NCBI GenBank assembly: GCA_025465355.1
Contig: JAODNN010000112.1
Location: 1 to 64,000 of the forward strand
Source: Blastococcus sp.
Lineage (GTDB): Bacteria > Actinomycetota > Actinomycetes > Mycobacteriales > Geodermatophilaceae
Direction: 5' to 3'
DNA length: 64,000 nucleotides
The notes below the pieces were generated by a model. That model searched no databases, had not been told where the DNA came from, and saw nothing but the letters and a program-made list of their open reading frames with translations. Shown here piece by piece: positions 1-64,000 of the stretch. The position numbers and the translations under genes are program-made. Position 1 is the first letter of the stretch. Each line of letters starts with the position of its first letter.

Positions 1-1116
1 CACCCGGACGAGGTCGTGCACGTCGACGGTCAGGCCATCCCGGTTGCGCCGTACGACCCACGCAGCCGCCGGGCCCGCCGGCGCCGCCGGCCGATCGCGG
101 TCCTCATCTCCCTCGTCGTGCTGGCGGGGATCGTCGTGGGCATCGTCCTCGGCGGCCAGAAGCTGCTGGCGATGATCAACCCCTCGTCCCAGGACTTCAG
201 CGGCCAGGGCACCGGGACCGTGCAGATCCGGGTCCACGACGGCGACACACTCAGCGACATCGCACGGACGCTGGTCGCCGACGGAGTGATCGCCTCGGAA
301 CGCCCGTTCGTGACCGCCGCCGACGCTCACCCCGACGCCACGGCCGTGCAGCCCGGCGTGTACTCGCTGCGTCATCAGATGAGCGGTCAGGCCGCACTTG
401 ACATGTTGCTCGATCCCAAGGCGAGCCTGCTGTCCCGGGTCACCGTGCCCGAGGGGCTCACCGTGGCGGCGACGCTGGCCCGGCTCGCCTCCGCCACCGG
501 CACGCCGGTGGCGCAGCTCAAGGCAGCGGCGGCCAACCCGGTGGCGCTGGGTCTGCCGGCCTACGCCCACGGCAAGCTCGAGGGCTTCCTCTTCCCGGCG
601 ACCTACGACTTCGGCTCCGGTACCAAGCCGGTCGACATGCTCAAGCAGATGGTCGCCCGGGCGGGCCAGGCGCTGAACGACCTGCAGGTCCCGCCGGCCC
701 AGCGGCTCACCGTGCTCACCAAGGCCAGCATCGTGCAGGCCGAGGCGGGGTCGGTCGCCGACATGGGCAAGGTGGCCCGGGTGCTGGAGAACCGGCTTGC
801 CGACGGGATGCCCCTGCAGCTGGACACCACGGTCAACTACGCCAACGGGAAGGCCGGGGTCACCACGTCCCCGCAGGACCGTCAGAACCCGTCGCCCTAC
901 AACACCTACGTCCACGCGGGCCTGCCGCCGGGCGCGATCAGCAACCCCGGTGAGGAGGCGCTGCGCGCAGTCCTCGCCCCGGTCCCCGGCAACTGGCGGT
1001 TCTTCGTGGTCGTCAACCCCGACACCGGCGACACCCGGTTCGCGGTGACCGCGGCGGAGCACCAGCAGAACGTGCTGCTGTTCCAGAAGTGGCTGCGGGA
1101 GCACCCGGGCGGATGA
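1..1116 (+). CDS. mltG: Endolytic murein transglycosylase MltG (5' end probably outside window)
   Basis: YceG-like family enzyme that cleaves nascent peptidoglycan strands at the outer face of the membrane. An Arg-rich cytoplasmic stretch (RRARRRRRP) is followed by one membrane segment at about residues 27-45 counted from the GTG at 16, then a LysM-like segment and the catalytic domain with LEGFLFP (about 188-194) and KASIVQAEAG (236-245). E243 matches the conserved catalytic Glu of the family. The frame is open back to base 1, so the N-terminus probably lies upstream; GTG 16 is only the first start visible. aroE follows after 10 nt, as in other Actinobacteria. Confidence 0.93.
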   Translation, partial: HPDEVVHVDGQAIPVAPYDPRSRRARRRRRPIAVLISLVVLAGIVVGIVLGGQKLLAMINPSSQDFSGQGTGTVQIRVHDGDTLSDIARTLVADGVIASERPFVTAADAHPDATAVQPGVYSLRHQMSGQAALDMLLDPKASLLSRVTVPEGLTVAATLARLASATGTPVAQLKAAAANPVALGLPAYAHGKLEGFLFPATYDFGSGTKPVDMLKQMVARAGQALNDLQVPPAQRLTVLTKASIVQAEAGSVADMGKVARVLENRLADGMPLQLDTTVNYANGKAGVTTSPQDRQNPSPYNTYVHAGLPPGAISNPGEEALRAVLAPVPGNWRFFVVVNPDTGDTRFAVTAAEHQQNVLLFQKWLREHPGG

Positions 1117-1126
1117 GGGCCGGAAG

Positions 1127-1933
1127 GTGAGGGCGGCTGTCGTCGGTCGCCCGGTCGCCCATTCCCTCTCCCCGGTGCTGCACCGGGCGGCGTATGCGGC
1201 ACTGGGGCTGGACGACTGGACCTATGATGCGCTCGACGTCGGCGCCGAGGAGCTGCCGGACCTGATCGCCGGCCTGGGCGAGGAGTGGCGCGGCTTCTCG
1301 GTGACGATGCCGTGCAAGCAGGTGGCGGTGGACGTCGCGGACGTCGTCGAACCGCTGCCGCGCCTGCTGCACGCCGCCAACACCCTGGTGCGCACGGACT
1401 CCGGGGGCTGGCGCGCCGAGAACACCGACGTCACCGGGATCGGCATGGCGCTGCAGCTGGCCGGCGTCGACCGCGTCGGGCGCGCCGCGATCATCGGGGC
1501 GGGCGGAACGGCCGCCGCCGCAGCGGTGGCGCTCTCCTCCCTGGGTGCCGAGCACATCGACGTCGTCGTCCGTGACCCGTCCCGGGCCGGGGACGTCGGA
1601 CGGGTGCTGCAGGTCCTCGGCGTGTCGACGTCCGTGAGCCGCATCGCGGACACCCGACTCGACGCCCCGTTGGTCGTCAGCACGGTGCCCGTGGATGCCC
1701 AGCCCGACATCGTGCCGCTGTCGTGGCGGGCGGACCAGACCGTGCTCGACGTGCTCTACGCCCCGTGGCCGACCCCGCTGGCGCAGCGCGTCACCGAGGT
1801 CGGCGGCACGGTCGTCGGTGGCCTCGAGGTGCTCTTCTGGCAGGCCACGGCGCAGGTGGAGCTCATGACCGGCATGCCGGCACCGATCGCCGCCATGCGC
1901 GCCGCGCTGGACGCCGCCGTCGACGCCCGCTGA
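1127..1933 (+). CDS. aroE: Shikimate dehydrogenase
   Basis: NADPH-dependent reduction of 3-dehydroshikimate to shikimate in aromatic amino-acid synthesis. The 268-residue length is normal. Visible motifs are the N-terminal shikimate-binding SLSP, the VTMPCKQ segment with the catalytic Lys (families usually read VTxPfK), ENTD with the catalytic Asp, and the dinucleotide-binding GAGGTAAAA. GTG 1127 is preceded by GGAAGG. It begins a run of aromatic-pathway genes (aroC, aroK, aroB, aroQ) interrupted only by a prepilin peptidase gene 7 nt downstream. Confidence 0.95.
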   Translation: MRAAVVGRPVAHSLSPVLHRAAYAALGLDDWTYDALDVGAEELPDLIAGLGEEWRGFSVTMPCKQVAVDVADVVEPLPRLLHAANTLVRTDSGGWRAENTDVTGIGMALQLAGVDRVGRAAIIGAGGTAAAAAVALSSLGAEHIDVVVRDPSRAGDVGRVLQVLGVSTSVSRIADTRLDAPLVVSTVPVDAQPDIVPLSWRADQTVLDVLYAPWPTPLAQRVTEVGGTVVGGLEVLFWQATAQVELMTGMPAPIAAMRAALDAAVDAR

Positions 1934-1940
1934 TCCGCCG

Positions 1941-2606
1941 GTGCACGTCTCCCGAGCGGTGCTGCTCGGCGCCGTCCTGCTCGTCGCCGTCGGTATCGGG
2001 CCGTGGCTGGCGCGGACGTCCGTCCGGCTGGCCACCCGGGACGACGCCGCCACCTCGTCGGCGGCCCGCACGACGGTCACGACTGTGGTGTTCGCCGGCC
2101 TCCTGGCCGGTGCCGTCAGCCTGACCGGTCTGCGACCGGCCACCGTCGCCCTGGCCTGGGCCGCCGGCGCCGCGGTGGTGCTGGCCGTCGTGGATCTCGC
2201 CTGCCACCGTCTCCCGGACCGCGTCACCTATCCCGCGGCCGCGGTCTGCACGCTGGCCCTGGTCGCCGACGCCGCCGTCCTCGGGGCCTGGGGCGCCCTG
2301 GTGCGGGCCGTGGCCGCCGCCGCCACCACCTTCCTCATCGCCGCGGGGGTCCGGTCGACCGCACCCGACGCGCTGGGCTTCGGAGACGTGAAGCTACTGG
2401 GACTGCTCGGCCTGCTCCTGGGCTGGGCCGGCTGGGGGGTGCTGCTCGCCGGGGTGTTCCTCGGCCTGTGCACCGGTGCGCTGGCGTTCCTCGGGCTGCT
2501 GGCCGGCCGCCGGGCCGGCTGGCGCACGGCTCTGCCGTTCGGGCCGCCGCTGCTCATCGGGGCGGTCCTGGCGCTCGTCCTGGCCGGGCCGACCTCACTC
2601 GGCTGA
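1941..2606 (+). CDS. A24-family prepilin peptidase (TadV/CpaA-like)
   Basis: Polytopic membrane aspartic peptidase, 221 residues and almost wholly hydrophobic. The two expected catalytic Asp sites are visible: the first in [12 protein letters not shown] and the second in GFGDVKLLG (GxGD motif, near residue 150). The N-terminal methyltransferase/zinc domain of full-length PilD enzymes is absent, so this is the short form associated with Flp/Tad pilins or type IV-like pseudopilins. It sits 7 nt after aroE. No pilin genes are in the window, so its substrate is unknown. Confidence 0.85.
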
Positions 2607-2664
2607 GGGTCGGACGGGGCGGCGCCGACCAGGGGTGTCGGCCCCGCCTGGCAGAATCGCTGCC

Positions 2665-3843
2665 ATGTTGCGCTGGCTGACCGCAGGCGAGTCGCACGGC
2701 CAGCAGCTCACCGCGATCCTCGAGGGGCTCCCGGCCGGCGTCGAGCTGCAGACCGCCGACCTGGACGCTGCCCTGGCGCGACGCCGGCTCGGCCACGGCC
2801 GGGGTGCACGGATGTCCTTCGAGCGTGACGACGTCACGCTGACCGGCGGTGTCCGGCACGGCCGCACCCAGGGCGGCCCGATCGCCGTCCAGATCGGCAA
2901 CACCGAGTGGCCGAAGTGGACGACGGTCATGGCCGCCGATCCGGTGGATCCCGCTGTCCTGGCCGACCAGGCGCGCAACGCCCCACTGACCCGCCCACGA
3001 CCGGGGCACGCCGACCTGGCCGGCATGCAGAAGTACGGCTTCGACGACGCCCGGCCGGTCCTGGAGCGGGCCAGTGCCCGCGAGACCGCGGCGCGGGTCG
3101 CCCTGGGGGCCGTCGCCCAGGCCTTCCTCCGGCAGGTCCTGGGCGCCGAGGTGGTCAGCCACGTGGTGGCGATCGGTCCGGTCACCGTGCCCGAGGGCGT
3201 GCTGCCCGGCCCGCACGACAACGCGCTCATCGACGAGGACCCGGTGCGTTGCGCCGACCCGGCGACCAGCGAGCGCATGGTCGCCGAGATCGACGACGTG
3301 CGGAAGAACGGTGACACCCTCGGCGGCGTGATCGAAGTCGTCGTCCACGGCCTGCCGCCGGGGCTCGGTAGCCATGTGCACTGGGATCGGCGGCTGGACT
3401 CCCGGCTGGCCGCGGCCCTGATGGGCGTGCAGTCGGTCAAGGCCGTGGAGGTCGGGGACGGCCTCGAGACGGCCCGCCGGCGCGGTTCGGTGGCGCACGA
3501 CGAGATCGAGCTGGCCGATGGACGGGTTCAGCGGCTGACCGATCGGGCCGGTGGCATCGAGGGCGGCATGACGAACGGCGAGGTGCTCCGTGTGCGCGCG
3601 GCGATGAAGCCGATCAGCACGGTGCCCCGGGCCCTGGCCACCATCGACACCGCCACGGGCGAGCCCGCGGTCGCCATCAACCAGCGCAGCGACGCCTGTG
3701 CGGTCCCTCGCGGGAGCGTGGTGATGGAGGCGATGGTGGCGCTGGTGCTCGCCGACGCCGTCCTCGAGAAGTTCGGTGGTGACTCGGTCGCCGAGACGCG
3801 CCGCAACGCGCAGGCCTACCTCGACGCCCTGCCGTACCGGTGA
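2665..3843 (+). CDS. aroC: Chorismate synthase
   Basis: FMNH2-dependent enzyme that converts 5-enolpyruvylshikimate 3-phosphate to chorismate. The 392-residue product starts [12 protein letters not shown], the typical N-terminus with the GESHG signature. The central RPRPGHADL and the later [12 protein letters not shown] region are also typical. ATG 2665 was chosen because it gives the family N-terminus; the frame stays open further upstream without homology. A CAGAAT hexamer 7 nt upstream and no Shine-Dalgarno sequence make a leaderless start possible. The stop overlaps the aroK start (GTGA). Confidence 0.97.
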
Positions 3844-4376
3844 CGCGCCCGCGACTGGTTCTCGTGGGACCGCCCGCGTCGGGCAAGACGACCGTCGGCA
3901 CGGCGGTCGCCGAGGCGCTCGGGCTGGGCTTCCGTGACACCGACCACGACATCGAGACCGAGACCGGCTCCAGCGTCGCCGACCTGTTCGTCTCGCACGG
4001 CGAACCGCATTTCCGGGAGCTGGAGGAGCGGGCGGTCGCCCGCGCCCTCACCGAGCACGACGGCGTCCTGGCCCTCGGCGGCGGTGCGGTGATGAATCGG
4101 GACACCCGCGAGCTGCTCGTGGCGCACGGCCGCGCCGGCGGCACCGTGGTGTGGCTCGATGTCGACCTGCACTCGGCCGCCCGCCGGGTGGGGCTCTCCC
4201 GTGACCGGCCGCTGCTCGCCGTCAACCCGCGGGCCATGCTGCGGACGATGCTCGAGGAGCGCGCACCGCTCTACCGGGAGGTGGCCACGTACACCGTGGC
4301 CACGTCCGGACGTGAGCCCGCCGAGGTCGTCGCAGAGGTTCTGGCCATCCTCTCGTCGCAGCAGGTGGACCGATGA
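3840..4376 (+). CDS. aroK: Shikimate kinase
   Basis: ATP-dependent phosphorylation of shikimate. The 178-residue product has the P-loop GPPASGKTT near the N-terminus, the substrate-binding [16 protein letters not shown], the Walker-B-like LGGGAV and the lid segment SRDRPLL. It starts at GTG 3840, overlapping aroC by 4 nt, and ends in an ATGA overlap with aroB, so the three genes are translationally coupled. Confidence 0.96.
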
Positions 4377-5422
4377 GGCGCGTCCGGGTGGCGGGGGGGA
4401 AGCCCTACGAGGTCGTCATCGGACCGGGTGCGATCGCGGAGCTGGGTGTCGTCCTCGCCGGGACGGCCCGCGCGGCTGTGGTGCACGCGTCCCCGCTGGC
4501 CGCCGCGGCCGGTGCCGCCGTCGAGACGCTGCAGAGCGCAGGCGTCGCCGCCGAGGCGGTCCGCGTGCCCGACGGCGAGGCGGCCAAGACCGCCGAGGTC
4601 GCCGCGTCGGTCTGGGAGGAGTTCGGCCGGCTCGGGCTGACCCGCTCCGACGCCGTCGTCGGCATCGGCGGGGGAGCGGTCACGGATCTCGCCGGCTTCC
4701 TGGCCGCCACGTGGGTGCGCGGGGTGCGGGTCGTCCAGGTGCCGACCAGCCTGCTCGGCATGGTGGACGCCGCGGTCGGCGGGAAGACCGGGATCAACAC
4801 CGCCGCGGGCAAGAACCTCGTCGGCGCGTTCCACCCCCCGGCCGCCGTGCTGTCCGACACCACCCTGCTGGCCGGCCTTCCCGAGGCGGAGTTCCGCTCG
4901 GGCCTGGCGGAGGTCGTGAAGTGCGGGTTCATCGCCGACTCTGAGATCCTGCGGCTGCTCGAGGCCGACCCGTCGGGCCACCCTGACACCGTCGAGCTCA
5001 TCGAGCGCGCCGTGCGGGTGAAGGCCGCGGCTGTCGGTGAGGATCTCTACGACACCGGACGCCGGGAGTTCCTCAACTACGGGCACACCCTCGCCCACGC
5101 GATCGAGCGGGTGGAGGACTTCGGCTGGCGGCACGGCGAGGCGGTCGCCGTGGGCCTGGTGTTCGCCGCGGAGCTCGCCGGGCAGGCGGGACTGTTGTCC
5201 GGCGATGACGTCGCGCGGCATCGTCGGCTGATCGACACGATGGGGCTGCCCACCCGCTACACCGGCGACTGGGAGCGGTTGCAGTCCGTCATGCGCGTCG
5301 ACAAGAAGGCTCGCGGGGCCTCGCTGCGATTCGTCGTCCTCGACGGCCTCGGCAGCCCGAAGATCCTGACCGACCCCGACCAGGCGTGGCTCGACGCTGC
5401 CTGGGCAGCAGTCTCCGCGTGA
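4373..5422 (+). CDS. aroB: 3-dehydroquinate synthase
   Basis: NAD- and metal-dependent cyclisation of DAHP to 3-dehydroquinate. At 349 residues it has the canonical [19 protein letters not shown] segment, the glycine-rich [12 protein letters not shown] and the metal-binding [12 protein letters not shown]. The ATG overlaps the aroK stop (ATGA). aroQ follows after 10 nt, behind an AAAGGA ribosome-binding site at 5421-5426. Confidence 0.97.
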
Positions 5423-5432
5423 AAGGAAGACC

Positions 5433-5867
5433 GTGACCATTCAGGTGCTCAATGGAGCCAATCTCGGCAGGCTCGGTCTCCGGGAGCCGGAGAAGTACGG
5501 GACGACGACCTATGCGGAGCTCGTCGAGCTGATCGAGGTCACCGGCCGTGAGCTGGGCGTCGAGGTACAGGTGCGTCAGACCGACGACGAGGGCGAGCTG
5601 CTCCGGTGGGTGCATGCGGCCGCGGACGCCGGTGACCCGGTGCTGATCAACCCGGGGGGCTGGTCGCACACCTCGGTCGTGCTCCGGGATGCCCTCGCCG
5701 CGCTGAACGCGCCGCTCGTCGAGGTGCACATCACCAACATCCACGCCCGCGAGGAGTTCCGGCACCACTCCTACGTCTCCGGCGTGGCCGACGGCGTGAT
5801 CGCGGGCCTCGGCATCAGCGGGTACGTCCTGGCCCTGGGCTGGTTGGCCCAGCAGGGAGTGAGGTGA
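5433..5867 (+). CDS. aroQ: Type II 3-dehydroquinate dehydratase
   Basis: Converts 3-dehydroquinate to 3-dehydroshikimate; type II enzymes form dodecamers. The 144-residue length is normal. Motifs are [17 protein letters not shown] with the catalytic Tyr and Arg, NPGGWSHTS with the catalytic His, and [17 protein letters not shown]. The first motif reads NGANLGRLG where most homologues have NGPNLNxLG, a small deviation in a conserved loop. It closes the shikimate cluster. Confidence 0.95.
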
Positions 5868-5886
5868 GAACGACGCGCGCCGACCA

Positions 5887-6999
5887 GTGGACACAGTGAG
5901 CCGGACCGCGGAGCGGCGGGACGCGTTGCGGGCCACCGCGGCACAGCGCGGGCTGGACGCCGTCCTCGTCACCAACCTGCTCAACGTCCGCTACCTGACC
6001 GGATTCACCGGCTCGAACGGTGCGCTGCTGGTGCGCACCGACCTTCCCGACCTGTTCGGCACGGACGGCCGGTACACCACGCAGGCCGGCATCGAGGTCC
6101 CCGACGTCGAGCTCGTCGTCGACCGCGGCACGGTGCCGGCGCTGGCGCGGGCCGCCGTGCGAGGCAACGCGGCGCGGATGGGCTTCGAGTCGCACGACCT
6201 CATCGTCGACGGGCTCGCCGGGCTGGAGAAGGTGCTCGCCGACGCGGCCGGTGGCGGCGCGGCGCCCGAGTTGGTCAGCGTCCGGCGGGCGGTCGAGGCG
6301 CTCCGGGCGATCAAGGACGACGACGAGATCGAGGCGCTGCGGCAGGCGTGCGCGGTGGCCGACCAGGCGCTGGCCGAGCTGGCCGCCGAGGGGGCGCTGC
6401 GGCCGGGGCGGACCGAGCTGCAGGTGGGCCGCGAGCTCGACGCCCGCATGCTCCTGCTGGGGGCCGAGGCGCCGTCGTTCGAGACGATCGTGGCCGCCGG
6501 CGCCAACTCCGCGATCCCGCACCACCGGCCCGACGCCACCGAGTTGCGCGACGGCGACTTCCTCAAGCTGGACTTCGGCGCGACCGTCGACGGTTACCAC
6601 TCGGACATGACCCGCACCGTCTGCCTGGGGCACGCCGCCGACTGGCAGCGGGAGATCTACGAGCTCGTCGCCGCCGCCCAGGCGGCCGGCCGGGCGGCGC
6701 TGGCGGTCGGCACCGACGTCGTCGCGGTGGACGCGGCGGCCCGTGACCTGATCGCCGCCGCAGGTCACGGCGAGCACTTCACCCATGGTCTCGGCCACGG
6801 CGTGGGGCTGGAGATCCACGAGGCGCCGGGCATCGGACCGCAGGGCGCGGGTAGGCTGGCCGCCGGCATGGCCGTCACCGTGGAGCCGGGGGTCTACCTA
6901 CCCGGCCACGGCGGTGTCCGAATCGAGGACACCCTGATCGTCACCGACGACGCGCCTGAACTGTTGACCCTCACGAGCAAGGAACTGCTGGTTCTCTAG
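5887..6999 (+). CDS. M24-family Xaa-Pro aminopeptidase
   Basis: Metallopeptidase that removes N-terminal residues before proline; 370 residues. An N-terminal creatinase-like domain (LTGFTGSNGALLV) precedes the pita-bread domain. All five metal ligands can be placed: two Asp in KLDFGATVDGYHSDMT, His in GLGHGVGLEIHE, and Glu in VTVEPGVYLPG and RIEDT. Its TAG stop directly abuts the efp ATG. A PepP/PepQ-type gene next to efp is a widely conserved actinobacterial arrangement. Confidence 0.92.
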   Translation: MDTVSRTAERRDALRATAAQRGLDAVLVTNLLNVRYLTGFTGSNGALLVRTDLPDLFGTDGRYTTQAGIEVPDVELVVDRGTVPALARAAVRGNAARMGFESHDLIVDGLAGLEKVLADAAGGGAAPELVSVRRAVEALRAIKDDDEIEALRQACAVADQALAELAAEGALRPGRTELQVGRELDARMLLLGAEAPSFETIVAAGANSAIPHHRPDATELRDGDFLKLDFGATVDGYHSDMTRTVCLGHAADWQREIYELVAAAQAAGRAALAVGTDVVAVDAAARDLIAAAGHGEHFTHGLGHGVGLEIHEAPGIGPQGAGRLAAGMAVTVEPGVYLPGHGGVRIEDTLIVTDDAPELLTLTSKELLVL

Positions 7000-7560
7000 A
7001 TGGCTACCACCAACGACCTGAAGAACGGCATCGTCCTCAACCTGGACGGTCAGCTGTGGACCGTCACCGACTTCCAGCACGTCAAGCCCGGCAAGGGCGG
7101 GGCATTCGTGCGGACGACGCTGAAGAACGTGCTCTCGGGGAAGGTCGTCGACAAGACCTTCAACGCCGGCACCAAGGTCGAGACGGCGAACGTCGACAAG
7201 CGCTCGATGACCTACCTCTACAAGGACGGCGCCGACTTCGTCTTCATGGACGGCGACACGTTCGACCAGATCCACGTGCCGAGCGAGACCGTGGGCGGGG
7301 GTGCCGACTACCTCCTCGAGAACACCGAGGTGATCGTCGCCGTTCATGACGACACCCCGCTGTACGTCGAGCTCCCCGTCACCATGGAGCTGCTCGTGGA
7401 GCACACCGACCCGGGCCTGCAGGGCGACCGGTCCACCGGTGGCACCAAGCCGGCCACGCTGGAGACCGGCGCGCAGATCCAGGTACCGCTGTTCATCACG
7501 ACCGGCGAGAAGCTCAAGGTCGACACCCGCGACGGCCGGTACCTCGGCCGGGTCAACTGA
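7000..7560 (+). CDS. efp: Translation elongation factor P
   Basis: Relieves ribosome stalling at polyproline stretches. The 186-residue product has three beta-barrel domains. The domain I tip loop reads PGKGG at residues 30-34 with K32 at the tip. Actinobacterial EF-P is reported to act with an unmodified Lys in a PGKGP loop; here the last residue is Gly. The C-terminus [11 protein letters not shown] is typical. It starts on the base after the peptidase stop, and no EpmA/EpmB-like modification gene is nearby. Confidence 0.97.
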
Positions 7561-7589
7561 ATCCCGTTCCCTGAGCATCGAGTACTGAG

Positions 7590-7997
7590 ATGGCCGCACG
7601 GAGCAAGGCACGCAAGCGGGCGGTCGATGTCCTCTACGAGGCGGAGCTGCGCGGGCGCGACCGCCGCGACCTGCTGCAGGAGCGCACCGCCGACGACACC
7701 CCGCCGATGCCCGAGCACGCGGCCCGCCTGGTGGAGGGCGTGGCCGAGCACGCGACCCGCATCGACACGCTGATCGATGCCCACACCACCGGCTGGTCGA
7801 TCGACCGGCTGCCCGACGTCGACCGCGCGATCCTGCGCATGGCGGTGTTCGAGCTGCTGTGGGCCGACGACGTCCCCGACGCCGTCGTCATCGACGAGGC
7901 CGTGGAGCTGGCGAAGACGCTGTCCACCGACGACTCGCCGGCCTACGTCAACGGCGTCCTCGGCGCGATCCTCGCCGCCGAGGTCCCGACGGCCTAG
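7590..7997 (+). CDS. nusB: Transcription antitermination factor NusB
   Basis: All-helical protein of 135 residues that binds boxA RNA with NusE (S10) in rRNA antitermination. The N-terminus SKARKRAVDVLYEAELRG is the usual family start, and IDRLPDVDRAILRMAVFEL is the conserved core. The C-terminal PAYVNGVLGAI is also typical. The gene ends 31 nt before the convergent ABC transporter genes, and no clear terminator is visible in that gap. Confidence 0.95.
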   Translation: MAARSKARKRAVDVLYEAELRGRDRRDLLQERTADDTPPMPEHAARLVEGVAEHATRIDTLIDAHTTGWSIDRLPDVDRAILRMAVFELLWADDVPDAVVIDEAVELAKTLSTDDSPAYVNGVLGAILAAEVPTA

Positions 7998-8028
7998 GAA
8001 GCCGCGCAACCGCTGACGCCGTTCCTCC

Positions 8029-9072
8029 TCAGTGCACGTCGCGGCGGTTGAAGAGGACGACGCCGATCCCGACGATGACGGCCGTGATGGCCCCCAGCAC
8101 GATTCCCGCCTGCAGGTTGCCGATCACGTACTCCCGTGGCCGGTCGAAGCCACCGGGCCCGAGGCGGTCGAAGATGTGCAGCGTGATGCCGTTGGGTGAG
8201 ATGAGCCCCGCGGCGTTGTTGGAGAGCAGCCACGGCTCCCACCCCGGGCGCAGGATGTGGATGGCGGTCTCGACGACGGCGAAGTAGACGAATCCGATCC
8301 CGAGCGCGGCGCCGGTGTTGCGGATCAGGTTGGTCAGCCCGAAGCCGAGCAGTGCGCCGAGGACGGTCAGCAGGACGCCGCGCCCCTGGGTGGCCAGCAG
8401 GTGTCCCCAGAACCCCTGCGGAAGCGGGCCTCCGGTGCTGTCGACCGCGCGGAGGACGGCCGCCATGGCCAGCCAGGCCGCCTGGGCCACGGCGCCGAGC
8501 AGGGCGCTGGCGAGCACCAGGACGCCGAGTTTGGTACCCATCACCTTCATCCGGCGCGGTACCCAGAACAGCAGCGCGACCAGCGAGCGGGTGGACCACT
8601 CCGCCCCGATCCAGGTGGCTCCGATGAGGAAGGCCAGGACCGCCGAGGCCGCCCCGAAGCCCATCGCCCCGGCGGAGCCGACGGTCGCCATGTCGAACGG
8701 CTGGTGGGGGAGGAAGTCGTCCAGGTTCAGCTGGTCGGTGGTCAGCGGCGGCCCGCAGTAGGTCTCAGGGGGCGCGTCGGTCGGCCGCCTCGGATCGTCC
8801 AGGCACTGCTGACGCTGCGCCTCGCTGTCGGCGATGACCTGCTGCGCCGTCTGCTGGGCAATGGCGCGGTCCTCAGCGCTGGGGACGCCGTAGTGGGTAA
8901 GGGCGATCACCGTGGCGGCGAGCCAGCCGAGCACGGCGAGCCCCAGCAGGATCTGGATGAAGCGGCGCGAACGGAAGCGGTGCACTTCCGCCCGGAAGAG
9001 GCTCCCGCGCCGCGTCGTCGCCGGCCCGCCGCCGGTGGCGTGGGTGAGCGGTTCGTCGATCGTGGCGCTCAT
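8029..9072 (-). CDS. ABC-2 type transporter permease
   Basis: Polytopic membrane protein of 347 residues. A first membrane segment lies near residues 38-58, then a roughly 75-residue hydrophilic extracellular loop with two Cys, then about five C-terminal segments. It is the membrane partner of the ATPase encoded immediately upstream: its ATG overlaps the ATPase stop (ATGA). The ABC-2 class usually exports drugs, lipids or other hydrophobic molecules; the substrate cannot be inferred. Streptomyces has nusB next to bldD, so this pair looks inserted. Confidence 0.85.
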   Translation of the reverse strand: MSATIDEPLTHATGGGPATTRRGSLFRAEVHRFRSRRFIQILLGLAVLGWLAATVIALTHYGVPSAEDRAIAQQTAQQVIADSEAQRQQCLDDPRRPTDAPPETYCGPPLTTDQLNLDDFLPHQPFDMATVGSAGAMGFGAASAVLAFLIGATWIGAEWSTRSLVALLFWVPRRMKVMGTKLGVLVLASALLGAVAQAAWLAMAAVLRAVDSTGGPLPQGFWGHLLATQGRGVLLTVLGALLGFGLTNLIRNTGAALGIGFVYFAVVETAIHILRPGWEPWLLSNNAAGLISPNGITLHIFDRLGPGGFDRPREYVIGNLQAGIVLGAITAVIVGIGVVLFNRRDVH

Positions 9073-9998
9073 GCCGGATCTCCGGTGATGGCGAGGAACG
9101 CGGTCTCCAGGTCGGCGGTCAACGGGGTGAGCTCCTCGAGGTAGGTCCCCTGGGCCGCGAGAGCACGGGTGATCTCGCCCGGCATCGCGACGTCGTGCAC
9201 CAGCAACGTCCGGCCGTCGGGCACCTCCGGCGGCGAGACCGAGAAGCCGGCGGCGGCCAGGATCGTGGCCGCCAGGCCGGCGTCCGGTACCCGCACGCGG
9301 ATCTCCCCCTCCGAGCGGCCGGCCAGGACGTCGGCCACGGCCCCGGACGCGACGCGCTTGCCGCGGGCCAGGATGGTGACGGTGTCGCAGACCTGCTGGA
9401 TCTCGGCCAGCAGGTGCGAGGACAGCAGGACAGTGGTGTCGCTGTCCCGGCCCAGTCGCCTGATCAGCTCGCGGACGTCGCGGATGCCGGCCGGGTCCAG
9501 TCCGTTGCTCGGCTCGTCGAGGATCAGCAGCCGCGGAGCCTTGAGCAGTGCCGCGGCGATCCCCAGCCGTTGCTTCATTCCCAGCGAGTAGCCCTTGAAG
9601 CGGTCGTTGGCCCGGTCGGTGAGGTCGACGATCTCGAGGCACTCCTCGACGCGGGCGCGACTGGCGCCGGCGGTCTCCGCCAGCAGCCTGAGGTTCCGCC
9701 GGCCGGAGAAGTTGGGAAAGAACAGCGGGGTCTCGACCAGGGCGCCCACGGAGCCGATGACCTCGGGCAGTCCGGCCGGCACGGGCTGGTCGAGCAGACG
9801 GATGTCGCCGCCGTGATCGGGCCGGACGAGACCGAGCAGCACGCGGATCGTGGTCGTCTTGCCGGAGCCGTTGGGGCCGAGGAACCCGTGGACACCACCG
9901 GACTCGACGAGCAGGTCGAGGCCGTCCAGCGCCTTCTGCGGTGGTCGGCCGCGGCGCCGGTAGGTCTTCGACACCGCGACCATCTGCACGGCCGGCAT
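9069..9998 (-). CDS. ABC transporter ATP-binding protein
   Basis: ATPase of an ABC-2 exporter, 309 residues. Walker A is GPNGSGKTTT, the signature is YSLGMKQRL (LGMKQ form common in DrrA/CcmA-like ATPases), Walker B is LLILDEPSNGLDP and the H-loop is LLSSHLLAEI. The C-terminal 80 residues are the usual DrrA-like accessory domain. ATG 9998 was chosen over an in-frame start further upstream because AAGGAGGTT precedes it at ideal spacing. It forms a two-gene operon with the permease. Confidence 0.92.
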   Translation of the reverse strand: MPAVQMVAVSKTYRRRGRPPQKALDGLDLLVESGGVHGFLGPNGSGKTTTIRVLLGLVRPDHGGDIRLLDQPVPAGLPEVIGSVGALVETPLFFPNFSGRRNLRLLAETAGASRARVEECLEIVDLTDRANDRFKGYSLGMKQRLGIAAALLKAPRLLILDEPSNGLDPAGIRDVRELIRRLGRDSDTTVLLSSHLLAEIQQVCDTVTILARGKRVASGAVADVLAGRSEGEIRVRVPDAGLAATILAAAGFSVSPPEVPDGRTLLVHDVAMPGEITRALAAQGTYLEELTPLTADLETAFLAITGDPA

Positions 9999-10107
9999 GG
10001 AACCTCCTTGTTCGCCGGTACGGCTCCGGGGTCCGTGCACCCTGGCACACTGCTGCCTCCCGCGACAGGAACAGCGGCGCGTGTCGGAACCGGCGCGTTC
10101 CGTAGAC

Positions 10108-10146
10108 GGCGAGAGGCCCCGCCCAGAAGGGGCGGGGCCTCTCGCC
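10108..10146 (-). terminator. Perfect 17-bp hairpin downstream of bldD
   Basis: Arms 10108-10124 and 10130-10146 are exact reverse complements, with loop AGAAG. The hairpin begins 9 nt after the bldD stop codon and lies between bldD and the ABC operon on the same strand, so it should end the bldD transcript. There is no U-tract, as is common for actinobacterial terminators. Confidence 0.85.
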
Positions 10147-10154
10147 GACGGCCG

Positions 10155-10706
10155 TCAGCGCGGAGCGTTGCGGCGTTCCCAGTGCGGGTCGATGTCGTCG
10201 TCGATCTCGTCGCCGCCCATGGTGACGATGCCCTCCATGCCGGGGGAGAGGACACCCCACTCGATCAGCCGCGAGGTGAGCTCGTCCGGGCTCATGTCGT
10301 AGATGATCGCCAGCGACTTGAGGTCCTCGGTGCGGATCGAGAGGACCTTGCCGTTGTAGTCGTGCCGCTGGGCCTGGATGGTCGAGGCGTAGCGGGCCAG
10401 CGGGCCGGCTTCGTCGGCCGGGAGCGAGCCCAGCGACTCCAGGTTGAGCACGATCTTGGTGTTGTTGGTCACCGCCGAGCTCGGCTGCGGATCGGGCAGC
10501 AGTTCGGAGACGGGGACGCCGTAGAACACCGCCAGCTCGGAGAGCCGCTGCACGGTGACGGCGCGGTCGCCGCGCTCGTAGGAACCGACCACGACTGCTT
10601 TCCAGCGGCCGTGGGACTTGTCCTCCACTCCCTGCAGAGAGAGGCCCTGCTGGTTGCGGATGGCGCGGAGCCGGGCGCCGAGTGCCCGCGAGTAGTCAGT
10701 GCTCAT
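10155..10706 (-). CDS. bldD: Developmental regulator BldD (c-di-GMP-responsive)
   Basis: Global DNA-binding repressor; in Streptomyces it dimerises through tetrameric c-di-GMP. The 183-residue product has an N-terminal XRE-type HTH (residues 5-70, [20 protein letters not shown]) and the BldD C-terminal domain. The ligand motif keeps R114, D116, R125 and D128 at the same positions as S. coelicolor BldD, but reads RHD-X8-RTED instead of RGD-X8-RQDD. A short acidic tail (DEIDDDID) follows. ATG 10706 gives the canonical [14 protein letters not shown] start. The bldD-pyrR divergent pair is conserved in Streptomyces. Confidence 0.95.
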
Positions 10707-10749
10707 CGCTGTCCTGCTTACTGTCCGTCGTCCCGGGATGGTCGTGTTC

Positions 10750-10764
10750 GTCACTCACCGTACT
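10750..10764 (-). promoter_or_regulatory. Candidate bldD promoter -10 with overlapping BldD box
   Basis: On the minus strand TACGGT (10757-10762) fits an actinobacterial -10 and lies 50 nt before the bldD ATG. It is embedded in a 15-mer, GTCACTCACCGTACT on the plus strand, that matches 8 of 11 fixed positions of the Streptomyces BldD operator GTNACNCWGNGTNAC. BldD is known to repress its own gene in Streptomyces, so autoregulation is plausible. Inferred from pattern only. Confidence 0.45.
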
Positions 10765-10834
10765 GGTCCGGCAGGAAGCGCAACAGGAGGACACTCCTTG
10801 AGAGTCAGTAGTCGGGCAGGTACCGACGGTCACC

Positions 10835-10849
10835 CTCACCCAGGGTGCC
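10835..10849 (+). promoter_or_regulatory. Second candidate BldD operator inside a palindrome
   Basis: CTCACCCAGGGTGCC matches 9 of 11 fixed positions of GTNACNCWGNGTNAC, including the whole ACNCWGNGT core. It sits in a larger imperfect inverted repeat (CCGACGG at 10823-10829 with CCGTCGG at 10853-10859) between the divergent bldD and pyrR genes, and could serve either promoter. The palindrome could instead act as an RNA hairpin at the start of the pyr transcript. Confidence 0.4.
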
Positions 10850-10915
10850 GGGCCGTCGGAATCGTGTCTGACCTGTGCAGTACCGTGACGCGCGGTCCAC
10901 CCACTCCTTTAACGA

Positions 10916-10934
10916 CCCGTCCAGTGAGGCGGGG
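10916..10934 (+). promoter_or_regulatory. PyrR-binding hairpin overlapping the pyrR translation start region
   Basis: CCCG (10916-10919) pairs with CGGG (10930-10933) around a loop reading TCCAGTGAGG. This closely matches the PyrR RNA element known from Bacillus and mycobacteria (consensus near ARUCCNGAGAGGYU). The GGAAGGAGG ribosome-binding site of pyrR starts immediately after it and no terminator follows, so the arrangement fits translational repression by UMP-bound PyrR, as described in mycobacteria. A TACCGT hexamer at 10881-10886 could be the -10 of the operon promoter, but no good -35 is visible. Confidence 0.7.
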
Positions 10935-10945
10935 AAGGAGGCCTG

Positions 10946-11584
10946 ATGGCCAGCTCTGTCGAGCCTGCCCGGAACGCGGCGCCCGTGACCAGCGCCCCGT
11001 CCTCCGCCGGCACCCTGTTCACCGCCGCCGACGTCGCCCGTGTGATCGACCGGATGACTCACCAGCTCATCGAGCGCGCGGCGTCGGCCGATCCGGACTC
11101 GCCGGACGGCGGCCTGTCCGGGCTCGTGCTGATCGGCATCCCCACCCGCGGTGCCCCGCTGGCCCGGCGGCTCGCCGCCCGCATCGAGGCATTCTCCGGC
11201 GTCCCTGTCGACGTGGGGACCGTCGACATCACGCTCTACCGGGACGACCTGCGGCTGCGCGGGGTCCGGGCACTGGAGCCCACGATGCTGCCGGACGCCG
11301 GTATCGACGGCCGGGTGGTCGTGCTCGTCGACGACGTGCTGTTCTCCGGCCGCTCCGTCCGCGCCGCGCTGGACGCCCTGCGCGACCTCGGCCGGCCGCG
11401 GGCCGTGCGGCTGGCCGTCCTGGTCGACCGGGGGCACCGGGAACTGCCGATCCGTGCCGACTACGTCGGCAAGAACGTCCCGACCTCCCGAGCCCAGCAG
11501 GTGAAGGTGCACCTCAGCGAGATCGACGGGAGCGACGCGGTGCTGGTGACCGAGGACGGCGTCCGCGGGGAGAGCCAACAGTGA
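10946..11584 (+). CDS. pyrR: Bifunctional pyr operon regulator / uracil phosphoribosyltransferase PyrR
   Basis: RNA-binding regulator of pyrimidine synthesis with PRTase fold; 212 residues, about 30 longer than usual because of an Ala/Ser/Pro-rich N-terminal extension before [21 protein letters not shown]. The PRPP-binding loop [21 protein letters not shown] is intact. The C-terminal [14 protein letters not shown] is family-typical. ATG 10946 follows a strong GGAAGGAGG that abuts the PyrR hairpin. It is the first gene of an eight-gene pyrimidine operon and overlaps pyrB by 4 nt. Confidence 0.94.
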
Positions 11585-12504
11585 AGCGCCACCTGCTGGA
11601 GGCGGCCGATCTCGACCGCGCCGACGCCACCCTGGTGCTCGACACCGCCGCCCAGATCGACGCCGCACTGGCCGGGCGCGAGGTGAAGAAGCTGCCGACC
11701 CTGCGGGGGCGGACGGTGGTCAACCTCTTCTACGAGGATTCCACCCGCACCCGCATCTCCTTCGAGCTCGCCGCCAAGCGGCTCTCCGCCGACGTCATCA
11801 ACTTCTCCGCGAAGGGCAGCAGCGTCTCCAAGGGCGAGAGCCTCAAGGACACTGCGCTGACCCTCGAGGCGATGGGCAGCGACGCGATCGTCGTCCGGCA
11901 CTCCGCCTCGGGTGCGCCGCACCGGCTGGCCAACTGGGTCCGCGGCAGCGTGGTCAACGCCGGCGACGGCACCCATGAGCACCCCACCCAGGCGCTGCTC
12001 GACGCGTACACGATCCGGCAGCGACTGGGCCGGCTCGAGGGGGTGCGGGTCGGGATCGTGGGCGACGTCCTGCACAGCCGCGTCGCCCGTTCGAACGTGA
12101 GCCTGCTGCACACGCTGGGCGCTGAGGTCACCGTGGTCGCGCCCCCGACCCTGCTGCCCGTCGGCGTCGGCAGCTGGCCGGTCGAGGTCAGTTACGACCT
12201 CGACGCCGTGCTGCCCAAGGTCGACGTCGTGATGATGCTGCGGGTCCAGGCCGAGCGGATGAACGCCTCGTTCTTCCCCAGCGCCCGCGAGTACAGCCGC
12301 CGCTACGGCCTCGACGCACCGCGGATGGGCACCCTCGCCGATGGCGCGATCGTCATGCACCCCGGCCCGATGAACCGCGGCATGGAGATCGCCGCCGAGG
12401 TGGCCGACTCGGTCCGCTCGACCATCGTCGAACAGGTCGCCAACGGGGTCTCCGTGCGGATGGCCGTCCTGTACCTGCTGCTCGGAGGTAACGAGCCCGC
12501 ATGA
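11581..12504 (+). CDS. pyrB: Aspartate carbamoyltransferase catalytic subunit
   Basis: Condenses carbamoyl phosphate and aspartate, the first committed step of pyrimidine synthesis. The 307-residue product has the carbamoyl-phosphate motif STRTR at residues 54-58, the [12 protein letters not shown] motif and MHPGPMNRG near the C-terminus. GTG 11581 overlaps the pyrR stop. No regulatory subunit (pyrI) is present, as expected for Actinobacteria. The ATGA overlap with pyrC couples the next gene. Confidence 0.97.
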
Positions 12505-13787
12505 CCTATCTGATCAGGGGCGTGCGCCCCTACGGCGGGGACGCCGCCGACATCGTGATCAAGGACGGCCGGATCACGACCATCGGCGAGCACCTCTCGG
12601 TCCCGGGTGCCGAGGTGGTGGACGCCGACGGGTTGATCGCCCTGCCCGGGCTCGTCGACCTGCACACCCATCTCCGCGAACCCGGCCGGGAGGATGCCGA
12701 GACCGTCGAGACCGGGAGCCGCGCGGCCGCCCTCGGCGGGTTCACCGCGGTGCACGCGATGGCCAACACCGACCCGGTGGCCGACACCGCCGGAGTCGTC
12801 GAGCAGGTGTGGCGGCTCGGCCGGCAGGCCGGGCTCGTGGACGTCGTCCCGGTGGGTGCGGTGACCGTGGGCCTCCGTGGCGAGCGGCTGGCCGAACTCG
12901 GCGCCATGGCCGACTCCGCCGCGCGCGTCCGCGTGTTCTCCGACGACGGCTCCTGCGTGAGCGACCCGGCGCTGATGCGGCGGGCACTCGAGTACGTGAA
13001 GGCCTTCGACGGCGTCGTCGCCCAGCACGCCGAGGAGCCGCGGCTGACCGCGGGGGCGCAGATGCACGAGGGCGACCGGTCGGCCCGGCTCGGGCTGACC
13101 GGCTGGCCGGCGGCCGCCGAGGAGGCGATCATCGCCCGCGACGTGCTGCTCGCCGGGCACGTCGGCGCGCGGCTGCACATCTGCCACGTGTCGACGGCGG
13201 GCTCGGTGGAGATCCTGCGCTGGGCCAAGGCGCGCGGCGTGCGGGTGACCGCGGAGGTGACGCCGCACCACCTGCTGCTGACCGACGCCTGCGCGGAGGG
13301 CTACGACCCGGTGTTCAAGGTCAACCCGCCGCTGCGCACGGACGCCGACGTCGAGGCCGTGCGCCTCGGACTGGCCGACGGCACGATCGACGCCGTCGCC
13401 ACCGACCACGCGCCCCACGCGGTGGAGGACAAGGAGAGCGAGTGGGCGCAGGCCCGGCCCGGGATGCTCGGGCTGGAGCAGGCGCTCTCCGTGGTCGTCG
13501 AGACGATGGTCGAGACGGGCCTGCTCGACTGGCAGGGCGTCGCCGACCGCATGTCGGTGCAGCCGGCCACCATCGGCCGACTCGCCGAGCACGGCCGGCC
13601 GCTCGCGCCGGGGGAGCCGGCCAACCTGCTGGTGCTCGACCCCGCGGCCCGTGCGGTCGTCGATCCGGCAACGCTGGCCAGCCGCAGCCGGAACAGCCCG
13701 TATGCCGGCCGGGAACTGCCCGGCCGGGTCGTCGCCACGTTCCTGCGTGGCGACGCCACGGTTCTCGACGGAAAGGCCGTTCGGTGA
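12501..13787 (+). CDS. pyrC: Dihydroorotase
   Basis: Zinc amidohydrolase that closes carbamoyl aspartate to dihydroorotate. The 428-residue type I enzyme has the metal motif [10 protein letters not shown] (H55, H57), ICHVSTAGS, and the catalytic DHAPH near residue 305. GGAGGT lies upstream of the ATG, which overlaps the pyrB stop. The small 'Rv1382-like' membrane gene that lies between pyrC and carA in M. tuberculosis is missing here; a short repeat occupies the gap instead. Confidence 0.96.
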
Positions 13788-13788
13788 C

Positions 13789-13833
13789 GAGTGAGCTTCG
13801 GAGCGAGGAACGAGCGAGGAGCGGAGCGAGCGC
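13789..13833 (+). repeat. GAGCGA-rich intergenic repeat before carA
   Basis: The 68-nt gap between pyrC and carA is filled by degenerate copies of GAGCGA/GAGCGAGG (for example at 13799-13806, 13811-13818 and 13824-13831). It is purine-rich and not palindromic. It keeps the carA frame open back to a GTG at 13784 and so can mislead start prediction. The role is unknown. Confidence 0.5.
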
Positions 13834-13855
13834 GGAACCGAACGAGAAAGGCAGA

Positions 13856-14972
13856 GTGTTGAGCGCGATCTTGGTACTCGAGGACGGGCGCACGTTCCGG
13901 GGTGAGGCCTACGGCGCGACCGGGACGACGGTGGGCGAGGCGGTGTTCGCCACCGGGATGACCGGCTACCAGGAGACGCTGACCGACCCCAGCTACTCCC
14001 ACCAGGTCGTCGTCATGACCGCCCCGCACATCGGCAACACCGGGGTGAACGACGAGGACGACGAGAGCAGCCGGATGTGGGTCGCCGGGTTCGTCGTCCG
14101 CGACCCCGCCCGGCGGCCGGCGAACTGGCGGTCCACCGGCAGCCTGGACGACGCCCTGGTGGCGCAGGGTGTCGTCGGCATCAGCGGCATCGACACCCGA
14201 GCGCTCACCCGGCACCTGCGCGAGCGCGGCGCCATGCGGGTCGGGATCAGCAGCGAGATCAGCGATCCGGAGGAACTGCTGGCGCGCGTCACTGCCGCGG
14301 ACAGCATGACGGGCGCGGATCTCGCCCCCGGGGTCAGCACCCGCGAGCCGTACGTGGTGCCGGCGGTGGGGGAGAAGCGCTTCACGATCTCCGCGCTCGA
14401 CCTCGGCATCAAGACCGCCACCCCGCGGCACCTGGCCGAGCTCGGCGTCGAGACACACGTCCTGCCGGCCACGTCCACCGCGGCAGATCTGCTCGCGGCG
14501 GGCCCCGACGGCGTCTTCCTCTCCAACGGCCCCGGCGACCCGGCGGCCGCGGACTACGCGGTCGAGGCGGTGCGCGGGGTGCTCGACGCCCGCCGCCCGC
14601 TGTTCGGGATCTGCTTCGGCAACCAGATCCTCGGCCGGGCACTGGGCCTGGGCACCTACAAGCTGCGCTTCGGCCACCGCGGGCTCAACCAGCCGGTGCT
14701 CGACCGGGTCAGCGGCACGGTGCGGGTGACCAGCCACAACCACGGCTTCGCCGTCGACGCGCCGCTCGACCGCGCGACCGACACCCCGTACGGCCGGGTC
14801 GAGGTCAGCCACGTCGGCCTCAACGACGACGTCGTCGAGGGGCTGCGCTGCCTCGACGTCCCGGCGTTCAGCGTGCAGTTCCACCCTGAGGCGGCGGCCG
14901 GCCCACACGACGCGGCGCCCCTGTTCCAGCGGTTCGTCGACCTGATGTCGGCCCAGAAGGAAGGCTCACCGG

Positions 14973-14989
<17 letters not shown>
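13856..14989 (+). CDS. carA: Carbamoyl-phosphate synthase small (glutaminase) subunit
   Basis: Class I glutamine amidotransferase that supplies ammonia to CarB. The 377-residue product begins [20 protein letters not shown]. The triad can be seen: Cys in [14 protein letters not shown] (most homologues have GICLGHQ), and His and Glu in VQFHPEA. THNHGF-like TSHNHGF and [13 protein letters not shown] are also present. GTG 13856 after AGAAAGG is preferred. A GTG at 13784 overlapping the pyrC stop would add 24 low-complexity residues read from the GAGCGA repeat. Confidence 0.93.
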
Positions 14990-18271
<3,282 letters not shown>

Positions 18272-18275
<4 letters not shown>

Positions 18276-19153
18276 GCGGCTCGCTCACGACCCCGGCGCC
18301 GCGGGCGGCGCAGCCGCCGGTCCAGCGGGTGGTCGAGGTCGTCGGCCGGCGGCCCGTGAACGCCTATGTCGAGCTGTCGCTGGCCGCCCCGGAGATCGCG
18401 GAGCGGGCCGTTCCGGGGCAGTTCGTCGCCTTCGCCATCGGCGGCCCGGCGTCGGCCCTGCTGCTGCGCCGGTCGATCGCGATCAGCGGCACCCGCGACG
18501 GAGTCGTGACCGTCGTCGTCGCCCCGCACGGACCGGGGTCGACCTGGCTGGCCGGCCTGCAGGTGGGGGAGCGGGTGGACGTCGTCGGTCCGCTCGGCCG
18601 CCCGTTCCCCATGCCCGAGCCGGGCGTGCCTGCCCTCCTGGTGGGCGGCGGCTACGGTGCCGCCGCCCTGGTAGGGCTCGCCGCGCGGCTGCGCGACGGG
18701 GGATCGGCGGTCGCCGCCGTGACCGGTGCGGCGTCAGCCGACCGGCTGTGCTCGGTCGACGAGCTCTCCGCCCTCGCCGAGCCGGTGGCGGTCACGACCG
18801 ACGACGGCAGCGCCGGCCGGCCGGGCCGCGTCACCGTCGCGGTCGAGGAGCTGATCGCGGACGCCGGCGTGGTCTACGCGTGCGGGCCCATGGCGATGCT
18901 GCGGGCGGTCGCCGATGCCGCGACGGCGGTAGGCGTCCCGTCCTACGTGGCGGTCGAGGAGTCGATGGCCTGCGGAATCGGCGTCTGCATGACCTGCGTA
19001 CTCCCGGTCGTCGGCGAGGACGGCCGCACCCGTTTCGCCCGGTCCTGCACGGAGGGGCCGGTGTTCGGGGGCGACCGGGTGCGCTTCGCGGACGTCGGCA
19101 CCCTGCCGGCCGACGTCGTCGGCGCCGATGCCATGGGAGTGGTGCAGTCGTGA
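18272..19153 (+). CDS. pyrK: Dihydroorotate dehydrogenase electron-transfer subunit (PyrK-type)
   Basis: FAD/[2Fe-2S] protein that passes electrons from PyrD to NAD+. The 293-residue product has an N-terminal FAD-binding barrel ([10 protein letters not shown], residues 63-72), an NAD-binding domain ([12 protein letters not shown], 122-133), and a C-terminal cluster motif with C234, C239, C242 and C259 (C-X4-C-X2-C-X16-C). GTG 18272 overlaps the carB stop and the gene overlaps pyrD, so it is coupled to the enzyme it should serve. Its presence marks a class 1B system, unusual for Actinobacteria, which mostly use quinone-linked PyrD. Confidence 0.9.
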
Positions 19154-20097
19154 CAGCGCTGGAGACCGCCGTCGACATGCGGACCGCGCTCGGGGCTGCG
19201 CCGATCCCGAGCCCGGTGCTCACCGCCTCGGGCTGCTCGGCGTTCGGTCGTGAACTGGAGCCGTTCGTCGACCTGACGGCGATCGGCGCCGTGGTCACCA
19301 AGTCGGTGCAGCTGCGGCCGCGCTCAGGCCGGCCGACGCCGCGGATGGCCGAGACGCCGAGTGGGATGCTCAACTCGATCGGCCTGCAGGGCCCGGGTAT
19401 CGACGGGCTGCTCGCCGACGAGCTGCCGTGGCTGGCCGAGCGCGGCATCCGGTCGTTCGTCTCCATCGCCGGCACGCGGGTCGAGGACTTCGCCGAGCTT
19501 GCCGAGCGGCTGCGGGGCGTCCCCGGTGTCCTGGGCCTCGAGGTCAACATCAGCTGCCCGAACGTGGAGAGCCGCGGCGAGGTGTTCGCCTGCGACCCGG
19601 GCGCCGCCTCCGACGTCGTATCCGCCGTTCGGGCCGCCGCAGACCCGGCGCACCCGGTCTACGCCAAGCTCAGCCCCGACGTCACCGACATCGTCTCGGT
19701 CGCGCGGGCGGTCGCCGCTGCCGGTGCCGACGGGCTGTCGATGATCAACACGCTCCTCGGGCTGGTCATCGATCCGGACACGATGCGGCCGGTACTCGGC
19801 GGCGTGACCGGTGGCCTCTCCGGTCCGGCGATCCGCCCCGTGGCGCTGCGCTGCGTGTGGCAGGTCCATGCCGCGCTGCCGGACGTGCCGATCCTGGGCA
19901 TGGGCGGCATCCGTACCGGTCTGGACGCGCTGCAGTTCGTCCTCGCGGGCGCCTCGGCGGTCTCGGTGGGAACGGCGGTCTTCAACGATCCGTCGGCCCC
20001 CGCTCGCATCCACGCCGAGCTGGCCGCGGCCCTGGCCGAGCGGGGCTTCGCCTCGCTGGCCGACGCCGTCGGACACGCGCACCGGCCGAACGCGTGA
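19150..20097 (+). CDS. pyrD: Dihydroorotate dehydrogenase, class 1B (NAD-linked)
   Basis: Oxidises dihydroorotate to orotate in the cytosol. The 315-residue FMN barrel protein carries Cys as catalytic base (C136 in NISCPN), the hallmark of class 1; class 2 quinone enzymes have Ser. K51 in VVTKSVQL and GMGGIRTGLDAL (FMN phosphate site) are conserved. There is no N-terminal membrane helix of the class 2 type. It overlaps pyrK and pyrF by 4 nt each. Cys plus adjacent PyrK supports 1B over 1A. Confidence 0.93.
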   Translation: MTALETAVDMRTALGAAPIPSPVLTASGCSAFGRELEPFVDLTAIGAVVTKSVQLRPRSGRPTPRMAETPSGMLNSIGLQGPGIDGLLADELPWLAERGIRSFVSIAGTRVEDFAELAERLRGVPGVLGLEVNISCPNVESRGEVFACDPGAASDVVSAVRAAADPAHPVYAKLSPDVTDIVSVARAVAAAGADGLSMINTLLGLVIDPDTMRPVLGGVTGGLSGPAIRPVALRCVWQVHAALPDVPILGMGGIRTGLDALQFVLAGASAVSVGTAVFNDPSAPARIHAELAAALAERGFASLADAVGHAHRPNA

Positions 20098-20981
20098 ACG
20101 CGCCGTTCGGCGAGCGCCTGGCCGACGCCGTGGCCGCCCGCGGGCCGTTGTGCGTGGGCATCGACCCGCACGCACCGCTGCTGGAGAAGTGGGGCCTGAC
20201 CGACTCCGCCGACGGCCTCGCCCGGTTCACCGACACCGTGGTCGACGCCCTGGCGGGAACGGTCGCCGTCCTGAAGCCGCAGCTGGCCTTCTACGAGCGG
20301 CACGGCTCCCGGGGTCTGGCAGTCCTCGAGGGCGCCGTCGCCCGGGCGCGTGCCGCTGGTGCGCTCGTGCTCCTCGACGCGAAACGCGGCGACATCGGCT
20401 CGACGATGGACGCCTACGCGGACTACCTCCGCCCCGAGCACCCGCTCGCGGTCGATGCGATGACCGTGAGCCCCTACCTGGGCCCGCGTTCGCTCCAGCC
20501 CGCCGTCGACACCGCGCGGCTCTGTGGCGGCGGCCTGTTCGTCCTGGCCCGTACCTCCAACGCCGACGCCGGCACGTTCCAGCACGCCGTCGTGGGCGAC
20601 GCGGCAGGGGAGCGGTCGGTGGCGCAGGCCGTCGTCGACACGGTGCGCGGCTGGAACACTCCCGGGTGGGTGATCGGTGACCCGCTGCCCGACATCGCGG
20701 CCGTGCGCGACCTGGCCGGCCGCTTCGGGCCCACCACCGGATCCTTCGGGGTGGTGGTCGGGGCGACGCTGCGGGAGATGGACGTCGACCTCGACGGCCT
20801 GGGCGGGCCGATCCTCGCTCCGGGGCTGGGCGCCCAGGGCGGTTCGGTGACCGACCTGCGCCGACTGTTCGGCACCGGCCGGGCCGTCGTCCCCACCGTG
20901 TCCCGGGACGTGCTCGCTGCCGGCCCGGACGTCGCGGCACTGCGGGCCGCCGCCGAGCGCTGGGCCAGCGAACTCGGCTGA
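20094..20981 (+). CDS. pyrF: Orotidine 5'-phosphate decarboxylase (type 2)
   Basis: Last step to UMP. The 295-residue size places it in the longer type 2 subfamily typical of mycobacteria and other Actinobacteria. The N-terminus LCVGIDPH and the catalytic LLDAKRGDIGST (Lys/Asp network) are clear; the phosphate-binding end lies at APGLGAQGG. GTG 20094 overlaps the pyrD stop. It is the last gene of the pyr operon and is followed by a hairpin. Confidence 0.95.
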   Translation: MNAPFGERLADAVAARGPLCVGIDPHAPLLEKWGLTDSADGLARFTDTVVDALAGTVAVLKPQLAFYERHGSRGLAVLEGAVARARAAGALVLLDAKRGDIGSTMDAYADYLRPEHPLAVDAMTVSPYLGPRSLQPAVDTARLCGGGLFVLARTSNADAGTFQHAVVGDAAGERSVAQAVVDTVRGWNTPGWVIGDPLPDIAAVRDLAGRFGPTTGSFGVVVGATLREMDVDLDGLGGPILAPGLGAQGGSVTDLRRLFGTGRAVVPTVSRDVLAAGPDVAALRAAAERWASELG

Positions 20982-20995
20982 TCCACCTGCGGTCG

Positions 20996-21018
20996 CGCCG
21001 GAAGCACCCCTTCCGGCG
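20996..21018 (+). terminator. Hairpin after pyrF
   Basis: CGCCGGAAG (20996-21004) pairs exactly with CTTCCGGCG (21010-21018) around a CACCC loop, 14 nt past the pyrF stop. A partly T-rich stretch (TGTCGTCTCTTC) follows. It is the likely end of the pyr operon transcript. Confidence 0.7.
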
Positions 21019-21321
21019 TGTCGTCTCTTCGGCGTGTCGGACCGGAAATCCGCGGGGCCGCAGGCCTTTCGGACATCCGGAACGAATTCAGTCGAAACCC
21101 GTCCTGACCAGGGGAGATGACGGATCGTCACGTCACCGCCGGACACTGCGTCACCGGCTTCCTGCAAGGTACGGGACGGGAACTCGCGGCAATGGGCGTG
21201 ACCAGCGGATTTGCCGGGAACTAGGTTGGTTGTGAGGCTCAGAAGCGAGCCCTTCCCTTCCGAGTCCATGTAGACCGCCGGGTCCGACAACGGCCCGGCG
21301 AACGAGACGATTGGGTCGACC
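21019..21321 (+). promoter_or_regulatory. Upstream region of mihF with a candidate promoter
   Basis: No gene is visible between the pyrF hairpin and mihF. GTGACC (21198-21203) and TAGGTT (21222-21227) with an 18-nt spacer form a reasonable sigma-70-like promoter, giving a leader of about 85 nt. GC content drops a little near 21060-21120. Nothing else was recognised. Confidence 0.35.
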
Positions 21322-21648
21322 ATGCCCCTGCCTGACCTGTCCCCGGAACAACGTGCCGCCGCGCTGGAGAAGGCGGCCGCTGCACGCAAGGCACGCGCCG
21401 AGCTGCGTGAGCAGCTGAAGAACAAGGGCGCCACTGTCGGCGACGTCCTGACGAAGGGCGACACCGACGAGGTCATCGGGAAGATGCGCGTCTCCGCCGT
21501 CCTCGAGTCCCTGCCGGGCGTCGGCAAGGCGCGCGCGGCCAAGATCATGGAGCGGCTGGAGATCTCGCCCACCCGGCGCGTCCGCGGTCTGGGCGCCAAT
21601 CAGCGCCGGGCGCTCGAGGCGGAGTTCGGCGGCGACAAGGTCGTCTGA
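21322..21648 (+). CDS. mihF: Integration host factor, actinobacterial type (mIHF/sIHF)
   Basis: Nucleoid-associated DNA-binding protein of 108 residues, unrelated to proteobacterial IHF. A basic N-terminal helix ([16 protein letters not shown]) precedes the H2TH domain with the helix-hairpin segment [17 protein letters not shown] that contacts DNA backbone, and [17 protein letters not shown] 21322 gives the typical MPLPxLSPEQR N-terminus. The position between pyrF and gmk is the same in Streptomyces and Mycobacterium. Confidence 0.94.
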
Positions 21649-21734
21649 GAAGGTCATCCGAGGGTTCCGCGTGGCGCCCCACGAGGGGCCTGATCAAGGA
21701 CGGCACCCGAACGACCCCCGGACGAGGACGACGA

Positions 21735-22313
21735 GTGGCACGAGCGACACCCGCACGGCTGACTGTGCTCTCCGGGCCCTCCGGGGTCGGCAAGGGAACT
21801 GTGGTGGCCGAGGTCCGGCGCCGGCATCCGGACGTCTGGGTGTCGGTGTCGGTCACCACGCGCCGTCCTCGTCCGGGCGAGATCGACGGCGTGCACTACC
21901 ACTTCGTGGATGACGCCGAGTTCGACCGGCTGATCGCCAAGGACGGGTTGCTCGAGTGGGCCGAGTACGCGGGCTACCGGTACGGCACGCCCGCCGCCGC
22001 GGTGCAGGAGCGGCTGGCATCCGGCGTCCCGGCTCTGCTGGAGATCGAGCTGCAGGGCGCTCGCCAGGTCCGGGCCCGTGACCCCGAGGCCCAACTGGTG
22101 TTCCTCGCCCCGCCGTCCTGGGCCGTGCTGGTCAGCCGGCTGGCGGGGCGAGGGTCGGAACCGCCGGCCGTCCAGGAGCGCCGGCTGGCCCTCGCGCAGG
22201 CTGAGCTGGACGCTTCCGGGGAGTTCGACGTCGTCGTCGTCAACGACGACGTGGCCCGGGCCGCCGACGAGTTGGTAGACTTGCTGACTGCGCCCCCGCC
22301 CGAACCTGCCTAG
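21735..22313 (+). CDS. gmk: Guanylate kinase
   Basis: ATP-dependent phosphorylation of GMP to GDP. The 192-residue product has the P-loop [10 protein letters not shown], the GMP-binding [22 protein letters not shown] and [13 protein letters not shown]. The C-terminal [15 protein letters not shown] is typical. It starts at GTG 21735. The 86-nt gap after mihF holds no recognisable element. rpoZ follows 40 nt downstream, as in most Actinobacteria. Confidence 0.96.
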
Positions 22314-22353
22314 GGGAGGGCGCGCACCCAAGAATAGAGGAGCACGCCCACCC

Positions 22354-22617
22354 GTGTCCGGAGTCGCACCTGCCCCTGAGGGCATCACCAACCCCCCGAT
22401 CGACGAGCTGCTCGAGCGCACCAGCAGCAAGTACGGCCTGGTCATCTTCGCCGCCAAGCGCGCGCGCCAGATCAACGCCTACTACAGCCAGCTCTCCGAG
22501 GGCCTGCTGGAGTACGTCGGCCCCCTGGTCGACACCGCTCCGCAGGAGAAGCCCCTGTCGATCGCCCTGCGCGAGATCAACGAGGGTCTGCTGACCCACA
22601 CCGCCGGCGAGAACTGA
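22354..22617 (+). CDS. rpoZ: RNA polymerase omega subunit
   Basis: Small subunit that helps assemble RNA polymerase; 87 residues. The core reads [29 protein letters not shown], with the usual [12 protein letters not shown] pattern, and the C-terminal half [14 protein letters not shown] is conserved. GTG 22354 follows AATAGAGGAG at good spacing. A strong terminator follows. Confidence 0.96.
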
Positions 22618-22653
22618 ACCGGTCGCCCGAAGCAGGGCACCCAGAGTGATGAG

Positions 22654-22684
22654 AACGCACCCGGCAGTTCCTGCCGGGTGCGTT
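22654..22684 (+). terminator. Perfect 14-bp hairpin between rpoZ and coaBC
   Basis: Arms 22654-22667 and 22671-22684 are exact reverse complements, with a 3-nt TTC loop. The right arm ends in GTT and leads into GTCGTTC. It starts 36 nt after the rpoZ stop and just precedes the coaBC ribosome-binding site, so coaBC probably depends on readthrough or a promoter near the hairpin. Confidence 0.85.
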
Positions 22685-22707
22685 GTCGTTCGTGGAGGAT
22701 GGCGGGC

Positions 22708-23934
22708 ATGAGTCGCATCGTGCTGGGCGTGAGCGGAGGCGTGGCCGCCTACAAGGCCGCACTGCTCCTGCGCGCGTTCACCGCGGCCGGGCACGACGTG
22801 CGCGTCGTCCCCACTCCCGGCGCGCTGAACTTCGTCGGCGCCGCGACCTTCGAGGCGCTGTCCGGGAACCCCGTCACCACCGACGTCTGGTCCGACGTCC
22901 ACCAGGTCGCCCATGTGCGGATCGGCCAGGGGGCCGACCTGGTCGTGGTCGCCCCGGCCACGGCCGACCTGCTGGCCCGGGCCGCTGCCGGCCGGGCCGA
23001 CGACCTGCTCACCGCGACGCTGCTCACCGCCTCCTGTCCGGTGGTCTTCGCCCCCGCGATGCACACCGAGATGTGGCTGCACGCGGCCACCCAGGACAAC
23101 GTCGCCACCCTGCGCCGCCGCGGCGCGATCGTCCTGCCGCCGGCGGTCGGCCGGCTCACCGGTCCCGACTCCGGTCCAGGACGGCTACCCGAGCCCGAGG
23201 ACATCGCCGCTCTCGCCACCGTCGTGCTCGGCTCCGGGCCGGACGCGCTGGCGCACGACCTGTCCGGACGGCGGGTGGTGGTCAGTGCGGGTGGCACCCG
23301 CGAGCCGCTGGATCCGGTCCGCTACCTGGGCAACCGTTCCTCCGGGAAGCAGGGCTGGGCGGTGGCCCGGGTCGCGGCCGCCCGGGGCGCCGAGGTCGTC
23401 CTGGTCGCCGCCAACGTCGACCTGCCCGTGCCCTTCGGGGTGCGCACCGTCCCGGTGGGCACGGCGGAGGAGCTGCGGGTCGCCATGCTGGCCGAGGCGG
23501 CAACCGCGGACGTCGTCGTGATGGCCGCCGCGGTGGCCGACTTCCGCCCCGAGAGCGCGGCGGCCACCAAGCTGAAGAAGGGCGCGGCGAGCGAGCCGGA
23601 CTCGGTGCCCCTCGTCCGCAACCCGGACGTCCTCGCGGAGCTCGTGACGAAGCGGGCCCCCGGCCAGTTGGTCGTCGGCTTCGCGGCCGAGACCGGGGAC
23701 GAGGACGGTGACGTGCTGTCCCACGCTCGCGCGAAGTTGGCCCGGAAGGGGTGCGACCTGCTCGTGGTCAACGATGTCTCCGGCGGCCAGGTCTTCGGCC
23801 GGGCGGAGAACACAGTGGTGGTGCTCACCGCCGACGGAGCGGTGACCGAGGTGCCCCAGGGCAGCAAGGACGCCGTCGCCGCCGGTATCTGGGCCACCAT
23901 CGTCCCCCGTCTCCACGACGACTCGCGGCGCTGA
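22708..23934 (+). CDS. coaBC: Bifunctional phosphopantothenoylcysteine decarboxylase / phosphopantothenate-cysteine ligase
   Basis: Two consecutive steps of coenzyme A synthesis; 408 residues. The N-terminal flavoprotein CoaC domain has GVSGGVAAYKA, VAHVRIG (catalytic His region) and APAMHTEMW, where Asn of the usual PAMN is His. The CoaB domain from about residue 185 starts VVVSAGGTREPLDPVRYLGNRSSGKQG and contains AAVADFRP. The flap segment reads GRLTGPDSGPGRL without the Cys found in E. coli. ATG 22708 has GGAGG 9 nt upstream; an in-frame ATG at 22699 is less well placed. Confidence 0.94.
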   Translation: MSRIVLGVSGGVAAYKAALLLRAFTAAGHDVRVVPTPGALNFVGAATFEALSGNPVTTDVWSDVHQVAHVRIGQGADLVVVAPATADLLARAAAGRADDLLTATLLTASCPVVFAPAMHTEMWLHAATQDNVATLRRRGAIVLPPAVGRLTGPDSGPGRLPEPEDIAALATVVLGSGPDALAHDLSGRRVVVSAGGTREPLDPVRYLGNRSSGKQGWAVARVAAARGAEVVLVAANVDLPVPFGVRTVPVGTAEELRVAMLAEAATADVVVMAAAVADFRPESAAATKLKKGAASEPDSVPLVRNPDVLAELVTKRAPGQLVVGFAAETGDEDGDVLSHARAKLARKGCDLLVVNDVSGGQVFGRAENTVVVLTADGAVTEVPQGSKDAVAAGIWATIVPRLHDDSRR

Positions 23935-24080
23935 GCCACCGCCGAATCCCCGCACGGGCGCAGAATCGTCGGGGCACGCCGGTAACCTGCATGCAGCGGT
24001 GACCGCGCACGGCTCACCGATGCTCTGCCGCCACCCCGCCCGCCAGGCCTGCCGCCATCCACCAGCCCAGGGAGTACCGA

Positions 24081-25280
24081 GTGCCACGCCGCCTCTTCAC
24101 ATCCGAGTCGGTGACCGAAGGTCACCCGGACAAGATCGCTGACCAGATCAGCGACGCCATCCTCGACGCCATGCTCGCGCAGGACCCACGTAGCCGGGTG
24201 GCGGTGGAGACCCTCATCACCACCGGCCAGGTTCACATCGCGGGGGAGGTCACCACCGGCGGTTACGTCGACATCGCGACGATCGTCCGCGACACCGTCC
24301 TGCGGATCGGTTACGACTCTTCGCGCAAGGGCTTCGACGGTGCCTCGTGCGGCGTCAGCGTCTCGATCGGCGCACAGTCGCCGGACATCGCCCAGGGCGT
24401 GGACACCGCCTACGAGGCCCGGACCGACTCGGAGGAGCCCGAGGACCAGATCGCCCGTCAGGGCGCCGGTGACCAGGGCCTGATGTTCGGTTACGCCACC
24501 GACGAGACCCCCGAGCTCATGCCGCTGCCGATCGCACTGGCTCACCGCCTGGCACGCCGCCTGTCCGCGGTGCGCAAGGACGGGTCGGTGCCCTACCTGC
24601 GGCCCGACGGCAAGACCCAGGTGACCGTCGTCTACGAGGACGACCAGCCCGTGGCCGTCGACACCGTCGTCGTCTCCTCCCAGCACGCGGAGGACATCTC
24701 GATCGAGCAGCTCCTCACGCCCGACATCCGGGAGCTGGTGGTCGAGCCCGAGCTGGCCGCCCTCGGCCTGCCCACCGACGGGTACCGGCTTCTGGTGAAC
24801 CCGACCGGCAAGTTCGTCATCGGCGGCCCCATGGGCGACGCCGGGCTCACCGGCCGGAAGATCATCGTCGACACCTACGGCGGCATGGCCCGGCACGGCG
24901 GCGGCGCCTTCTCGGGCAAGGACCCGTCGAAGGTCGACCGTTCCGGCGCCTACGCGATGCGCTGGGTGGCGAAGAACGTCGTCGCCGCCGGCTTGGCACG
25001 CCGTTGCGAGGTGCAGGTCGCGTACGCGATCGGCGCCGCGCACCCCGTCGGCCTGTTCGTCGAGACCTTCGGTACGAGCACGGTTTCCGAGGACGTGCTG
25101 GAGAAGGCCATCGGTTCGGTGTTCGACCTCCGCCCCGGCGCGATCGTGCGTGACCTGGACCTGCTGCGGCCGATCTACTCGCCGACCGCGGCCTACGGGC
25201 ACTTCGGCCGCAACGACCTCGACCTGCCGTGGGAGCGGCTGGATCGGGTCGACGCGCTTCGCTCCGCCGTGGGGGCCTGA
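24081..25280 (+). CDS. metK: S-adenosylmethionine synthetase
   Basis: Makes AdoMet from methionine and ATP. The 399-residue product has [20 protein letters not shown] at the N-terminus, the loop [12 protein letters not shown], and the P-loop-like [19 protein letters not shown] 24081 gives the typical start. In the 146-nt upstream gap no SAM riboswitch was recognised; TAACCT at 23983-23988 could be a -10 but lacks a convincing -35. Confidence 0.97.
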
Positions 25281-25342
25281 CCTTCCTGACCACCGCGACA
25301 CCGGCACACGCCGTCGACGACCCGGGTCCCCGCCTGCCGCGG

Positions 25343-27298
25343 GTGGCCCGGGTCGTCGTCGACGTGCCCCTCGCGCACCTGGACCGGCCGTTCGACTACG
25401 CCGTCCCCGAGGAGATGGCGGCCGAGATCCAGGCCGGCTGCCGGGTGCGGGTGCGGTTCGCCGGTCAGCTCGTCGACGGCTTCGTCCTGGAACTGGCCGA
25501 CACCAGCGAGCACGACGGCAAGCTGGCTCCGCTGGCCAAGCTCGTCTCGGCCGAGCCGGTGCTCACGCCCGAGGCCGCGACCCTGGCCCGCGCGGTGGCC
25601 GAGCGCTGGGCGGGAACCCTGACCGACGTCCTGCGGCTGGCCGTGCCGCCTCGTCGCGCGGCCCCGGAGAAGCGCCCCGCCGCGAAACCACCGGAACCAC
25701 CGGAGGCTCCCGACCCCGCCGGTTTCGGGCGGTACCCCACCGGGCCCGAATTCCTGAGCGCCGTCGCCGAGGGGCGCCCGGTGCACGCGGTGTGGACCGC
25801 GCTACCGGGGGAGGACTGGCCGGCCCGCATGGCCGAGCTGTGCCAGGCGGCGCTGTGCGGGGGGAAGGGGGCGCTGGTCGTCGTGCCGGACGGCCGCGAC
25901 CTCGACCGGCTCGCCGCCGCGGCCGGCGAGCGGCTGCCCGCGGGCTCGTTCGTCGTGCTGCGGGCCGACGCGGCTCCCGACACCCGCTACCGGCGCTTCC
26001 TCGAAGCGGCCCGCGGCAGCGCGAAGGTCGTGCTCGGCACCCGCGCCGCCGCCTACGCGCCGGTCGCCGACCTGGGTCTGGTGGCCATCTGGGACGACGG
26101 TGACGACCTGCACGCCGAGCCGCGGGCGCCGTACGCCAACGCCCGCGACGTGCTCGTGCACCGCTCCTACCTGGCCGGTTGCGCCGCTGTCGTGGCTGCC
26201 ACCGCGCGGACGGCCGAGGCGGCCCTGCTGGTCGAGAGTGGCTGGGCGCACGAGCTCACCGCCGATCGGGCCACCCTGCGCGCCGCCGCCCCACGGGTGC
26301 AGGCACTCGGGGAGGATCACGAGCTGGCCCGTGACCCCGCCGCCCGCACCGCCCGGCTGCCGAGCCTCGCGCACCGGGTCGCGCGGCAGGCGCTCGCCGA
26401 CGGCGCGCCGGTCCTGGTACAGGTTCCGCGCTCCGGTTACGCACCCGGTCTGTCCTGCGCCCGCTGCCGGGCTCCGGCCCGCTGCTCCGTGTGCGCCGGA
26501 CCGCTCGGCATCGCGTCCACGCCCGGTCCGGGCGGCTCACGGGTGCCCGCCTGCCGGTGGTGCGCCCGCCCCGCAGCCACGTTCGACTGCCCGCACTGCC
26601 ACGCCACGAAGCTGCGGGCCTCCGTGGTCGGCGCGTCCCGGACCGCCGAGGAACTGGGCCGGGCGTTCCCGGGCGCCGCGGTGCGGGTGTCCGGACGGAG
26701 CTCCGGTGTGCTGCCCTCCGTGCCGGCCGGCCCGGCGCTCGTCGTCGCCACCCCCGGCGCTGAGCCCGTGGCCGAGGGCGGCTACGGCGCGGCGCTCCTG
26801 CTCGACTCCTGGGCGCTGCTCGGGCGGGCGGATCTGCGCGCGGGGGAGGAGACGCTGCGCCGGTGGATGAACGCGGCGGCGCTCGTGCGGCCGGCGTCGG
26901 CCGGAGGCCAGGTCGTCGTCGCCGCGGACGCCGCGCACGCCGTCGTCCAGGCGCTGGTGCGCTGGGACCCCGCCTGGCTGGCCGAACGGGAACTGGCCGA
27001 CCGGCGGGCCCTCGGCTTCCCGCCGGCCACGCGGATCGCCTCGCTGGCCGCCTCACCGGCCGCCCTGGCGGATTTCCTGGAGGCGCTGCGGCTGCCCGCG
27101 GACGCCGACCTGCTCGGGCCCGTGCCCGAGCCGGCACGGCCCGGTCAGGAGGGCGAGCGGGAGCGCTACCTCGTGCGGGTGCCGCGGAACGACGGGCTGG
27201 CGCTGGCCCACGCGTTGACCGAGGTCCAGCGCGTGCGCAGCGCCAAGAAGGTGGCCGAGCACGTGCGCGTGCAGCTCGATCCACTGGACCTGGTCTGA
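25343..27298 (+). CDS. priA: PriA-like primosomal protein N' without an intact helicase core
   Basis: Replication-restart protein homologue, about 651 residues. The 3'-DNA-binding domain (VPLAHLDRPFDYAVP) and the zinc region are present, the latter starting CARCRAPARCSVC and ending DCPHC. Walker A is missing: where GxxGSGKT should be the sequence reads WTALPGEDWP. The DEEH box is replaced by WDDGDDLH. Such helicase-dead PriA proteins are known in Actinobacteria, including M. tuberculosis. The start is uncertain: GTG 25343 is the first in-frame start after metK, while GTG 25229 would overlap metK by 52 nt. Confidence 0.85.
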   Translation: MARVVVDVPLAHLDRPFDYAVPEEMAAEIQAGCRVRVRFAGQLVDGFVLELADTSEHDGKLAPLAKLVSAEPVLTPEAATLARAVAERWAGTLTDVLRLAVPPRRAAPEKRPAAKPPEPPEAPDPAGFGRYPTGPEFLSAVAEGRPVHAVWTALPGEDWPARMAELCQAALCGGKGALVVVPDGRDLDRLAAAAGERLPAGSFVVLRADAAPDTRYRRFLEAARGSAKVVLGTRAAAYAPVADLGLVAIWDDGDDLHAEPRAPYANARDVLVHRSYLAGCAAVVAATARTAEAALLVESGWAHELTADRATLRAAAPRVQALGEDHELARDPAARTARLPSLAHRVARQALADGAPVLVQVPRSGYAPGLSCARCRAPARCSVCAGPLGIASTPGPGGSRVPACRWCARPAATFDCPHCHATKLRASVVGASRTAEELGRAFPGAAVRVSGRSSGVLPSVPAGPALVVATPGAEPVAEGGYGAALLLDSWALLGRADLRAGEETLRRWMNAAALVRPASAGGQVVVAADAAHAVVQALVRWDPAWLAERELADRRALGFPPATRIASLAASPAALADFLEALRLPADADLLGPVPEPARPGQEGERERYLVRVPRNDGLALAHALTEVQRVRSAKKVAEHVRVQLDPLDLV

Positions 27299-27365
27299 GC
27301 ACCGCCCCTCCGGAGTCGATCATCAACGGCTCGGTGCGGCCGGGCAGGTGCGTCAGGATGGTCCC

Positions 27366-28055
27366 GTGAAGACGATCGGCCTGCTGGGTGGCATGAGCTG
27401 GGAGAGCAGCGCGCTGTACTACCGGCTGCTCAACGAGACGGTGCGTGATCGGCTGGGTGGCCTGCACTCCGCGCGCTGCGTGCTGCTGTCGGTCGACTTC
27501 GCCGAGATCGAGCGGTTGCAGGTCGCCGGCGACTGGGCGCGGGCGGGCGAGCTGCTCGCGGCCGACGCGAAGACCCTGGAGGCGGCGGGCGCGGAGCTCG
27601 TGCTGCTCTGCACGAACACCATGCACAAGGTCGCCCGCGCGCTCACCGACGCGATCACGGTGCCGTTGCTGCACGTCGGTGACGTCACCGCCGACGCCGT
27701 CCGGGCCGCGGGGATCACCCGGGTCGGGCTGCTGGGGACGGCGTTCACCATGGAGCAGCCCTTCCTCACCGATCGGCTGGCGGACCGGGGTCTGCACGTG
27801 GTGCTGCCCGATCCCGTCGACCGGGCTCTCGTGCACCGCGTCATCTACGAGGAGCTCTGCCTCGGCATCGTGCGCGACGAGTCCCGTGCGGCATTCCGCG
27901 CGGTGATCGAACGGTTGGTCGCCGAGGGCGCCGACGGTGTGATCCTGGGCTGCACGGAGATCGAGTTGCTCATCGCCCCCGACGACGTCGACGTCCCGGT
28001 GTTCCCCACCTCCAGGCTGCATGTCGAGGCCGCGGTGGCTGCCGCGCTGGCGTGA
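27366..28055 (+). CDS. Aspartate/glutamate racemase family protein
   Basis: Cofactor-independent racemase of the two-cysteine type, 229 residues. The N-terminus KTIGLLGGMSWESSALYYRLLNE is characteristic. The two catalytic Cys lie in LLCTNTMHK and LGCTEIELL. Substrate specificity (aspartate, glutamate or another amino acid) cannot be told. CAGGAT six nt before GTG 27366, with no Shine-Dalgarno sequence, may be a leaderless promoter. Its position between priA and def is not part of the usual conserved block. Confidence 0.85.
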   Translation: MKTIGLLGGMSWESSALYYRLLNETVRDRLGGLHSARCVLLSVDFAEIERLQVAGDWARAGELLAADAKTLEAAGAELVLLCTNTMHKVARALTDAITVPLLHVGDVTADAVRAAGITRVGLLGTAFTMEQPFLTDRLADRGLHVVLPDPVDRALVHRVIYEELCLGIVRDESRAAFRAVIERLVAEGADGVILGCTEIELLIAPDDVDVPVFPTSRLHVEAAVAAALA

Positions 28056-28068
28056 GCGGGGCGCCACC

Positions 28069-28074
28069 TACCAT
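28069..28074 (+). promoter_or_regulatory. -10 element for a probable leaderless def transcript
   Basis: TACCAT fits TAnnnT and ends 6 nt before the def GTG (28081). No ribosome-binding site lies between, so transcription would start at or next to the start codon. The -35 side is weak. Confidence 0.45.
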
Positions 28075-28080
28075 CGTCGA

Positions 28081-28614
28081 GTGAGCGTCACCCCCATCCG
28101 GTTGTTCGGCGACCCCGTGTTGCGCACGCCGGCCGCGCCGGTCGTCGACTTCGACAAGGAACTCCGCCAGCTGGTCGGCGACCTGACCGAGACCATGCTC
28201 GAGGCAGGTGGCGCCGGCCTCGCGGCCCCGCAGATCGGCGTCGGTCTGCGGGTGTTCACCTGGTACGTCGACGGCCAGCTCGGCCACCTGGTCAACCCGG
28301 ACGTGACGCCGGTCGGCGAGGAGACCGAGGACGGCGCGGAGGGCTGCCTGTCGATCCCCGGCTTCCGGTTCGACTGCCGGCGGCACCTGTACGTGGCCGC
28401 GACCGGCTGGAACATGGACGGCGACCCGATCCGCGTCGAGGGCTCGCACGTGCTCGCCCGCGCGGTGCAGCACGAGACCGACCACCTGGACGGGGTCCTG
28501 TTCGTCGACCGGCTCGACGACGAGGCCCGCGCCGCAGCGCTCGAAGCGATCGCCGAGGCGGAGTGGGCCGGCATGGGCGGCTACCTCCCGACGCTGAAGG
28601 TGAGCCCCCACTGA
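28081..28614 (+). CDS. def: Peptide deformylase
   Basis: Metal enzyme that removes the formyl group from nascent proteins; 177 residues. All three motifs are intact: [18 protein letters not shown] with the Cys ligand, and QHETDHLDG (HExxH-type). It is paired with fmt, which adds the formyl group to initiator tRNA. The coding end overlaps the inferred fmt start. Confidence 0.96.
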
Positions 28615-29540
28615 GGCTCCTGTTCGCCGGCACGCCGGCACCGGCTCTCCCTTCGCTGGAGGCGCTGCTCGCGTCGGACCACGACGTGGTCGCCGTCCTC
28701 ACCCGCCCGGACGCCCCGGCCGGGCGGGGGCGCACCGTCAGTCGCTCCCCGGTGGCCGAGCGGGCCGACGCCGCAGGGATCCCGGTGCTGCAGCCCCGAT
28801 CGCCGCGGGAGCCCGAGTTCCTCGAGCAGCTCGCCGGGCTCGCCGTCGACGCGGCCCCGGTCGTCGCCTACGGCGCGCTGGTGCCGCCGGCCGCGCTCGA
28901 CCTCCCGCGGCACGGCTGGGTGAACCTGCACTTCTCGCTGCTGCCCGCCTGGCGCGGAGCAGCACCGGTGCAGCACGCCATCATGGCCGGCGACGAGCTG
29001 ACCGGGGCCGCGACCTTCCGGCTCGAGGCCGGCCTGGACACGGGGCGGGTGTACGGGATGGTCACCGAGCCGATCGGCCCACGGGACACCGCCGGCGACC
29101 TGCTGGGGCGCCTGGCGGTCAGCGGCGCCGGCCTGCTGGTCGCCACCATCGACGGCATCGCCGACGGCTCCCTCGTCGCCCAGCCGCAGCCCAGCGATGG
29201 CGTGAGCCTGGCGCCGCGCATCGAGACCGCCGACGCCCGGGTCGACTGGAACCTGCCCGGCTACGTGGTCGACCGGCGGATCCGCGGCGTCACCCCGTCC
29301 CCGGGGGCGTGGACCACCTGGCGGGGGAACCGGTTGCGGGTGGCGCCGGTGACCCTTCTGCTCGACGGCCCCCTGCTCGAACCGGGCGAGCTGATGGTCG
29401 AGTCCGGCGACGTCTTCGTCGGCACCGGCAATGGGGCCGTGCGGCTCGGCCGGGTCCAGCCCGCGGGCAAGCGGATGCTCGACGCGGCCGACTGGGCACG
29501 CGGCGCCCGGCCGGCCCCGGGCGAGCGGGTGGGCGAGTGA
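28611..29540 (+). CDS. fmt: Methionyl-tRNA formyltransferase (apparent CTG start)
   Basis: Formylates initiator Met-tRNA; 309 residues. Motifs are [19 protein letters not shown] at the N-terminus, [17 protein letters not shown] with the catalytic Asn/His, and GLDTG with the catalytic Asp. The canonical N-terminus aligns with a CTG at 28611 that overlaps the def stop (CTGA) and has GAAGGTG about 9 nt upstream. No ATG, GTG or TTG is available there in frame; GTG 28563 would add 16 residues without homology and overlap def by 52 nt. Confidence 0.92.
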
Positions 29541-30937
29541 CGCCGCCGCCGCGTCGTCCCGCCGGCGGTCCCCGTCAGGGTCGCCGTCCCCGGCACCCGG
29601 CCACCCGTCGTCCGGTGCTCGACGGCGCCCGGCTGACCGCCTATGACGTCCTGGACGGCGTCTCCTCGCGGGCGGCCTATGCCAACCTGCTGTTGCCGCA
29701 GCTGCTCCGCGAACGGCAGCTCGACGAGCGGGATGCCGCGTTCGCCACGCAACTGGCGTACGGGGCGCTGCGTGCACAGGGCACGCTGGACGCGGTCCTG
29801 GCACCGCTCGTGTCCCGACCCCTCGGTGACCTCGATCCGCGGGTGCTCGACCTGCTCCGCCTGGGCGCCTACCAGCTGATCGACCTCCGGGTGCCCGCCC
29901 ATGCCGCCGTGGACACCACGGTCGACCTCACCCGTGCGATCGTCGGCACGGGTGCCTCCGGGCTGGTGAACGCGGTGCTGCGGAAGGTGGCCACCGGGGG
30001 GGATCGGGCGCAGTGGCTCGAGACCCTGGACGGTGACACCGAGACCCGGCTGGCGCTGGCGACCAACCATCCGCGCTGGATCGTCGAGGCGTGGCGGGAC
30101 GCGCTCGGCGGGGACGCCGAGCTGGAGGCGGCGCTGCAGGCCGACGACGCCGCGCCCGAGGTGCAGCTCGTCGCCCGGAGGATGGACCGCGAGGACCTCG
30201 TGGCCGAATCCGGCGGCGAGCCGGGGCCATGGTCGCCGTACGCGGTCCGGCTGCACGGTGGAGACCCCGGGCGGCTGGCCTCGGTGCGGTCGGGCCGGGC
30301 GGCGGTGCAGGACGAGGGCAGCCAGCTGGCGGCGTTGCTGCTGTCCCGGGCTCCGCTGGACGGGCCGGACGCCGCGTGGCTGGACATGTGCGCCGGTCCC
30401 GGAGGCAAGGCGGGTCTGCTGGCCGCGGTCCGGCCGGACGGCGTGCGCCTCACGGCGGCCGACCGGGCACCGCACCGCGCCGAGCTGGTCCGGACGTCGC
30501 TGGCCGGTGAGGACGACGTGGAGATCCTTGCCGCGGACGGGACGTCGCCGCCGTGGGCGCCCGGCTCGTTCGACCGGGTTCTGCTCGACGCGCCGTGCAC
30601 CGGGTTGGGCGCGCTGCGCCGCCGGCCCGAGGTGCGCTGGCGCCGGACGCCGGCCGACGTGCTGCCGCTGGTCGAGCTCCAGACGGCGCTGCTCGAGAGC
30701 GCGCTCGCCTCCGTGCGGGTCGGGGGAGTGGTCGCCTACGTGACCTGCTCTCCGCACACCGCCGAGACAGCGGGCGTCGTGGACGCAGCCGCCGCGCGGG
30801 ACGACGTCGAGGTGCTGCCGGTCGCCCCGCTGTTCCCCCAGGTGCCCGACATGGCCCGGGGGGAGTACGGGCAGTTGTGGCCGCACCGGCACGGCACCGA
30901 TGCCATGTTCATGGCGCTGCTCCGCCGCACCCGCTGA
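29537..30937 (+). CDS. rsmB: 16S rRNA m5C967 methyltransferase
   Basis: SAM-dependent RNA methyltransferase of the Fmu/RsmB type; 466 residues. A basic N-terminal leader is followed by a NusB-like RNA-binding domain (about 30-165, ending [11 protein letters not shown]) and the catalytic domain with [13 protein letters not shown] (SAM motif), [17 protein letters not shown] (conserved PC) and VTCSPHTAE (catalytic TC). GTG 29537 overlaps fmt. Only 3 nt separate its stop from the stop of the convergent repeat-protein gene. Confidence 0.94.
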
Positions 30938-30940
30938 CGG

Positions 30941-31930
30941 TCAGCGCCGCCAACCGCGCCACCCGCCCTTCCCTCCCGGTTCCGACCCCTTACCGAGGTG
31001 GCGAGGCGGGTGATGCCGGCCAGTCACTGCGGTGGTCGTGTCACTGCGGTGGTCGTGGTGGGCATGTCTCCAGTGGCGGTGGTCCGTCCTGGTCCGGTCA
31101 CGGTCCCAGGAGGCAGCCCGGTTCGCGTCCACGCCCGGCCGCTCCGCGGAGTGCGACATCCGGACTGCCGCGCCCGCGGAGCAATGGCCGGTGGGGACGC
31201 GGGTCGGGATGGGGGTGCGGCTCATGGGCGTGGCGCTGGTGGGCGTGGTCCTGGTGCTCGTGGTGCTGGTGGGCGTCGCGGGCGTGGTCGTCGCGGGCGT
31301 GGGCGTCGCGGGCGTGGTCGTCGCGGGCGTGGTCGTCGCCGGCGTGGTCGTCGTCGGCGTGGTCGTGGACGTCGCGGGCGTGGTGGTGACCCCGGGGGAG
31401 CCCGTGGGGTGTGCATGGGTGCTCGACGCCACGGAAACGGGCGTGGAACGCGGTGTTGCGGCGGCCGGGACAGTCCGCGTGGCCGCCTTCGCCGCGACCA
31501 CGACGCCCATGACGGCGGCAGAAGCGAACACCGAGGAGCCGCGGCGATTCGACTGCGGCGCCGAGTTCGCGGTCACGGCCACCGACATCGTCTCCGCCGA
31601 CGGCTGACCGGCGGGCGCGGGCGAGGAGCGGTGCACGCCCGGAGCCGGGTCGTGTGCCGGCTCTCCCGTTCCCGACGTCCGCGGCACGAGGAGTGCGTCG
31701 TGCAGCGCCGGGTTGAAATCGCTCAGGGCGGCCCACCCGCTGGCGAGCGTGACGATGAGCAGCGGAACGAGCAGGAAGCAGGTGGCCGCGGCGGCGCGCA
31801 GCCCACGCACGCTGCTGAGTGGCCGGATCCGGGGAGGGATGTAGAGGACCACGGGGCGATGGCGGGGATCGGCCGGCTCAGTGGACGCTGCGCTCCGGCG
31901 GGCTTCCCCGTCCGGTCCGTCGGCATGCAT
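30941..31930 (-). CDS. Membrane protein with Thr/Pro pentapeptide repeats and His-rich tail, coupled to the two-component system
   Basis: Unrecognised 329-residue protein. It has about 45 cytoplasmic residues, a membrane segment (about 46-66, AAAATCFLLVPLLIV), a second weakly hydrophobic stretch (132-150), and a Thr/Pro repeat of the form TTTPA (about 182-222). A basic tail follows with 9 His between residues 284 and 311 (DHRHWRHAHHDH), ending GGKGGWRGWRR. ATG 31930 shares its A with the TGA of the upstream response regulator (TGATG), so it is translationally coupled to that gene and probably real. Third-codon GC is lower in the tail than in neighbours. It could be an accessory sensor, a wall-spanning stalk or the regulated output; no function is claimed. 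Confidence 0.65.
   Translation of the reverse strand: MHADGPDGEARRSAASTEPADPRHRPVVLYIPPRIRPLSSVRGLRAAAATCFLLVPLLIVTLASGWAALSDFNPALHDALLVPRTSGTGEPAHDPAPGVHRSSPAPAGQPSAETMSVAVTANSAPQSNRRGSSVFASAAVMGVVVAAKAATRTVPAAATPRSTPVSVASSTHAHPTGSPGVTTTPATSTTTPTTTTPATTTPATTTPATPTPATTTPATPTSTTSTRTTPTSATPMSRTPIPTRVPTGHCSAGAAVRMSHSAERPGVDANRAASWDRDRTRTDHRHWRHAHHDHRSDTTTAVTGRHHPPRHLGKGSEPGGKGGWRGWRR
31265..31387 (-). repeat. 15-bp coding tandem repeat (TTTPA pentapeptide)
   Basis: About eight degenerate copies of a 15-bp unit (plus strand GTCGTCGCGGGCGTG). On the minus strand the repeat encodes TTTPA/TPTPA-type pentapeptides in the frame of the coupled membrane protein. Length variation between strains is likely. 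Confidence 0.85.
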
Positions 31931-32571
31931 CAGGCCGCACTCCACGGAGGGTGGTCGGCCGGCAGGTGACGCTCAGCCCAGAGCGCTGCCTGCGTGCGGT
32001 CGGAGACCCCGATGCGCTGGAAGATGTGCGTGACGTGAGCCTTGACGGTCCGCTCACTGATCTGCAGACGGCGGGCGATGGACTTGTTCGGGTGCCCGGT
32101 GCGCATCATCTCGAGGACCTGGCGCTCCCGATCGCTGAGGATCCCGGACGGGCTCTCCCGGACATTGGAGATCAGCTCCCGCGCCACGGTCGGGTCCAGG
32201 GGTGCCCGTCCCGCCGCCACCGCGCGCACCCCGGCGAGAATTTCCTCGGCCTCGCACTCCTTGAGGAGGTAACCGTCGGCGCCGGCACGCAGGGCGTCGA
32301 TCACCCGCTCCGCGTCCCCGAACGACGTCAGGATCAGGATGCGCACGTCCTGGCCCGAGCGGCGCAGGGCACGCGTCAGCGCGATGCCGTCCATGGTCGG
32401 CATGGAGAGGTCAAGGACGACGACGTCGGGATCGACCCGCGCGACCAGTTCGAGGGCGTCCGCGCCGTTGGCCGCATCGCCGACGCACTCCAGGTCATCG
32501 GTAGCCGCCATCAGGCCGGCCAAGCCGCTGCGCACCACCGCGTGGTCGTCGACCACGACCACGCGGGTCAC
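31930..32571 (-). CDS. NarL/FixJ-family response regulator
   Basis: Transcription factor of 213 residues. The receiver domain has acidic pocket residues D8/D9 (VVVVDDH), phospho-acceptor D54 (VVLDLSMPTMDG) and the conserved Lys in YLLKECEAEEIL. A LuxR-type HTH follows (LSDRERQVLEMMRTGHPNKSIARRLQISERTVKAHV is read across residues 145-185). GTG 32571 overlaps the kinase stop (GTGA), making a two-gene unit. Targets probably include the divergent ABC gene or its own operon. Confidence 0.93.
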   Translation of the reverse strand: MTRVVVVDDHAVVRSGLAGLMAATDDLECVGDAANGADALELVARVDPDVVVLDLSMPTMDGIALTRALRRSGQDVRILILTSFGDAERVIDALRAGADGYLLKECEAEEILAGVRAVAAGRAPLDPTVARELISNVRESPSGILSDRERQVLEMMRTGHPNKSIARRLQISERTVKAHVTHIFQRIGVSDRTQAALWAERHLPADHPPWSAA

Positions 32572-33896
32572 CGGACCGGCTCCGGAATGCCCGGGGCCGG
32601 GGTCAGTGGCACGGTGATCGTCAAACGCGTCCCCTGACCCGGGGCACTGCGGGCGGTCAGCGAGCCGCCGCCGTCGGCGACGAGGTTCCCGAGGGTCCGC
32701 AGACCCACATGTCCGCCCGCTTGGCGTTCGGCCATCCGCGTCTCGTCGAACCCGCAGCCGTCGTCGTCGATGGTCATCGTCGCCCTCCTTCCGTCCTGCT
32801 GGACGACGATCTCGACCTGCTCGGCCCGGCTGTGCGTGGCGACGTTGCGCAAGGACTCCTGAGCGCATCGGTAGAGCAGCTCCGCGACGGGACGGGGCAG
32901 GTCCTTCGGTGCCTGGACCTGGACGGACACGCCCGTCTCGGCGCCACCCATCTGGTCTCCCAGGACACGCAGCGCCGTATCGAGGCCGCCACTGGGCGCC
33001 CGCGTCTGGACAAGGTCGGAGAGCAGCAACCGCAACTCGCCGATGCACTGGCGCAGTCCGCGGGCCGACCGGCCGACCAGCGCCGACGGTGTGTCGGCAC
33101 CGGGGGCGCCGAGCCGGCTCGCGTCCAGGTCATAGGCGAGACCGGTCATCTCGGGGATGACGTAGTCGTGCACCGCACCGGCGACTCGTCGCCGTTCTGT
33201 TGCGGTCGCCTCTGCGACAGCCGCAGCAAGGGAGGCCTCCGTGCGCAGGTTCCTGCGCGACCGTCGGCCCAGACCGTAGAGGAGCGGTACCTGGACCACC
33301 TCGAGGGCCAGGAGCGCGGCCAGCGCCGGCCGGGCGACCCGCATCCACATGGGGCCGACGGACACCCTGTCCGTGCGGTCGCTGACCTCCACCAGCGTCG
33401 GTGTGCCAGTGGCATCACCGATGCCGACTGCGGCCACGCGCGGGCGGTCACCACTTCCCCCGGTGGCCGAAACGACCGATGCGCTCTGCAGGGCCTGGCG
33501 CTCGCTGGTTCCCAGGGGGGCCGCCGCTTCGGGCCGCGCCGGGTTCCGTGGCCAGAGCAGGTGACCGTCGGCGTCCCGGACGGTGACCTGGGAGACCGAG
33601 CCCGCGGCGATCAGGGATGCCACCCTGCGGTTCATCAGGTCCAGGGCGGCGGGTTCCCCCCGCCGGAGGGCCGGCGTCACCAGGGGCGCGACGACCGAGC
33701 CGGCCGCCACGGCCGCCACTGCCTCGAACGACCGCGCGGCCTGGTCGTCACTGGCACGCACCACGAGCACGCCGGCGGGGACGGCAAGTGCGGTTGCCAC
33801 CACGAGGCCGGCGAGGGCGTACCGGGCAACCGAGACCGCCGCCACGACGTGGCGGTTCTGCAGGGCGGCCTTCCGGTACGGGATGGTGCGAATCAC
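32568..33896 (-). CDS. NarL-type sensor histidine kinase
   Basis: Membrane HisKA_3 kinase of 442 residues. Two membrane segments (about 18-46 and 188-209) bracket a roughly 140-residue extracellular domain of unknown ligand (47-187). Phospho-acceptor H243 lies in ERRRVAGAVHDYV, the N-box is at AQESLRNVATHS (N351) and the G-box is DDDGCGFD (377-384). It starts at GTG 33896 with no Shine-Dalgarno sequence and a -10 hexamer 7 nt upstream. The extracellular domain has few Cys or His and no obvious family. Confidence 0.9.
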   Translation of the reverse strand: MIRTIPYRKAALQNRHVVAAVSVARYALAGLVVATALAVPAGVLVVRASDDQAARSFEAVAAVAAGSVVAPLVTPALRRGEPAALDLMNRRVASLIAAGSVSQVTVRDADGHLLWPRNPARPEAAAPLGTSERQALQSASVVSATGGSGDRPRVAAVGIGDATGTPTLVEVSDRTDRVSVGPMWMRVARPALAALLALEVVQVPLLYGLGRRSRRNLRTEASLAAAVAEATATERRRVAGAVHDYVIPEMTGLAYDLDASRLGAPGADTPSALVGRSARGLRQCIGELRLLLSDLVQTRAPSGGLDTALRVLGDQMGGAETGVSVQVQAPKDLPRPVAELLYRCAQESLRNVATHSRAEQVEIVVQQDGRRATMTIDDDGCGFDETRMAERQAGGHVGLRTLGNLVADGGGSLTARSAPGQGTRLTITVPLTPAPGIPEPVR

Positions 33897-33903
33897 AGGT
33901 CAG

Positions 33904-33909
33904 ATGCTA
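33904..33909 (-). promoter_or_regulatory. -10 element for the kinase operon (probable leaderless start)
   Basis: On the minus strand TAGCAT lies 7 nt before the kinase GTG. It is in the 122-nt divergent gap shared with the ABC exporter gene. The same gap holds GGTACTAGTCC (33960-33970), a near-palindrome resembling NarL/DevR-type half-sites; assigning it as an operator is only a guess. Confidence 0.4.
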
Positions 33910-34018
33910 GGTCTCCGGCTCCGTGTTGACGGCGATTTTCGTGCGCCTTCCGTTCCCGCAGGTACTAGTCCGAAGGTCCACTGGAAGTTGCCCGCCGACT
34001 GCGCAGAGGATCGTCGCC

Positions 34019-35839
34019 GTGTCGGCGCACGCGGCCCCACGCACACCGGGCCCGTTCCAGCTCGCCGTCCCCTATCTCCGGCCGGAGAGGGGGCGGCTCC
34101 TACTCGGCGCGGGGGCGGCCGGCCTCGAGATCGCATGCCGGCTTCTGGCACCGTGGCCGCTCGCGCTGGCCATCGACCATGCGCTGGCGGGGCGCCCGCT
34201 CACCGGTCCCATGCGCGCGCTCGCCGGGCTCGACCGCTCAGGCCTGCTGGTGGCCGCCGGTGTCGCCACGGTCGTTCTCAGCACCCTCGGCGGGTTGCTC
34301 GGCACCCTGCGCACGTCCATCTCGGAGCGGGCGGCGGAGCGGGTGGGGGGAGCATTGCGGGCCGCCCTGTTCGCGCACGTGTTGTCCCTCTCCCTGCGGT
34401 GGCACGACCGGACGTGCACCGGTGAGGTCATCTCCCGGCTGACCTCCGACGTCTCGAGGTTGCTCGACGCGCTGGTCAGCATCTGCAGGGCCGTGGTGCC
34501 GAACGCCCTCCTGCTGGTGGGAGCCCTCACCATCCTGGCGACCGTCGACCCGCGACTGGCCGCCCTTGGTCTCATCGTGCTGCCGGTAGTCGCCTGGCTG
34601 ACCGTCCACCAGCCCCGGCGTCTGCGTGCCGCCGAACTTGCGGCGCGGGAGGCTTCGGGCCGGATGACGGCGACGGCGTCGGACCTCCTCTGCAACGTCC
34701 GGGCCGTGCAGGCCTTCGGCCGACTGGACCGGGCAGCCGCGATCTTCGGCCGACCGAACCGGCGGGCCGTCGCCGCGGAGATGCGCGCGGTGGGGACCGG
34801 GGCCCGGTGGGCACCGGTGCCGGACATCCTCATCGCCGTCGGCACGGGCGCGGTCCTGGTGGCCGGCGGGCTGCAGCTGGGCTCGGGGCTGCTCACCGTC
34901 GGTGAGTTCGTGGTCGTGCTCATGTACCTCGGGGACCTGCAGTCGCCGATCCGGAGCCTCGTCCGTCTGGCGAGCGTGCGGGCGAAGGCGGGTGTCAGCG
35001 CGGCTCGTCTGCACGAGGTTCTCGGCTGCCCCGAGGCGGTGCCGGAACCCCGGGTGCCCCGGCCGGTGCCCCCCGTCTGGGAAGGACTGCGGCTGGAGTC
35101 CGTGTGGTTCTCCTATGCCGAGGGTCGTCCCGTCCTCGCCGACTTCGATCTGACCGTCGCGGCGGCCGAGACGGTCTGCCTGTTCGGTCCGAGAGGTGCG
35201 GGCAAGAGCACCGTGCTCCAGCTGCTCCTCCGGCTTTACGACGTCGACGCCGGGCGCGTGGTCGTCGACGGGGTCGACGTGCGTGAGCTCTCCCCGATCG
35301 AGCTGCGTCACCAGCTGGCGTTCGTGCCACAGGACCCGTGGCTGCTCGACGGGACGATCGCGGAGAACATCGCCTTCGGCTCGTGCACCGCCACGCGGGC
35401 CCAGGTGCTGGCGGCAGGGCGCTCCGCGTGGGTCGACGAGTTCGCCGTGTTCCTGCCCGAGGGGTACGACACTCCGCTGGGGGAGTGCGGCGTGCGCCTG
35501 TCCTGCGGCCAGCGTCGTCGCGTCGCGCTGGCGCGGGCGGTGGTGTCCGCGGCCCCGGTCATCCTGCTGGACGAGCTCACCGCCTCCCTCGACGCAGAGG
35601 CGGCGCGGCAGGTGGTCGGCGCCATCCGCTCCGCCACCCGCGACCGCACCGTCCTGCTGGCCACCCACGATCCCGTCCTGGCGGCGATCGCCGACCGGAC
35701 GGTGTACGTCGCTCCTGAATGGCGGGACGACTCCGTGCCCGTCGCCGGGCAGGTGCTTCCCCCGCAGGCCGCTGCTCAGCCGGGCACCCCGAACTCCGAT
35801 TCCGCCGTGGCTACGAGCGCCGGACGCGTGAGCGGGTGA
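34019..35839 (+). CDS. Exporter-type ABC half-transporter (membrane and ATPase domains fused)
   Basis: Type IV ABC exporter subunit of 606 residues, expected to work as a dimer. An N-terminal six-helix membrane domain (about 30-320) is followed by the ATPase with Walker A GPRGAGKST (390-398), Q-loop VPQDPWLLDGTIAENIAFG, signature LSCGQ (494-498, instead of LSGGQ), Walker B LLDELT (Pro of DEPT is Leu) and H-loop ATHD. GTG 34019 has AGAGGA at good spacing; the open frame upstream lacks homology. It is divergent from the two-component operon and is its likely target. Substrate unknown. Confidence 0.9.
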   Translation: MSAHAAPRTPGPFQLAVPYLRPERGRLLLGAGAAGLEIACRLLAPWPLALAIDHALAGRPLTGPMRALAGLDRSGLLVAAGVATVVLSTLGGLLGTLRTSISERAAERVGGALRAALFAHVLSLSLRWHDRTCTGEVISRLTSDVSRLLDALVSICRAVVPNALLLVGALTILATVDPRLAALGLIVLPVVAWLTVHQPRRLRAAELAAREASGRMTATASDLLCNVRAVQAFGRLDRAAAIFGRPNRRAVAAEMRAVGTGARWAPVPDILIAVGTGAVLVAGGLQLGSGLLTVGEFVVVLMYLGDLQSPIRSLVRLASVRAKAGVSAARLHEVLGCPEAVPEPRVPRPVPPVWEGLRLESVWFSYAEGRPVLADFDLTVAAAETVCLFGPRGAGKSTVLQLLLRLYDVDAGRVVVDGVDVRELSPIELRHQLAFVPQDPWLLDGTIAENIAFGSCTATRAQVLAAGRSAWVDEFAVFLPEGYDTPLGECGVRLSCGQRRRVALARAVVSAAPVILLDELTASLDAEAARQVVGAIRSATRDRTVLLATHDPVLAAIADRTVYVAPEWRDDSVPVAGQVLPPQAAAQPGTPNSDSAVATSAGRVSG

Positions 35840-35881
35840 CTCGGCCTGGGCCGGCCCGCTCCTCGAGAGCCGGGAGAACGG

Positions 35882-36511
35882 TCAGAAGGGTCCTGGTCCA
35901 CCCGCGTTCAGCACGGCGGCAGTCCAGGTGTCCCGTGCTCTGGCCTCGGCGAGATGCTCGGTGACCGCCGCACACAGCCACCGCGCGGACCCGGTGCGGA
36001 CGAGCACGGGCTCGGGGGCCACAGCCTCGGCCGGCCGGCCGAGCAGGCCGGCGACGAGTCCGATCGCGGTGACGGCGGCGTCCTCTGTGGTCCATTCGTC
36101 ACAGCCGTCAACCGGGCCGCGGAACCGGTCCCGCTCGGTCTGCTCCGGGGCCCTGTCCACGTAGCGGTGGCCGGCCGGTAGCACCCGACGGGCCAGTTCC
36201 CACCGCCCCGAGTGGACGGCGGCCTCCGCGACGTTCCGCAACCCGATCCGGCGCTCGTCGAGCCACCCGTCGAGCGATCGCTCCGGCTCGACCGCGATCG
36301 CGGCCAGCAGCCGGTCGGCGGGTGGGAAACCGGTGGGTGTCTCGTCGATGACGATGCTGTCCTCGGTCGACTCCACCCGTCCGGTGAGAGCGAGGTCCAC
36401 GAGCAGTCCCGCACGGACAGCGGCGGACGCGAGCAGCCTGTCCGACAGCCGCCCCTTGGCGTCGAGGCAGAGCGCCGCCAGGCGCACCGCCACACCCTCC
36501 TCGATCGTCAC
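35882..36511 (-). CDS. GPP34-like (GOLPH3/Vps74-fold) protein
   Basis: The 209-residue protein resembles bacterial GPP34-family proteins: an N-terminal [32 protein letters not shown] helix region, read over residues 13-44, then an acidic beta segment and the [15 protein letters not shown] helix. Eukaryotic members bind phosphoinositides at the Golgi; the bacterial role is unknown. It is mostly alpha-helical with no membrane segment. Its stop is 42 nt from that of the convergent ABC exporter. Family call made by eye. Confidence 0.6.
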
Positions 36512-36517
36512 GTGGGC

Positions 36518-36523
36518 AGGCTA
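36518..36523 (-). promoter_or_regulatory. -10 element for the GPP34-like gene
   Basis: Minus-strand TAGCCT ends 6 nt before the GTG at 36511, and no ribosome-binding site lies between. This fits a leaderless transcript. Confidence 0.4.
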
Positions 36524-36623
36524 GGTGACGCGGGGCACTCCGCCGTCATCGTCGGGAGGGATCCATCGGCGCGCGGGCGCCGCCAGGCCGACCGGGGCTG
36601 TGTGGAGCGGTACACCCCGTCGG

Positions 36624-36653
36624 GTGAGGGCTACCTAACCAGCCGCCTAGACT
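36624..36653 (+). promoter_or_regulatory. Promoter of rpe/riboflavin operon, probably leaderless
   Basis: GTGAGG (36624-36629) and TAGACT (36648-36653) with an 18-nt spacer form the best promoter in the window. The rpe GTG (36662) lies 8 nt after the -10, so it would be at or next to +1. No FMN riboswitch was recognised between 36512 and 36661. Confidence 0.55.
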
Positions 36654-36661
36654 CGGTGGAC

Positions 36662-37333
36662 GTGGCCAGGGAACCGATGATCGCGCCGAGTCTGCTGTCG
36701 GCGGACTTCGCCCGGCTCGCGGACGAGGCGCAGCGGGTCGCGGACGCGGACTGGCTGCATGTCGACGTCATGGACGCCCACTTCGTCCCCAACCTCACCC
36801 TCGGCCTGCCCGTCGTCCAGGCGATCCAGCGGGTCAGCCCGGTTCCGCTCGACTGCCACCTGATGATCGACGAGCCCGGGCGGTGGGCCCCCGGTTACGC
36901 CGAGGCGGGCGTCCGCAACGTCACGGTGCACGCCGAGGCGTGCAGCGACCCGCGCACCGTGGCCCGCGACATCCGGGCCGGCGGCGCCCTGGCCGGCCTG
37001 GCGCTCAGGCCCGGCACTCCGCTCGAGGACTACCTCGACGTGCTGACGGAGTTCGACACGCTCCTGGTCATGACCGTGGAGCCCGGCTTCGGCGGCCAGG
37101 CGTTCATGCCCGAGGTGCTGCCCAAGGTGCGCCGGGCCCGCGAGCTGGTACAGACCGGCCACCTCACCCTCTTCCTCGAGGTCGACGGCGGGATCAATGC
37201 CGACACCATCGAGCAGGCCGCCGAAGCCGGTGCCGACGTCTTCGTCGCGGGCTCGGCCGTCTACGGCGCGGAGGACCCGGCGAGGGCGATCGCCGCCCTG
37301 CGCGCCCGGGCCGCCGGCGTCGGCCGCGGGTGA
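36662..37333 (+). CDS. rpe: Ribulose-phosphate 3-epimerase
   Basis: Interconverts ribulose 5-phosphate and xylulose 5-phosphate. The 223-residue TIM barrel has [30 protein letters not shown] (metal-binding His/Asp), [18 protein letters not shown] and EVDGGI. GTG 36662 has no Shine-Dalgarno sequence but a -10 element just upstream; ATG 36677 is an alternative. It heads the riboflavin genes and supplies or drains the ribulose 5-phosphate that RibBA uses. It overlaps ribD by 4 nt. Confidence 0.95.
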
Positions 37334-38418
37334 GCGTCACTCCCGCCGAGCGCGCGACGATCGCTCGGGCGCACGAGTCCCGCGCCATGGCCCGCGCCCG
37401 CGAGCTCGGGGCGAGCGTCCTCGGCACGACCAGCCCCAATCCCGCCGTCGGAGCGGTCGTTCTCGCCCCCGACGGCTCGACGGTGGGGGAGGGCGCGACC
37501 CAACCGCCCGGCGGCCCGCACGCCGAGGTCTGCGCACTCGCCGCGGCCGGCGAGCGGGCCCGCGGAGGCACCCTCGTCGTCACTCTCGAACCGTGCGCGC
37601 ACACCGGGCGCACCGGCCCGTGCACCGACGCGCTGCTGGCCGCCGGCATCACCCGGGTCGTCGTCGCCGTCCCCGAGCCGACCGAGCTCGCCGGCGGCGG
37701 TGCCGACCGGCTACGGGCGGCGGGGGTCGACGTCGAGCTCGGCGTGGAGCAGGCGGAGGCGGAGGACGGCGCGTTGGCCGGCTGGCTGACCGGCGTCCGA
37801 GAGCACCGCCCGTTCGTGATCTGGAAGGCGGCCGCCACCCTCGACGGCCGGGTTGCCGCCGCGGACGGGACCAGCCGATGGATCACCGGGGACGCCGCCC
37901 GCACCGTGGTGCACCGGCTGCGCGCCACCTGCGACGCCGTCGTCGTCGGCTCGGGCACCGCGCTGGCCGACGATCCCCAGCTCACGGTTCGCGACGCCGA
38001 CGGCCGGACCGCCGAGAGGCAACCCCTCCGCGTGGTCGCGGACCGGAAGGGCCGGCTCCCCGCGACCGCGCGGGTCCTCGATGACGCCGCGCCCACGCAC
38101 GTCAGCCGCGCCGCCGACCCCGCGGCACTGCTCGCCGAGTTGTTCGACCGCGACGTGCGCCGGGTGCTGCTCGAGGGAGGGCCGACGCTGGCCGCCGCGT
38201 TCCTGCAGAGCGCTCTGGTGGACGAGGTCCTGCTGCACGTCGCCCCGAAGCTGCTCGGCGGCGGGCCCTCCCTCGTCGGGGACCTGGGAATTCAGACGAT
38301 CGCGAACGCGCTGGCCTGGACGATCGTCGACGTCACCCCCATGGGCGGGGACGTGCAACTGCGCCTGCGGCCCACCCGGCACACTGGTGGGCGACCGCAC
38401 GCGGACGGAGGGAGCTGA
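37330..38418 (+). CDS. ribD: Bifunctional diaminohydroxyphosphoribosylaminopyrimidine deaminase / 5-amino-6-(5-phosphoribosylamino)uracil reductase
   Basis: Second and third steps of riboflavin synthesis; 362 residues. The N-terminal deaminase domain has the zinc motif [10 protein letters not shown] and [15 protein letters not shown]. The C-terminal NADPH reductase starts near residue 160 ([14 protein letters not shown]) and contains [17 protein letters not shown] 37330 overlaps rpe. The C-terminus carries about 15 extra Gly/Arg/His-rich residues. Confidence 0.94.
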
Positions 38419-38419
38419 G

Positions 38420-39039
38420 GTGTTCACCGGGATCGTCGAAGAGGTGGGCACGCTCGTCGTCCGCGAGGAGCAGTCCGATTCCGCGGTGCTGCAGATCCGC
38501 GCGCGCACGGTGCTCCAGGACGTCTCGCTCGGCGACTCGATCTCCGTCAACGGCGTCTGCCTCACCGTCACGGGCGTGCAGCCCGACGGCGACGGCGCGG
38601 GTATCTGGAGCACCGACGTCATGGCCGAGACCCTGCGGCGCAGCAGCCTCGGGAGCGCCGGGACCGGCGACCGGGTCAACCTCGAGCGCGCGGTCACCCC
38701 CGAGACCCGCCTCGGCGGCCACATGGTGCAGGGCCACGTGGACGGCGTCGGCCGCATCCTGGCCCGCACCCCCGGCGAGCACTGGGAGGTCGTGCGGGTC
38801 GCCCTGCCCCCCGAGCTCGCCCGTTACGTCGTCGAGAAGGGCTCGATCGCCGTGGACGGCGTCTCGCTCACCGTCAGCGCACTCAGCCCGGCCGACCAGC
38901 CCGAACCGTGGTTCGAGGTCAGCCTCATCCCCACCACCCTCCGCGACACCACGCTCGGCGGGCGCACCCCGGGGGACCCGGTCAACCTGGAGGTCGACGT
39001 GATCGCCAAATACGTGGAACGTCTGCTGGGAGGCCGACC

Positions 39040-39043
<4 letters not shown>
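38420..39043 (+). CDS. ribE: Riboflavin synthase alpha chain
   Basis: Dismutates two lumazines to riboflavin. The 207-residue product has two similar barrel halves, beginning [10 protein letters not shown] and continuing with [11 protein letters not shown] and [23 protein letters not shown] joins the halves. GTG 38420 follows GGAGGGAGCTGAG and sits 1 nt after the ribD stop. It overlaps ribBA by 4 nt. Confidence 0.96.
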
Positions 39044-41122
<2,079 letters not shown>

Positions 41123-41129
41123 AAGAGGA

Positions 41130-41180
41130 CCCCGCTGCCCCCCACGGCTCGCGAGCTCGCCGTGGGGCCCTGCAGCGGGG
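41130..41180 (+). terminator. Composite hairpin between hisE and hisG
   Basis: An outer stem pairs CCCCGCTGC (41130-41138) with GCAGCGGGG (41172-41180). An inner stem pairs CCCCACGGC (41140-41148) with GCCGTGGGG (41159-41167), with loop TCGCGAGCTC. It starts 7 nt after the hisE stop and ends 15 nt before the hisG ribosome-binding site. It could be a partial terminator that lowers hisG expression, or a processing/attenuation element. Confidence 0.6.
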
Positions 41181-41211
41181 CCGTTCCATCCGAGCAGGAG
41201 GAGTTCGCGCC

Positions 41212-42078
41212 GTGCTGCGCATCGCCGTGCCCAACAAGGGTGTCCTGAGCGAGCCGGCGGCGGCGATGCTCGCCGAGAGCGGCTACCGCCAGCGCCGAAG
41301 CACCAAGGACCTCGCCGTCTACGACCCCGACAGCGACACCGAGTTCTTCTACCTGCGGCCGCGCGACATCGCCGTCTACGTCGCCGAAGGCACTCTCGAC
41401 GCGGGGATCACCGGCCGGGACATGCTGCTGGAGACCACACCGGCCAAGGGTGACGGCCCGGCTGCGGTGGAGGTCATGACCCTGGGCTTCGGCCGGTCGT
41501 CCTTCCGATTCGCCGCCCCGGTGGAGTCCGGCATCGAGCGGGTCGACCAGCTCTCCGGCCGGCGGATCGCGACCGCCTATCCGGTGCTGCTGGAGCGGTT
41601 CCTCGAGGACGCCGGGATCGCCGCGGACGTGGTCAAGCTGGACGGCGCCGTGGAGACCGCCTGCCGGCTCGGCGTCGCCGACGCCGTCTGTGACGTCGTC
41701 GAGACCGGGACGACGCTGCGCGCGGCCGGCCTGCAGATCATCGGGGACCCGGTCCTCACCAGCGAGGCGATCCTGGTCCGCCGGGAGGGCGCCGAGGAGA
41801 TCCCGGCGGTCGCACAGCTCCGGCGCCGGCTGCGCGGGGTGCTGGTCGCCCGCCGGTACGTGCTGCTCGACTATGACTGCCCCAATGAGCTGCTCGAGCA
41901 GGCGACCGCGATCACACCCGGGCTGGAGGGCCCCACGGTCAGCCCCCTGCAGACGCCGGGCTGGTCAGCGGTCCGTGCGATGGTGGCGCAGACGGAGACC
42001 AACCGGGTGATGGACGAGCTGTGGGAGCTCGGCGCCCGCGCCATTCTCGTCACCAGCATCCATGCCTGCCGGATCTGA
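41212..42078 (+). CDS. hisG: ATP phosphoribosyltransferase (long form)
   Basis: First step of histidine synthesis. The 288-residue long form has a C-terminal ACT-like domain (from about 210) for histidine feedback inhibition and needs no HisZ. Motifs are LRIAVPNKGVLSEP, ITGRDMLLE, the PRPP site VETGTTLRAAGL and EGPTVSPLQ. GTG 41212 has AGGAGGAG at 41195-41202. It is separated from hisE by the composite hairpin. Confidence 0.95.
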   Translation: MLRIAVPNKGVLSEPAAAMLAESGYRQRRSTKDLAVYDPDSDTEFFYLRPRDIAVYVAEGTLDAGITGRDMLLETTPAKGDGPAAVEVMTLGFGRSSFRFAAPVESGIERVDQLSGRRIATAYPVLLERFLEDAGIAADVVKLDGAVETACRLGVADAVCDVVETGTTLRAAGLQIIGDPVLTSEAILVRREGAEEIPAVAQLRRRLRGVLVARRYVLLDYDCPNELLEQATAITPGLEGPTVSPLQTPGWSAVRAMVAQTETNRVMDELWELGARAILVTSIHACRI

Positions 42079-42115
42079 CCGGCAACTTTCCCGCGTCCCC
42101 GTTCGTCAGACGGGC

Positions 42116-42559
42116 GTGCGATTTCTCCTGCCCCTGGTGGCTCTGCTCGCGCTGGTGAGCGCCTGCGCGTCGTCGACCGACGGCGGCGTGGCGGCCGGGC
42201 CCACCACCAGCGCGAGCTCCGCCCCGGAGAACGACCTGCTCGTCGAGGTCCACCGTGGGGGCGGCGCGCCCACCGAGACGTATCGGCTGACCTGCGCCGC
42301 CACCGTCGGCGGCAACCATCCGGACGGGAAGGCTGCCTGCGCGCACCTCGCGGGCATGAAGAACCCGTTCGCGCCCATCCCGGCCGACCAGATGTGCAAC
42401 CAGATCTACAGCGGCCCGCAGACCGCGCACGTGACCGGCCGCTGGAAGGGCAAGCCGGTGGACCTGGCCCTCTCGAGAGTCGACGGCTGCCGGACCACAC
42501 AGTGGGACAGCCTGGGCCCGCTGCTCCCCGGACCGGTCGGGGTCCAGCCTCCGGGCTGA
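42116..42559 (+). CDS. Lipoprotein with subtilisin-inhibitor (SSI)-like domain
   Basis: The 147-residue protein has a lipoprotein signal with lipobox LVSAC (lipidated C17). The remaining four Cys (60, 75, 94, 125) have spacings 15, 19 and 31, close to Streptomyces subtilisin inhibitor (15, 21, 30). Motifs LTCAATVGGNHPD and GRWKGKPV also fit. The reactive loop reads MCNQIYSGP where SSI has MCPMVYDP, so the predicted P1 is Gln96 rather than Met. SSI proteins are normally free and secreted; this one would be membrane-anchored. GTG 42116 is preferred; a start at 42062 would overlap hisG. Confidence 0.75.
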   Translation: MRFLLPLVALLALVSACASSTDGGVAAGPTTSASSAPENDLLVEVHRGGGAPTETYRLTCAATVGGNHPDGKAACAHLAGMKNPFAPIPADQMCNQIYSGPQTAHVTGRWKGKPVDLALSRVDGCRTTQWDSLGPLLPGPVGVQPPG

Positions 42560-42575
42560 CGCCGCCGGCCGGTGG

Positions 42576-43583
42576 TCAGTGCCGGGTGGTGCGGTCCACC
42601 AGGTCTATCGCGGTGCACAGACCCAGTGCCATCGCCCGGCCGCTGGTCGAGCCCGTGGCCAGCAGGGTGCTGACCGCGGGGGCGAGCGGTCGCTCGCCCA
42701 CCAGGCCGTGCAGGACCGCCGCGTACTCGCCGCTGACGTGCCCGGAGGCCGCGTGCCGCAGAAGTGCCCGGGACAGCTCCGTGGTACGGCCGACGGCCAG
42801 CGAATAGACGCCTGCGGCGAAGCGCTCGGCCGAAGGGTGCCCGAGCAGCACCAGGCCCGCGATCGTCCCGGCCATGACGTCGTCACCGGCGGGGGTGAGC
42901 CCGGGGCCGAGGCCGATCAGTCGCGTCGCCGTCCGCAGAGCCGCGTCGAGGTCGGCGCGGCGTACGGCGCCCCGGAGGGCGGCCAGCGGGCCGCCGGGGC
43001 CGGTGGGCAGGCCCGGCAGGGTGAAGGCGCTGTGCGGCACGCCCTCGCCGTAGAGCGTCGTCCGTAGCTGACGCACACCCTCGGGCAGCAGTGCCGGCCG
43101 GAGGCTCGGCAGCCGCGGGCGGGGATTCCACCAGGCGGCGGCGCTGACCGCGAGGTCGCCGACGACGATCCGGCCGCCGCCGACCTCGGCCTGCGCCCCC
43201 TGAGGCAAGGTGACCAGCGGACGGCCGTTGCTGGGGCGGAAGAGCACGCAGCCCAGCGGCAGCCGCGCGGCGTCGCTCGTGAGGACCCCGACGACGTCGC
43301 TGCCGCGCTCACCCGGGACGAGCAGGTAGACGGCAGCGGGAACGCTCATCAGGACGCGGGCGTGCCGGACCGGGCCGCGCAGCAGTGCGGCGATGCCGGT
43401 GCTGGCTGATGCCGGCACGGCGGTCGCGGCACGTGCCGGGCGGGCCGTCCGGGCGGCGGCCTGGGCTGACTCGTGGGGGATGGGGATCGTGGGGAGGCCG
43501 GCCCGCGCCGCACGGCCGGACATCGATGTCTCGGGGTGCGCGCGGGTACCTGGTGAGCCGGGAATGTCGTCAATCGTACGCAT
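42576..43583 (-). CDS. DUF2877 / AllH-family protein (oxamate carbamoyltransferase subunit-like)
   Basis: The 335-residue protein carries the family signature GLGPGLTPAGDD at residues 224-235. In E. coli AllH belongs with AllF and AllG to the oxamate transcarbamylase of allantoin breakdown. No AllF or AllG gene is in the window, so the activity here is open. The N-terminal 60 residues are Ala/Pro/Arg-rich and may indicate a start that is too early. It is divergent from a PucR-type regulator, which fits a role in nitrogen or purine catabolism. GAAAGG precedes the ATG. Confidence 0.72.
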   Translation of the reverse strand: MRTIDDIPGSPGTRAHPETSMSGRAARAGLPTIPIPHESAQAAARTARPARAATAVPASASTGIAALLRGPVRHARVLMSVPAAVYLLVPGERGSDVVGVLTSDAARLPLGCVLFRPSNGRPLVTLPQGAQAEVGGGRIVVGDLAVSAAAWWNPRPRLPSLRPALLPEGVRQLRTTLYGEGVPHSAFTLPGLPTGPGGPLAALRGAVRRADLDAALRTATRLIGLGPGLTPAGDDVMAGTIAGLVLLGHPSAERFAAGVYSLAVGRTTELSRALLRHAASGHVSGEYAAVLHGLVGERPLAPAVSTLLATGSTSGRAMALGLCTAIDLVDRTTRH

Positions 43584-43671
43584 GTCGGCGGCCTTTCGGC
43601 GGAGGACGGCGGAGGCGCCGGCCTTTCGGCCCCCCCGCTAGGCCGCTCCACATCCGTCCGCCGGAGGCGGT

Positions 43672-43702
43672 GGTCACCGGGAGGGGGTGACCGCCTAACA
43701 TC
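43672..43702 (+). promoter_or_regulatory. Inverted repeat and -10 in the AllH-PucR divergent region
   Basis: GGTCACC (43672-43678) and GGTGACC (43686-43692) form a perfect 7-bp inverted repeat with a 7-nt spacer. A good -10, TAACAT (43697-43702), follows 4 nt later. The layout fits an operator for the PucR regulator or another repressor controlling the plus-strand promoter. Confidence 0.5.
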
Positions 43703-43854
43703 CAGCGAGCGGGGTGGACCGGGGTTCGAACCTATGCGGCGCGTCGCACGCCCTCGTATGGCGGATGTCGCCAAGAATGGGGTAGTGCGTCCGGGGACAC
43801 CTGACAGAACCCTGCGGTGTGGCAACCTGGAGAATGACTGGAAGGGGACACGTC

Positions 43855-45801
43855 GTGACCCAGGGTGATGCCGTGCTCGCAGCCTCGACGCAAAGTAACG
43901 GATCGATCCCGTTCCGGCGTAACTGGGCTGTCGCCGAGTCGCGGGCCGAGCCGCCGCGGAGCGACCGCGGCAGCTGGCAGGAGCGCATGGGGCTGACCAT
44001 CGAGGAGGCCCTCCAGCTCCCCGGTCTCAGCGGCACGGCGGTGGCGGCGGGGGCGTCCGGCCTGAGCCGCGTGGTCCGGCACATGGTGGTCGACAACCCG
44101 ACCGATCTGCTGGCCGCCGCGGGGCCGGACGTGCTGGTCGTGCTCGGCGCCCGGCTCCCTCCGGCCGACCCGGCCAACTGCCGCGCCCTGGTCGAGCGGC
44201 TGGACTCCATGGGCACCGCCGCTCTCGCCTTCCGGCGCACCGAGGGCCCGGCCCCGATCCCCGGCGAGGTGCTGGCCGAGGCCGACCGCCGGGGGCTGCC
44301 GGTCCTGGCCCTCCCGCCCGGTGTCCGGCTGGACGAGATCCTCTCCGAGGTCCTCGGCGCCGTCGTGACCAAGCAGGGTGAGGCGCTGGCCCTGTCCTCC
44401 CGGATGGACGACGAGTTCATCGGCGTCGCGCTCACCGGCGGCGGGCTCACCGAGGTCGCCCAGCGGCTGGCCGTGATGCTCGAAGGGGTAGCGGTCCTGG
44501 GCCTCGGGCCCGACCGCGAGGTCGTCACCAGCGCCGGCCCCGAGGACGAGGTCACCGAGATCAGCGACTGGCTGTGGCTGCTGGACGCCGCCGCCGACGA
44601 CGCGCTGGCCGAGCTCACCCCCTCCCGTCGGCTCTCCGGCGTCCGGGCCGACCAGATCGTGGTGACCCCGGCCGACGTGCTGGCCGACGCCGACCTCTCA
44701 CCGGCCGACGGCATCCTGCTCGTGCCGGGCCATCACGAGCTGCCCGGCGGGGTGGGGGAATACGCGGTGGCGCCGATCATGGCCGGCGACCAGCGCCACG
44801 GCTGGCTCGTGGCGGTGCACCGGATGGGCCCGATGATGGTCGGTGCCGGTGGCGTCCTCGAGCGGGCCGCCGTCATCGCCGCCTTGTCGGTGATCCGCCT
44901 CCAGGCGGTCCACTCCGTGGAGCTGCGCTTCCAGGGTGACCTGGTGCGCAGGCTGGTCGGTGGGTCCGTCGGGCACACCGAGCGGACCCTGGCCTACACG
45001 CGGTCCTTCGGCTGGCGGCTGGACGGGCCGGTCGCCGTCCTGGTCACCGCGACGGAGACGGTCGCGGACGCGACGGCCGACCCGACGCGTGCTCTGGACG
45101 TGCTCGACCGGCTGGCCGACGGCTGGCGGGCGGCCCTGGAATCGGAGGTGGCCGGTGCCGCGGTGGCCGGTCTGGCCACCGAGATCGTCACGCTGCTGCC
45201 GCTCGACGGCCGCACGCCCGAGGAGATGTCTGCGCTCGTAGCGGCGGTGACCTCCCGGGTCAACGGCCGGCTGCGGCGGGTGGGCCGGGTGCTGGGCACG
45301 GGCATCGGCCGGCCGGCCGGATCGCTGTCGGCTCTGGCGGAGGCCCACCGCCAGGCGCAGCGGGCCCTCGGGGTCGGGCAGGAGATCCACGGCAACAACG
45401 CCGTCACCCACTTCGACCAGCTCGGGGTCTTCCGGTTGCTCTCGCTCATCCCGGACAGCACCGAGCTGCGTACCTACGTCGACGAGGTGCTCCGTTCGCT
45501 GGCGGACGCGGCCGATCCCGACTCCGCCGACCTCCGCGAGACGTTGCGGGTCCTGCTCGAGACCAACCTCAACGTCGCCGAGTCGGCGCGCCGCCTGCAC
45601 TTCCACTACAACACGATGCGGTACCGGATCGGCAAGCTGGAGCGCCTGCTCGGCCCCTTCACCTCGGATCCGAACCTCCGGCTGAACCTGCTGCTGGCTC
45701 TGCACGCCGCCCGGATGCGCGGACTGGACCAGCCGCACCGTCCGCCGGTCGAGGCCGGGATGGTCCTGCCCCCTGACGAGGGTCTCGACGCCCTGCTCTG
45801 A
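43855..45801 (+). CDS. PucR-family transcriptional regulator
   Basis: Large regulator of 648 residues. The N-terminal PucR domain (about 45-165, MGLTIEEALQLPGL), a middle GAF/GGDEF-like region (about 400-490) and a C-terminal HTH_30 domain (LRVLLETNLNVAESARRLHFH, read over 561-581, then YNTMRYRIGKLERLLG) follow the CdaR/PucR plan. PucR proteins sense catabolic intermediates of purines or related nitrogen sources. GTG 43855 has GGAAGGGGA upstream; ATG 43987 (MGLTIEE) is a plausible shorter start. Confidence 0.9.
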   Translation: MTQGDAVLAASTQSNGSIPFRRNWAVAESRAEPPRSDRGSWQERMGLTIEEALQLPGLSGTAVAAGASGLSRVVRHMVVDNPTDLLAAAGPDVLVVLGARLPPADPANCRALVERLDSMGTAALAFRRTEGPAPIPGEVLAEADRRGLPVLALPPGVRLDEILSEVLGAVVTKQGEALALSSRMDDEFIGVALTGGGLTEVAQRLAVMLEGVAVLGLGPDREVVTSAGPEDEVTEISDWLWLLDAAADDALAELTPSRRLSGVRADQIVVTPADVLADADLSPADGILLVPGHHELPGGVGEYAVAPIMAGDQRHGWLVAVHRMGPMMVGAGGVLERAAVIAALSVIRLQAVHSVELRFQGDLVRRLVGGSVGHTERTLAYTRSFGWRLDGPVAVLVTATETVADATADPTRALDVLDRLADGWRAALESEVAGAAVAGLATEIVTLLPLDGRTPEEMSALVAAVTSRVNGRLRRVGRVLGTGIGRPAGSLSALAEAHRQAQRALGVGQEIHGNNAVTHFDQLGVFRLLSLIPDSTELRTYVDEVLRSLADAADPDSADLRETLRVLLETNLNVAESARRLHFHYNTMRYRIGKLERLLGPFTSDPNLRLNLLLALHAARMRGLDQPHRPPVEAGMVLPPDEGLDALL

Positions 45802-45816
45802 GCCCGGGATCGTGCC

Positions 45817-46560
45817 GTGACCGAGGTCGTGGATGCGCTGGTGGCGCGCATGGAGGGGTTGCTGTCCGGGCTGGAAGACAGCGATGACCCGGCCCGGTTC
45901 TTCCTGGGTACGTACCTGCGGACCACGCGGGCGGTCGGCGCGGCCCTGGACCGCGGTGCGTTCGACGACACCACGTGGGTCGCTGCCTGGGACGTCGACT
46001 TCGCGGAGCTCTACCTCGATGCGCTGACGGCCTACCGGCAGCACCCCGCCACCGTGGCCCGGCCCTGGCGGCTCGCTCTCGGTGCCGATCCGGATCTGCC
46101 TCCCGAGGGGCACGTGCTCCTGGGCATGAACGCGCACATCAACTACGACCTGCCGCAGTCGCTGATCCGCATGATCCCTCCCGCGGAATTCGCCGACCCG
46201 GAACTGCTCGTGCGGCGGCATCGCGACCACGCGCGGATCGACCGCGTGCTCGCGTCCCGCGTCGCCGCCGAGGACGTCGCCCTCCAGTTGGCCGGGGGAC
46301 GCCGCACCGTGCTCGACCGCTTCGCGGCACCGGCCAACCGATGGGCCAGCCGGATGTTCCTCCGGGAGGCACGGCGCAAGGTGTGGGCCACGACGGAGTC
46401 GCTGCACGACGCCCGGCTGCGGAGCAGCACCGCCTACGCCGGACGGCTGGCCGACCTCGAGGCGGCGAGCGCCGACCGCATCGACGACATCCTCCGGCCC
46501 GGACCTGTCCTGATCAGGCTCGCGATCCACGGCTTCGGGGTCACGCTGCCCTGCGTCTGA
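45817..46560 (+). CDS. DUF5995 family protein
   Basis: A 247-residue helical protein without membrane segments. The central GHVLLGMNAHINYDLP is the hallmark of DUF5995, a family of unknown function common in Actinobacteria; the Asn/His-rich motif could bind metal. It lies 15 nt after pucR and may be cotranscribed. No function is assigned. Confidence 0.72.
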   Translation: MTEVVDALVARMEGLLSGLEDSDDPARFFLGTYLRTTRAVGAALDRGAFDDTTWVAAWDVDFAELYLDALTAYRQHPATVARPWRLALGADPDLPPEGHVLLGMNAHINYDLPQSLIRMIPPAEFADPELLVRRHRDHARIDRVLASRVAAEDVALQLAGGRRTVLDRFAAPANRWASRMFLREARRKVWATTESLHDARLRSSTAYAGRLADLEAASADRIDDILRPGPVLIRLAIHGFGVTLPCV

Positions 46561-46647
46561 TGACGAGCAACCGGGTGTCGGCGAGGGCCGGACCGGGCAG
46601 GGTGGGGGTGGCGCGCCGTGCGGTGCGGCGCGGGGAGGTGGTTCCGC

Positions 46648-47406
46648 ATGACCGATGGTTCTCGCCCGCTCACCGGCAAGGTCGCGCTGGTGACCGGGGC
46701 GTCGTCCGGAATCGGCGAGGCCACAGCGATCGCCCTGGCCGAGGCCGGCGCCGGCGTGGCCATCGGAGCGCGTCGCACGGACCGGCTCGACGCGCTCGCG
46801 GAACGGCTTCGCAACGGCGGCGCCTCGGTGGTGCAACTCGCGCTCGATGTCACCGACGAACAGGCCTGCAACGACGCCGTCCAGCGAACCCGCGAGGAGT
46901 TGGGTGGCCTCGACATCCTGATCAACAACGCCGGGATCATGTTGCTCGGCACGATCGTCGGCGCGGACGTCGAGGACTGGCGCCGCATGATCAACACCAA
47001 TGTCCTCGGCCTCATGTACATGACCCACGCGGCGATCGAGGGCATGGTCGAGCAGGGCTCGGGCGACATCGTCAACGTCTCGAGCGTCGCCGGGCGCGTG
47101 GCCCGCAGCGGCGCGGGGGTCTACACCGCCAGCAAGTGGGCTGTGAACGCCTTCAGCGAGTCGCTGCGCCAGGAGGTGACCGGCAGAGGCGTGCGAGTGG
47201 GCCTGGTCGAGCCGGGCGCCGTCACCACCGAGCTCACCGACCACATCACCCAGCCCGAGGCGAAGGCCGGAGCCGTGCGCATGTACACGAGCATGCGTGC
47301 CCTCCAGGCCGAGGACATCGCCCGCGCGGTGCTCTACCTGGTCACCCAGCCGCCGCACGTGGCCGTCAACGAGATCCTCATCCGTCCGACGGACCAGGAG
47401 CGCTGA
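46648..47406 (+). CDS. Short-chain dehydrogenase/reductase
   Basis: Classical SDR of 252 residues: cofactor motif TGASSGIG near residue 15, a RRTDR segment after strand 2 that favours NADP(H), NNAG, catalytic Ser in NVSSVAG and YTASK. It resembles the YdfG/clavulanic-aldehyde-reductase-like SDR branch; substrate unknown. ATG 46648 is preceded by GGGGAGGTGG. It lies between DUF5995 and the amidohydrolase on the same strand. Confidence 0.85.
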   Translation: MTDGSRPLTGKVALVTGASSGIGEATAIALAEAGAGVAIGARRTDRLDALAERLRNGGASVVQLALDVTDEQACNDAVQRTREELGGLDILINNAGIMLLGTIVGADVEDWRRMINTNVLGLMYMTHAAIEGMVEQGSGDIVNVSSVAGRVARSGAGVYTASKWAVNAFSESLRQEVTGRGVRVGLVEPGAVTTELTDHITQPEAKAGAVRMYTSMRALQAEDIARAVLYLVTQPPHVAVNEILIRPTDQER

Positions 47407-47444
47407 CGCCGTGGGTAGCGCAGGACCCTGCTAGGCATTCGCTC

Positions 47445-48659
47445 GTGAGCCCGGTTCCCGTCGCCCCGCTGATCGTCACCGACGCGCGGCTACGCAGCGG
47501 GGCGGTGGTCGACGTCCACTGTGCCGACGGCCGCATCACCGCGATGGCCCCCGTGGGGGAGCTGCCCCGCCCGGACGGCGCAGCGGTCGTGCCGGCGGAC
47601 GGCGGACTGGTGACCGAGCCGTTCGTCGACGCCCACCTCCACCTGGACAAGGTGCACACCCTGCCGCTGATCGGAGACGCGGCGCTCGAGGCCTACACCG
47701 CCGACGGCATGGCCGACTCGGCGCGCGGTATCGACCTGGCGCGGGCGGTGAAGCAGCACTATCGGGTGGACACGCTGCTCCCGGCGATCCGTTCCGTCCT
47801 GGCCGACGGTGAGCGCAACGGGGTGCTGCACGTGCAGGCGTTCGCCGACGTCGACACCGCGGCCGGGCTCACCGGCGTGCAGGCGGTGCTGGCCGCCCGC
47901 GAGGAATTCCGGGGGCGGGTCGACGTCACGGTCGTCGCGTTCCCGCAGGACGGTCTGCTGCGCGACCCAGGGGCGGCCGGGCTGGTCGAGGAGGCGCTGG
48001 CCGCCGGTGCGGACGTCGTCGGCGGCATCCCGTGGATCGAGGCGACGCCGGCTGACCAGGAGGCACACGTCGAGTGGGCGTGCGCGCTGGCCGCGCGGCT
48101 GGGACGGCGAGTCGCGATGCTCACCGACGACACCGCGGATCCTGTCTCCGACACCACCCGGATGCTCGCCGCGGCGATGCGCCGGCACGGCCTGGAGGGC
48201 CGCGGGGTCGCCTGCCATGCGCGCGCCGTCGGCCATTACGACGCAGCACGGCAGACCGCGCTGCTGGAGCTGGCCCGCGACGTGGGGCTGGGCCTGGTCA
48301 GCGACCCGCACACCGGCTCGGTGGCGCTGCCGGTCGAGCGGGCCGTCGCGCTCGGTGTCGCCGTCGCGCTCGGTCAGGACGACGTCGAGGATGCGTACTA
48401 CCCCTTCGGCCGGCACAACCTGCTGGAGGTGGCGTTCCTTGCGGCGCACCTGCTCGACATGCGCTCTGCGCCGCAGCTCGAGCTTCTGGTCGACCTGGTG
48501 ACGACCTCGGCTGCGCGCGTGCTCGGCCTGCCGGACCACGGCCTCCACCAGGGCGGACCCGCGGACCTGCTCGTTCACGAGGCAACCCGCACCGTCGACC
48601 TGCTCGCCCACCACGCACCACCGCGGGTGGTGCTCCGCCGCGGTCGGGTGCTGGGCTGA
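47445..48659 (+). CDS. Cytosine-deaminase-like amidohydrolase
   Basis: Metal-dependent deaminase/hydrolase of 404 residues. The first metal motif is DAHLHLDK (H64, H66 region), followed by CHARAVG, SDPHTGS and the GQDDVEDAYYPFGRHNLLE segment (D312/D313), which is the pattern of cytosine deaminase and AtzC-type enzymes (GHDDVxDPWYPxG). The substrate may be a pyrimidine, triazine or related cyclic amide. With the upstream PucR and AllH-like genes it suggests a nitrogen-salvage locus. GTG start at 47445. Confidence 0.8.
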   Translation: MSPVPVAPLIVTDARLRSGAVVDVHCADGRITAMAPVGELPRPDGAAVVPADGGLVTEPFVDAHLHLDKVHTLPLIGDAALEAYTADGMADSARGIDLARAVKQHYRVDTLLPAIRSVLADGERNGVLHVQAFADVDTAAGLTGVQAVLAAREEFRGRVDVTVVAFPQDGLLRDPGAAGLVEEALAAGADVVGGIPWIEATPADQEAHVEWACALAARLGRRVAMLTDDTADPVSDTTRMLAAAMRRHGLEGRGVACHARAVGHYDAARQTALLELARDVGLGLVSDPHTGSVALPVERAVALGVAVALGQDDVEDAYYPFGRHNLLEVAFLAAHLLDMRSAPQLELLVDLVTTSAARVLGLPDHGLHQGGPADLLVHEATRTVDLLAHHAPPRVVLRRGRVLG

Positions 48660-48661
48660 CC

Positions 48662-49621
48662 TCAGGCGCGGGCGAACCGGTTCGTGGCGGCGACCAGGGC
48701 GCCCATGCCTCCCGTCCCGTGCCCGCCGTCCTCGATGACGACGAGCTCGCTGGCCGGCCACGCGTCGTGCAGGTGCCAGGCGATGTCGACGGGGCCGCTG
48801 ACGTCCTGCCGTCCGGCGATCAGGACGGCCGGGATCCCGGCCAGCCGGCCGACGTCGCGGAGCAGTTGGCCGTCGTCGAGGAATGCGGCGTTCGACCAGT
48901 AGCGCGTGACGAGCCGGGCGAAGGTCATGCGGAAGACCGGATCCTGGAACCGCCGGTAGGGCATCCAGCCGGTGCCCAGCGAGACGTGCACGTCCTCCCA
49001 CGCGCACCAGTCGCGGGCCGCACGCTCGCGGATGGCTGGGTCGGGGGACTCCAGCAGCCGGGAGTAGGCCGCGGCCAGGTTGCCGTCGCGCTCGGCCGCA
49101 GGGACGCCGTCCTGGAACCGGGCCCAGGCCTCCGGCCAGATGCGGCCCATGTCGCGGGTGATCCAGGCGACCTCGCGGTGGGTGGTCGTCGTGACGGCGT
49201 TGAGCACCAGTTCGGTGACCCGGTCGGGATGGGCCTGTGCGTAGGCCAGGCCCAGCGTCGTGCCCCACGAGGCGCCGAGGACGAGCCACCGGTCGATGTC
49301 GAGGTGCTCCCGGAGCGACTCGATGTCCGCGATCAGCGTGGCGGTGGTGTTCGCCGAGAGATCGGTGGCGGGGTCGGCGGCGCTCGGGGTGCTGCGGCCG
49401 CAGTTGCGCTGGTCGAACAGCACCATCCGGTAGGCGGCGGGATCGAGGTTGCGCCGCGAGCCGGCCTCGAACCCGGCCCCGGGACCGCCGTGGAGCAGGA
49501 CGGCCGGCTTGCCCGCCGGGTTGCCGCATACCTCCCAGTACACGAGGTTCCCGCCGCCGACGTCGAGCATGCCGTGGTCGTAGGGCTCGATCTCGGGATA
49601 GCGGTCCGTCACGGGACGCAT
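48662..49621 (-). CDS. pip: Proline iminopeptidase (S33 alpha/beta hydrolase)
   Basis: Cleaves N-terminal proline from peptides; 319 residues. Motifs are LLHGGPGAG (oxyanion hole), DQRNCGRSTPSA (DQRGCGRS in most members), nucleophile elbow GASWGTTLGLAYAQAHP, and the C-terminal GGHGTGG with the catalytic His. ATG 49621 gives the expected N-terminus RYPEIEPYDHGMLDV. It is convergent with the amidohydrolase (2 nt between stops) and divergent from the NmrA-like gene. Confidence 0.88.
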   Translation of the reverse strand: MRPVTDRYPEIEPYDHGMLDVGGGNLVYWEVCGNPAGKPAVLLHGGPGAGFEAGSRRNLDPAAYRMVLFDQRNCGRSTPSAADPATDLSANTTATLIADIESLREHLDIDRWLVLGASWGTTLGLAYAQAHPDRVTELVLNAVTTTTHREVAWITRDMGRIWPEAWARFQDGVPAAERDGNLAAAYSRLLESPDPAIRERAARDWCAWEDVHVSLGTGWMPYRRFQDPVFRMTFARLVTRYWSNAAFLDDGQLLRDVGRLAGIPAVLIAGRQDVSGPVDIAWHLHDAWPASELVVIEDGGHGTGGMGALVAATNRFARA

Positions 49622-49672
49622 CCTGACGCAGGGGCTGGTCGATCTGCCGGATGACTTGCCAGACTGCGCGGC

Positions 49673-50419
49673 GTGGACGTACTCGTCACCGGCGGCACCG
49701 GCCGGCTCGGACAGCGCCTGACCGAACCCCTGCGGGCGGCCGGGCACTCGGTGCGGCAGATGTCGCGGCGCGGCACCGGGCCCGGCGGCGTCCGCGGCGA
49801 CCTGGCCACCGGCCGCGACCTCGCCGCCGCCGTCGGCGGAGCGGAACTGATCGTGCACGCGGCCACCGACCCGCGGGGCGACCCGTGGCAGGTCGACGTC
49901 GCCGGCACCCGGCGCCTCGTGGAGGCGGTCGACCGCTCCCGCCTGCAGCACCTGGTCTACGTCTCGATCGTCGGGGTCGACCGGATCCCGTACGGCTACT
50001 ACCGGGCGAAGTTCGCCGCTGAGCAGGTCCTCCTGGGCTCCGGGCTGCCGGTCACGCTGCTCCGGGCCACCCAGTTCCACGACTTCGTCGACTTCCTGCT
50101 CGACACCGCTCAGCGGGGGCCGGTCCTCCCGGTACCGATGGGCTGGCGGGTGCAGCCGGTGGACGTCGGCGACGTGGCGGCGCACATCGCGGACGTCGTG
50201 TCCGGGCCGCCGGCCGGTGGCGTCATCGAGTACGGCGGCCCGGAGGAACTCTCGGCCGCCGAGCTCGCCCGCGCCTGGGCGGCGGCCCGCGCGCCCGGGA
50301 CCTACGTCGTGGCCACCCCGCTCCCCGGCAAGCTGAGCGCGGCCTTGCGGGACGGCGCAGCAGTGCCCACCGGTGGCGAGCGGGGACGGCGCACCTACGC
50401 CGAGCACCTGCGCGGCTGA
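49673..50419 (+). CDS. NAD(P)-binding NmrA/atypical SDR family protein
   Basis: The 248-residue Rossmann protein has the nucleotide motif VTGGTGRLG at the N-terminus, ELIVHAATDP, HLVYVSIVGVDRIPYGYYRAKFAAE (YxxxK) and a C-terminal substrate domain. This is the pattern of NmrA-like or quinone-reductase-like atypical SDRs. Catalysis is uncertain. CAGACT lies 7 nt before GTG 49673, so a leaderless start is possible. Confidence 0.8.
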   Translation: MDVLVTGGTGRLGQRLTEPLRAAGHSVRQMSRRGTGPGGVRGDLATGRDLAAAVGGAELIVHAATDPRGDPWQVDVAGTRRLVEAVDRSRLQHLVYVSIVGVDRIPYGYYRAKFAAEQVLLGSGLPVTLLRATQFHDFVDFLLDTAQRGPVLPVPMGWRVQPVDVGDVAAHIADVVSGPPAGGVIEYGGPEELSAAELARAWAAARAPGTYVVATPLPGKLSAALRDGAAVPTGGERGRRTYAEHLRG

Positions 50420-50504
50420 GGCCGGCAACCGCATCGGCCCTGCCAACCTTCGCGGGCGGAGCGACGCGTCCGGAATCCGCCGGAGAACTGTCGGAGACTG
50501 CTCC

Positions 50505-50510
50505 TAGGGT
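50505..50510 (+). promoter_or_regulatory. -10 element for the EamA gene
   Basis: TAGGGT ends 6 nt before GTG 50517 and there is no ribosome-binding site, which fits a leaderless transcript. No strong -35 is seen. Confidence 0.4.
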
Positions 50511-50516
50511 CGGCCC

Positions 50517-51491
50517 GTGAACAGTCAGACCGGGCGCGCCCTGCCCGTCCCTGCCCTGCCCGTGCCCGCCGTGTCCGCTCCTGCCCGGCCGGAGGGGCGC
50601 ACGATCGTCGCCGTCGTCGTCACGGTGCTCGCCTGGGCGTCGGCGTTCGTGGGCATCCGGGGCGTGGGGGTCGATTTCTCTCCCGGCGCGCTCGCCATGG
50701 GCCGGCTGCTGGTCGGCACGCTCGTCCTGGCGCTGCTGATGGCCGGCCGCGGCTGGGTGCGTCCGAACCTGCGGGAGTGGACGTTGCTGGCCGTCTGCGG
50801 CGTGGGGTGGTTCGGCGTGTACAACGTCGCCCTCAACGCCGCCGAGCAGCACCTGGACGCCGGGACGACGGCGATGCTGGTCAACATCGGGCCGATCCTG
50901 ATCGCGGTGTTCGCCGGGCTGGTGCTGGGCGAGGGTTTCCCGCGCTGGCTGGTCGCCGGGATCGCGGTCGCTTTCGTCGGTGTCGTGCTCATCGGGGTGG
51001 CGACCCGGCGCGCGGAGACCGACATGCTGGGCGTGGTCCTGTGCGTGGTGGCCGCGTTCGCCTACGCCGGTGGGGTCGTGGCGCAGAAGCCGGTGCTCCG
51101 CCGCCTCCCACCGCTGCAGGTCACCTTCACCGCCTGCGCGATCGGCGCACTGTGCACCCTGCCGTGGGCCGGCACCCTCGGCAGTGAGCTGGGCCGGGCG
51201 TCGGCCGGCTCGATCGCCGGCCTGGTCTACCTCGGCGCGGTGCCCACGGCGCTGGCGTTCAGCACCTGGGCCTACGCGCTGAGCCGGATGGACGCCGGAA
51301 AGCTCGGGGTCACCACCTATCTGGTGCCGCCGCTGGTGATCGGCCTCGGTTGGCTGCTGCTCGACGAGGTGCCGCCGGGGCTGGCGCTGGTCGGGGGCGG
51401 GGTGTGCCTCGCCGGCGTCGCGCTCTCGCGGGGGCGCAGCCGGCCCCGCCGGCCGGTGCCGGTGCCCGCGGAGGCCGGCCCCGCGGTGTGA
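50517..51491 (+). CDS. EamA/DMT-family transporter
   Basis: Membrane protein of 324 residues with ten predicted helices in two repeated EamA halves (first from about residue 23, second from about 170). Typical segments are WASAFVGIRG, GEGFPRWLVAGIAVAFVGVVL, and LSRMDAGKLGVTTYLVPPL. DMT proteins export amino acids or other metabolites; the substrate is unknown. The C-terminus is basic and Pro-rich. Confidence 0.9.
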   Translation: MNSQTGRALPVPALPVPAVSAPARPEGRTIVAVVVTVLAWASAFVGIRGVGVDFSPGALAMGRLLVGTLVLALLMAGRGWVRPNLREWTLLAVCGVGWFGVYNVALNAAEQHLDAGTTAMLVNIGPILIAVFAGLVLGEGFPRWLVAGIAVAFVGVVLIGVATRRAETDMLGVVLCVVAAFAYAGGVVAQKPVLRRLPPLQVTFTACAIGALCTLPWAGTLGSELGRASAGSIAGLVYLGAVPTALAFSTWAYALSRMDAGKLGVTTYLVPPLVIGLGWLLLDEVPPGLALVGGGVCLAGVALSRGRSRPRRPVPVPAEAGPAV

Positions 51492-51587
51492 CGGCGGTTC
51501 GGCCCCGGTGCGCCCGGATCCGTGGTGGGGTAGGGACGGACCACGCGCCACGAGCGCGACCGGCGTGCCACGGGCCAGGGGGTAGGC

Positions 51588-52598
51588 ATGCAGGAACAGG
51601 ACTGGGAGGCGGTGGTGGCCGCGGCCACGCGGGCGCCGTCGATCCACAACACCCAGCCGTGGCGGTTCACGGCGTCCGACGGCCGGCTGGAGCTCTACCT
51701 CGACGAGGGCCGCGCGCTGCCGGTGCTCGATCCGACCCGCCGTCAGCAGGTGATCAGCTGCGGCATCGTGGTCGAGTTCGCCCTGGTCGCGCTGGCGGCC
51801 GCCGGGACGGCGGGGGAGGTGGAGCTGCTTCCCGATCCGGCCGATCCCGACCATCTCGCGACCGTGCGGGTCACCGGCCCGCACGACACGACCGACGCGG
51901 ACCGATCGTTGGCCGAGGCGATCCAGCAGCGGCACACGGTGCGGGCGCCGTTCCTCCCGCGTCCGGTGGCCGCCGAGCTGCTCGATCAGCTCCAGGCCCA
52001 GGCCGGAGTCTTCGGCGTCTGGTTCAAGCCGATCACGCGGTCCGAGGAGGAGGTCGCCACCGTCTTCCTGATCTCCCGGGCCGAGGAGATGGAGCAGGGT
52101 GACCCCGCCTACCGCGCCGAGTTGCAGAGCTGGCTGCGCACCGACCCGGGGTCGGTCGACGGCGTGCCCCTGGAGACCGTCCCGACCGACGACCCGGCCG
52201 CCCGCCCTTCCGACTGGCTGATCCGCGACTTCGTGGTCGGCAGCCGGGAGCCCCACCTGTTCCGACCGCCCGCAGACCCGGCCGCCCCACCGCCCGAGGT
52301 GGAGCGGCCGACCGTCGTGCTCATGGGGAGCGAGGCGGACGACCGTGCGGCCTGGCTGCAGTCGGGCCGGGCCCTGGGGCGGGTGCTGCTGCAGGCCACG
52401 GCCGCCGGGCTGGCCGCCTCGCCGCTGACCCAGGCCCTCGACTGGCCGGCGACCCGCACCCAGCTGAGCTCGCGGCTCTCGCTCGTCGGACATCCGCAGA
52501 TGCTGATCCGGATGGGCTATCCGGCCGAGGGGCCCGTCGGTGTCGTCAGCGGGCGCCGGCCGGTCGGCGAGGTGCTGCGCCTCGAGTCCGGCGGCTGA
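51588..52598 (+). CDS. Acg-family FMN-binding nitroreductase-like protein
   Basis: A 336-residue fused double-nitroreductase protein. The N-terminus APSIHNTQPWRF is the FMN-site signature of the Acg family (M. tuberculosis Rv2032, Rv3127, Rv3131). Several mycobacterial members are induced in hypoxia by DosR, and some lack detectable reductase activity and bind FMN instead. The C-terminal SPLTQALDWP and HPQMLIRMGYP are family-typical. AGGGGG precedes ATG 51588. Only a poor DosR half-site (GGGAC at 51531-51535) is visible upstream. Confidence 0.85.
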   Translation: MQEQDWEAVVAAATRAPSIHNTQPWRFTASDGRLELYLDEGRALPVLDPTRRQQVISCGIVVEFALVALAAAGTAGEVELLPDPADPDHLATVRVTGPHDTTDADRSLAEAIQQRHTVRAPFLPRPVAAELLDQLQAQAGVFGVWFKPITRSEEEVATVFLISRAEEMEQGDPAYRAELQSWLRTDPGSVDGVPLETVPTDDPAARPSDWLIRDFVVGSREPHLFRPPADPAAPPPEVERPTVVLMGSEADDRAAWLQSGRALGRVLLQATAAGLAASPLTQALDWPATRTQLSSRLSLVGHPQMLIRMGYPAEGPVGVVSGRRPVGEVLRLESGG

Positions 52599-52632
52599 CC
52601 GGCCGGTCCGGGGATCCGGGTGGGCGGAGTCG

Positions 52633-53481
52633 TCAGTCGCGGCGCCGGGCGGACGTCGCCCAGGGGTCCTCTGGGTCGATCTCGTCCTCGCCGTCGGTGT
52701 CCGCGCCCTCGTCGGCGGCGGCGCGAGTGGGTTCGTGGACCTGGCGGGCGGCGTTCTCCAGGGCCTCGTCGCGCGCCCGCCGCTGCTCGGCCCGCCGGGC
52801 CCGTTCCCCCTCCCGCGCGAGCTGCCGTTCCTGCCGCGGGCGCAGCCCGGTCCCCGAGCCGGCGGACGTGCCGGCGTCGGGCTCGCCGCCGCCCATCCGC
52901 CACAACGCGGCGCCGGCGATGGCCAGCCCGATCGGGAGGACGTACGCCGCGGCACGTTCGGTGCCGCCCACGCCCAGGTAGCCCGTGACGCCGGCCAGGA
53001 AGAACACGGTCATCGCGGTGCCGATCACGCCCAGCAAGGCCAGGAGCGTTCCTAGCACCTCGGATCGCGGCCGAAGCGCGTAGGCCAGGGCGATCAGGCC
53101 GAGCCCGGCGCCGACCACATAGGCCACGGCCCCGCTCGCGTGCCCCACGGAGTAGCCGTCCCGCGGGAAGATCCCCACGATCAGCACGCCGGCCGCCGCC
53201 AGGCTCAGGAGTGCCGTGGCCGCACGGGCCGCGCCGCCGCGCAGCGCCGGCCGAAGCAGGACCACGCCGACCACGATCAGAATCGCCTGGACCAGGAACG
53301 AGGCGTTCATCAGCCGGTGGGCCGGGGAATCGGTCGCGCCGAGGGCGCTGATGGTGTCGGCCGCCCGCGAGTAGGGATGGTCCATCCGGGACTGGGCGAA
53401 CGTCTCCACGGCGAAGTACTGGAGGGTGAGCAGCCAGGCCAGGGCGCCGCTTCGCAGCCGGGTCGTCGTCACGGGCCCCAT
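52633..53481 (-). CDS. DUF998 family membrane protein
   Basis: The 282-residue protein has about six membrane helices in residues 10-195, with the family segments YSRAADTISALGA and GIFPRDGYSVGHASGAVAYV. A roughly 85-residue charged cytoplasmic tail follows (RPRQERQLAREGERARRAEQRR, acidic end GADTDGEDEIDPEDP) that may form a coiled coil. Function unknown. It is divergent from the DUF5313 gene. Confidence 0.8.
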   Translation of the reverse strand: MGPVTTTRLRSGALAWLLTLQYFAVETFAQSRMDHPYSRAADTISALGATDSPAHRLMNASFLVQAILIVVGVVLLRPALRGGAARAATALLSLAAAGVLIVGIFPRDGYSVGHASGAVAYVVGAGLGLIALAYALRPRSEVLGTLLALLGVIGTAMTVFFLAGVTGYLGVGGTERAAAYVLPIGLAIAGAALWRMGGGEPDAGTSAGSGTGLRPRQERQLAREGERARRAEQRRARDEALENAARQVHEPTRAAADEGADTDGEDEIDPEDPWATSARRRD

Positions 53482-53596
53482 GGTTGCAGGCGGTCGCCCC
53501 GGGCCCGGCTCCCGACGGTCGCCCCGCGAGAGTGAGGGTGCCCACGAAGCCCCCCCACGTCAGCGCGACCCCGTTCGGTGGGGGGACCATGGAAGC

Positions 53597-54067
53597 GTGA
53601 CACCCGAGCCGCAGCCCGCACCCGAGCCCGATGCCCCGCCCGCCGACGAGGTGCACCGGCCCGGCCCGTTCAGGTGGCTCTGGTACGCGTTCGGGGGCTC
53701 CCTGCCGGCCCGCTACCGCGGCTGGGTCTACCGGGACACCACGAGCCGGACCTGGGTGCTACGGCACCTGGCCCGCGTGGCGGCGCAGCTCGCCGTCCCC
53801 ATCGCGCTGGTCCTGCTGCTTCTGCCCGGCCCGTTCTGGATCCGCGGGATGGCCGCGCTCGGCGGGGTTCTGCTGGGGCTGTTCTTCTCGATCGGCTACA
53901 TGCCCGAGACAGTCGAGCACCGTCTGGTCCAGGCCGGCTACCCGTCCGGTACCGCCACCGCGGTCCGTGACCGCGCCGCTCGCGAACGGGAGGCCGCCGA
54001 GTCGGTCCGACGCCGTACGGCCGCCGCCCGCCGGGCCGAGCGGTACCGCGCCCGTTCCGGCAGGTGA
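53597..54067 (+). CDS. DUF5313 family membrane protein
   Basis: A 156-residue protein with an acidic/Pro-rich N-terminus, then FRWLWYAFGGSLPARYRGWVYRD across residues 22-44, two membrane helices (about 63-105) and a basic Arg/Ala-rich C-terminal helix. The WYAxGGxLPxRYRxWV pattern is that of DUF5313, found in mycobacteria and relatives. GTG 53597 has GGAAG just upstream. Function unknown. Confidence 0.75.
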   Translation: MTPEPQPAPEPDAPPADEVHRPGPFRWLWYAFGGSLPARYRGWVYRDTTSRTWVLRHLARVAAQLAVPIALVLLLLPGPFWIRGMAALGGVLLGLFFSIGYMPETVEHRLVQAGYPSGTATAVRDRAAREREAAESVRRRTAAARRAERYRARSGR

Positions 54068-54105
54068 GCGGAGGCCGGGAGGCCGGCGCGGCACCGGGCG
54101 GTCGC

Positions 54106-54429
54106 TCAGCGCGGTTCCAGCCGGGCCGCCGGTAGCCACGTCTCGACCAGGGCCGCTCCGTGGGGGCCGGTCACGGTGTACGCGACCCGCCCCTGCCACC
54201 CGTCCGTGTGTTGTCGCCACTCGACCAGCAACCCGGGCCAGATGCCGGGGGAGTCGGGCGGATCGTGCACCCAGCAGTGCCGGCCCTCCCTGCCCTCGGA
54301 CGCGGCCTGGGCGATGGACGCCGGGGCAGAAGACATCGGCCGGTACAGGGGCGGGGGAGTCACTCCCGAGTTCGCCGCCCGCTCGCCGAGGTTGCGCCCC
54401 GACCGTCCTGGGATCATGCCGCCGGCCAT
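54106..54429 (-). CDS. Small hypothetical protein preceded by an SOS box
   Basis: Unrecognised 107-residue soluble protein. The C-terminal two thirds look conserved-like and Trp-rich (RHCWVHDPP, GIWPGLLVEWR, DGWQGRVAYTV, LVETWLPAARLEP), suggesting a small beta-barrel domain. A perfect LexA-type palindrome lies 21 nt upstream of ATG 54429, so induction by DNA damage is predicted. A shorter start at 54336 (MSSAPASIAQ) is possible. No dnaE2, imuB or recA gene is near. Confidence 0.6.
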   Translation of the reverse strand: MAGGMIPGRSGRNLGERAANSGVTPPPLYRPMSSAPASIAQAASEGREGRHCWVHDPPDSPGIWPGLLVEWRQHTDGWQGRVAYTVTGPHGAALVETWLPAARLEPR

Positions 54430-54450
54430 GCCAGCAGTGTGGCACGTCGA

Positions 54451-54466
54451 TCGAACGCCTGTTCGA
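54451..54466 (-). promoter_or_regulatory. Perfect SOS (LexA) box
   Basis: TCGAAC-GCCT-GTTCGA is an exact match to the actinobacterial LexA operator (TCGAAC-N4-GTTCGA). It lies 21 nt before the start codon of the small minus-strand gene and 43 nt from the malQ stop. There is no plus-strand gene start nearby, so the small gene is the only candidate target. Confidence 0.8.
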
Positions 54467-54509
54467 CTGCGGCCGGTTCGGGCGGGGCGCGTGTCGGACA
54501 CTGCCCGGT

Positions 54510-56351
54510 TCAGGCCGAGCCGGCTCCGCGCACGCCCTCCGCGAGGGTGCGCGCAACGGTCTGGAGCAGCGGGTGCGCGCCCAGCTCCTCGACCGGCACG
54601 GGCAACGGGAGCGACCAGTTGGGACGCTTCCCGGCGCCCGGCATGTTCGGCCGGCGTACCTCGGCCACGGCGTCGTCGAGGGTCGCCGACAGCAGGGTCG
54701 ACGGCGCCCGGGCCAGCAGTTGGTGCGCCCGCTCGACGGCCTGCTCGACCGGCGCATCCTGCGGCAGGCCCGGCAGATGGGCGAGCAGCGAGCTGCGGCC
54801 GCGCCGGAGTTCCTCGTCCGTGCCGGTGCCCTGCTCGGCCTGCTCGGCGAGGTCCGCCCCGCTCCAGAGGCCGGCGACGGTGGGGAGGTCGTGGGTGGTG
54901 ATCGCCGCCATCGACGTCGACGGCCACTCCGAGGGGTCGTCGTCCTCGAACCAGAGCAGGCGGTAGGAGAGCACGTTGTGCTCGGCCATGGCCTCACGGA
55001 CGCCGTCCTCCACGGTGCCCAGGTCCTCGCCGACGACCAGCGCCTGCGCCCGGTGACTCTCGAGCGCGACGATGTCGAGCAGATCCTCGGCGGGATAGCG
55101 GACGTAGGCGCCGTCGGCCGCCGTGCCGTCCGAGGGCACCCACCACAGCCGGAACAGGCCCATGACGTGGTCGATGCGCAGCCCCCCGGCGCCGGCGATG
55201 GTGGCCCGGATCGACTGGATGAACGGCTCGTAGGCGGCATCCCGCAGCCGCCACGGAACCAGGGGAGGGGAGCCCCAGTTCTGTCCCTGGGAGTTGAACG
55301 CGTCCGGCGGCGCGCCGACGCTGACGCCATCGGCCAGGACGTCCTGCCAGGTCCAGGCGTCGGCTCCGCTGCCCGAGACCCCGATGGGCAGATCCTGGAT
55401 CACGGTCATTCCCGCGGTGGCCGCGGTGAACTGCAGCTCCAGTGCCCACTGCAGCCACGCGTGGAAGGCCACGACCGCGCCGTGCCGCTCGACGTAGGCG
55501 GCCAGCTCGCGGCCCTCGGGACGGCGCAGTTCCTCCGGCCAGGTGTGCCAGTCGGCCCCGTGCTCCTCGCTGATCGCCGCCCAGGTCGCCCAGTCCTGGA
55601 GGGTCTGTCCCTGCTCCTCGCGCCAGCGGGTGAACGCCTCGCCGCCGCCGTGAGCGAAGAAGATGCGCATGAGCACCTCGCGCTTGCGCGCCCAGATGGC
55701 GTCGCGGTCGATCAGCGGTCCCTCGGACAGCGCGCGGCCGGCGTCGTCTTCGAGGTCGACGCCGTCGGCGCCCGGAACTTCCGCGACGCGCAGGTAGATC
55801 GGATTGCGGAAGCGCCGGGTGGCGGGCAGGTACGGGCTCGCCTCCTGCTCGGCGATCGGGGCGACGGCGTGCAGCGGGTTGATCAGCAGGAAGCCCGCGC
55901 CCTGCTCCTCGGCCATCCGGCGAACGGCGCGCAGGTCGCCCAGGTCGCCGATGCCCCAGCTGGCCCGGCTACGGGTGGCGTAGAGCTGCACCGCCCAGCC
56001 CCAGGCGCGGTAGCCTTCGGGCAGCCAGCACCGGCCGGGCGAGACGATCAGCCGGCGACGGCGCCCCTCGGGCGTCTGGAGCCAGTGGTAGCCCAGCGGG
56101 AAGCCGCGGGGGATCTCGCCGTCGAGGTGCCGCACCTCGCCGTCCTCGCACACGACGTCGGCCTCGTCGATCTCCAACGCGTCGCCGGGACGGGCCACGA
56201 TGGGCGCACGGTCCTCGAGATCGGCCGGCGGCCGGCCGATGACCTCCCGCAGCCGCTCGATCGTGGCCCGGGCCACCTCGTGCTCCTCGTCCGTGGCGTC
56301 CAGCCAGGTCGCGTCGATGCCCCAGTCGTCGGTCGTCGGCTTTCTCGTCAC
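54510..56351 (-). CDS. malQ: 4-alpha-glucanotransferase (amylomaltase)
   Basis: GH77 enzyme that transfers glucan segments in maltodextrin metabolism; about 613 residues. RASWGIGDLGDL, NPLHA, RIDHVMGLFRLWWVP (catalytic Asp), VVGEDLGTV (acid/base Glu) and THDLPTVAG are present. An N-terminal domain of about 140 residues is typical of actinobacterial MalQ. GTG 56351 is the chosen start; the frame stays open to 56504. It is divergent from the GH13 gene. Confidence 0.93.
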   Translation of the reverse strand: MTRKPTTDDWGIDATWLDATDEEHEVARATIERLREVIGRPPADLEDRAPIVARPGDALEIDEADVVCEDGEVRHLDGEIPRGFPLGYHWLQTPEGRRRRLIVSPGRCWLPEGYRAWGWAVQLYATRSRASWGIGDLGDLRAVRRMAEEQGAGFLLINPLHAVAPIAEQEASPYLPATRRFRNPIYLRVAEVPGADGVDLEDDAGRALSEGPLIDRDAIWARKREVLMRIFFAHGGGEAFTRWREEQGQTLQDWATWAAISEEHGADWHTWPEELRRPEGRELAAYVERHGAVVAFHAWLQWALELQFTAATAGMTVIQDLPIGVSGSGADAWTWQDVLADGVSVGAPPDAFNSQGQNWGSPPLVPWRLRDAAYEPFIQSIRATIAGAGGLRIDHVMGLFRLWWVPSDGTAADGAYVRYPAEDLLDIVALESHRAQALVVGEDLGTVEDGVREAMAEHNVLSYRLLWFEDDDPSEWPSTSMAAITTHDLPTVAGLWSGADLAEQAEQGTGTDEELRRGRSSLLAHLPGLPQDAPVEQAVERAHQLLARAPSTLLSATLDDAVAEVRRPNMPGAGKRPNWSLPLPVPVEELGAHPLLQTVARTLAEGVRGAGSA

Positions 56352-56457
56352 CCAGTGATCTTCGCCGCGGGGCGGGCCCCCCGCAGCCCCAGCGGCCGAT
56401 GTTCCGATGACCGGGTCATCTGGCCGGACGGTGCTCCCCCCGGTAGGCATGACCGGC

Positions 56458-58137
56458 ATGAGGATCACCGACACCAGCGACCTGTGGTGGAAGACCGCGG
56501 TCATCTACTGCGTGGACGTCGAGACGTTCCTGGACTGGAACGGTGACGGCTGGGGTGACTTCCCCGGCCTCGCTCAACGGCTGGACCACCTCGCAGAGCT
56601 CGGCGTCACCTGCCTGTGGTTGATGCCCTTCTATCCGACCGGCGACCGGGACGACGGCTACGACATCACCGACTTCTACGGCGTCGACGGGCGGCTGGGC
56701 ACCCACGGCGACCTGGTCGAGGTGATCCGGACGGCGAACGACCGGGGGATCCGCGTCATCGCCGACCTCGTCGTCAACCACACCTCGAACCGGCATCCGT
56801 GGTTCCGGTCCGCCGAGGCGAGCGTGGACTCGCCGTACCGCGACTTCTACGTCTGGCGAGCCGACCCGCCGCCGGACACCAGCAGCGAGGTGGTCTTCCC
56901 GGACAAGGAGAACAGCATCTGGCAGTTCTCCGAGAAGACCGGCGAGTGGTACCTGCACCGCTTCTACCGGCAGCAGCCCGACCTCAACGTCACCGATCCC
57001 CGGGTCCGCGACGAGATCCTCAAGGTCATGGGGTTCTGGCTGGAACTCGGCCTGTCCGGCTTCCGCATGGACGCCGTCCCGTTCCTGCTGGAGACGCAGG
57101 GAACGGACAAGGCCGAGGCAGCCCGGCTGCCCGACCCGCACCAGTTCCTCCGCGACGCCCGGGCCTTCGTCGGCCGCCGCACGGGCTCGGGCGTGCTGCT
57201 GGGGGAGGTCAACCTGCCGCACGAGCAGCAGGCCGAGTTCTTCGGCGGGGAGAACGGCAACGAGCTCACGATGCAGTTCGACTTCATCACCATGCAGTCG
57301 CTCTACCTCTCGCTGGCGCGGGCCGACGCCGGTCCGTTGGCGCAGGCGCTGCTTGCCCGGCCGGAGGTCTCGCCGGACAACCAGTGGGCGACGTTCGTGC
57401 GCAACCACGACGAGCTCACCCTCGACAAGCTCAGCGACGAGGAGCGGGCGGAGGTCTTCGCCGCGTTCGGCCCCGAGGAGCGGATGCAGGTCTACGGTCG
57501 CGGCCTTCGGCGGCGGCTGCCGCCGATGCTGGACGGCGACCCGCGGCGCATCCGGATGGTCTACAGCCTGCTGTTCTCCCTGCCCGGCACGCCGGTGCTC
57601 TTCTACGGCGAGGAGATCGGGATGGGGGAGGACCTCGACCTCGAGGGCCGGATGGCCGTCCGCACCCCGATGCAGTGGACGGCGGGGGCCAACGGCGGTT
57701 TCTCCGACGCCCCGCCCCGCAAGCTCCCGCGACCCGTCGTCACCGGAGGCTGCGCGCCGGAGCACGTCAACGTCGCAGACCAGCGCCGGGACCCCGAGTC
57801 GCTGCTGTCGTTCATGAAGCTGCTGACCCGCCGCTACCGGGAGTGCCCGGAGCTGGGCTGGGGTGCCTTCGAGCTGCTCGACCAGCCGCACACCGCCGTG
57901 CTGGCACACCTGTGCCGCTGGGAGGACGGCACGATGGTCGCCGTCCACAACCTGGGCGCGGAGCCGCGGACCGTGCCGCTCACCCTCGACGGCTGCGACA
58001 GCACCCACCGGCTGGAGGACCTGCTGCAGCAGTGCAGCACCCCGCTGTCGGACAAGGGGCAGGCCGAGGTGCCGTTGGAGGGCTACGGCTACCGCTGGCT
58101 ACGGGTGGTCGCGGAGGGCAGCCGGCGGCTGGTCTAG
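56458..58137 (+). CDS. GH13 alpha-amylase/trehalose-synthase-like enzyme
   Basis: Alpha-glucan-active enzyme of about 559 residues. All four GH13 regions are intact: DLVVNHTS, GFRMDAVPF (nucleophile Asp), LLGEVN (acid/base Glu) and FVRNHDE. The N-terminus DLWWKTAVIYCVDVETF and the order of segments resemble trehalose synthase (TreS) and its amylase-like relatives; the precise reaction is unclear. Starts at 56449 and 56458 are both possible. It is divergent from malQ, sharing 106 nt, consistent with joint control. Confidence 0.88.
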   Translation: MRITDTSDLWWKTAVIYCVDVETFLDWNGDGWGDFPGLAQRLDHLAELGVTCLWLMPFYPTGDRDDGYDITDFYGVDGRLGTHGDLVEVIRTANDRGIRVIADLVVNHTSNRHPWFRSAEASVDSPYRDFYVWRADPPPDTSSEVVFPDKENSIWQFSEKTGEWYLHRFYRQQPDLNVTDPRVRDEILKVMGFWLELGLSGFRMDAVPFLLETQGTDKAEAARLPDPHQFLRDARAFVGRRTGSGVLLGEVNLPHEQQAEFFGGENGNELTMQFDFITMQSLYLSLARADAGPLAQALLARPEVSPDNQWATFVRNHDELTLDKLSDEERAEVFAAFGPEERMQVYGRGLRRRLPPMLDGDPRRIRMVYSLLFSLPGTPVLFYGEEIGMGEDLDLEGRMAVRTPMQWTAGANGGFSDAPPRKLPRPVVTGGCAPEHVNVADQRRDPESLLSFMKLLTRRYRECPELGWGAFELLDQPHTAVLAHLCRWEDGTMVAVHNLGAEPRTVPLTLDGCDSTHRLEDLLQQCSTPLSDKGQAEVPLEGYGYRWLRVVAEGSRRLV

Positions 58138-58143
58138 CCCTTC

Positions 58144-58181
58144 CCGGGGCGAGTTGTCGACCTGTCGACAACTCGCCCCGG
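58144..58181 (+). terminator. Perfect 17-bp hairpin after the GH13 gene
   Basis: Arms 58144-58160 and 58165-58181 are exact reverse complements with a CCTG loop. The hairpin starts 6 nt after the stop codon. There is no U-tract. Confidence 0.85.
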
Positions 58182-58218
58182 ACGCCTGTCGGTGCCGCAC
58201 CGGGCGCCGAGCCGTTCG

Positions 58219-58224
58219 TAGGGT
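58219..58224 (+). promoter_or_regulatory. -10 element for the HNH lipoprotein gene
   Basis: TAGGGT ends 5 nt before GTG 58230, with no ribosome-binding site. This is the same arrangement as at the EamA gene. Confidence 0.4.
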
Positions 58225-58229
58225 CGGTC

Positions 58230-58952
58230 GTGCGCTTCCTCCGGATCGGCTCGCCGACCCTGCTCGCCCTCCTCGTCCTGGTTCTCGTCACCGGCTGCCG
58301 GGTCGACGTGATCCCGAGCGCATCGACACCGTCGGCGGGGGCGCCCGTGGGCGTCGGGCACGTTCCCGCGGGAACGCTCGCCTCGCCGGCCGCGATCGCG
58401 GCACTCGCCGGACTGCGCGTCAGGGCCAAGGGCAGCCTGGCCGGCTACGAGCGCGGCTGCGGGCACGGTCAGGGCTGCGTCTTCGGCCCGGCCTGGGCCG
58501 ACATCGACCACAACGGCTGCGACCAGCGCAACGACGTCCTGCGGCGGGACCTGACCGGCGTCCAGGTGCGGCCGGGCACACACGGCTGCGTGGTCGTCGG
58601 CGGCACGCTCGAGGATCCCTATACCGGCACCGCCGTCCGTTTCCGAAAGGCCGACGCCGGCGCGGTGCCGATCGACCACGTGGTGCCACTCGCCGCCGCG
58701 TGGGTGCAGGGCGCGGTCACGTGGCCGGCCGCCCGGCGGGTGCAGTTCGCCAACGACCCGGCCAACCTCATGGCCACGACACGGGAGGAGAACTCGGCGA
58801 AGGGCGACTCGACCGCCGAGGAGTGGGTTCCACGGAACCGGTCCTACGGCTGCTCGTACGCCACCGTCGTCGTCACCGTGAAGCAGCACTACGCACTCAG
58901 CGTGACCCGCGCTGAGGCTGCGGCGCTCGAGACACTGCTGCGCACCTGCTGA
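58230..58952 (+). CDS. Secreted HNH-nuclease-domain lipoprotein (DUF1524/GmrSD C-terminal type)
   Basis: The 240-residue protein has a lipoprotein signal with lipobox LVTGC (C23). The nuclease domain contains IDHVVPLAAAWVQGA (H150), FANDPANLMAT and ENSAKGD, the HNH pattern of the DUF1524/GmrSD C-terminal family. Six further Cys (77, 83, 97, 120, 208, 240) could form disulfides, in keeping with an extracellular site. Homologous secreted nucleases are common in Actinobacteria and may degrade environmental DNA. GTG 58230 lies just after a -10 element. Confidence 0.85.
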   Translation: MRFLRIGSPTLLALLVLVLVTGCRVDVIPSASTPSAGAPVGVGHVPAGTLASPAAIAALAGLRVRAKGSLAGYERGCGHGQGCVFGPAWADIDHNGCDQRNDVLRRDLTGVQVRPGTHGCVVVGGTLEDPYTGTAVRFRKADAGAVPIDHVVPLAAAWVQGAVTWPAARRVQFANDPANLMATTREENSAKGDSTAEEWVPRNRSYGCSYATVVVTVKQHYALSVTRAEAAALETLLRTC

Positions 58953-59036
58953 GAACTTCGCCACTCGCGGCACGCCGGAGCGGTGCCCCGGATCTTGTGA
59001 CTCCTGCGCCTAGCGTGGCGGATGAGGTGATCAGGG

Positions 59037-59606
59037 ATGACTGAACGCGACGGAAGTGGCCTGCCCGGGACCGGAACGGCCGAGATCCCGGTGGTCCGGC
59101 TCGCAGGCGGTACGGCGACGACGGCGGACTCGGCGCCCGTGCCGCCGCTGCCCGACAGCGACCCGGTGGGCACCGATGCGGCCACCGCCGCACCGGCCGG
59201 CGACACGCCGACGGCCCACCCGACGACGCCGGTGACGGTCCGTCCGACCCCGCGGCTGCCGCGCCGCGGTCCGCTCACGGTGATGGGTCCGTGGGCGCCG
59301 GTCGCGGGCGCGGGCCTCGGCCTGGTATTCGGGCTCGTGTCGGTGCTGGTGCTTTCCGGCTCGGCGAACACCTTCCAGGAGCGGCTCGCACTGGTTCTCG
59401 TCGTCGTCGGGCTCGGCCTGCTGGGCACCGGCGGCACCTTGCTCGCCGACGAGGTCCGGATGATGCGCCAGCAGGCACGCGACGCCGTCGTGCGGCCGGG
59501 GTGGGTGGAGGCGACTGCCGGCCTGTTCAGTGGGCTCACCCCGGCCCGGCTGCTGGTGGTCGTGAGCGCATTCGTGCTGTTCCTCGCCGCCTACGTCAGC
59601 CGCTGA
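59037..59606 (+). CDS. Hypothetical membrane protein with Pro/Thr-rich N-terminus
   Basis: Unrecognised 189-residue protein. Residues 1-75 are Thr/Pro/Ala-rich and disordered, followed by a basic junction (RPTPRLPRRGPL) and three hydrophobic segments near 85-105, 115-135 and 168-186. The basic junction suggests the N-terminus is cytoplasmic. Flanked by the HNH gene and the convergent TauE/SafE pair; no operon partner. Confidence 0.65.
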   Translation: MTERDGSGLPGTGTAEIPVVRLAGGTATTADSAPVPPLPDSDPVGTDAATAAPAGDTPTAHPTTPVTVRPTPRLPRRGPLTVMGPWAPVAGAGLGLVFGLVSVLVLSGSANTFQERLALVLVVVGLGLLGTGGTLLADEVRMMRQQARDAVVRPGWVEATAGLFSGLTPARLLVVVSAFVLFLAAYVSR

Positions 59607-59640
59607 TCCCACCCGGACGGCCGGACCGGTGCACCCCGGG

Positions 59641-60414
59641 TCAGCGGTAGGCCTGGACCCCGAGGACGACGGCCAGGCCGAGCCCGGCGGCCGCGATGGC
59701 CCGGCGCAGGGCGGTCTGCGGGACGCGGCGCACGATCCGCGGCCCGAGGGTGCCGCCGATGAACAGGCCTACCGCCAGCGGCAGCGCCGAGGCCCATGCC
59801 ACCGACGCGAAGAGGACGTAGCCGAGCGCCGCGACGCTGTTGGCCACCCCGAGGACCGTGTTCTTCAGGGCATTGCTCCGGGGCACGCCCTCGCCGGTCG
59901 TCAGCAGGAACATGGCCAGCATCAGCACGCCGGCGGCGGCACCGAAGTAGCCGCCGTAGACCGAGATCGCGAACACGCCCGCCGGCAGCCACCGGGGGTC
60001 GCGGTTGTGGTGCTCCGCGTGCTCGATCGCCCCCTCCACCGCCAGTTCCCGCGGCGGCCGCTGCACCAGGATGGCCGCGGACGCCGCGCCGATCAGCCAC
60101 GGCACGATGCGTGCGAAGGCCGCGGACGGGGTCGCCAACAGCAGGACGGCGCCGGCTGTCCCGCCGAGCACGGCTGCGATGCCGAGCGGGAGCAGTCGTC
60201 GTCCCTGCCCGGTCAGTTCCGGCCGCGACGAGCTCACCGAGCCGACGCTGTTGAGCACCAGCGACACCGTGTTGGTGATGTTGGCCGTCAGCGGCGGCAC
60301 GCCGGTGGCGAGCAGGGCCGGGTAGGAGACCAGCGAGGCGAGGCCGGCGATGCTGCCGGTCAGCCCGCCACCGATGCCCGCCAGGATCAGGAAGACGAAC
60401 TCCGCCGGGCTCAC
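59641..60414 (-). CDS. TauE/SafE-family permease (second of pair)
   Basis: A 257-residue membrane protein with eight predicted helices in two repeats. LAGIGGGLTGSIAGLASLVSYPALL and VYGGYFGAAAGVLMLAMFLL are the paired motifs of the family, which exports sulfite, sulfoacetate or other small anions. GTG 60414 overlaps the stop of the upstream paralogue. Two coupled non-identical copies suggest a heteromer, but this is inference. Confidence 0.88.
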   Translation of the reverse strand: MSPAEFVFLILAGIGGGLTGSIAGLASLVSYPALLATGVPPLTANITNTVSLVLNSVGSVSSSRPELTGQGRRLLPLGIAAVLGGTAGAVLLLATPSAAFARIVPWLIGAASAAILVQRPPRELAVEGAIEHAEHHNRDPRWLPAGVFAISVYGGYFGAAAGVLMLAMFLLTTGEGVPRSNALKNTVLGVANSVAALGYVLFASVAWASALPLAVGLFIGGTLGPRIVRRVPQTALRRAIAAAGLGLAVVLGVQAYR

Positions 60415-61202
60415 CGTGTCACCAGCACTGCGATCGCCACGATGCCGAGGGCCACGATCGCGGCCCGCAGCACCGCCGTCGGCAGTCGGCGTCCCATCGA
60501 CGCGCCCACGTAGCCGCCGACCAGCGACCCGCCGGCGACGAGCGCCGCGGCGGTCCAGTCCAGCCGGTCGGTCGCCACCACGATGTAGGCGAGCGCGGCG
60601 ACGGTGTTCACGGCGAGGGTCAGCACGTTCTTGATCGCGTTGAGCCGCTGCAGCGATTCCGGCAGCAGCAGCCCGAAGATGCCGATCTGCAGCACTCCCT
60701 GGCTCGCCGCGAAGTAGCCGCCGTAGCTGCCGGTCGCGTACGCGCCGGCGAACAACGCGGTCAGCCGACCCGGCCCGATGGTCAGCCGGTCCGGCTCGAC
60801 CACTCCGGCGGCCGCGCGTCGCCGGGCCAAGGCTCGCTGCACCGCCGGCTGCAGGATCACGAGGAGGACCGCCAGCCCGACCAGGACCGGCACGATCCGT
60901 TCGAAGCTCGCCGCCGGGAGGTGCAGCAGCAGGAAGGCCCCCGTCAGCGCTCCGAGCACCGAGGCGGGCAGCAGGCGTATCAGCAGTCCGCGTTGGCCGC
61001 GCAGCTCGCGGCGGTAGCCGATCGCCCCGGTCAGGTTCCCGGGCACCAGCCCGAGGGAGTTGCTGATCGTGGCCGTCACCGGCGGCAACCCCACGGCCAG
61101 GAGCACAGGGAAGGTCACGAGGGTTCCCGACCCGACGACGGCGTTGATCCCGCCGGCCGCGAATCCGGCGGCCGCCACCGCGACCATCTCCCAGCCGGTC
61201 AT
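60411..61202 (-). CDS. TauE/SafE-family permease (first of pair)
   Basis: The 263-residue paralogue of the downstream gene, with AAAGFAAGGINAVVGSGTLVTFPVLL near the N-terminus (residues 9-34) and SYGGYFAASQGVLQIGIFGLLL mid-protein. It has the same eight-helix plan and substrate class. It is the promoter-proximal gene of the pair and is divergent from the SIMPL gene, with 118 nt between the starts. Confidence 0.88.
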   Translation of the reverse strand: MTGWEMVAVAAAGFAAGGINAVVGSGTLVTFPVLLAVGLPPVTATISNSLGLVPGNLTGAIGYRRELRGQRGLLIRLLPASVLGALTGAFLLLHLPAASFERIVPVLVGLAVLLVILQPAVQRALARRRAAAGVVEPDRLTIGPGRLTALFAGAYATGSYGGYFAASQGVLQIGIFGLLLPESLQRLNAIKNVLTLAVNTVAALAYIVVATDRLDWTAAALVAGGSLVGGYVGASMGRRLPTAVLRAAIVALGIVAIAVLVTR

Positions 61203-61320
61203 GCGTCCATCACCCGCGAGCCTCGCACGGAGTGGGGTGGCGCTGCCGCGGATTGCGAGTTGATCCCCTCACACTGAGGGCTGACTGCGCGGCGTCGGAG
61301 GCAGCCGTCCGCGTGACAGC

Positions 61321-61971
61321 ATGATCGGCGTGCCTGACACCGTCGCCCCCGTTGTCCGCGTCCGCGGCGAGGCGACCCGTCGCTTCGCTCCCGACCACGC
61401 GGAGCTGAGCGTCTCGGTCGAGCGCACCTCCGCCGTCGACCGGGCCGCGGCGTTGGAGCAGGCGTCGGCCACCGGGGTGGCGTTGCGGGAGGCGCTGGAC
61501 CGCGCCCCGGGTGTCCGTGAGGTGGTGCTGTCACGGGTCGTCGTGCGCGAGGCCACCCAGTGGAACCCGAGCAGGCAGGTGCAGGAGCACACCGGCTGGG
61601 TGGCCTACCTCGGTGGACACGTGAAGGTCGACGCAGCCGCCGCCGGCGACATCGCCGGCGTGGTCGCGGTGACCGAGGCCGGCATCTCCGGTGTCGTCTG
61701 GGGCCTGGACGACCGTCCTGCCGCGCAGAGGGAAACCCGGATCGCCGCGGTGACCGCGGCCCGCGAGGCGGCGGAGGACTTCGCCGTGGCGGTCGACCGG
61801 GAGCTGGGGGAGCTGCGTGTCGTGGCCGATCAGGGCCTCTCCGGGGGGCCGCCGCAGGCCTTCGCGTTGAGTGCCGCCGCTACCGCGGCGGCCGACGCAC
61901 CGCGGGTCGACCTGGACCCGGAACCGGTCGAGGTGTACGCCGCTGTCGAGGCCACCTACCTGCTGGCCTGA
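61321..61971 (+). CDS. SIMPL (DUF541) domain protein
   Basis: The 216-residue protein has the SIMPL/DUF541 layout: an N-terminal VRVRGEATRRFAPDHAELSVSVE strand region, alternating strands and helices, and a C-terminal VEVYAAVEATYLL. No signal peptide is visible, unlike many exported DUF541 members, so it is probably cytoplasmic. GTG 61330 is an alternative start. Function unknown; members have been linked to oxidative stress and signalling. Confidence 0.8.
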   Translation: MIGVPDTVAPVVRVRGEATRRFAPDHAELSVSVERTSAVDRAAALEQASATGVALREALDRAPGVREVVLSRVVVREATQWNPSRQVQEHTGWVAYLGGHVKVDAAAAGDIAGVVAVTEAGISGVVWGLDDRPAAQRETRIAAVTAAREAAEDFAVAVDRELGELRVVADQGLSGGPPQAFALSAAATAAADAPRVDLDPEPVEVYAAVEATYLLA

Positions 61972-62002
61972 GGGCGCGGGAGCCGAAGTCAGCCTGCGGT
62001 GA

Positions 62003-62617
62003 TCAGGTCAGGGCCGTGACCTGGGCCAGGACGTCGTCGGTGAGAGGGCGGTCGGCGTAGACGAGGCGGACCGCGGCCGGATCAGGATTCCCGGCGTCGG
62101 GCCCGCGCCAGACGAGGAAGAGGCCCGCGCGCTCGGCCCGGCCCTTCGACTCGGCGTTGTGCTCCAGCAGGTAGGCGACCACCGGACGCTCGGGGGCCAC
62201 GGTGTGAGCCGCGTCCAGAGCCGCCGTCACCAGCTCGGCAGCCAGCCCCAGACCCCACGCAGGCCGCACCAGCCGGTAGTAGAGGTTCCACCACGACGTC
62301 CCGACCCGGACGGCGCACCCGCCGGTCCCCACCATGGCGCCTGGCTGGAGTCCGGCCGGTACCTGGTCCACCGGCAGGTCCGGACGCAGCCGCGCCGTCC
62401 AGTAACCCAGCCCGTCGCGCTCCCAGTGGCCGACGGTGTGCCGGATCCCGTCGGCCGTTGTCGCGGGGTCGGTGTGCACACCCGACGGCAGGTGCCTCCA
62501 CACGGCGGGGTCGGACATCAGGGCGTAGTGCTCGTCGAGGTCGCGAGGGACGACGGCGTCGAGCTGCAGCCTCGGGGTGAGCCGGTGTGCAGCGGTGTGG
62601 GGGCCGGAGGGGCGCAC
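62003..62617 (-). CDS. GNAT-family N-acetyltransferase (RimJ/RimL-like)
   Basis: A 204-residue protein with the order LTPRLQLDAVVPRDLDEHYALMSDPAVWRHLP (residues 13-44), VGTGGCAVR, YYRLVRPAWGLGLAAELVTAALDAA (acetyl-CoA loop, Q/RxxGxG-like) and LLEHNAESKGRAERAGL, typical of RimJ/RimL acetyltransferases. The acceptor is unknown. It follows the DUF3516 gene by 4 nt on the minus strand and is probably cotranscribed. Confidence 0.85.
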   Translation of the reverse strand: MRPSGPHTAAHRLTPRLQLDAVVPRDLDEHYALMSDPAVWRHLPSGVHTDPATTADGIRHTVGHWERDGLGYWTARLRPDLPVDQVPAGLQPGAMVGTGGCAVRVGTSWWNLYYRLVRPAWGLGLAAELVTAALDAAHTVAPERPVVAYLLEHNAESKGRAERAGLFLVWRGPDAGNPDPAAVRLVYADRPLTDDVLAQVTALT

Positions 62618-62621
62618 GGTC

Positions 62622-64000
62622 CTAGTCCTTGCGGCCGGCGTCGACGAGGCGGAGCACCGCGGTGCCCTCGTCGTCGGAGGCTTCCAGATCCACCTCGACG
62701 TCGAAGCCCCAGTCGTGGTTCTCGTCGGGGTCGTCGAGGATCTGCCGCACCCGCCAGACGCCGGGCTGCCGGTCGATGATCAGCAGTGCCGGGCCGCGGG
62801 CATCCGCGCCGGTACGGACCTCGTCGTGCTCGTCGAAGTAGGCCCGGACGACCTCCTCCCAGCGGTCGGCGTCCCAGCCGGAGCCCGAGTCCAGCTCGCC
62901 CAGGTCGTACCAGCGGCGCCGGGCGAACAGCTCCACTCGCCGGAACAGCGCGTTGCGCACCATCGCGGTGAACGCCCGTTCGTTGCCCGTCAGCGGGCGG
63001 GGCCGGGCGGGCACCGCCACCGGGACGTCGTGCGGCTGGTCGGGCGCGGTCAGCTGCTCCCACTCGTCGAGCAGCGACGAGTCGACCTGGCGGACCAGCT
63101 CGCCGAGCCACTCGACCAGATCGGTCACCTCGTCCGTCCGGGCCGCGCTGGGCACTCCGGACCGCAGCGCCTTGAACGCGTCGGAGAGGTAGCGCAGCAC
63201 GGCGCCCTCCGACCGGGTGAGCCCGTAGGTGTTCACGAACTCCCGGAACGTGAACGCGCGTTCCCACATCTCCCGGACGACCGACTTCGGCGACAGCTGG
63301 GCGTCCGCTGCCCAGGGATTGGTTCGCGTGTAGACCTCGAAGGCGTGCCCGAGCAGCTCCTCCAGCGGCTTCGGGTGGGTGACCTCCTCCAGCAGTTCCA
63401 TCCGCTCGTCGTACTCGATGCCCTCCGCCTTCATCTGCGCCACGGCCTCGCCCTTGGCGTTGTTCAACTGGGCGGCGAGGATCTGCCGCGGATCGTCGAG
63501 CGTCGCCTCGATCACCGACACCACGTCGAGCGGATAGGTGTCGGAGTCCGGGTCGAGCACGTCGATCGCGGCCAGGGCGAAGGTCGACAGCGGCTGGTTG
63601 AGGGCGAAGTCCTGCGGCAGGTCGACGGTCAGCCGGTGCCGCCGTCCGTCGGGCTCCGGCTCGTCCAGCCGAATCAGTACGCCGGCCTGCAGCAGCGAGC
63701 GGGCGATGCCGATCGCGTCGCGGATCAGCCGCAGCTGGCGTTTGCGCGGCTCGTGGTTGTCGGTGAGCAACCGGCGCATCGTCTCCACCGGGTTGCCCGG
63801 CCGGTCGACGATGTCGAGCACCATCGCCGTCGTCACCTGCATGTGGCTGGTCAGCTTCTCCGGCTCGGCCTCGACCAGCCGGTTCATGGTCGCCTCGCTC
63901 CACGGAACCATGCCGTCGGGCACCTTCTTGCGCACGAGCTTGCGGCGCTTCTTCGGGTCGTCGGCGACCTTGGCGAACTGCTTGAGGTTCTCCACCTCGT
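62622..64000 (-). CDS. DUF3516-containing DEAD/DEAH-box helicase, C-terminal part (cut by window end)
   Basis: At least 459 residues, open to base 64000, so the N-terminus with the helicase motifs lies outside. Visible parts are KLVRKKVPDGMVPWSEATMNRLVEAEPEKLTSHMQ (positions near the window edge), DNHEPRKRQLRLIRDAIGIARSL, LDVVSVIEATLDDPRQIL and RQVDSSLLDEWEQL, which match the DUF3516 C-terminal region of actinobacterial helicases. These are believed to act on RNA, but function is poorly known. A GTG at 63995 is internal, not the real start. Confidence 0.85.
   Translation of the reverse strand, partial: EVENLKQFAKVADDPKKRRKLVRKKVPDGMVPWSEATMNRLVEAEPEKLTSHMQVTTAMVLDIVDRPGNPVETMRRLLTDNHEPRKRQLRLIRDAIGIARSLLQAGVLIRLDEPEPDGRRHRLTVDLPQDFALNQPLSTFALAAIDVLDPDSDTYPLDVVSVIEATLDDPRQILAAQLNNAKGEAVAQMKAEGIEYDERMELLEEVTHPKPLEELLGHAFEVYTRTNPWAADAQLSPKSVVREMWERAFTFREFVNTYGLTRSEGAVLRYLSDAFKALRSGVPSAARTDEVTDLVEWLGELVRQVDSSLLDEWEQLTAPDQPHDVPVAVPARPRPLTGNERAFTAMVRNALFRRVELFARRRWYDLGELDSGSGWDADRWEEVVRAYFDEHDEVRTGADARGPALLIIDRQPGVWRVRQILDDPDENHDWGFDVEVDLEASDDEGTAVLRLVDAGRKD

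Follow-up and report, generated by a model that had tools for sequence, protein, structure and literature searches.

A candidate three-component signalling module beside a divergent ABC exporter in Blastococcus

Genes and gene products of the locus

In the window, the whole stretch of 64,000 nucleotides of Blastococcus DNA that was analysed, three genes follow each other on the minus strand: a DesK-type sensor histidine kinase gene (33896-32568, 442 aa) and a NarL/LuxR-type response regulator gene (32571-31930, 213 aa), both called from their open reading frames and Pfam, and a third gene for a single-pass membrane protein (31930-30941, 329 aa), called from its open reading frame. Read directly from the sequence, the kinase/regulator junction is ...CGGTGACC, with a GTGA overlap, and the regulator/third-gene junction is ...CCTGATGC, with a TGATG overlap, so that the coupling of these genes reported in a first-pass annotation is confirmed by junctions and open reading frames alike. 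The same applies, by open reading frame and Pfam, to the one-piece ABC exporter said to diverge from the kinase, a fused TMD-NBD gene on the plus strand (34019-35839, 606 aa). The stop of the convergent rsmB gene lies 3 bp from the stop of the third gene, and just 5' of the kinase start a -10-like TAGCAT on the minus strand (33904-33909) is a candidate found by eye. Kinase, regulator and third gene are probably co-transcribed. The annotation had also placed these four genes as an island between rsmB and rpe, which I take to be neighbours in M. tuberculosis; this content holds, but a GPP34-like gene (36511-35882) also lies between the exporter and rpe. In one relative (G053) rsmB adjoins what is presumably rpe, and the kinase operon sits elsewhere in the genome.

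The pair is a NarL/DesK-type two-component system, with a HATPase_c kinase (1.6e-12) and a REC-GerE regulator (Response_reg 8.6e-28, GerE 2.2e-21), all three domains scoring above their Pfam cut-offs. The HisKA_3 match of the kinase (8.1e-4, 20.3 bits) is under the 24-bit Pfam cut-off; the putative phospho-acceptor histidine (H243), N351 and the G-box residues are invariant across 23 aligned kinases, and DesK is the closest solved catalytic core in PDB profile and fold searches. The best NCBIfam matches of kinase and regulator, MctS (99.5 of 700 bits) and NarL (184 of 250), are both below cut-off, and the LiaS model is a weak match (58 bits vs the 450 cut-off). Two predicted membrane helices of the kinase flank an extracytoplasmic PAS (PDC/Cache) domain, whose structure prediction has a pLDDT of 83. 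Among the best fold matches of this model are CitA (Z 11.0), DctB (Z 10.1-10.3) and WalK (Z 11.6); the best Foldseek match is CitA (8.4e-4), and only two PDB chains match at E <= 0.001. The sensor is accordingly modelled, rather than observed, as a CitA/DctB/WalK-like PDC/Cache-type PAS fold between the two helices. The kinase family was found in 35 of 296 sampled genomes of the class, the window's genome included (E <= 1e-60), and a kinase-pattern genome scan for named relatives gave at least 80 loci, two of which (L122, L123) were looked into.

The exporter matches ABC_membrane (1e-30) and ABC_tran (7.2e-25) in Pfam and is a one-piece TMD-NBD, MsbA-like fused ABC exporter. It stays below the cut-off of the best 25 of the 184 NCBIfam models that it matched, and is therefore left without a substrate class. 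Its start is more likely at 34019 than at 33923, to judge by where the exporters of the neighbours begin; read from 34019, the protein is 52-70.5% identical to those of five relatives (G034, G096, G060, G019 and Microlunatus flavus). Six of the 19 kinase genomes have the exporter beside the kinase (the window's, G034, G096, G019, G020 and G060), which makes it a frequent but not obligatory partner; as an obligatory part it was rejected, since 13 of the 19 are without an adjacent exporter. In G034, G096, G020, G060 and M. flavus a protein kinase-like gene adjoins the exporter (the Pfam search covered G034, G096 and M. flavus), and no close copy of it was found in the window's genome, where the best match reaches 32-35%.

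The third gene and its carriers

At E <= 0.1 the third protein matched nothing in Pfam or NCBIfam, in agreement with the earlier description of it as a protein of unknown family. Its conserved part (31715-31876, minus strand, residues 19-72) consists of a DPRHRPVVL motif, a basic linker and a membrane helix ending ...LASGWA, and D21, R25 and W66 are invariant in an alignment of 17 N-termini. Judged from dN/dS, which is 0.29-0.63 for motif and helix (eight g3 genes) and 0.51-1.41 for the tail, the DPxxRPVVL motif and the helix are under purifying selection and the Pro/Ala/Thr-rich tail drifts. This tail carries a Thr/Pro/Ala repeat segment (31268-31387, minus strand, residues 182-221) and an Asp/His-rich segment (31010-31129, minus strand, residues 268-307), the latter with 14 D+H per 40 residues, compared with a background maximum of 12 in 151 proteins.

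Codon composition is not proof of the whole third gene, which scores -0.01 per codon where kinase, regulator, exporter and rsmB reach 0.29-0.38. A coding score is confined to the first 80 codons (0.20), and for this N-terminal part conservation across relatives settles the matter. An antisense open reading frame over the gene (31032-31607) scores higher (0.32), but as a real gene it is disfavoured by the conserved and selected motif and helix on the minus strand. Within the repeats, codon scores favour the antisense frame.

A strong match to the third protein is present in 17 of 112 family genomes, spanning three genera of the family. Seven more family genomes give weaker matches (E 0.0026 to 0.0089) and G039 a further one (2.4e-4), all outside this count. 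All 17 carriers have the third gene directly behind the regulator of this clade, in G052 behind a 154-aa regulator fragment, and its start overlaps the regulator stop in all tabulated carriers except G096. G043 has two copies, both short: one of 191 aa, and one of 42 aa that stops close to the end of a contig. A search of the order gave matches in 12 of 397 genomes at E <= 0.001; six of these are family members, and the other six, all weak (7.3e-5 to 7.1e-4), are taken as chance.

Seen from the kinase, which 19 genomes carry, 15 of these have the third gene placed behind the regulator. The first-pass annotation had called the third protein fixed, and had named beforehand its absence from relatives that keep kinase and regulator as something that would refute the module. 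Its position behind the regulator is indeed constant among the carriers, but its presence is not: it is missing, with kinase and regulator kept, from three of the 19 genomes (G019, G020, G107), and in a fourth, G052, from the main locus. These four kinases form one clade in the kinase tree, so that a single evolutionary change explains the absence. This would be a loss if the third-like gene of M. flavus is homologous, and otherwise the third gene would have been gained once elsewhere; the wider kinase tree is compatible with either. The kinase tree leaves out G043b (chimeric contig), the regulator tree the partial G060 regulator and the wider kinase tree L109. Apart from this one clade, the third protein is conserved with the kinase-regulator pair as a third component, and the putative three-part circuit looks real because relatives repeat the pattern.

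A 23-bp box and tethered proteins in other families

Between kinase and exporter, on the minus strand, lies a conserved 23-bp box, CAGTGGACCTTCGGACTAGTACC (33961-33983), with the kinase start 65 bp away on one side and the exporter start 36 bp away on the other, which is a candidate operator to which the regulator may bind. When up to 3 mismatches are allowed, it occurs just once in the 4.9 Mb of this genome, compared with 0 for the control. A search at up to 2 mismatches in 13 genomes, picked for a box or kinase known beforehand, gave 17 sites, and 2 for the reversed-pattern control; 14 of the 17, including all 10 exact ones, are at a kinase locus and three are off kinase loci. The box recurs at related kinase loci of other families. 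In those g3 genomes where the third gene is kept, no box was found at the locus at up to 3 mismatches. Within the family, inexact matches (2-3 mismatches) are no commoner than the control, as 7 sites compare with 9. One of these seven is upstream of the kinase in G107; the other six, in G052, G054, G068, G073 and G074, are beside other genes. Among the matches listed in exact-string and topic searches of the literature (titles and abstract starts), none describes the box or the circuit.

At four loci of other families, the full box stands 5' of a gene for an Asp/His-rich tethered protein, beside the same kinase type. By one rule, drawn up once the pattern was apparent at part of the 69 loci compared, 14 such proteins are counted in 154,924 bp of kinase flanks, five of them this family's third genes, vs one in the remaining 619,359 bp of these loci. 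M. flavus has a protein kinase-like gene, a divergent exporter, kinase, regulator and a third-like gene, and the wider kinase tree places its kinase together with this clade (SH-aLRT 99). A broader generalisation, which I regard as possible though short of probable, is that these loci belong to a widespread and so far undescribed actinobacterial class in three parts, a PDC-sensor DesK-type kinase, a NarL-type regulator and a disordered Asp/His-rich membrane tether acting as feedback partner or as cation/polymer antenna; a single dedicated 22-23-bp box would serve them locally, and rearrangement would have given three or more gene orders (tether-kinase-regulator, kinase-regulator-tether, and kinase-regulator facing the tether).

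Proposed circuit and known systems

The reading that I tentatively put forward is that of a locally acting, self-regulating two-component circuit that senses the envelope, controls the exporter and has a co-made membrane partner. The PDC/Cache-type PAS domain of the kinase would sample a ligand or stress outside the membrane, and the kinase would phosphorylate the NarL-type regulator; this in turn may bind the box between the divergent promoters and so control the exporter as well as its own operon. The third protein, presumably produced from the same message as kinase and regulator, could be kept next to the kinase through its conserved cytosolic DPxxRPVVL segment and a membrane helix that ends in Trp, with a disordered, wall-reaching tail outside. 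By analogy with MgrB-PhoQ and SbiT-SbiS, it would most likely be a product of the regulon that also tunes the kinase. Gene order, overlaps, conservation, the selection pattern and the recurrence and rarity of the box are the sequence-based part of this proposal, to which the predicted sensor fold is added; co-transcription, box binding, contact between third protein and kinase, and export function are what I infer.

Alternatively, the third protein may serve solely as an output: a surface protein, spanning the wall or binding cations, which the circuit turns on and which does not act back on the kinase. The tethered proteins of distant relatives have a signal-like N-terminus and no DPxxRPVVL segment, which makes this role nearly as likely and their homology with the third protein uncertain; the Asp/His-rich tethers of other families are convergent or upstream, with the box in front at several loci as for a plain target, and the tail composition is unusual. 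However, what is conserved is the cytosolic segment and the membrane helix rather than the tail, and the third gene of the 17 family carriers is found only behind the regulator, so that I consider this a serious possibility that falls short of probable. It is improbable that the third gene simply hitch-hikes, as a low-complexity reading frame that drifts and has stayed behind the regulator by chance: ambiguous codon scores and high dN/dS in the tail, the absence from one kinase clade and the short copies in G043 could be so explained, but not as easily the selection on the N-terminus, the carriers in three genera or the nearly general overlap of its start with the regulator stop. Just as little is to be expected of a drug- or peptide-sensing detoxification module made up of kinase, regulator and exporter, with the third protein serving the exporter, which would suit the divergent exporters of the six genomes and M. 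flavus, but most g3 genomes keep the third gene without an adjacent exporter, and G019 and G020 keep the exporter without the third gene.

If the circuit proposed here is correct, an operator present once in this genome, together with a partner that conserves its anchor while its tail drifts, would make it easy to test how tethered helpers are recruited by kinases. Should the Asp/His-rich tethers prove to bind cations or wall polymers, they would point to the signal of the kinase family.

One close likeness is with PhoQ/PhoP and MgrB or SafA, in which a kinase with a PAS-like sensor is likewise joined by a single-pass membrane partner. MgrB is described as a single-pass membrane protein that tunes PhoQ, a kinase with a periplasmic PAS-like sensor, and is itself under PhoQ/PhoP regulation, with Trp20 in its membrane helix as a key residue (PMC8534201). 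With 47 aa, MgrB is too short for a long tail such as that of the third protein, whose gene, in contrast, is in the operon, with a kinase core of DesK type and a regulator of NarL type. SbiBA-SbiTRS of Stenotrophomonas combines a membrane protein, a two-component pair and an ABC-type efflux pump in one cluster, where SbiT is reported to hold SbiS at rest and the pump to belong to the regulon (PMC9769818); the likeness drawn here is one of cluster make-up, and the exporter here is one fused polypeptide. LiaFSR is reported to consist of a kinase and a regulator together with an accessory protein that acts as their repressor (PMC3543457). The third protein, however, has no LiaF-like match in Pfam or NCBIfam. 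LiaS is not known to have a Cache domain, and neither is DesK, which senses through several membrane helices. In the TapA-MtrB pair the kinase is of another class than the one described here and the genes are unlinked. Mycobacterial TapA is described as interacting with the sensor kinase MtrB and activating its pathway (PMC12338722). Kinases with membrane helpers are already known from MgrB, LiaF and SbiT, and the present module looks like a new variant of this theme.

Operon layout and gene order

In the window, the kinase (33896-32568, Pfam HATPase_c with HisKA_3 slightly below the cut-off), the NarL-type regulator (32571-31930, Response_reg and GerE) and the third gene (31930-30941), which encodes a single-pass membrane protein, all lie on the minus strand, coupled by a GTGA overlap between kinase and regulator and a TGATG overlap between regulator and third gene. 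The divergent exporter is one polypeptide with ABC_membrane and ABC_tran, and this layout, as described in the first-pass annotation, is confirmed by sequence and Pfam. The third protein keeps the status of unknown family given to it there, with no Pfam or NCBIfam match at E <= 0.1. The starts of neighbours' exporters suggest an exporter start at 34019, which leaves 122 bp between the start codons of kinase and exporter. The gene order is rsmB, operon, exporter, a GPP34 (Golgi phosphoprotein 3-like, Pfam) gene at 35882-36511, and rpe, with 3 bp separating the stops of rsmB and the third gene. A GPP34 gene also adjoins the module in the compared genome G034. In another, G053 (L055:11896-14055), rsmB presumably still adjoins rpe, and the kinase operon is flanked by genes that I take to be priA-like and def-like.

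The exporter diverges from the kinase in the window, G034, G096, G019, G020, G060 and the outside relative Microlunatus flavus. A protein kinase-like gene comes next after it in G034, G096, G020, G060 and M. flavus, and none is found at that place in the window; such small genes adjoin exporters at L039:3548-4438, L040:671-1588, L049:5986-6903, L054:3945-4877 and L122:2097-2948 (L-numbers are extracted loci). The catalytic core of the kinase is DesK-like. A model of its sensor (residues 38-186; pLDDT 83, pTM 0.78) has a best Foldseek E of 8.4e-4, with two chains at E <= 0.001; the best matches include DctB and the extracytoplasmic domains of CitA and WalK (Z 10-11.6 against these three) and also chemoreceptor Cache domains.

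Spread and sequence of the third gene

A close kinase (E <= 1.1e-80) is present in 19 of 112 family genomes. The third protein had been proposed as a fixed partner of kinase and regulator, which holds for 15 of these 19, where its gene lies immediately 3' of the regulator (counting G060, where the third gene and the end of the regulator are on a second contig), and fails in G019, G020 and G107, which lack the gene. In G052 its sole copy is at a second site, preceded by a 154-aa regulator fragment, and G033 has regulator and third gene on a contig that does not hold the kinase. Searching with an N-terminal profile gives 17 strong carriers (E <= 1e-20), each either one of these kinase genomes or G033. 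The four kinases without an adjoining third gene form one clade (support 100/98; 89/85 for their regulators). In a wider, midpoint-rooted tree the M. flavus kinase joins the family clade (SH-aLRT 99) and the 15 kinases with a third gene form one group (96), beside which those without it branch unresolved. With this topology a single evolutionary change suffices to explain the absence; that change may have been a loss, if the third-like gene of M. flavus is homologous, or a gain in the other lineages.

Besides the start Met, D21, R25 and W66 are invariant in 17 aligned N-termini. In eight third genes of g3, a group of family genomes most of which keep the third gene with no adjacent exporter, dN/dS is 0.29-0.63 for the DPxxRPVVL motif and helix, and 0.51-1.41 for the tail in seven of the eight (G043b excluded). 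Pro, Ala and Thr make up 41-62% of the tail in 17 copies, three of them truncated by contig ends and G043a, which stops after 42 codons close to a contig end, excluded. Of 13 closed copies, 8 have a 40-residue window with at least 14 Asp and His, and the highest count among 151 background proteins is 12; the other five copies stay below 12, as does the product of the 191-codon G043b gene, excluded from the 13. Codon scores alone give the tail no support, and through the repeats the antisense frame scores higher. At 31268-31387, the same strand read two bases further along gives Asp/His repeats (DDHARDDHARD) in place of the Thr/Pro/Ala repeats, so that a frameshift would turn one kind of tail into the other.

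The 23-bp box

The gap between kinase and exporter holds a box, CAGTGGACCTTCGGACTAGTACC (33961-33983), a candidate operator, which is common to the window, G034, G096, G095, G019 and G020 and partial in G107 and G098. With up to three mismatches allowed, a single site turns up in the window's genome, and the reversed control gives zero. The 112 family genomes have 14 sites in 13 genomes; seven are exact, all at the module locus (in G033 it adjoins the exporter at the end of a contig), and of the seven inexact ones, which by themselves mean little given nine control sites, only that of G107 lies at its kinase. No box was found at the module locus of g3 genomes with the third gene. Among 397 genomes of the order, at up to two mismatches, five have the box (control, two), namely the window's, G019, G020, and G150 and G129 of another family, in both of which a homologous kinase is close by. 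A looser pattern, run on 13 genomes chosen for a known box or kinase, gives 17 sites at up to two mismatches (control, 2), of which 14, including all 10 exact ones, are at a kinase locus and three elsewhere; with this setting G107 has none. The window's own box does not match the core GGNNCTAGNNCC, of which 963,521 bp of loci contain 29 occurrences; 9 are in 70 kinase-upstream windows, versus 0.99 expected. Box-like sites with 2-3 mismatches also precede mutually similar, presumably reductase-like genes in L098 and L099 (G073, G074).

Tethered proteins at related kinases and known partners

Around related kinases from other families and genera there are genes that encode a signal-like or membrane helix and, after it, repeats rich in Asp, His, Gly and Ser; their products may or may not be homologous to the third protein. 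These genes face the regulator (L232, L234-L238), follow downstream in the same orientation (L108, L116, and a third-like gene in L122) or lie upstream of the kinase (L106, L107, L247, L252, L260), and in L234-L237 the full box stands in front of them. A fixed rule applied to 69 loci finds 14 such genes (five being third genes of the window's family) in kinase flanks totalling 154,924 bp, versus one in the remaining 619,359 bp. This ratio is indicative, as the rule was devised once the pattern had been noticed and overlooks several third genes. It finds none in 29 of the 32 loci L239-L270. Similar secreted proteins (GDFAVxVNGTxYNP...) are encoded near these kinases at L122:8003-8956, with no Pfam or NCBIfam match and a box-like site (4 mismatches) in front, and L106:7241-8155; a second secreted family (SGxCSxxSTW...) lies at L106:6776-7171 and L113:7914-8315.

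As a genomic unit, the three-component module that had been proposed has good support; as a mechanism it is unproven. Kinases with a membrane partner have been described before, the partners being MgrB (PMC8534201), SbiT (PMC9769818), LiaF (PMC3543457) and TapA (PMC12338722). What seems new here is the drifting tethered tail and the private box, both recurring in different gene orders.
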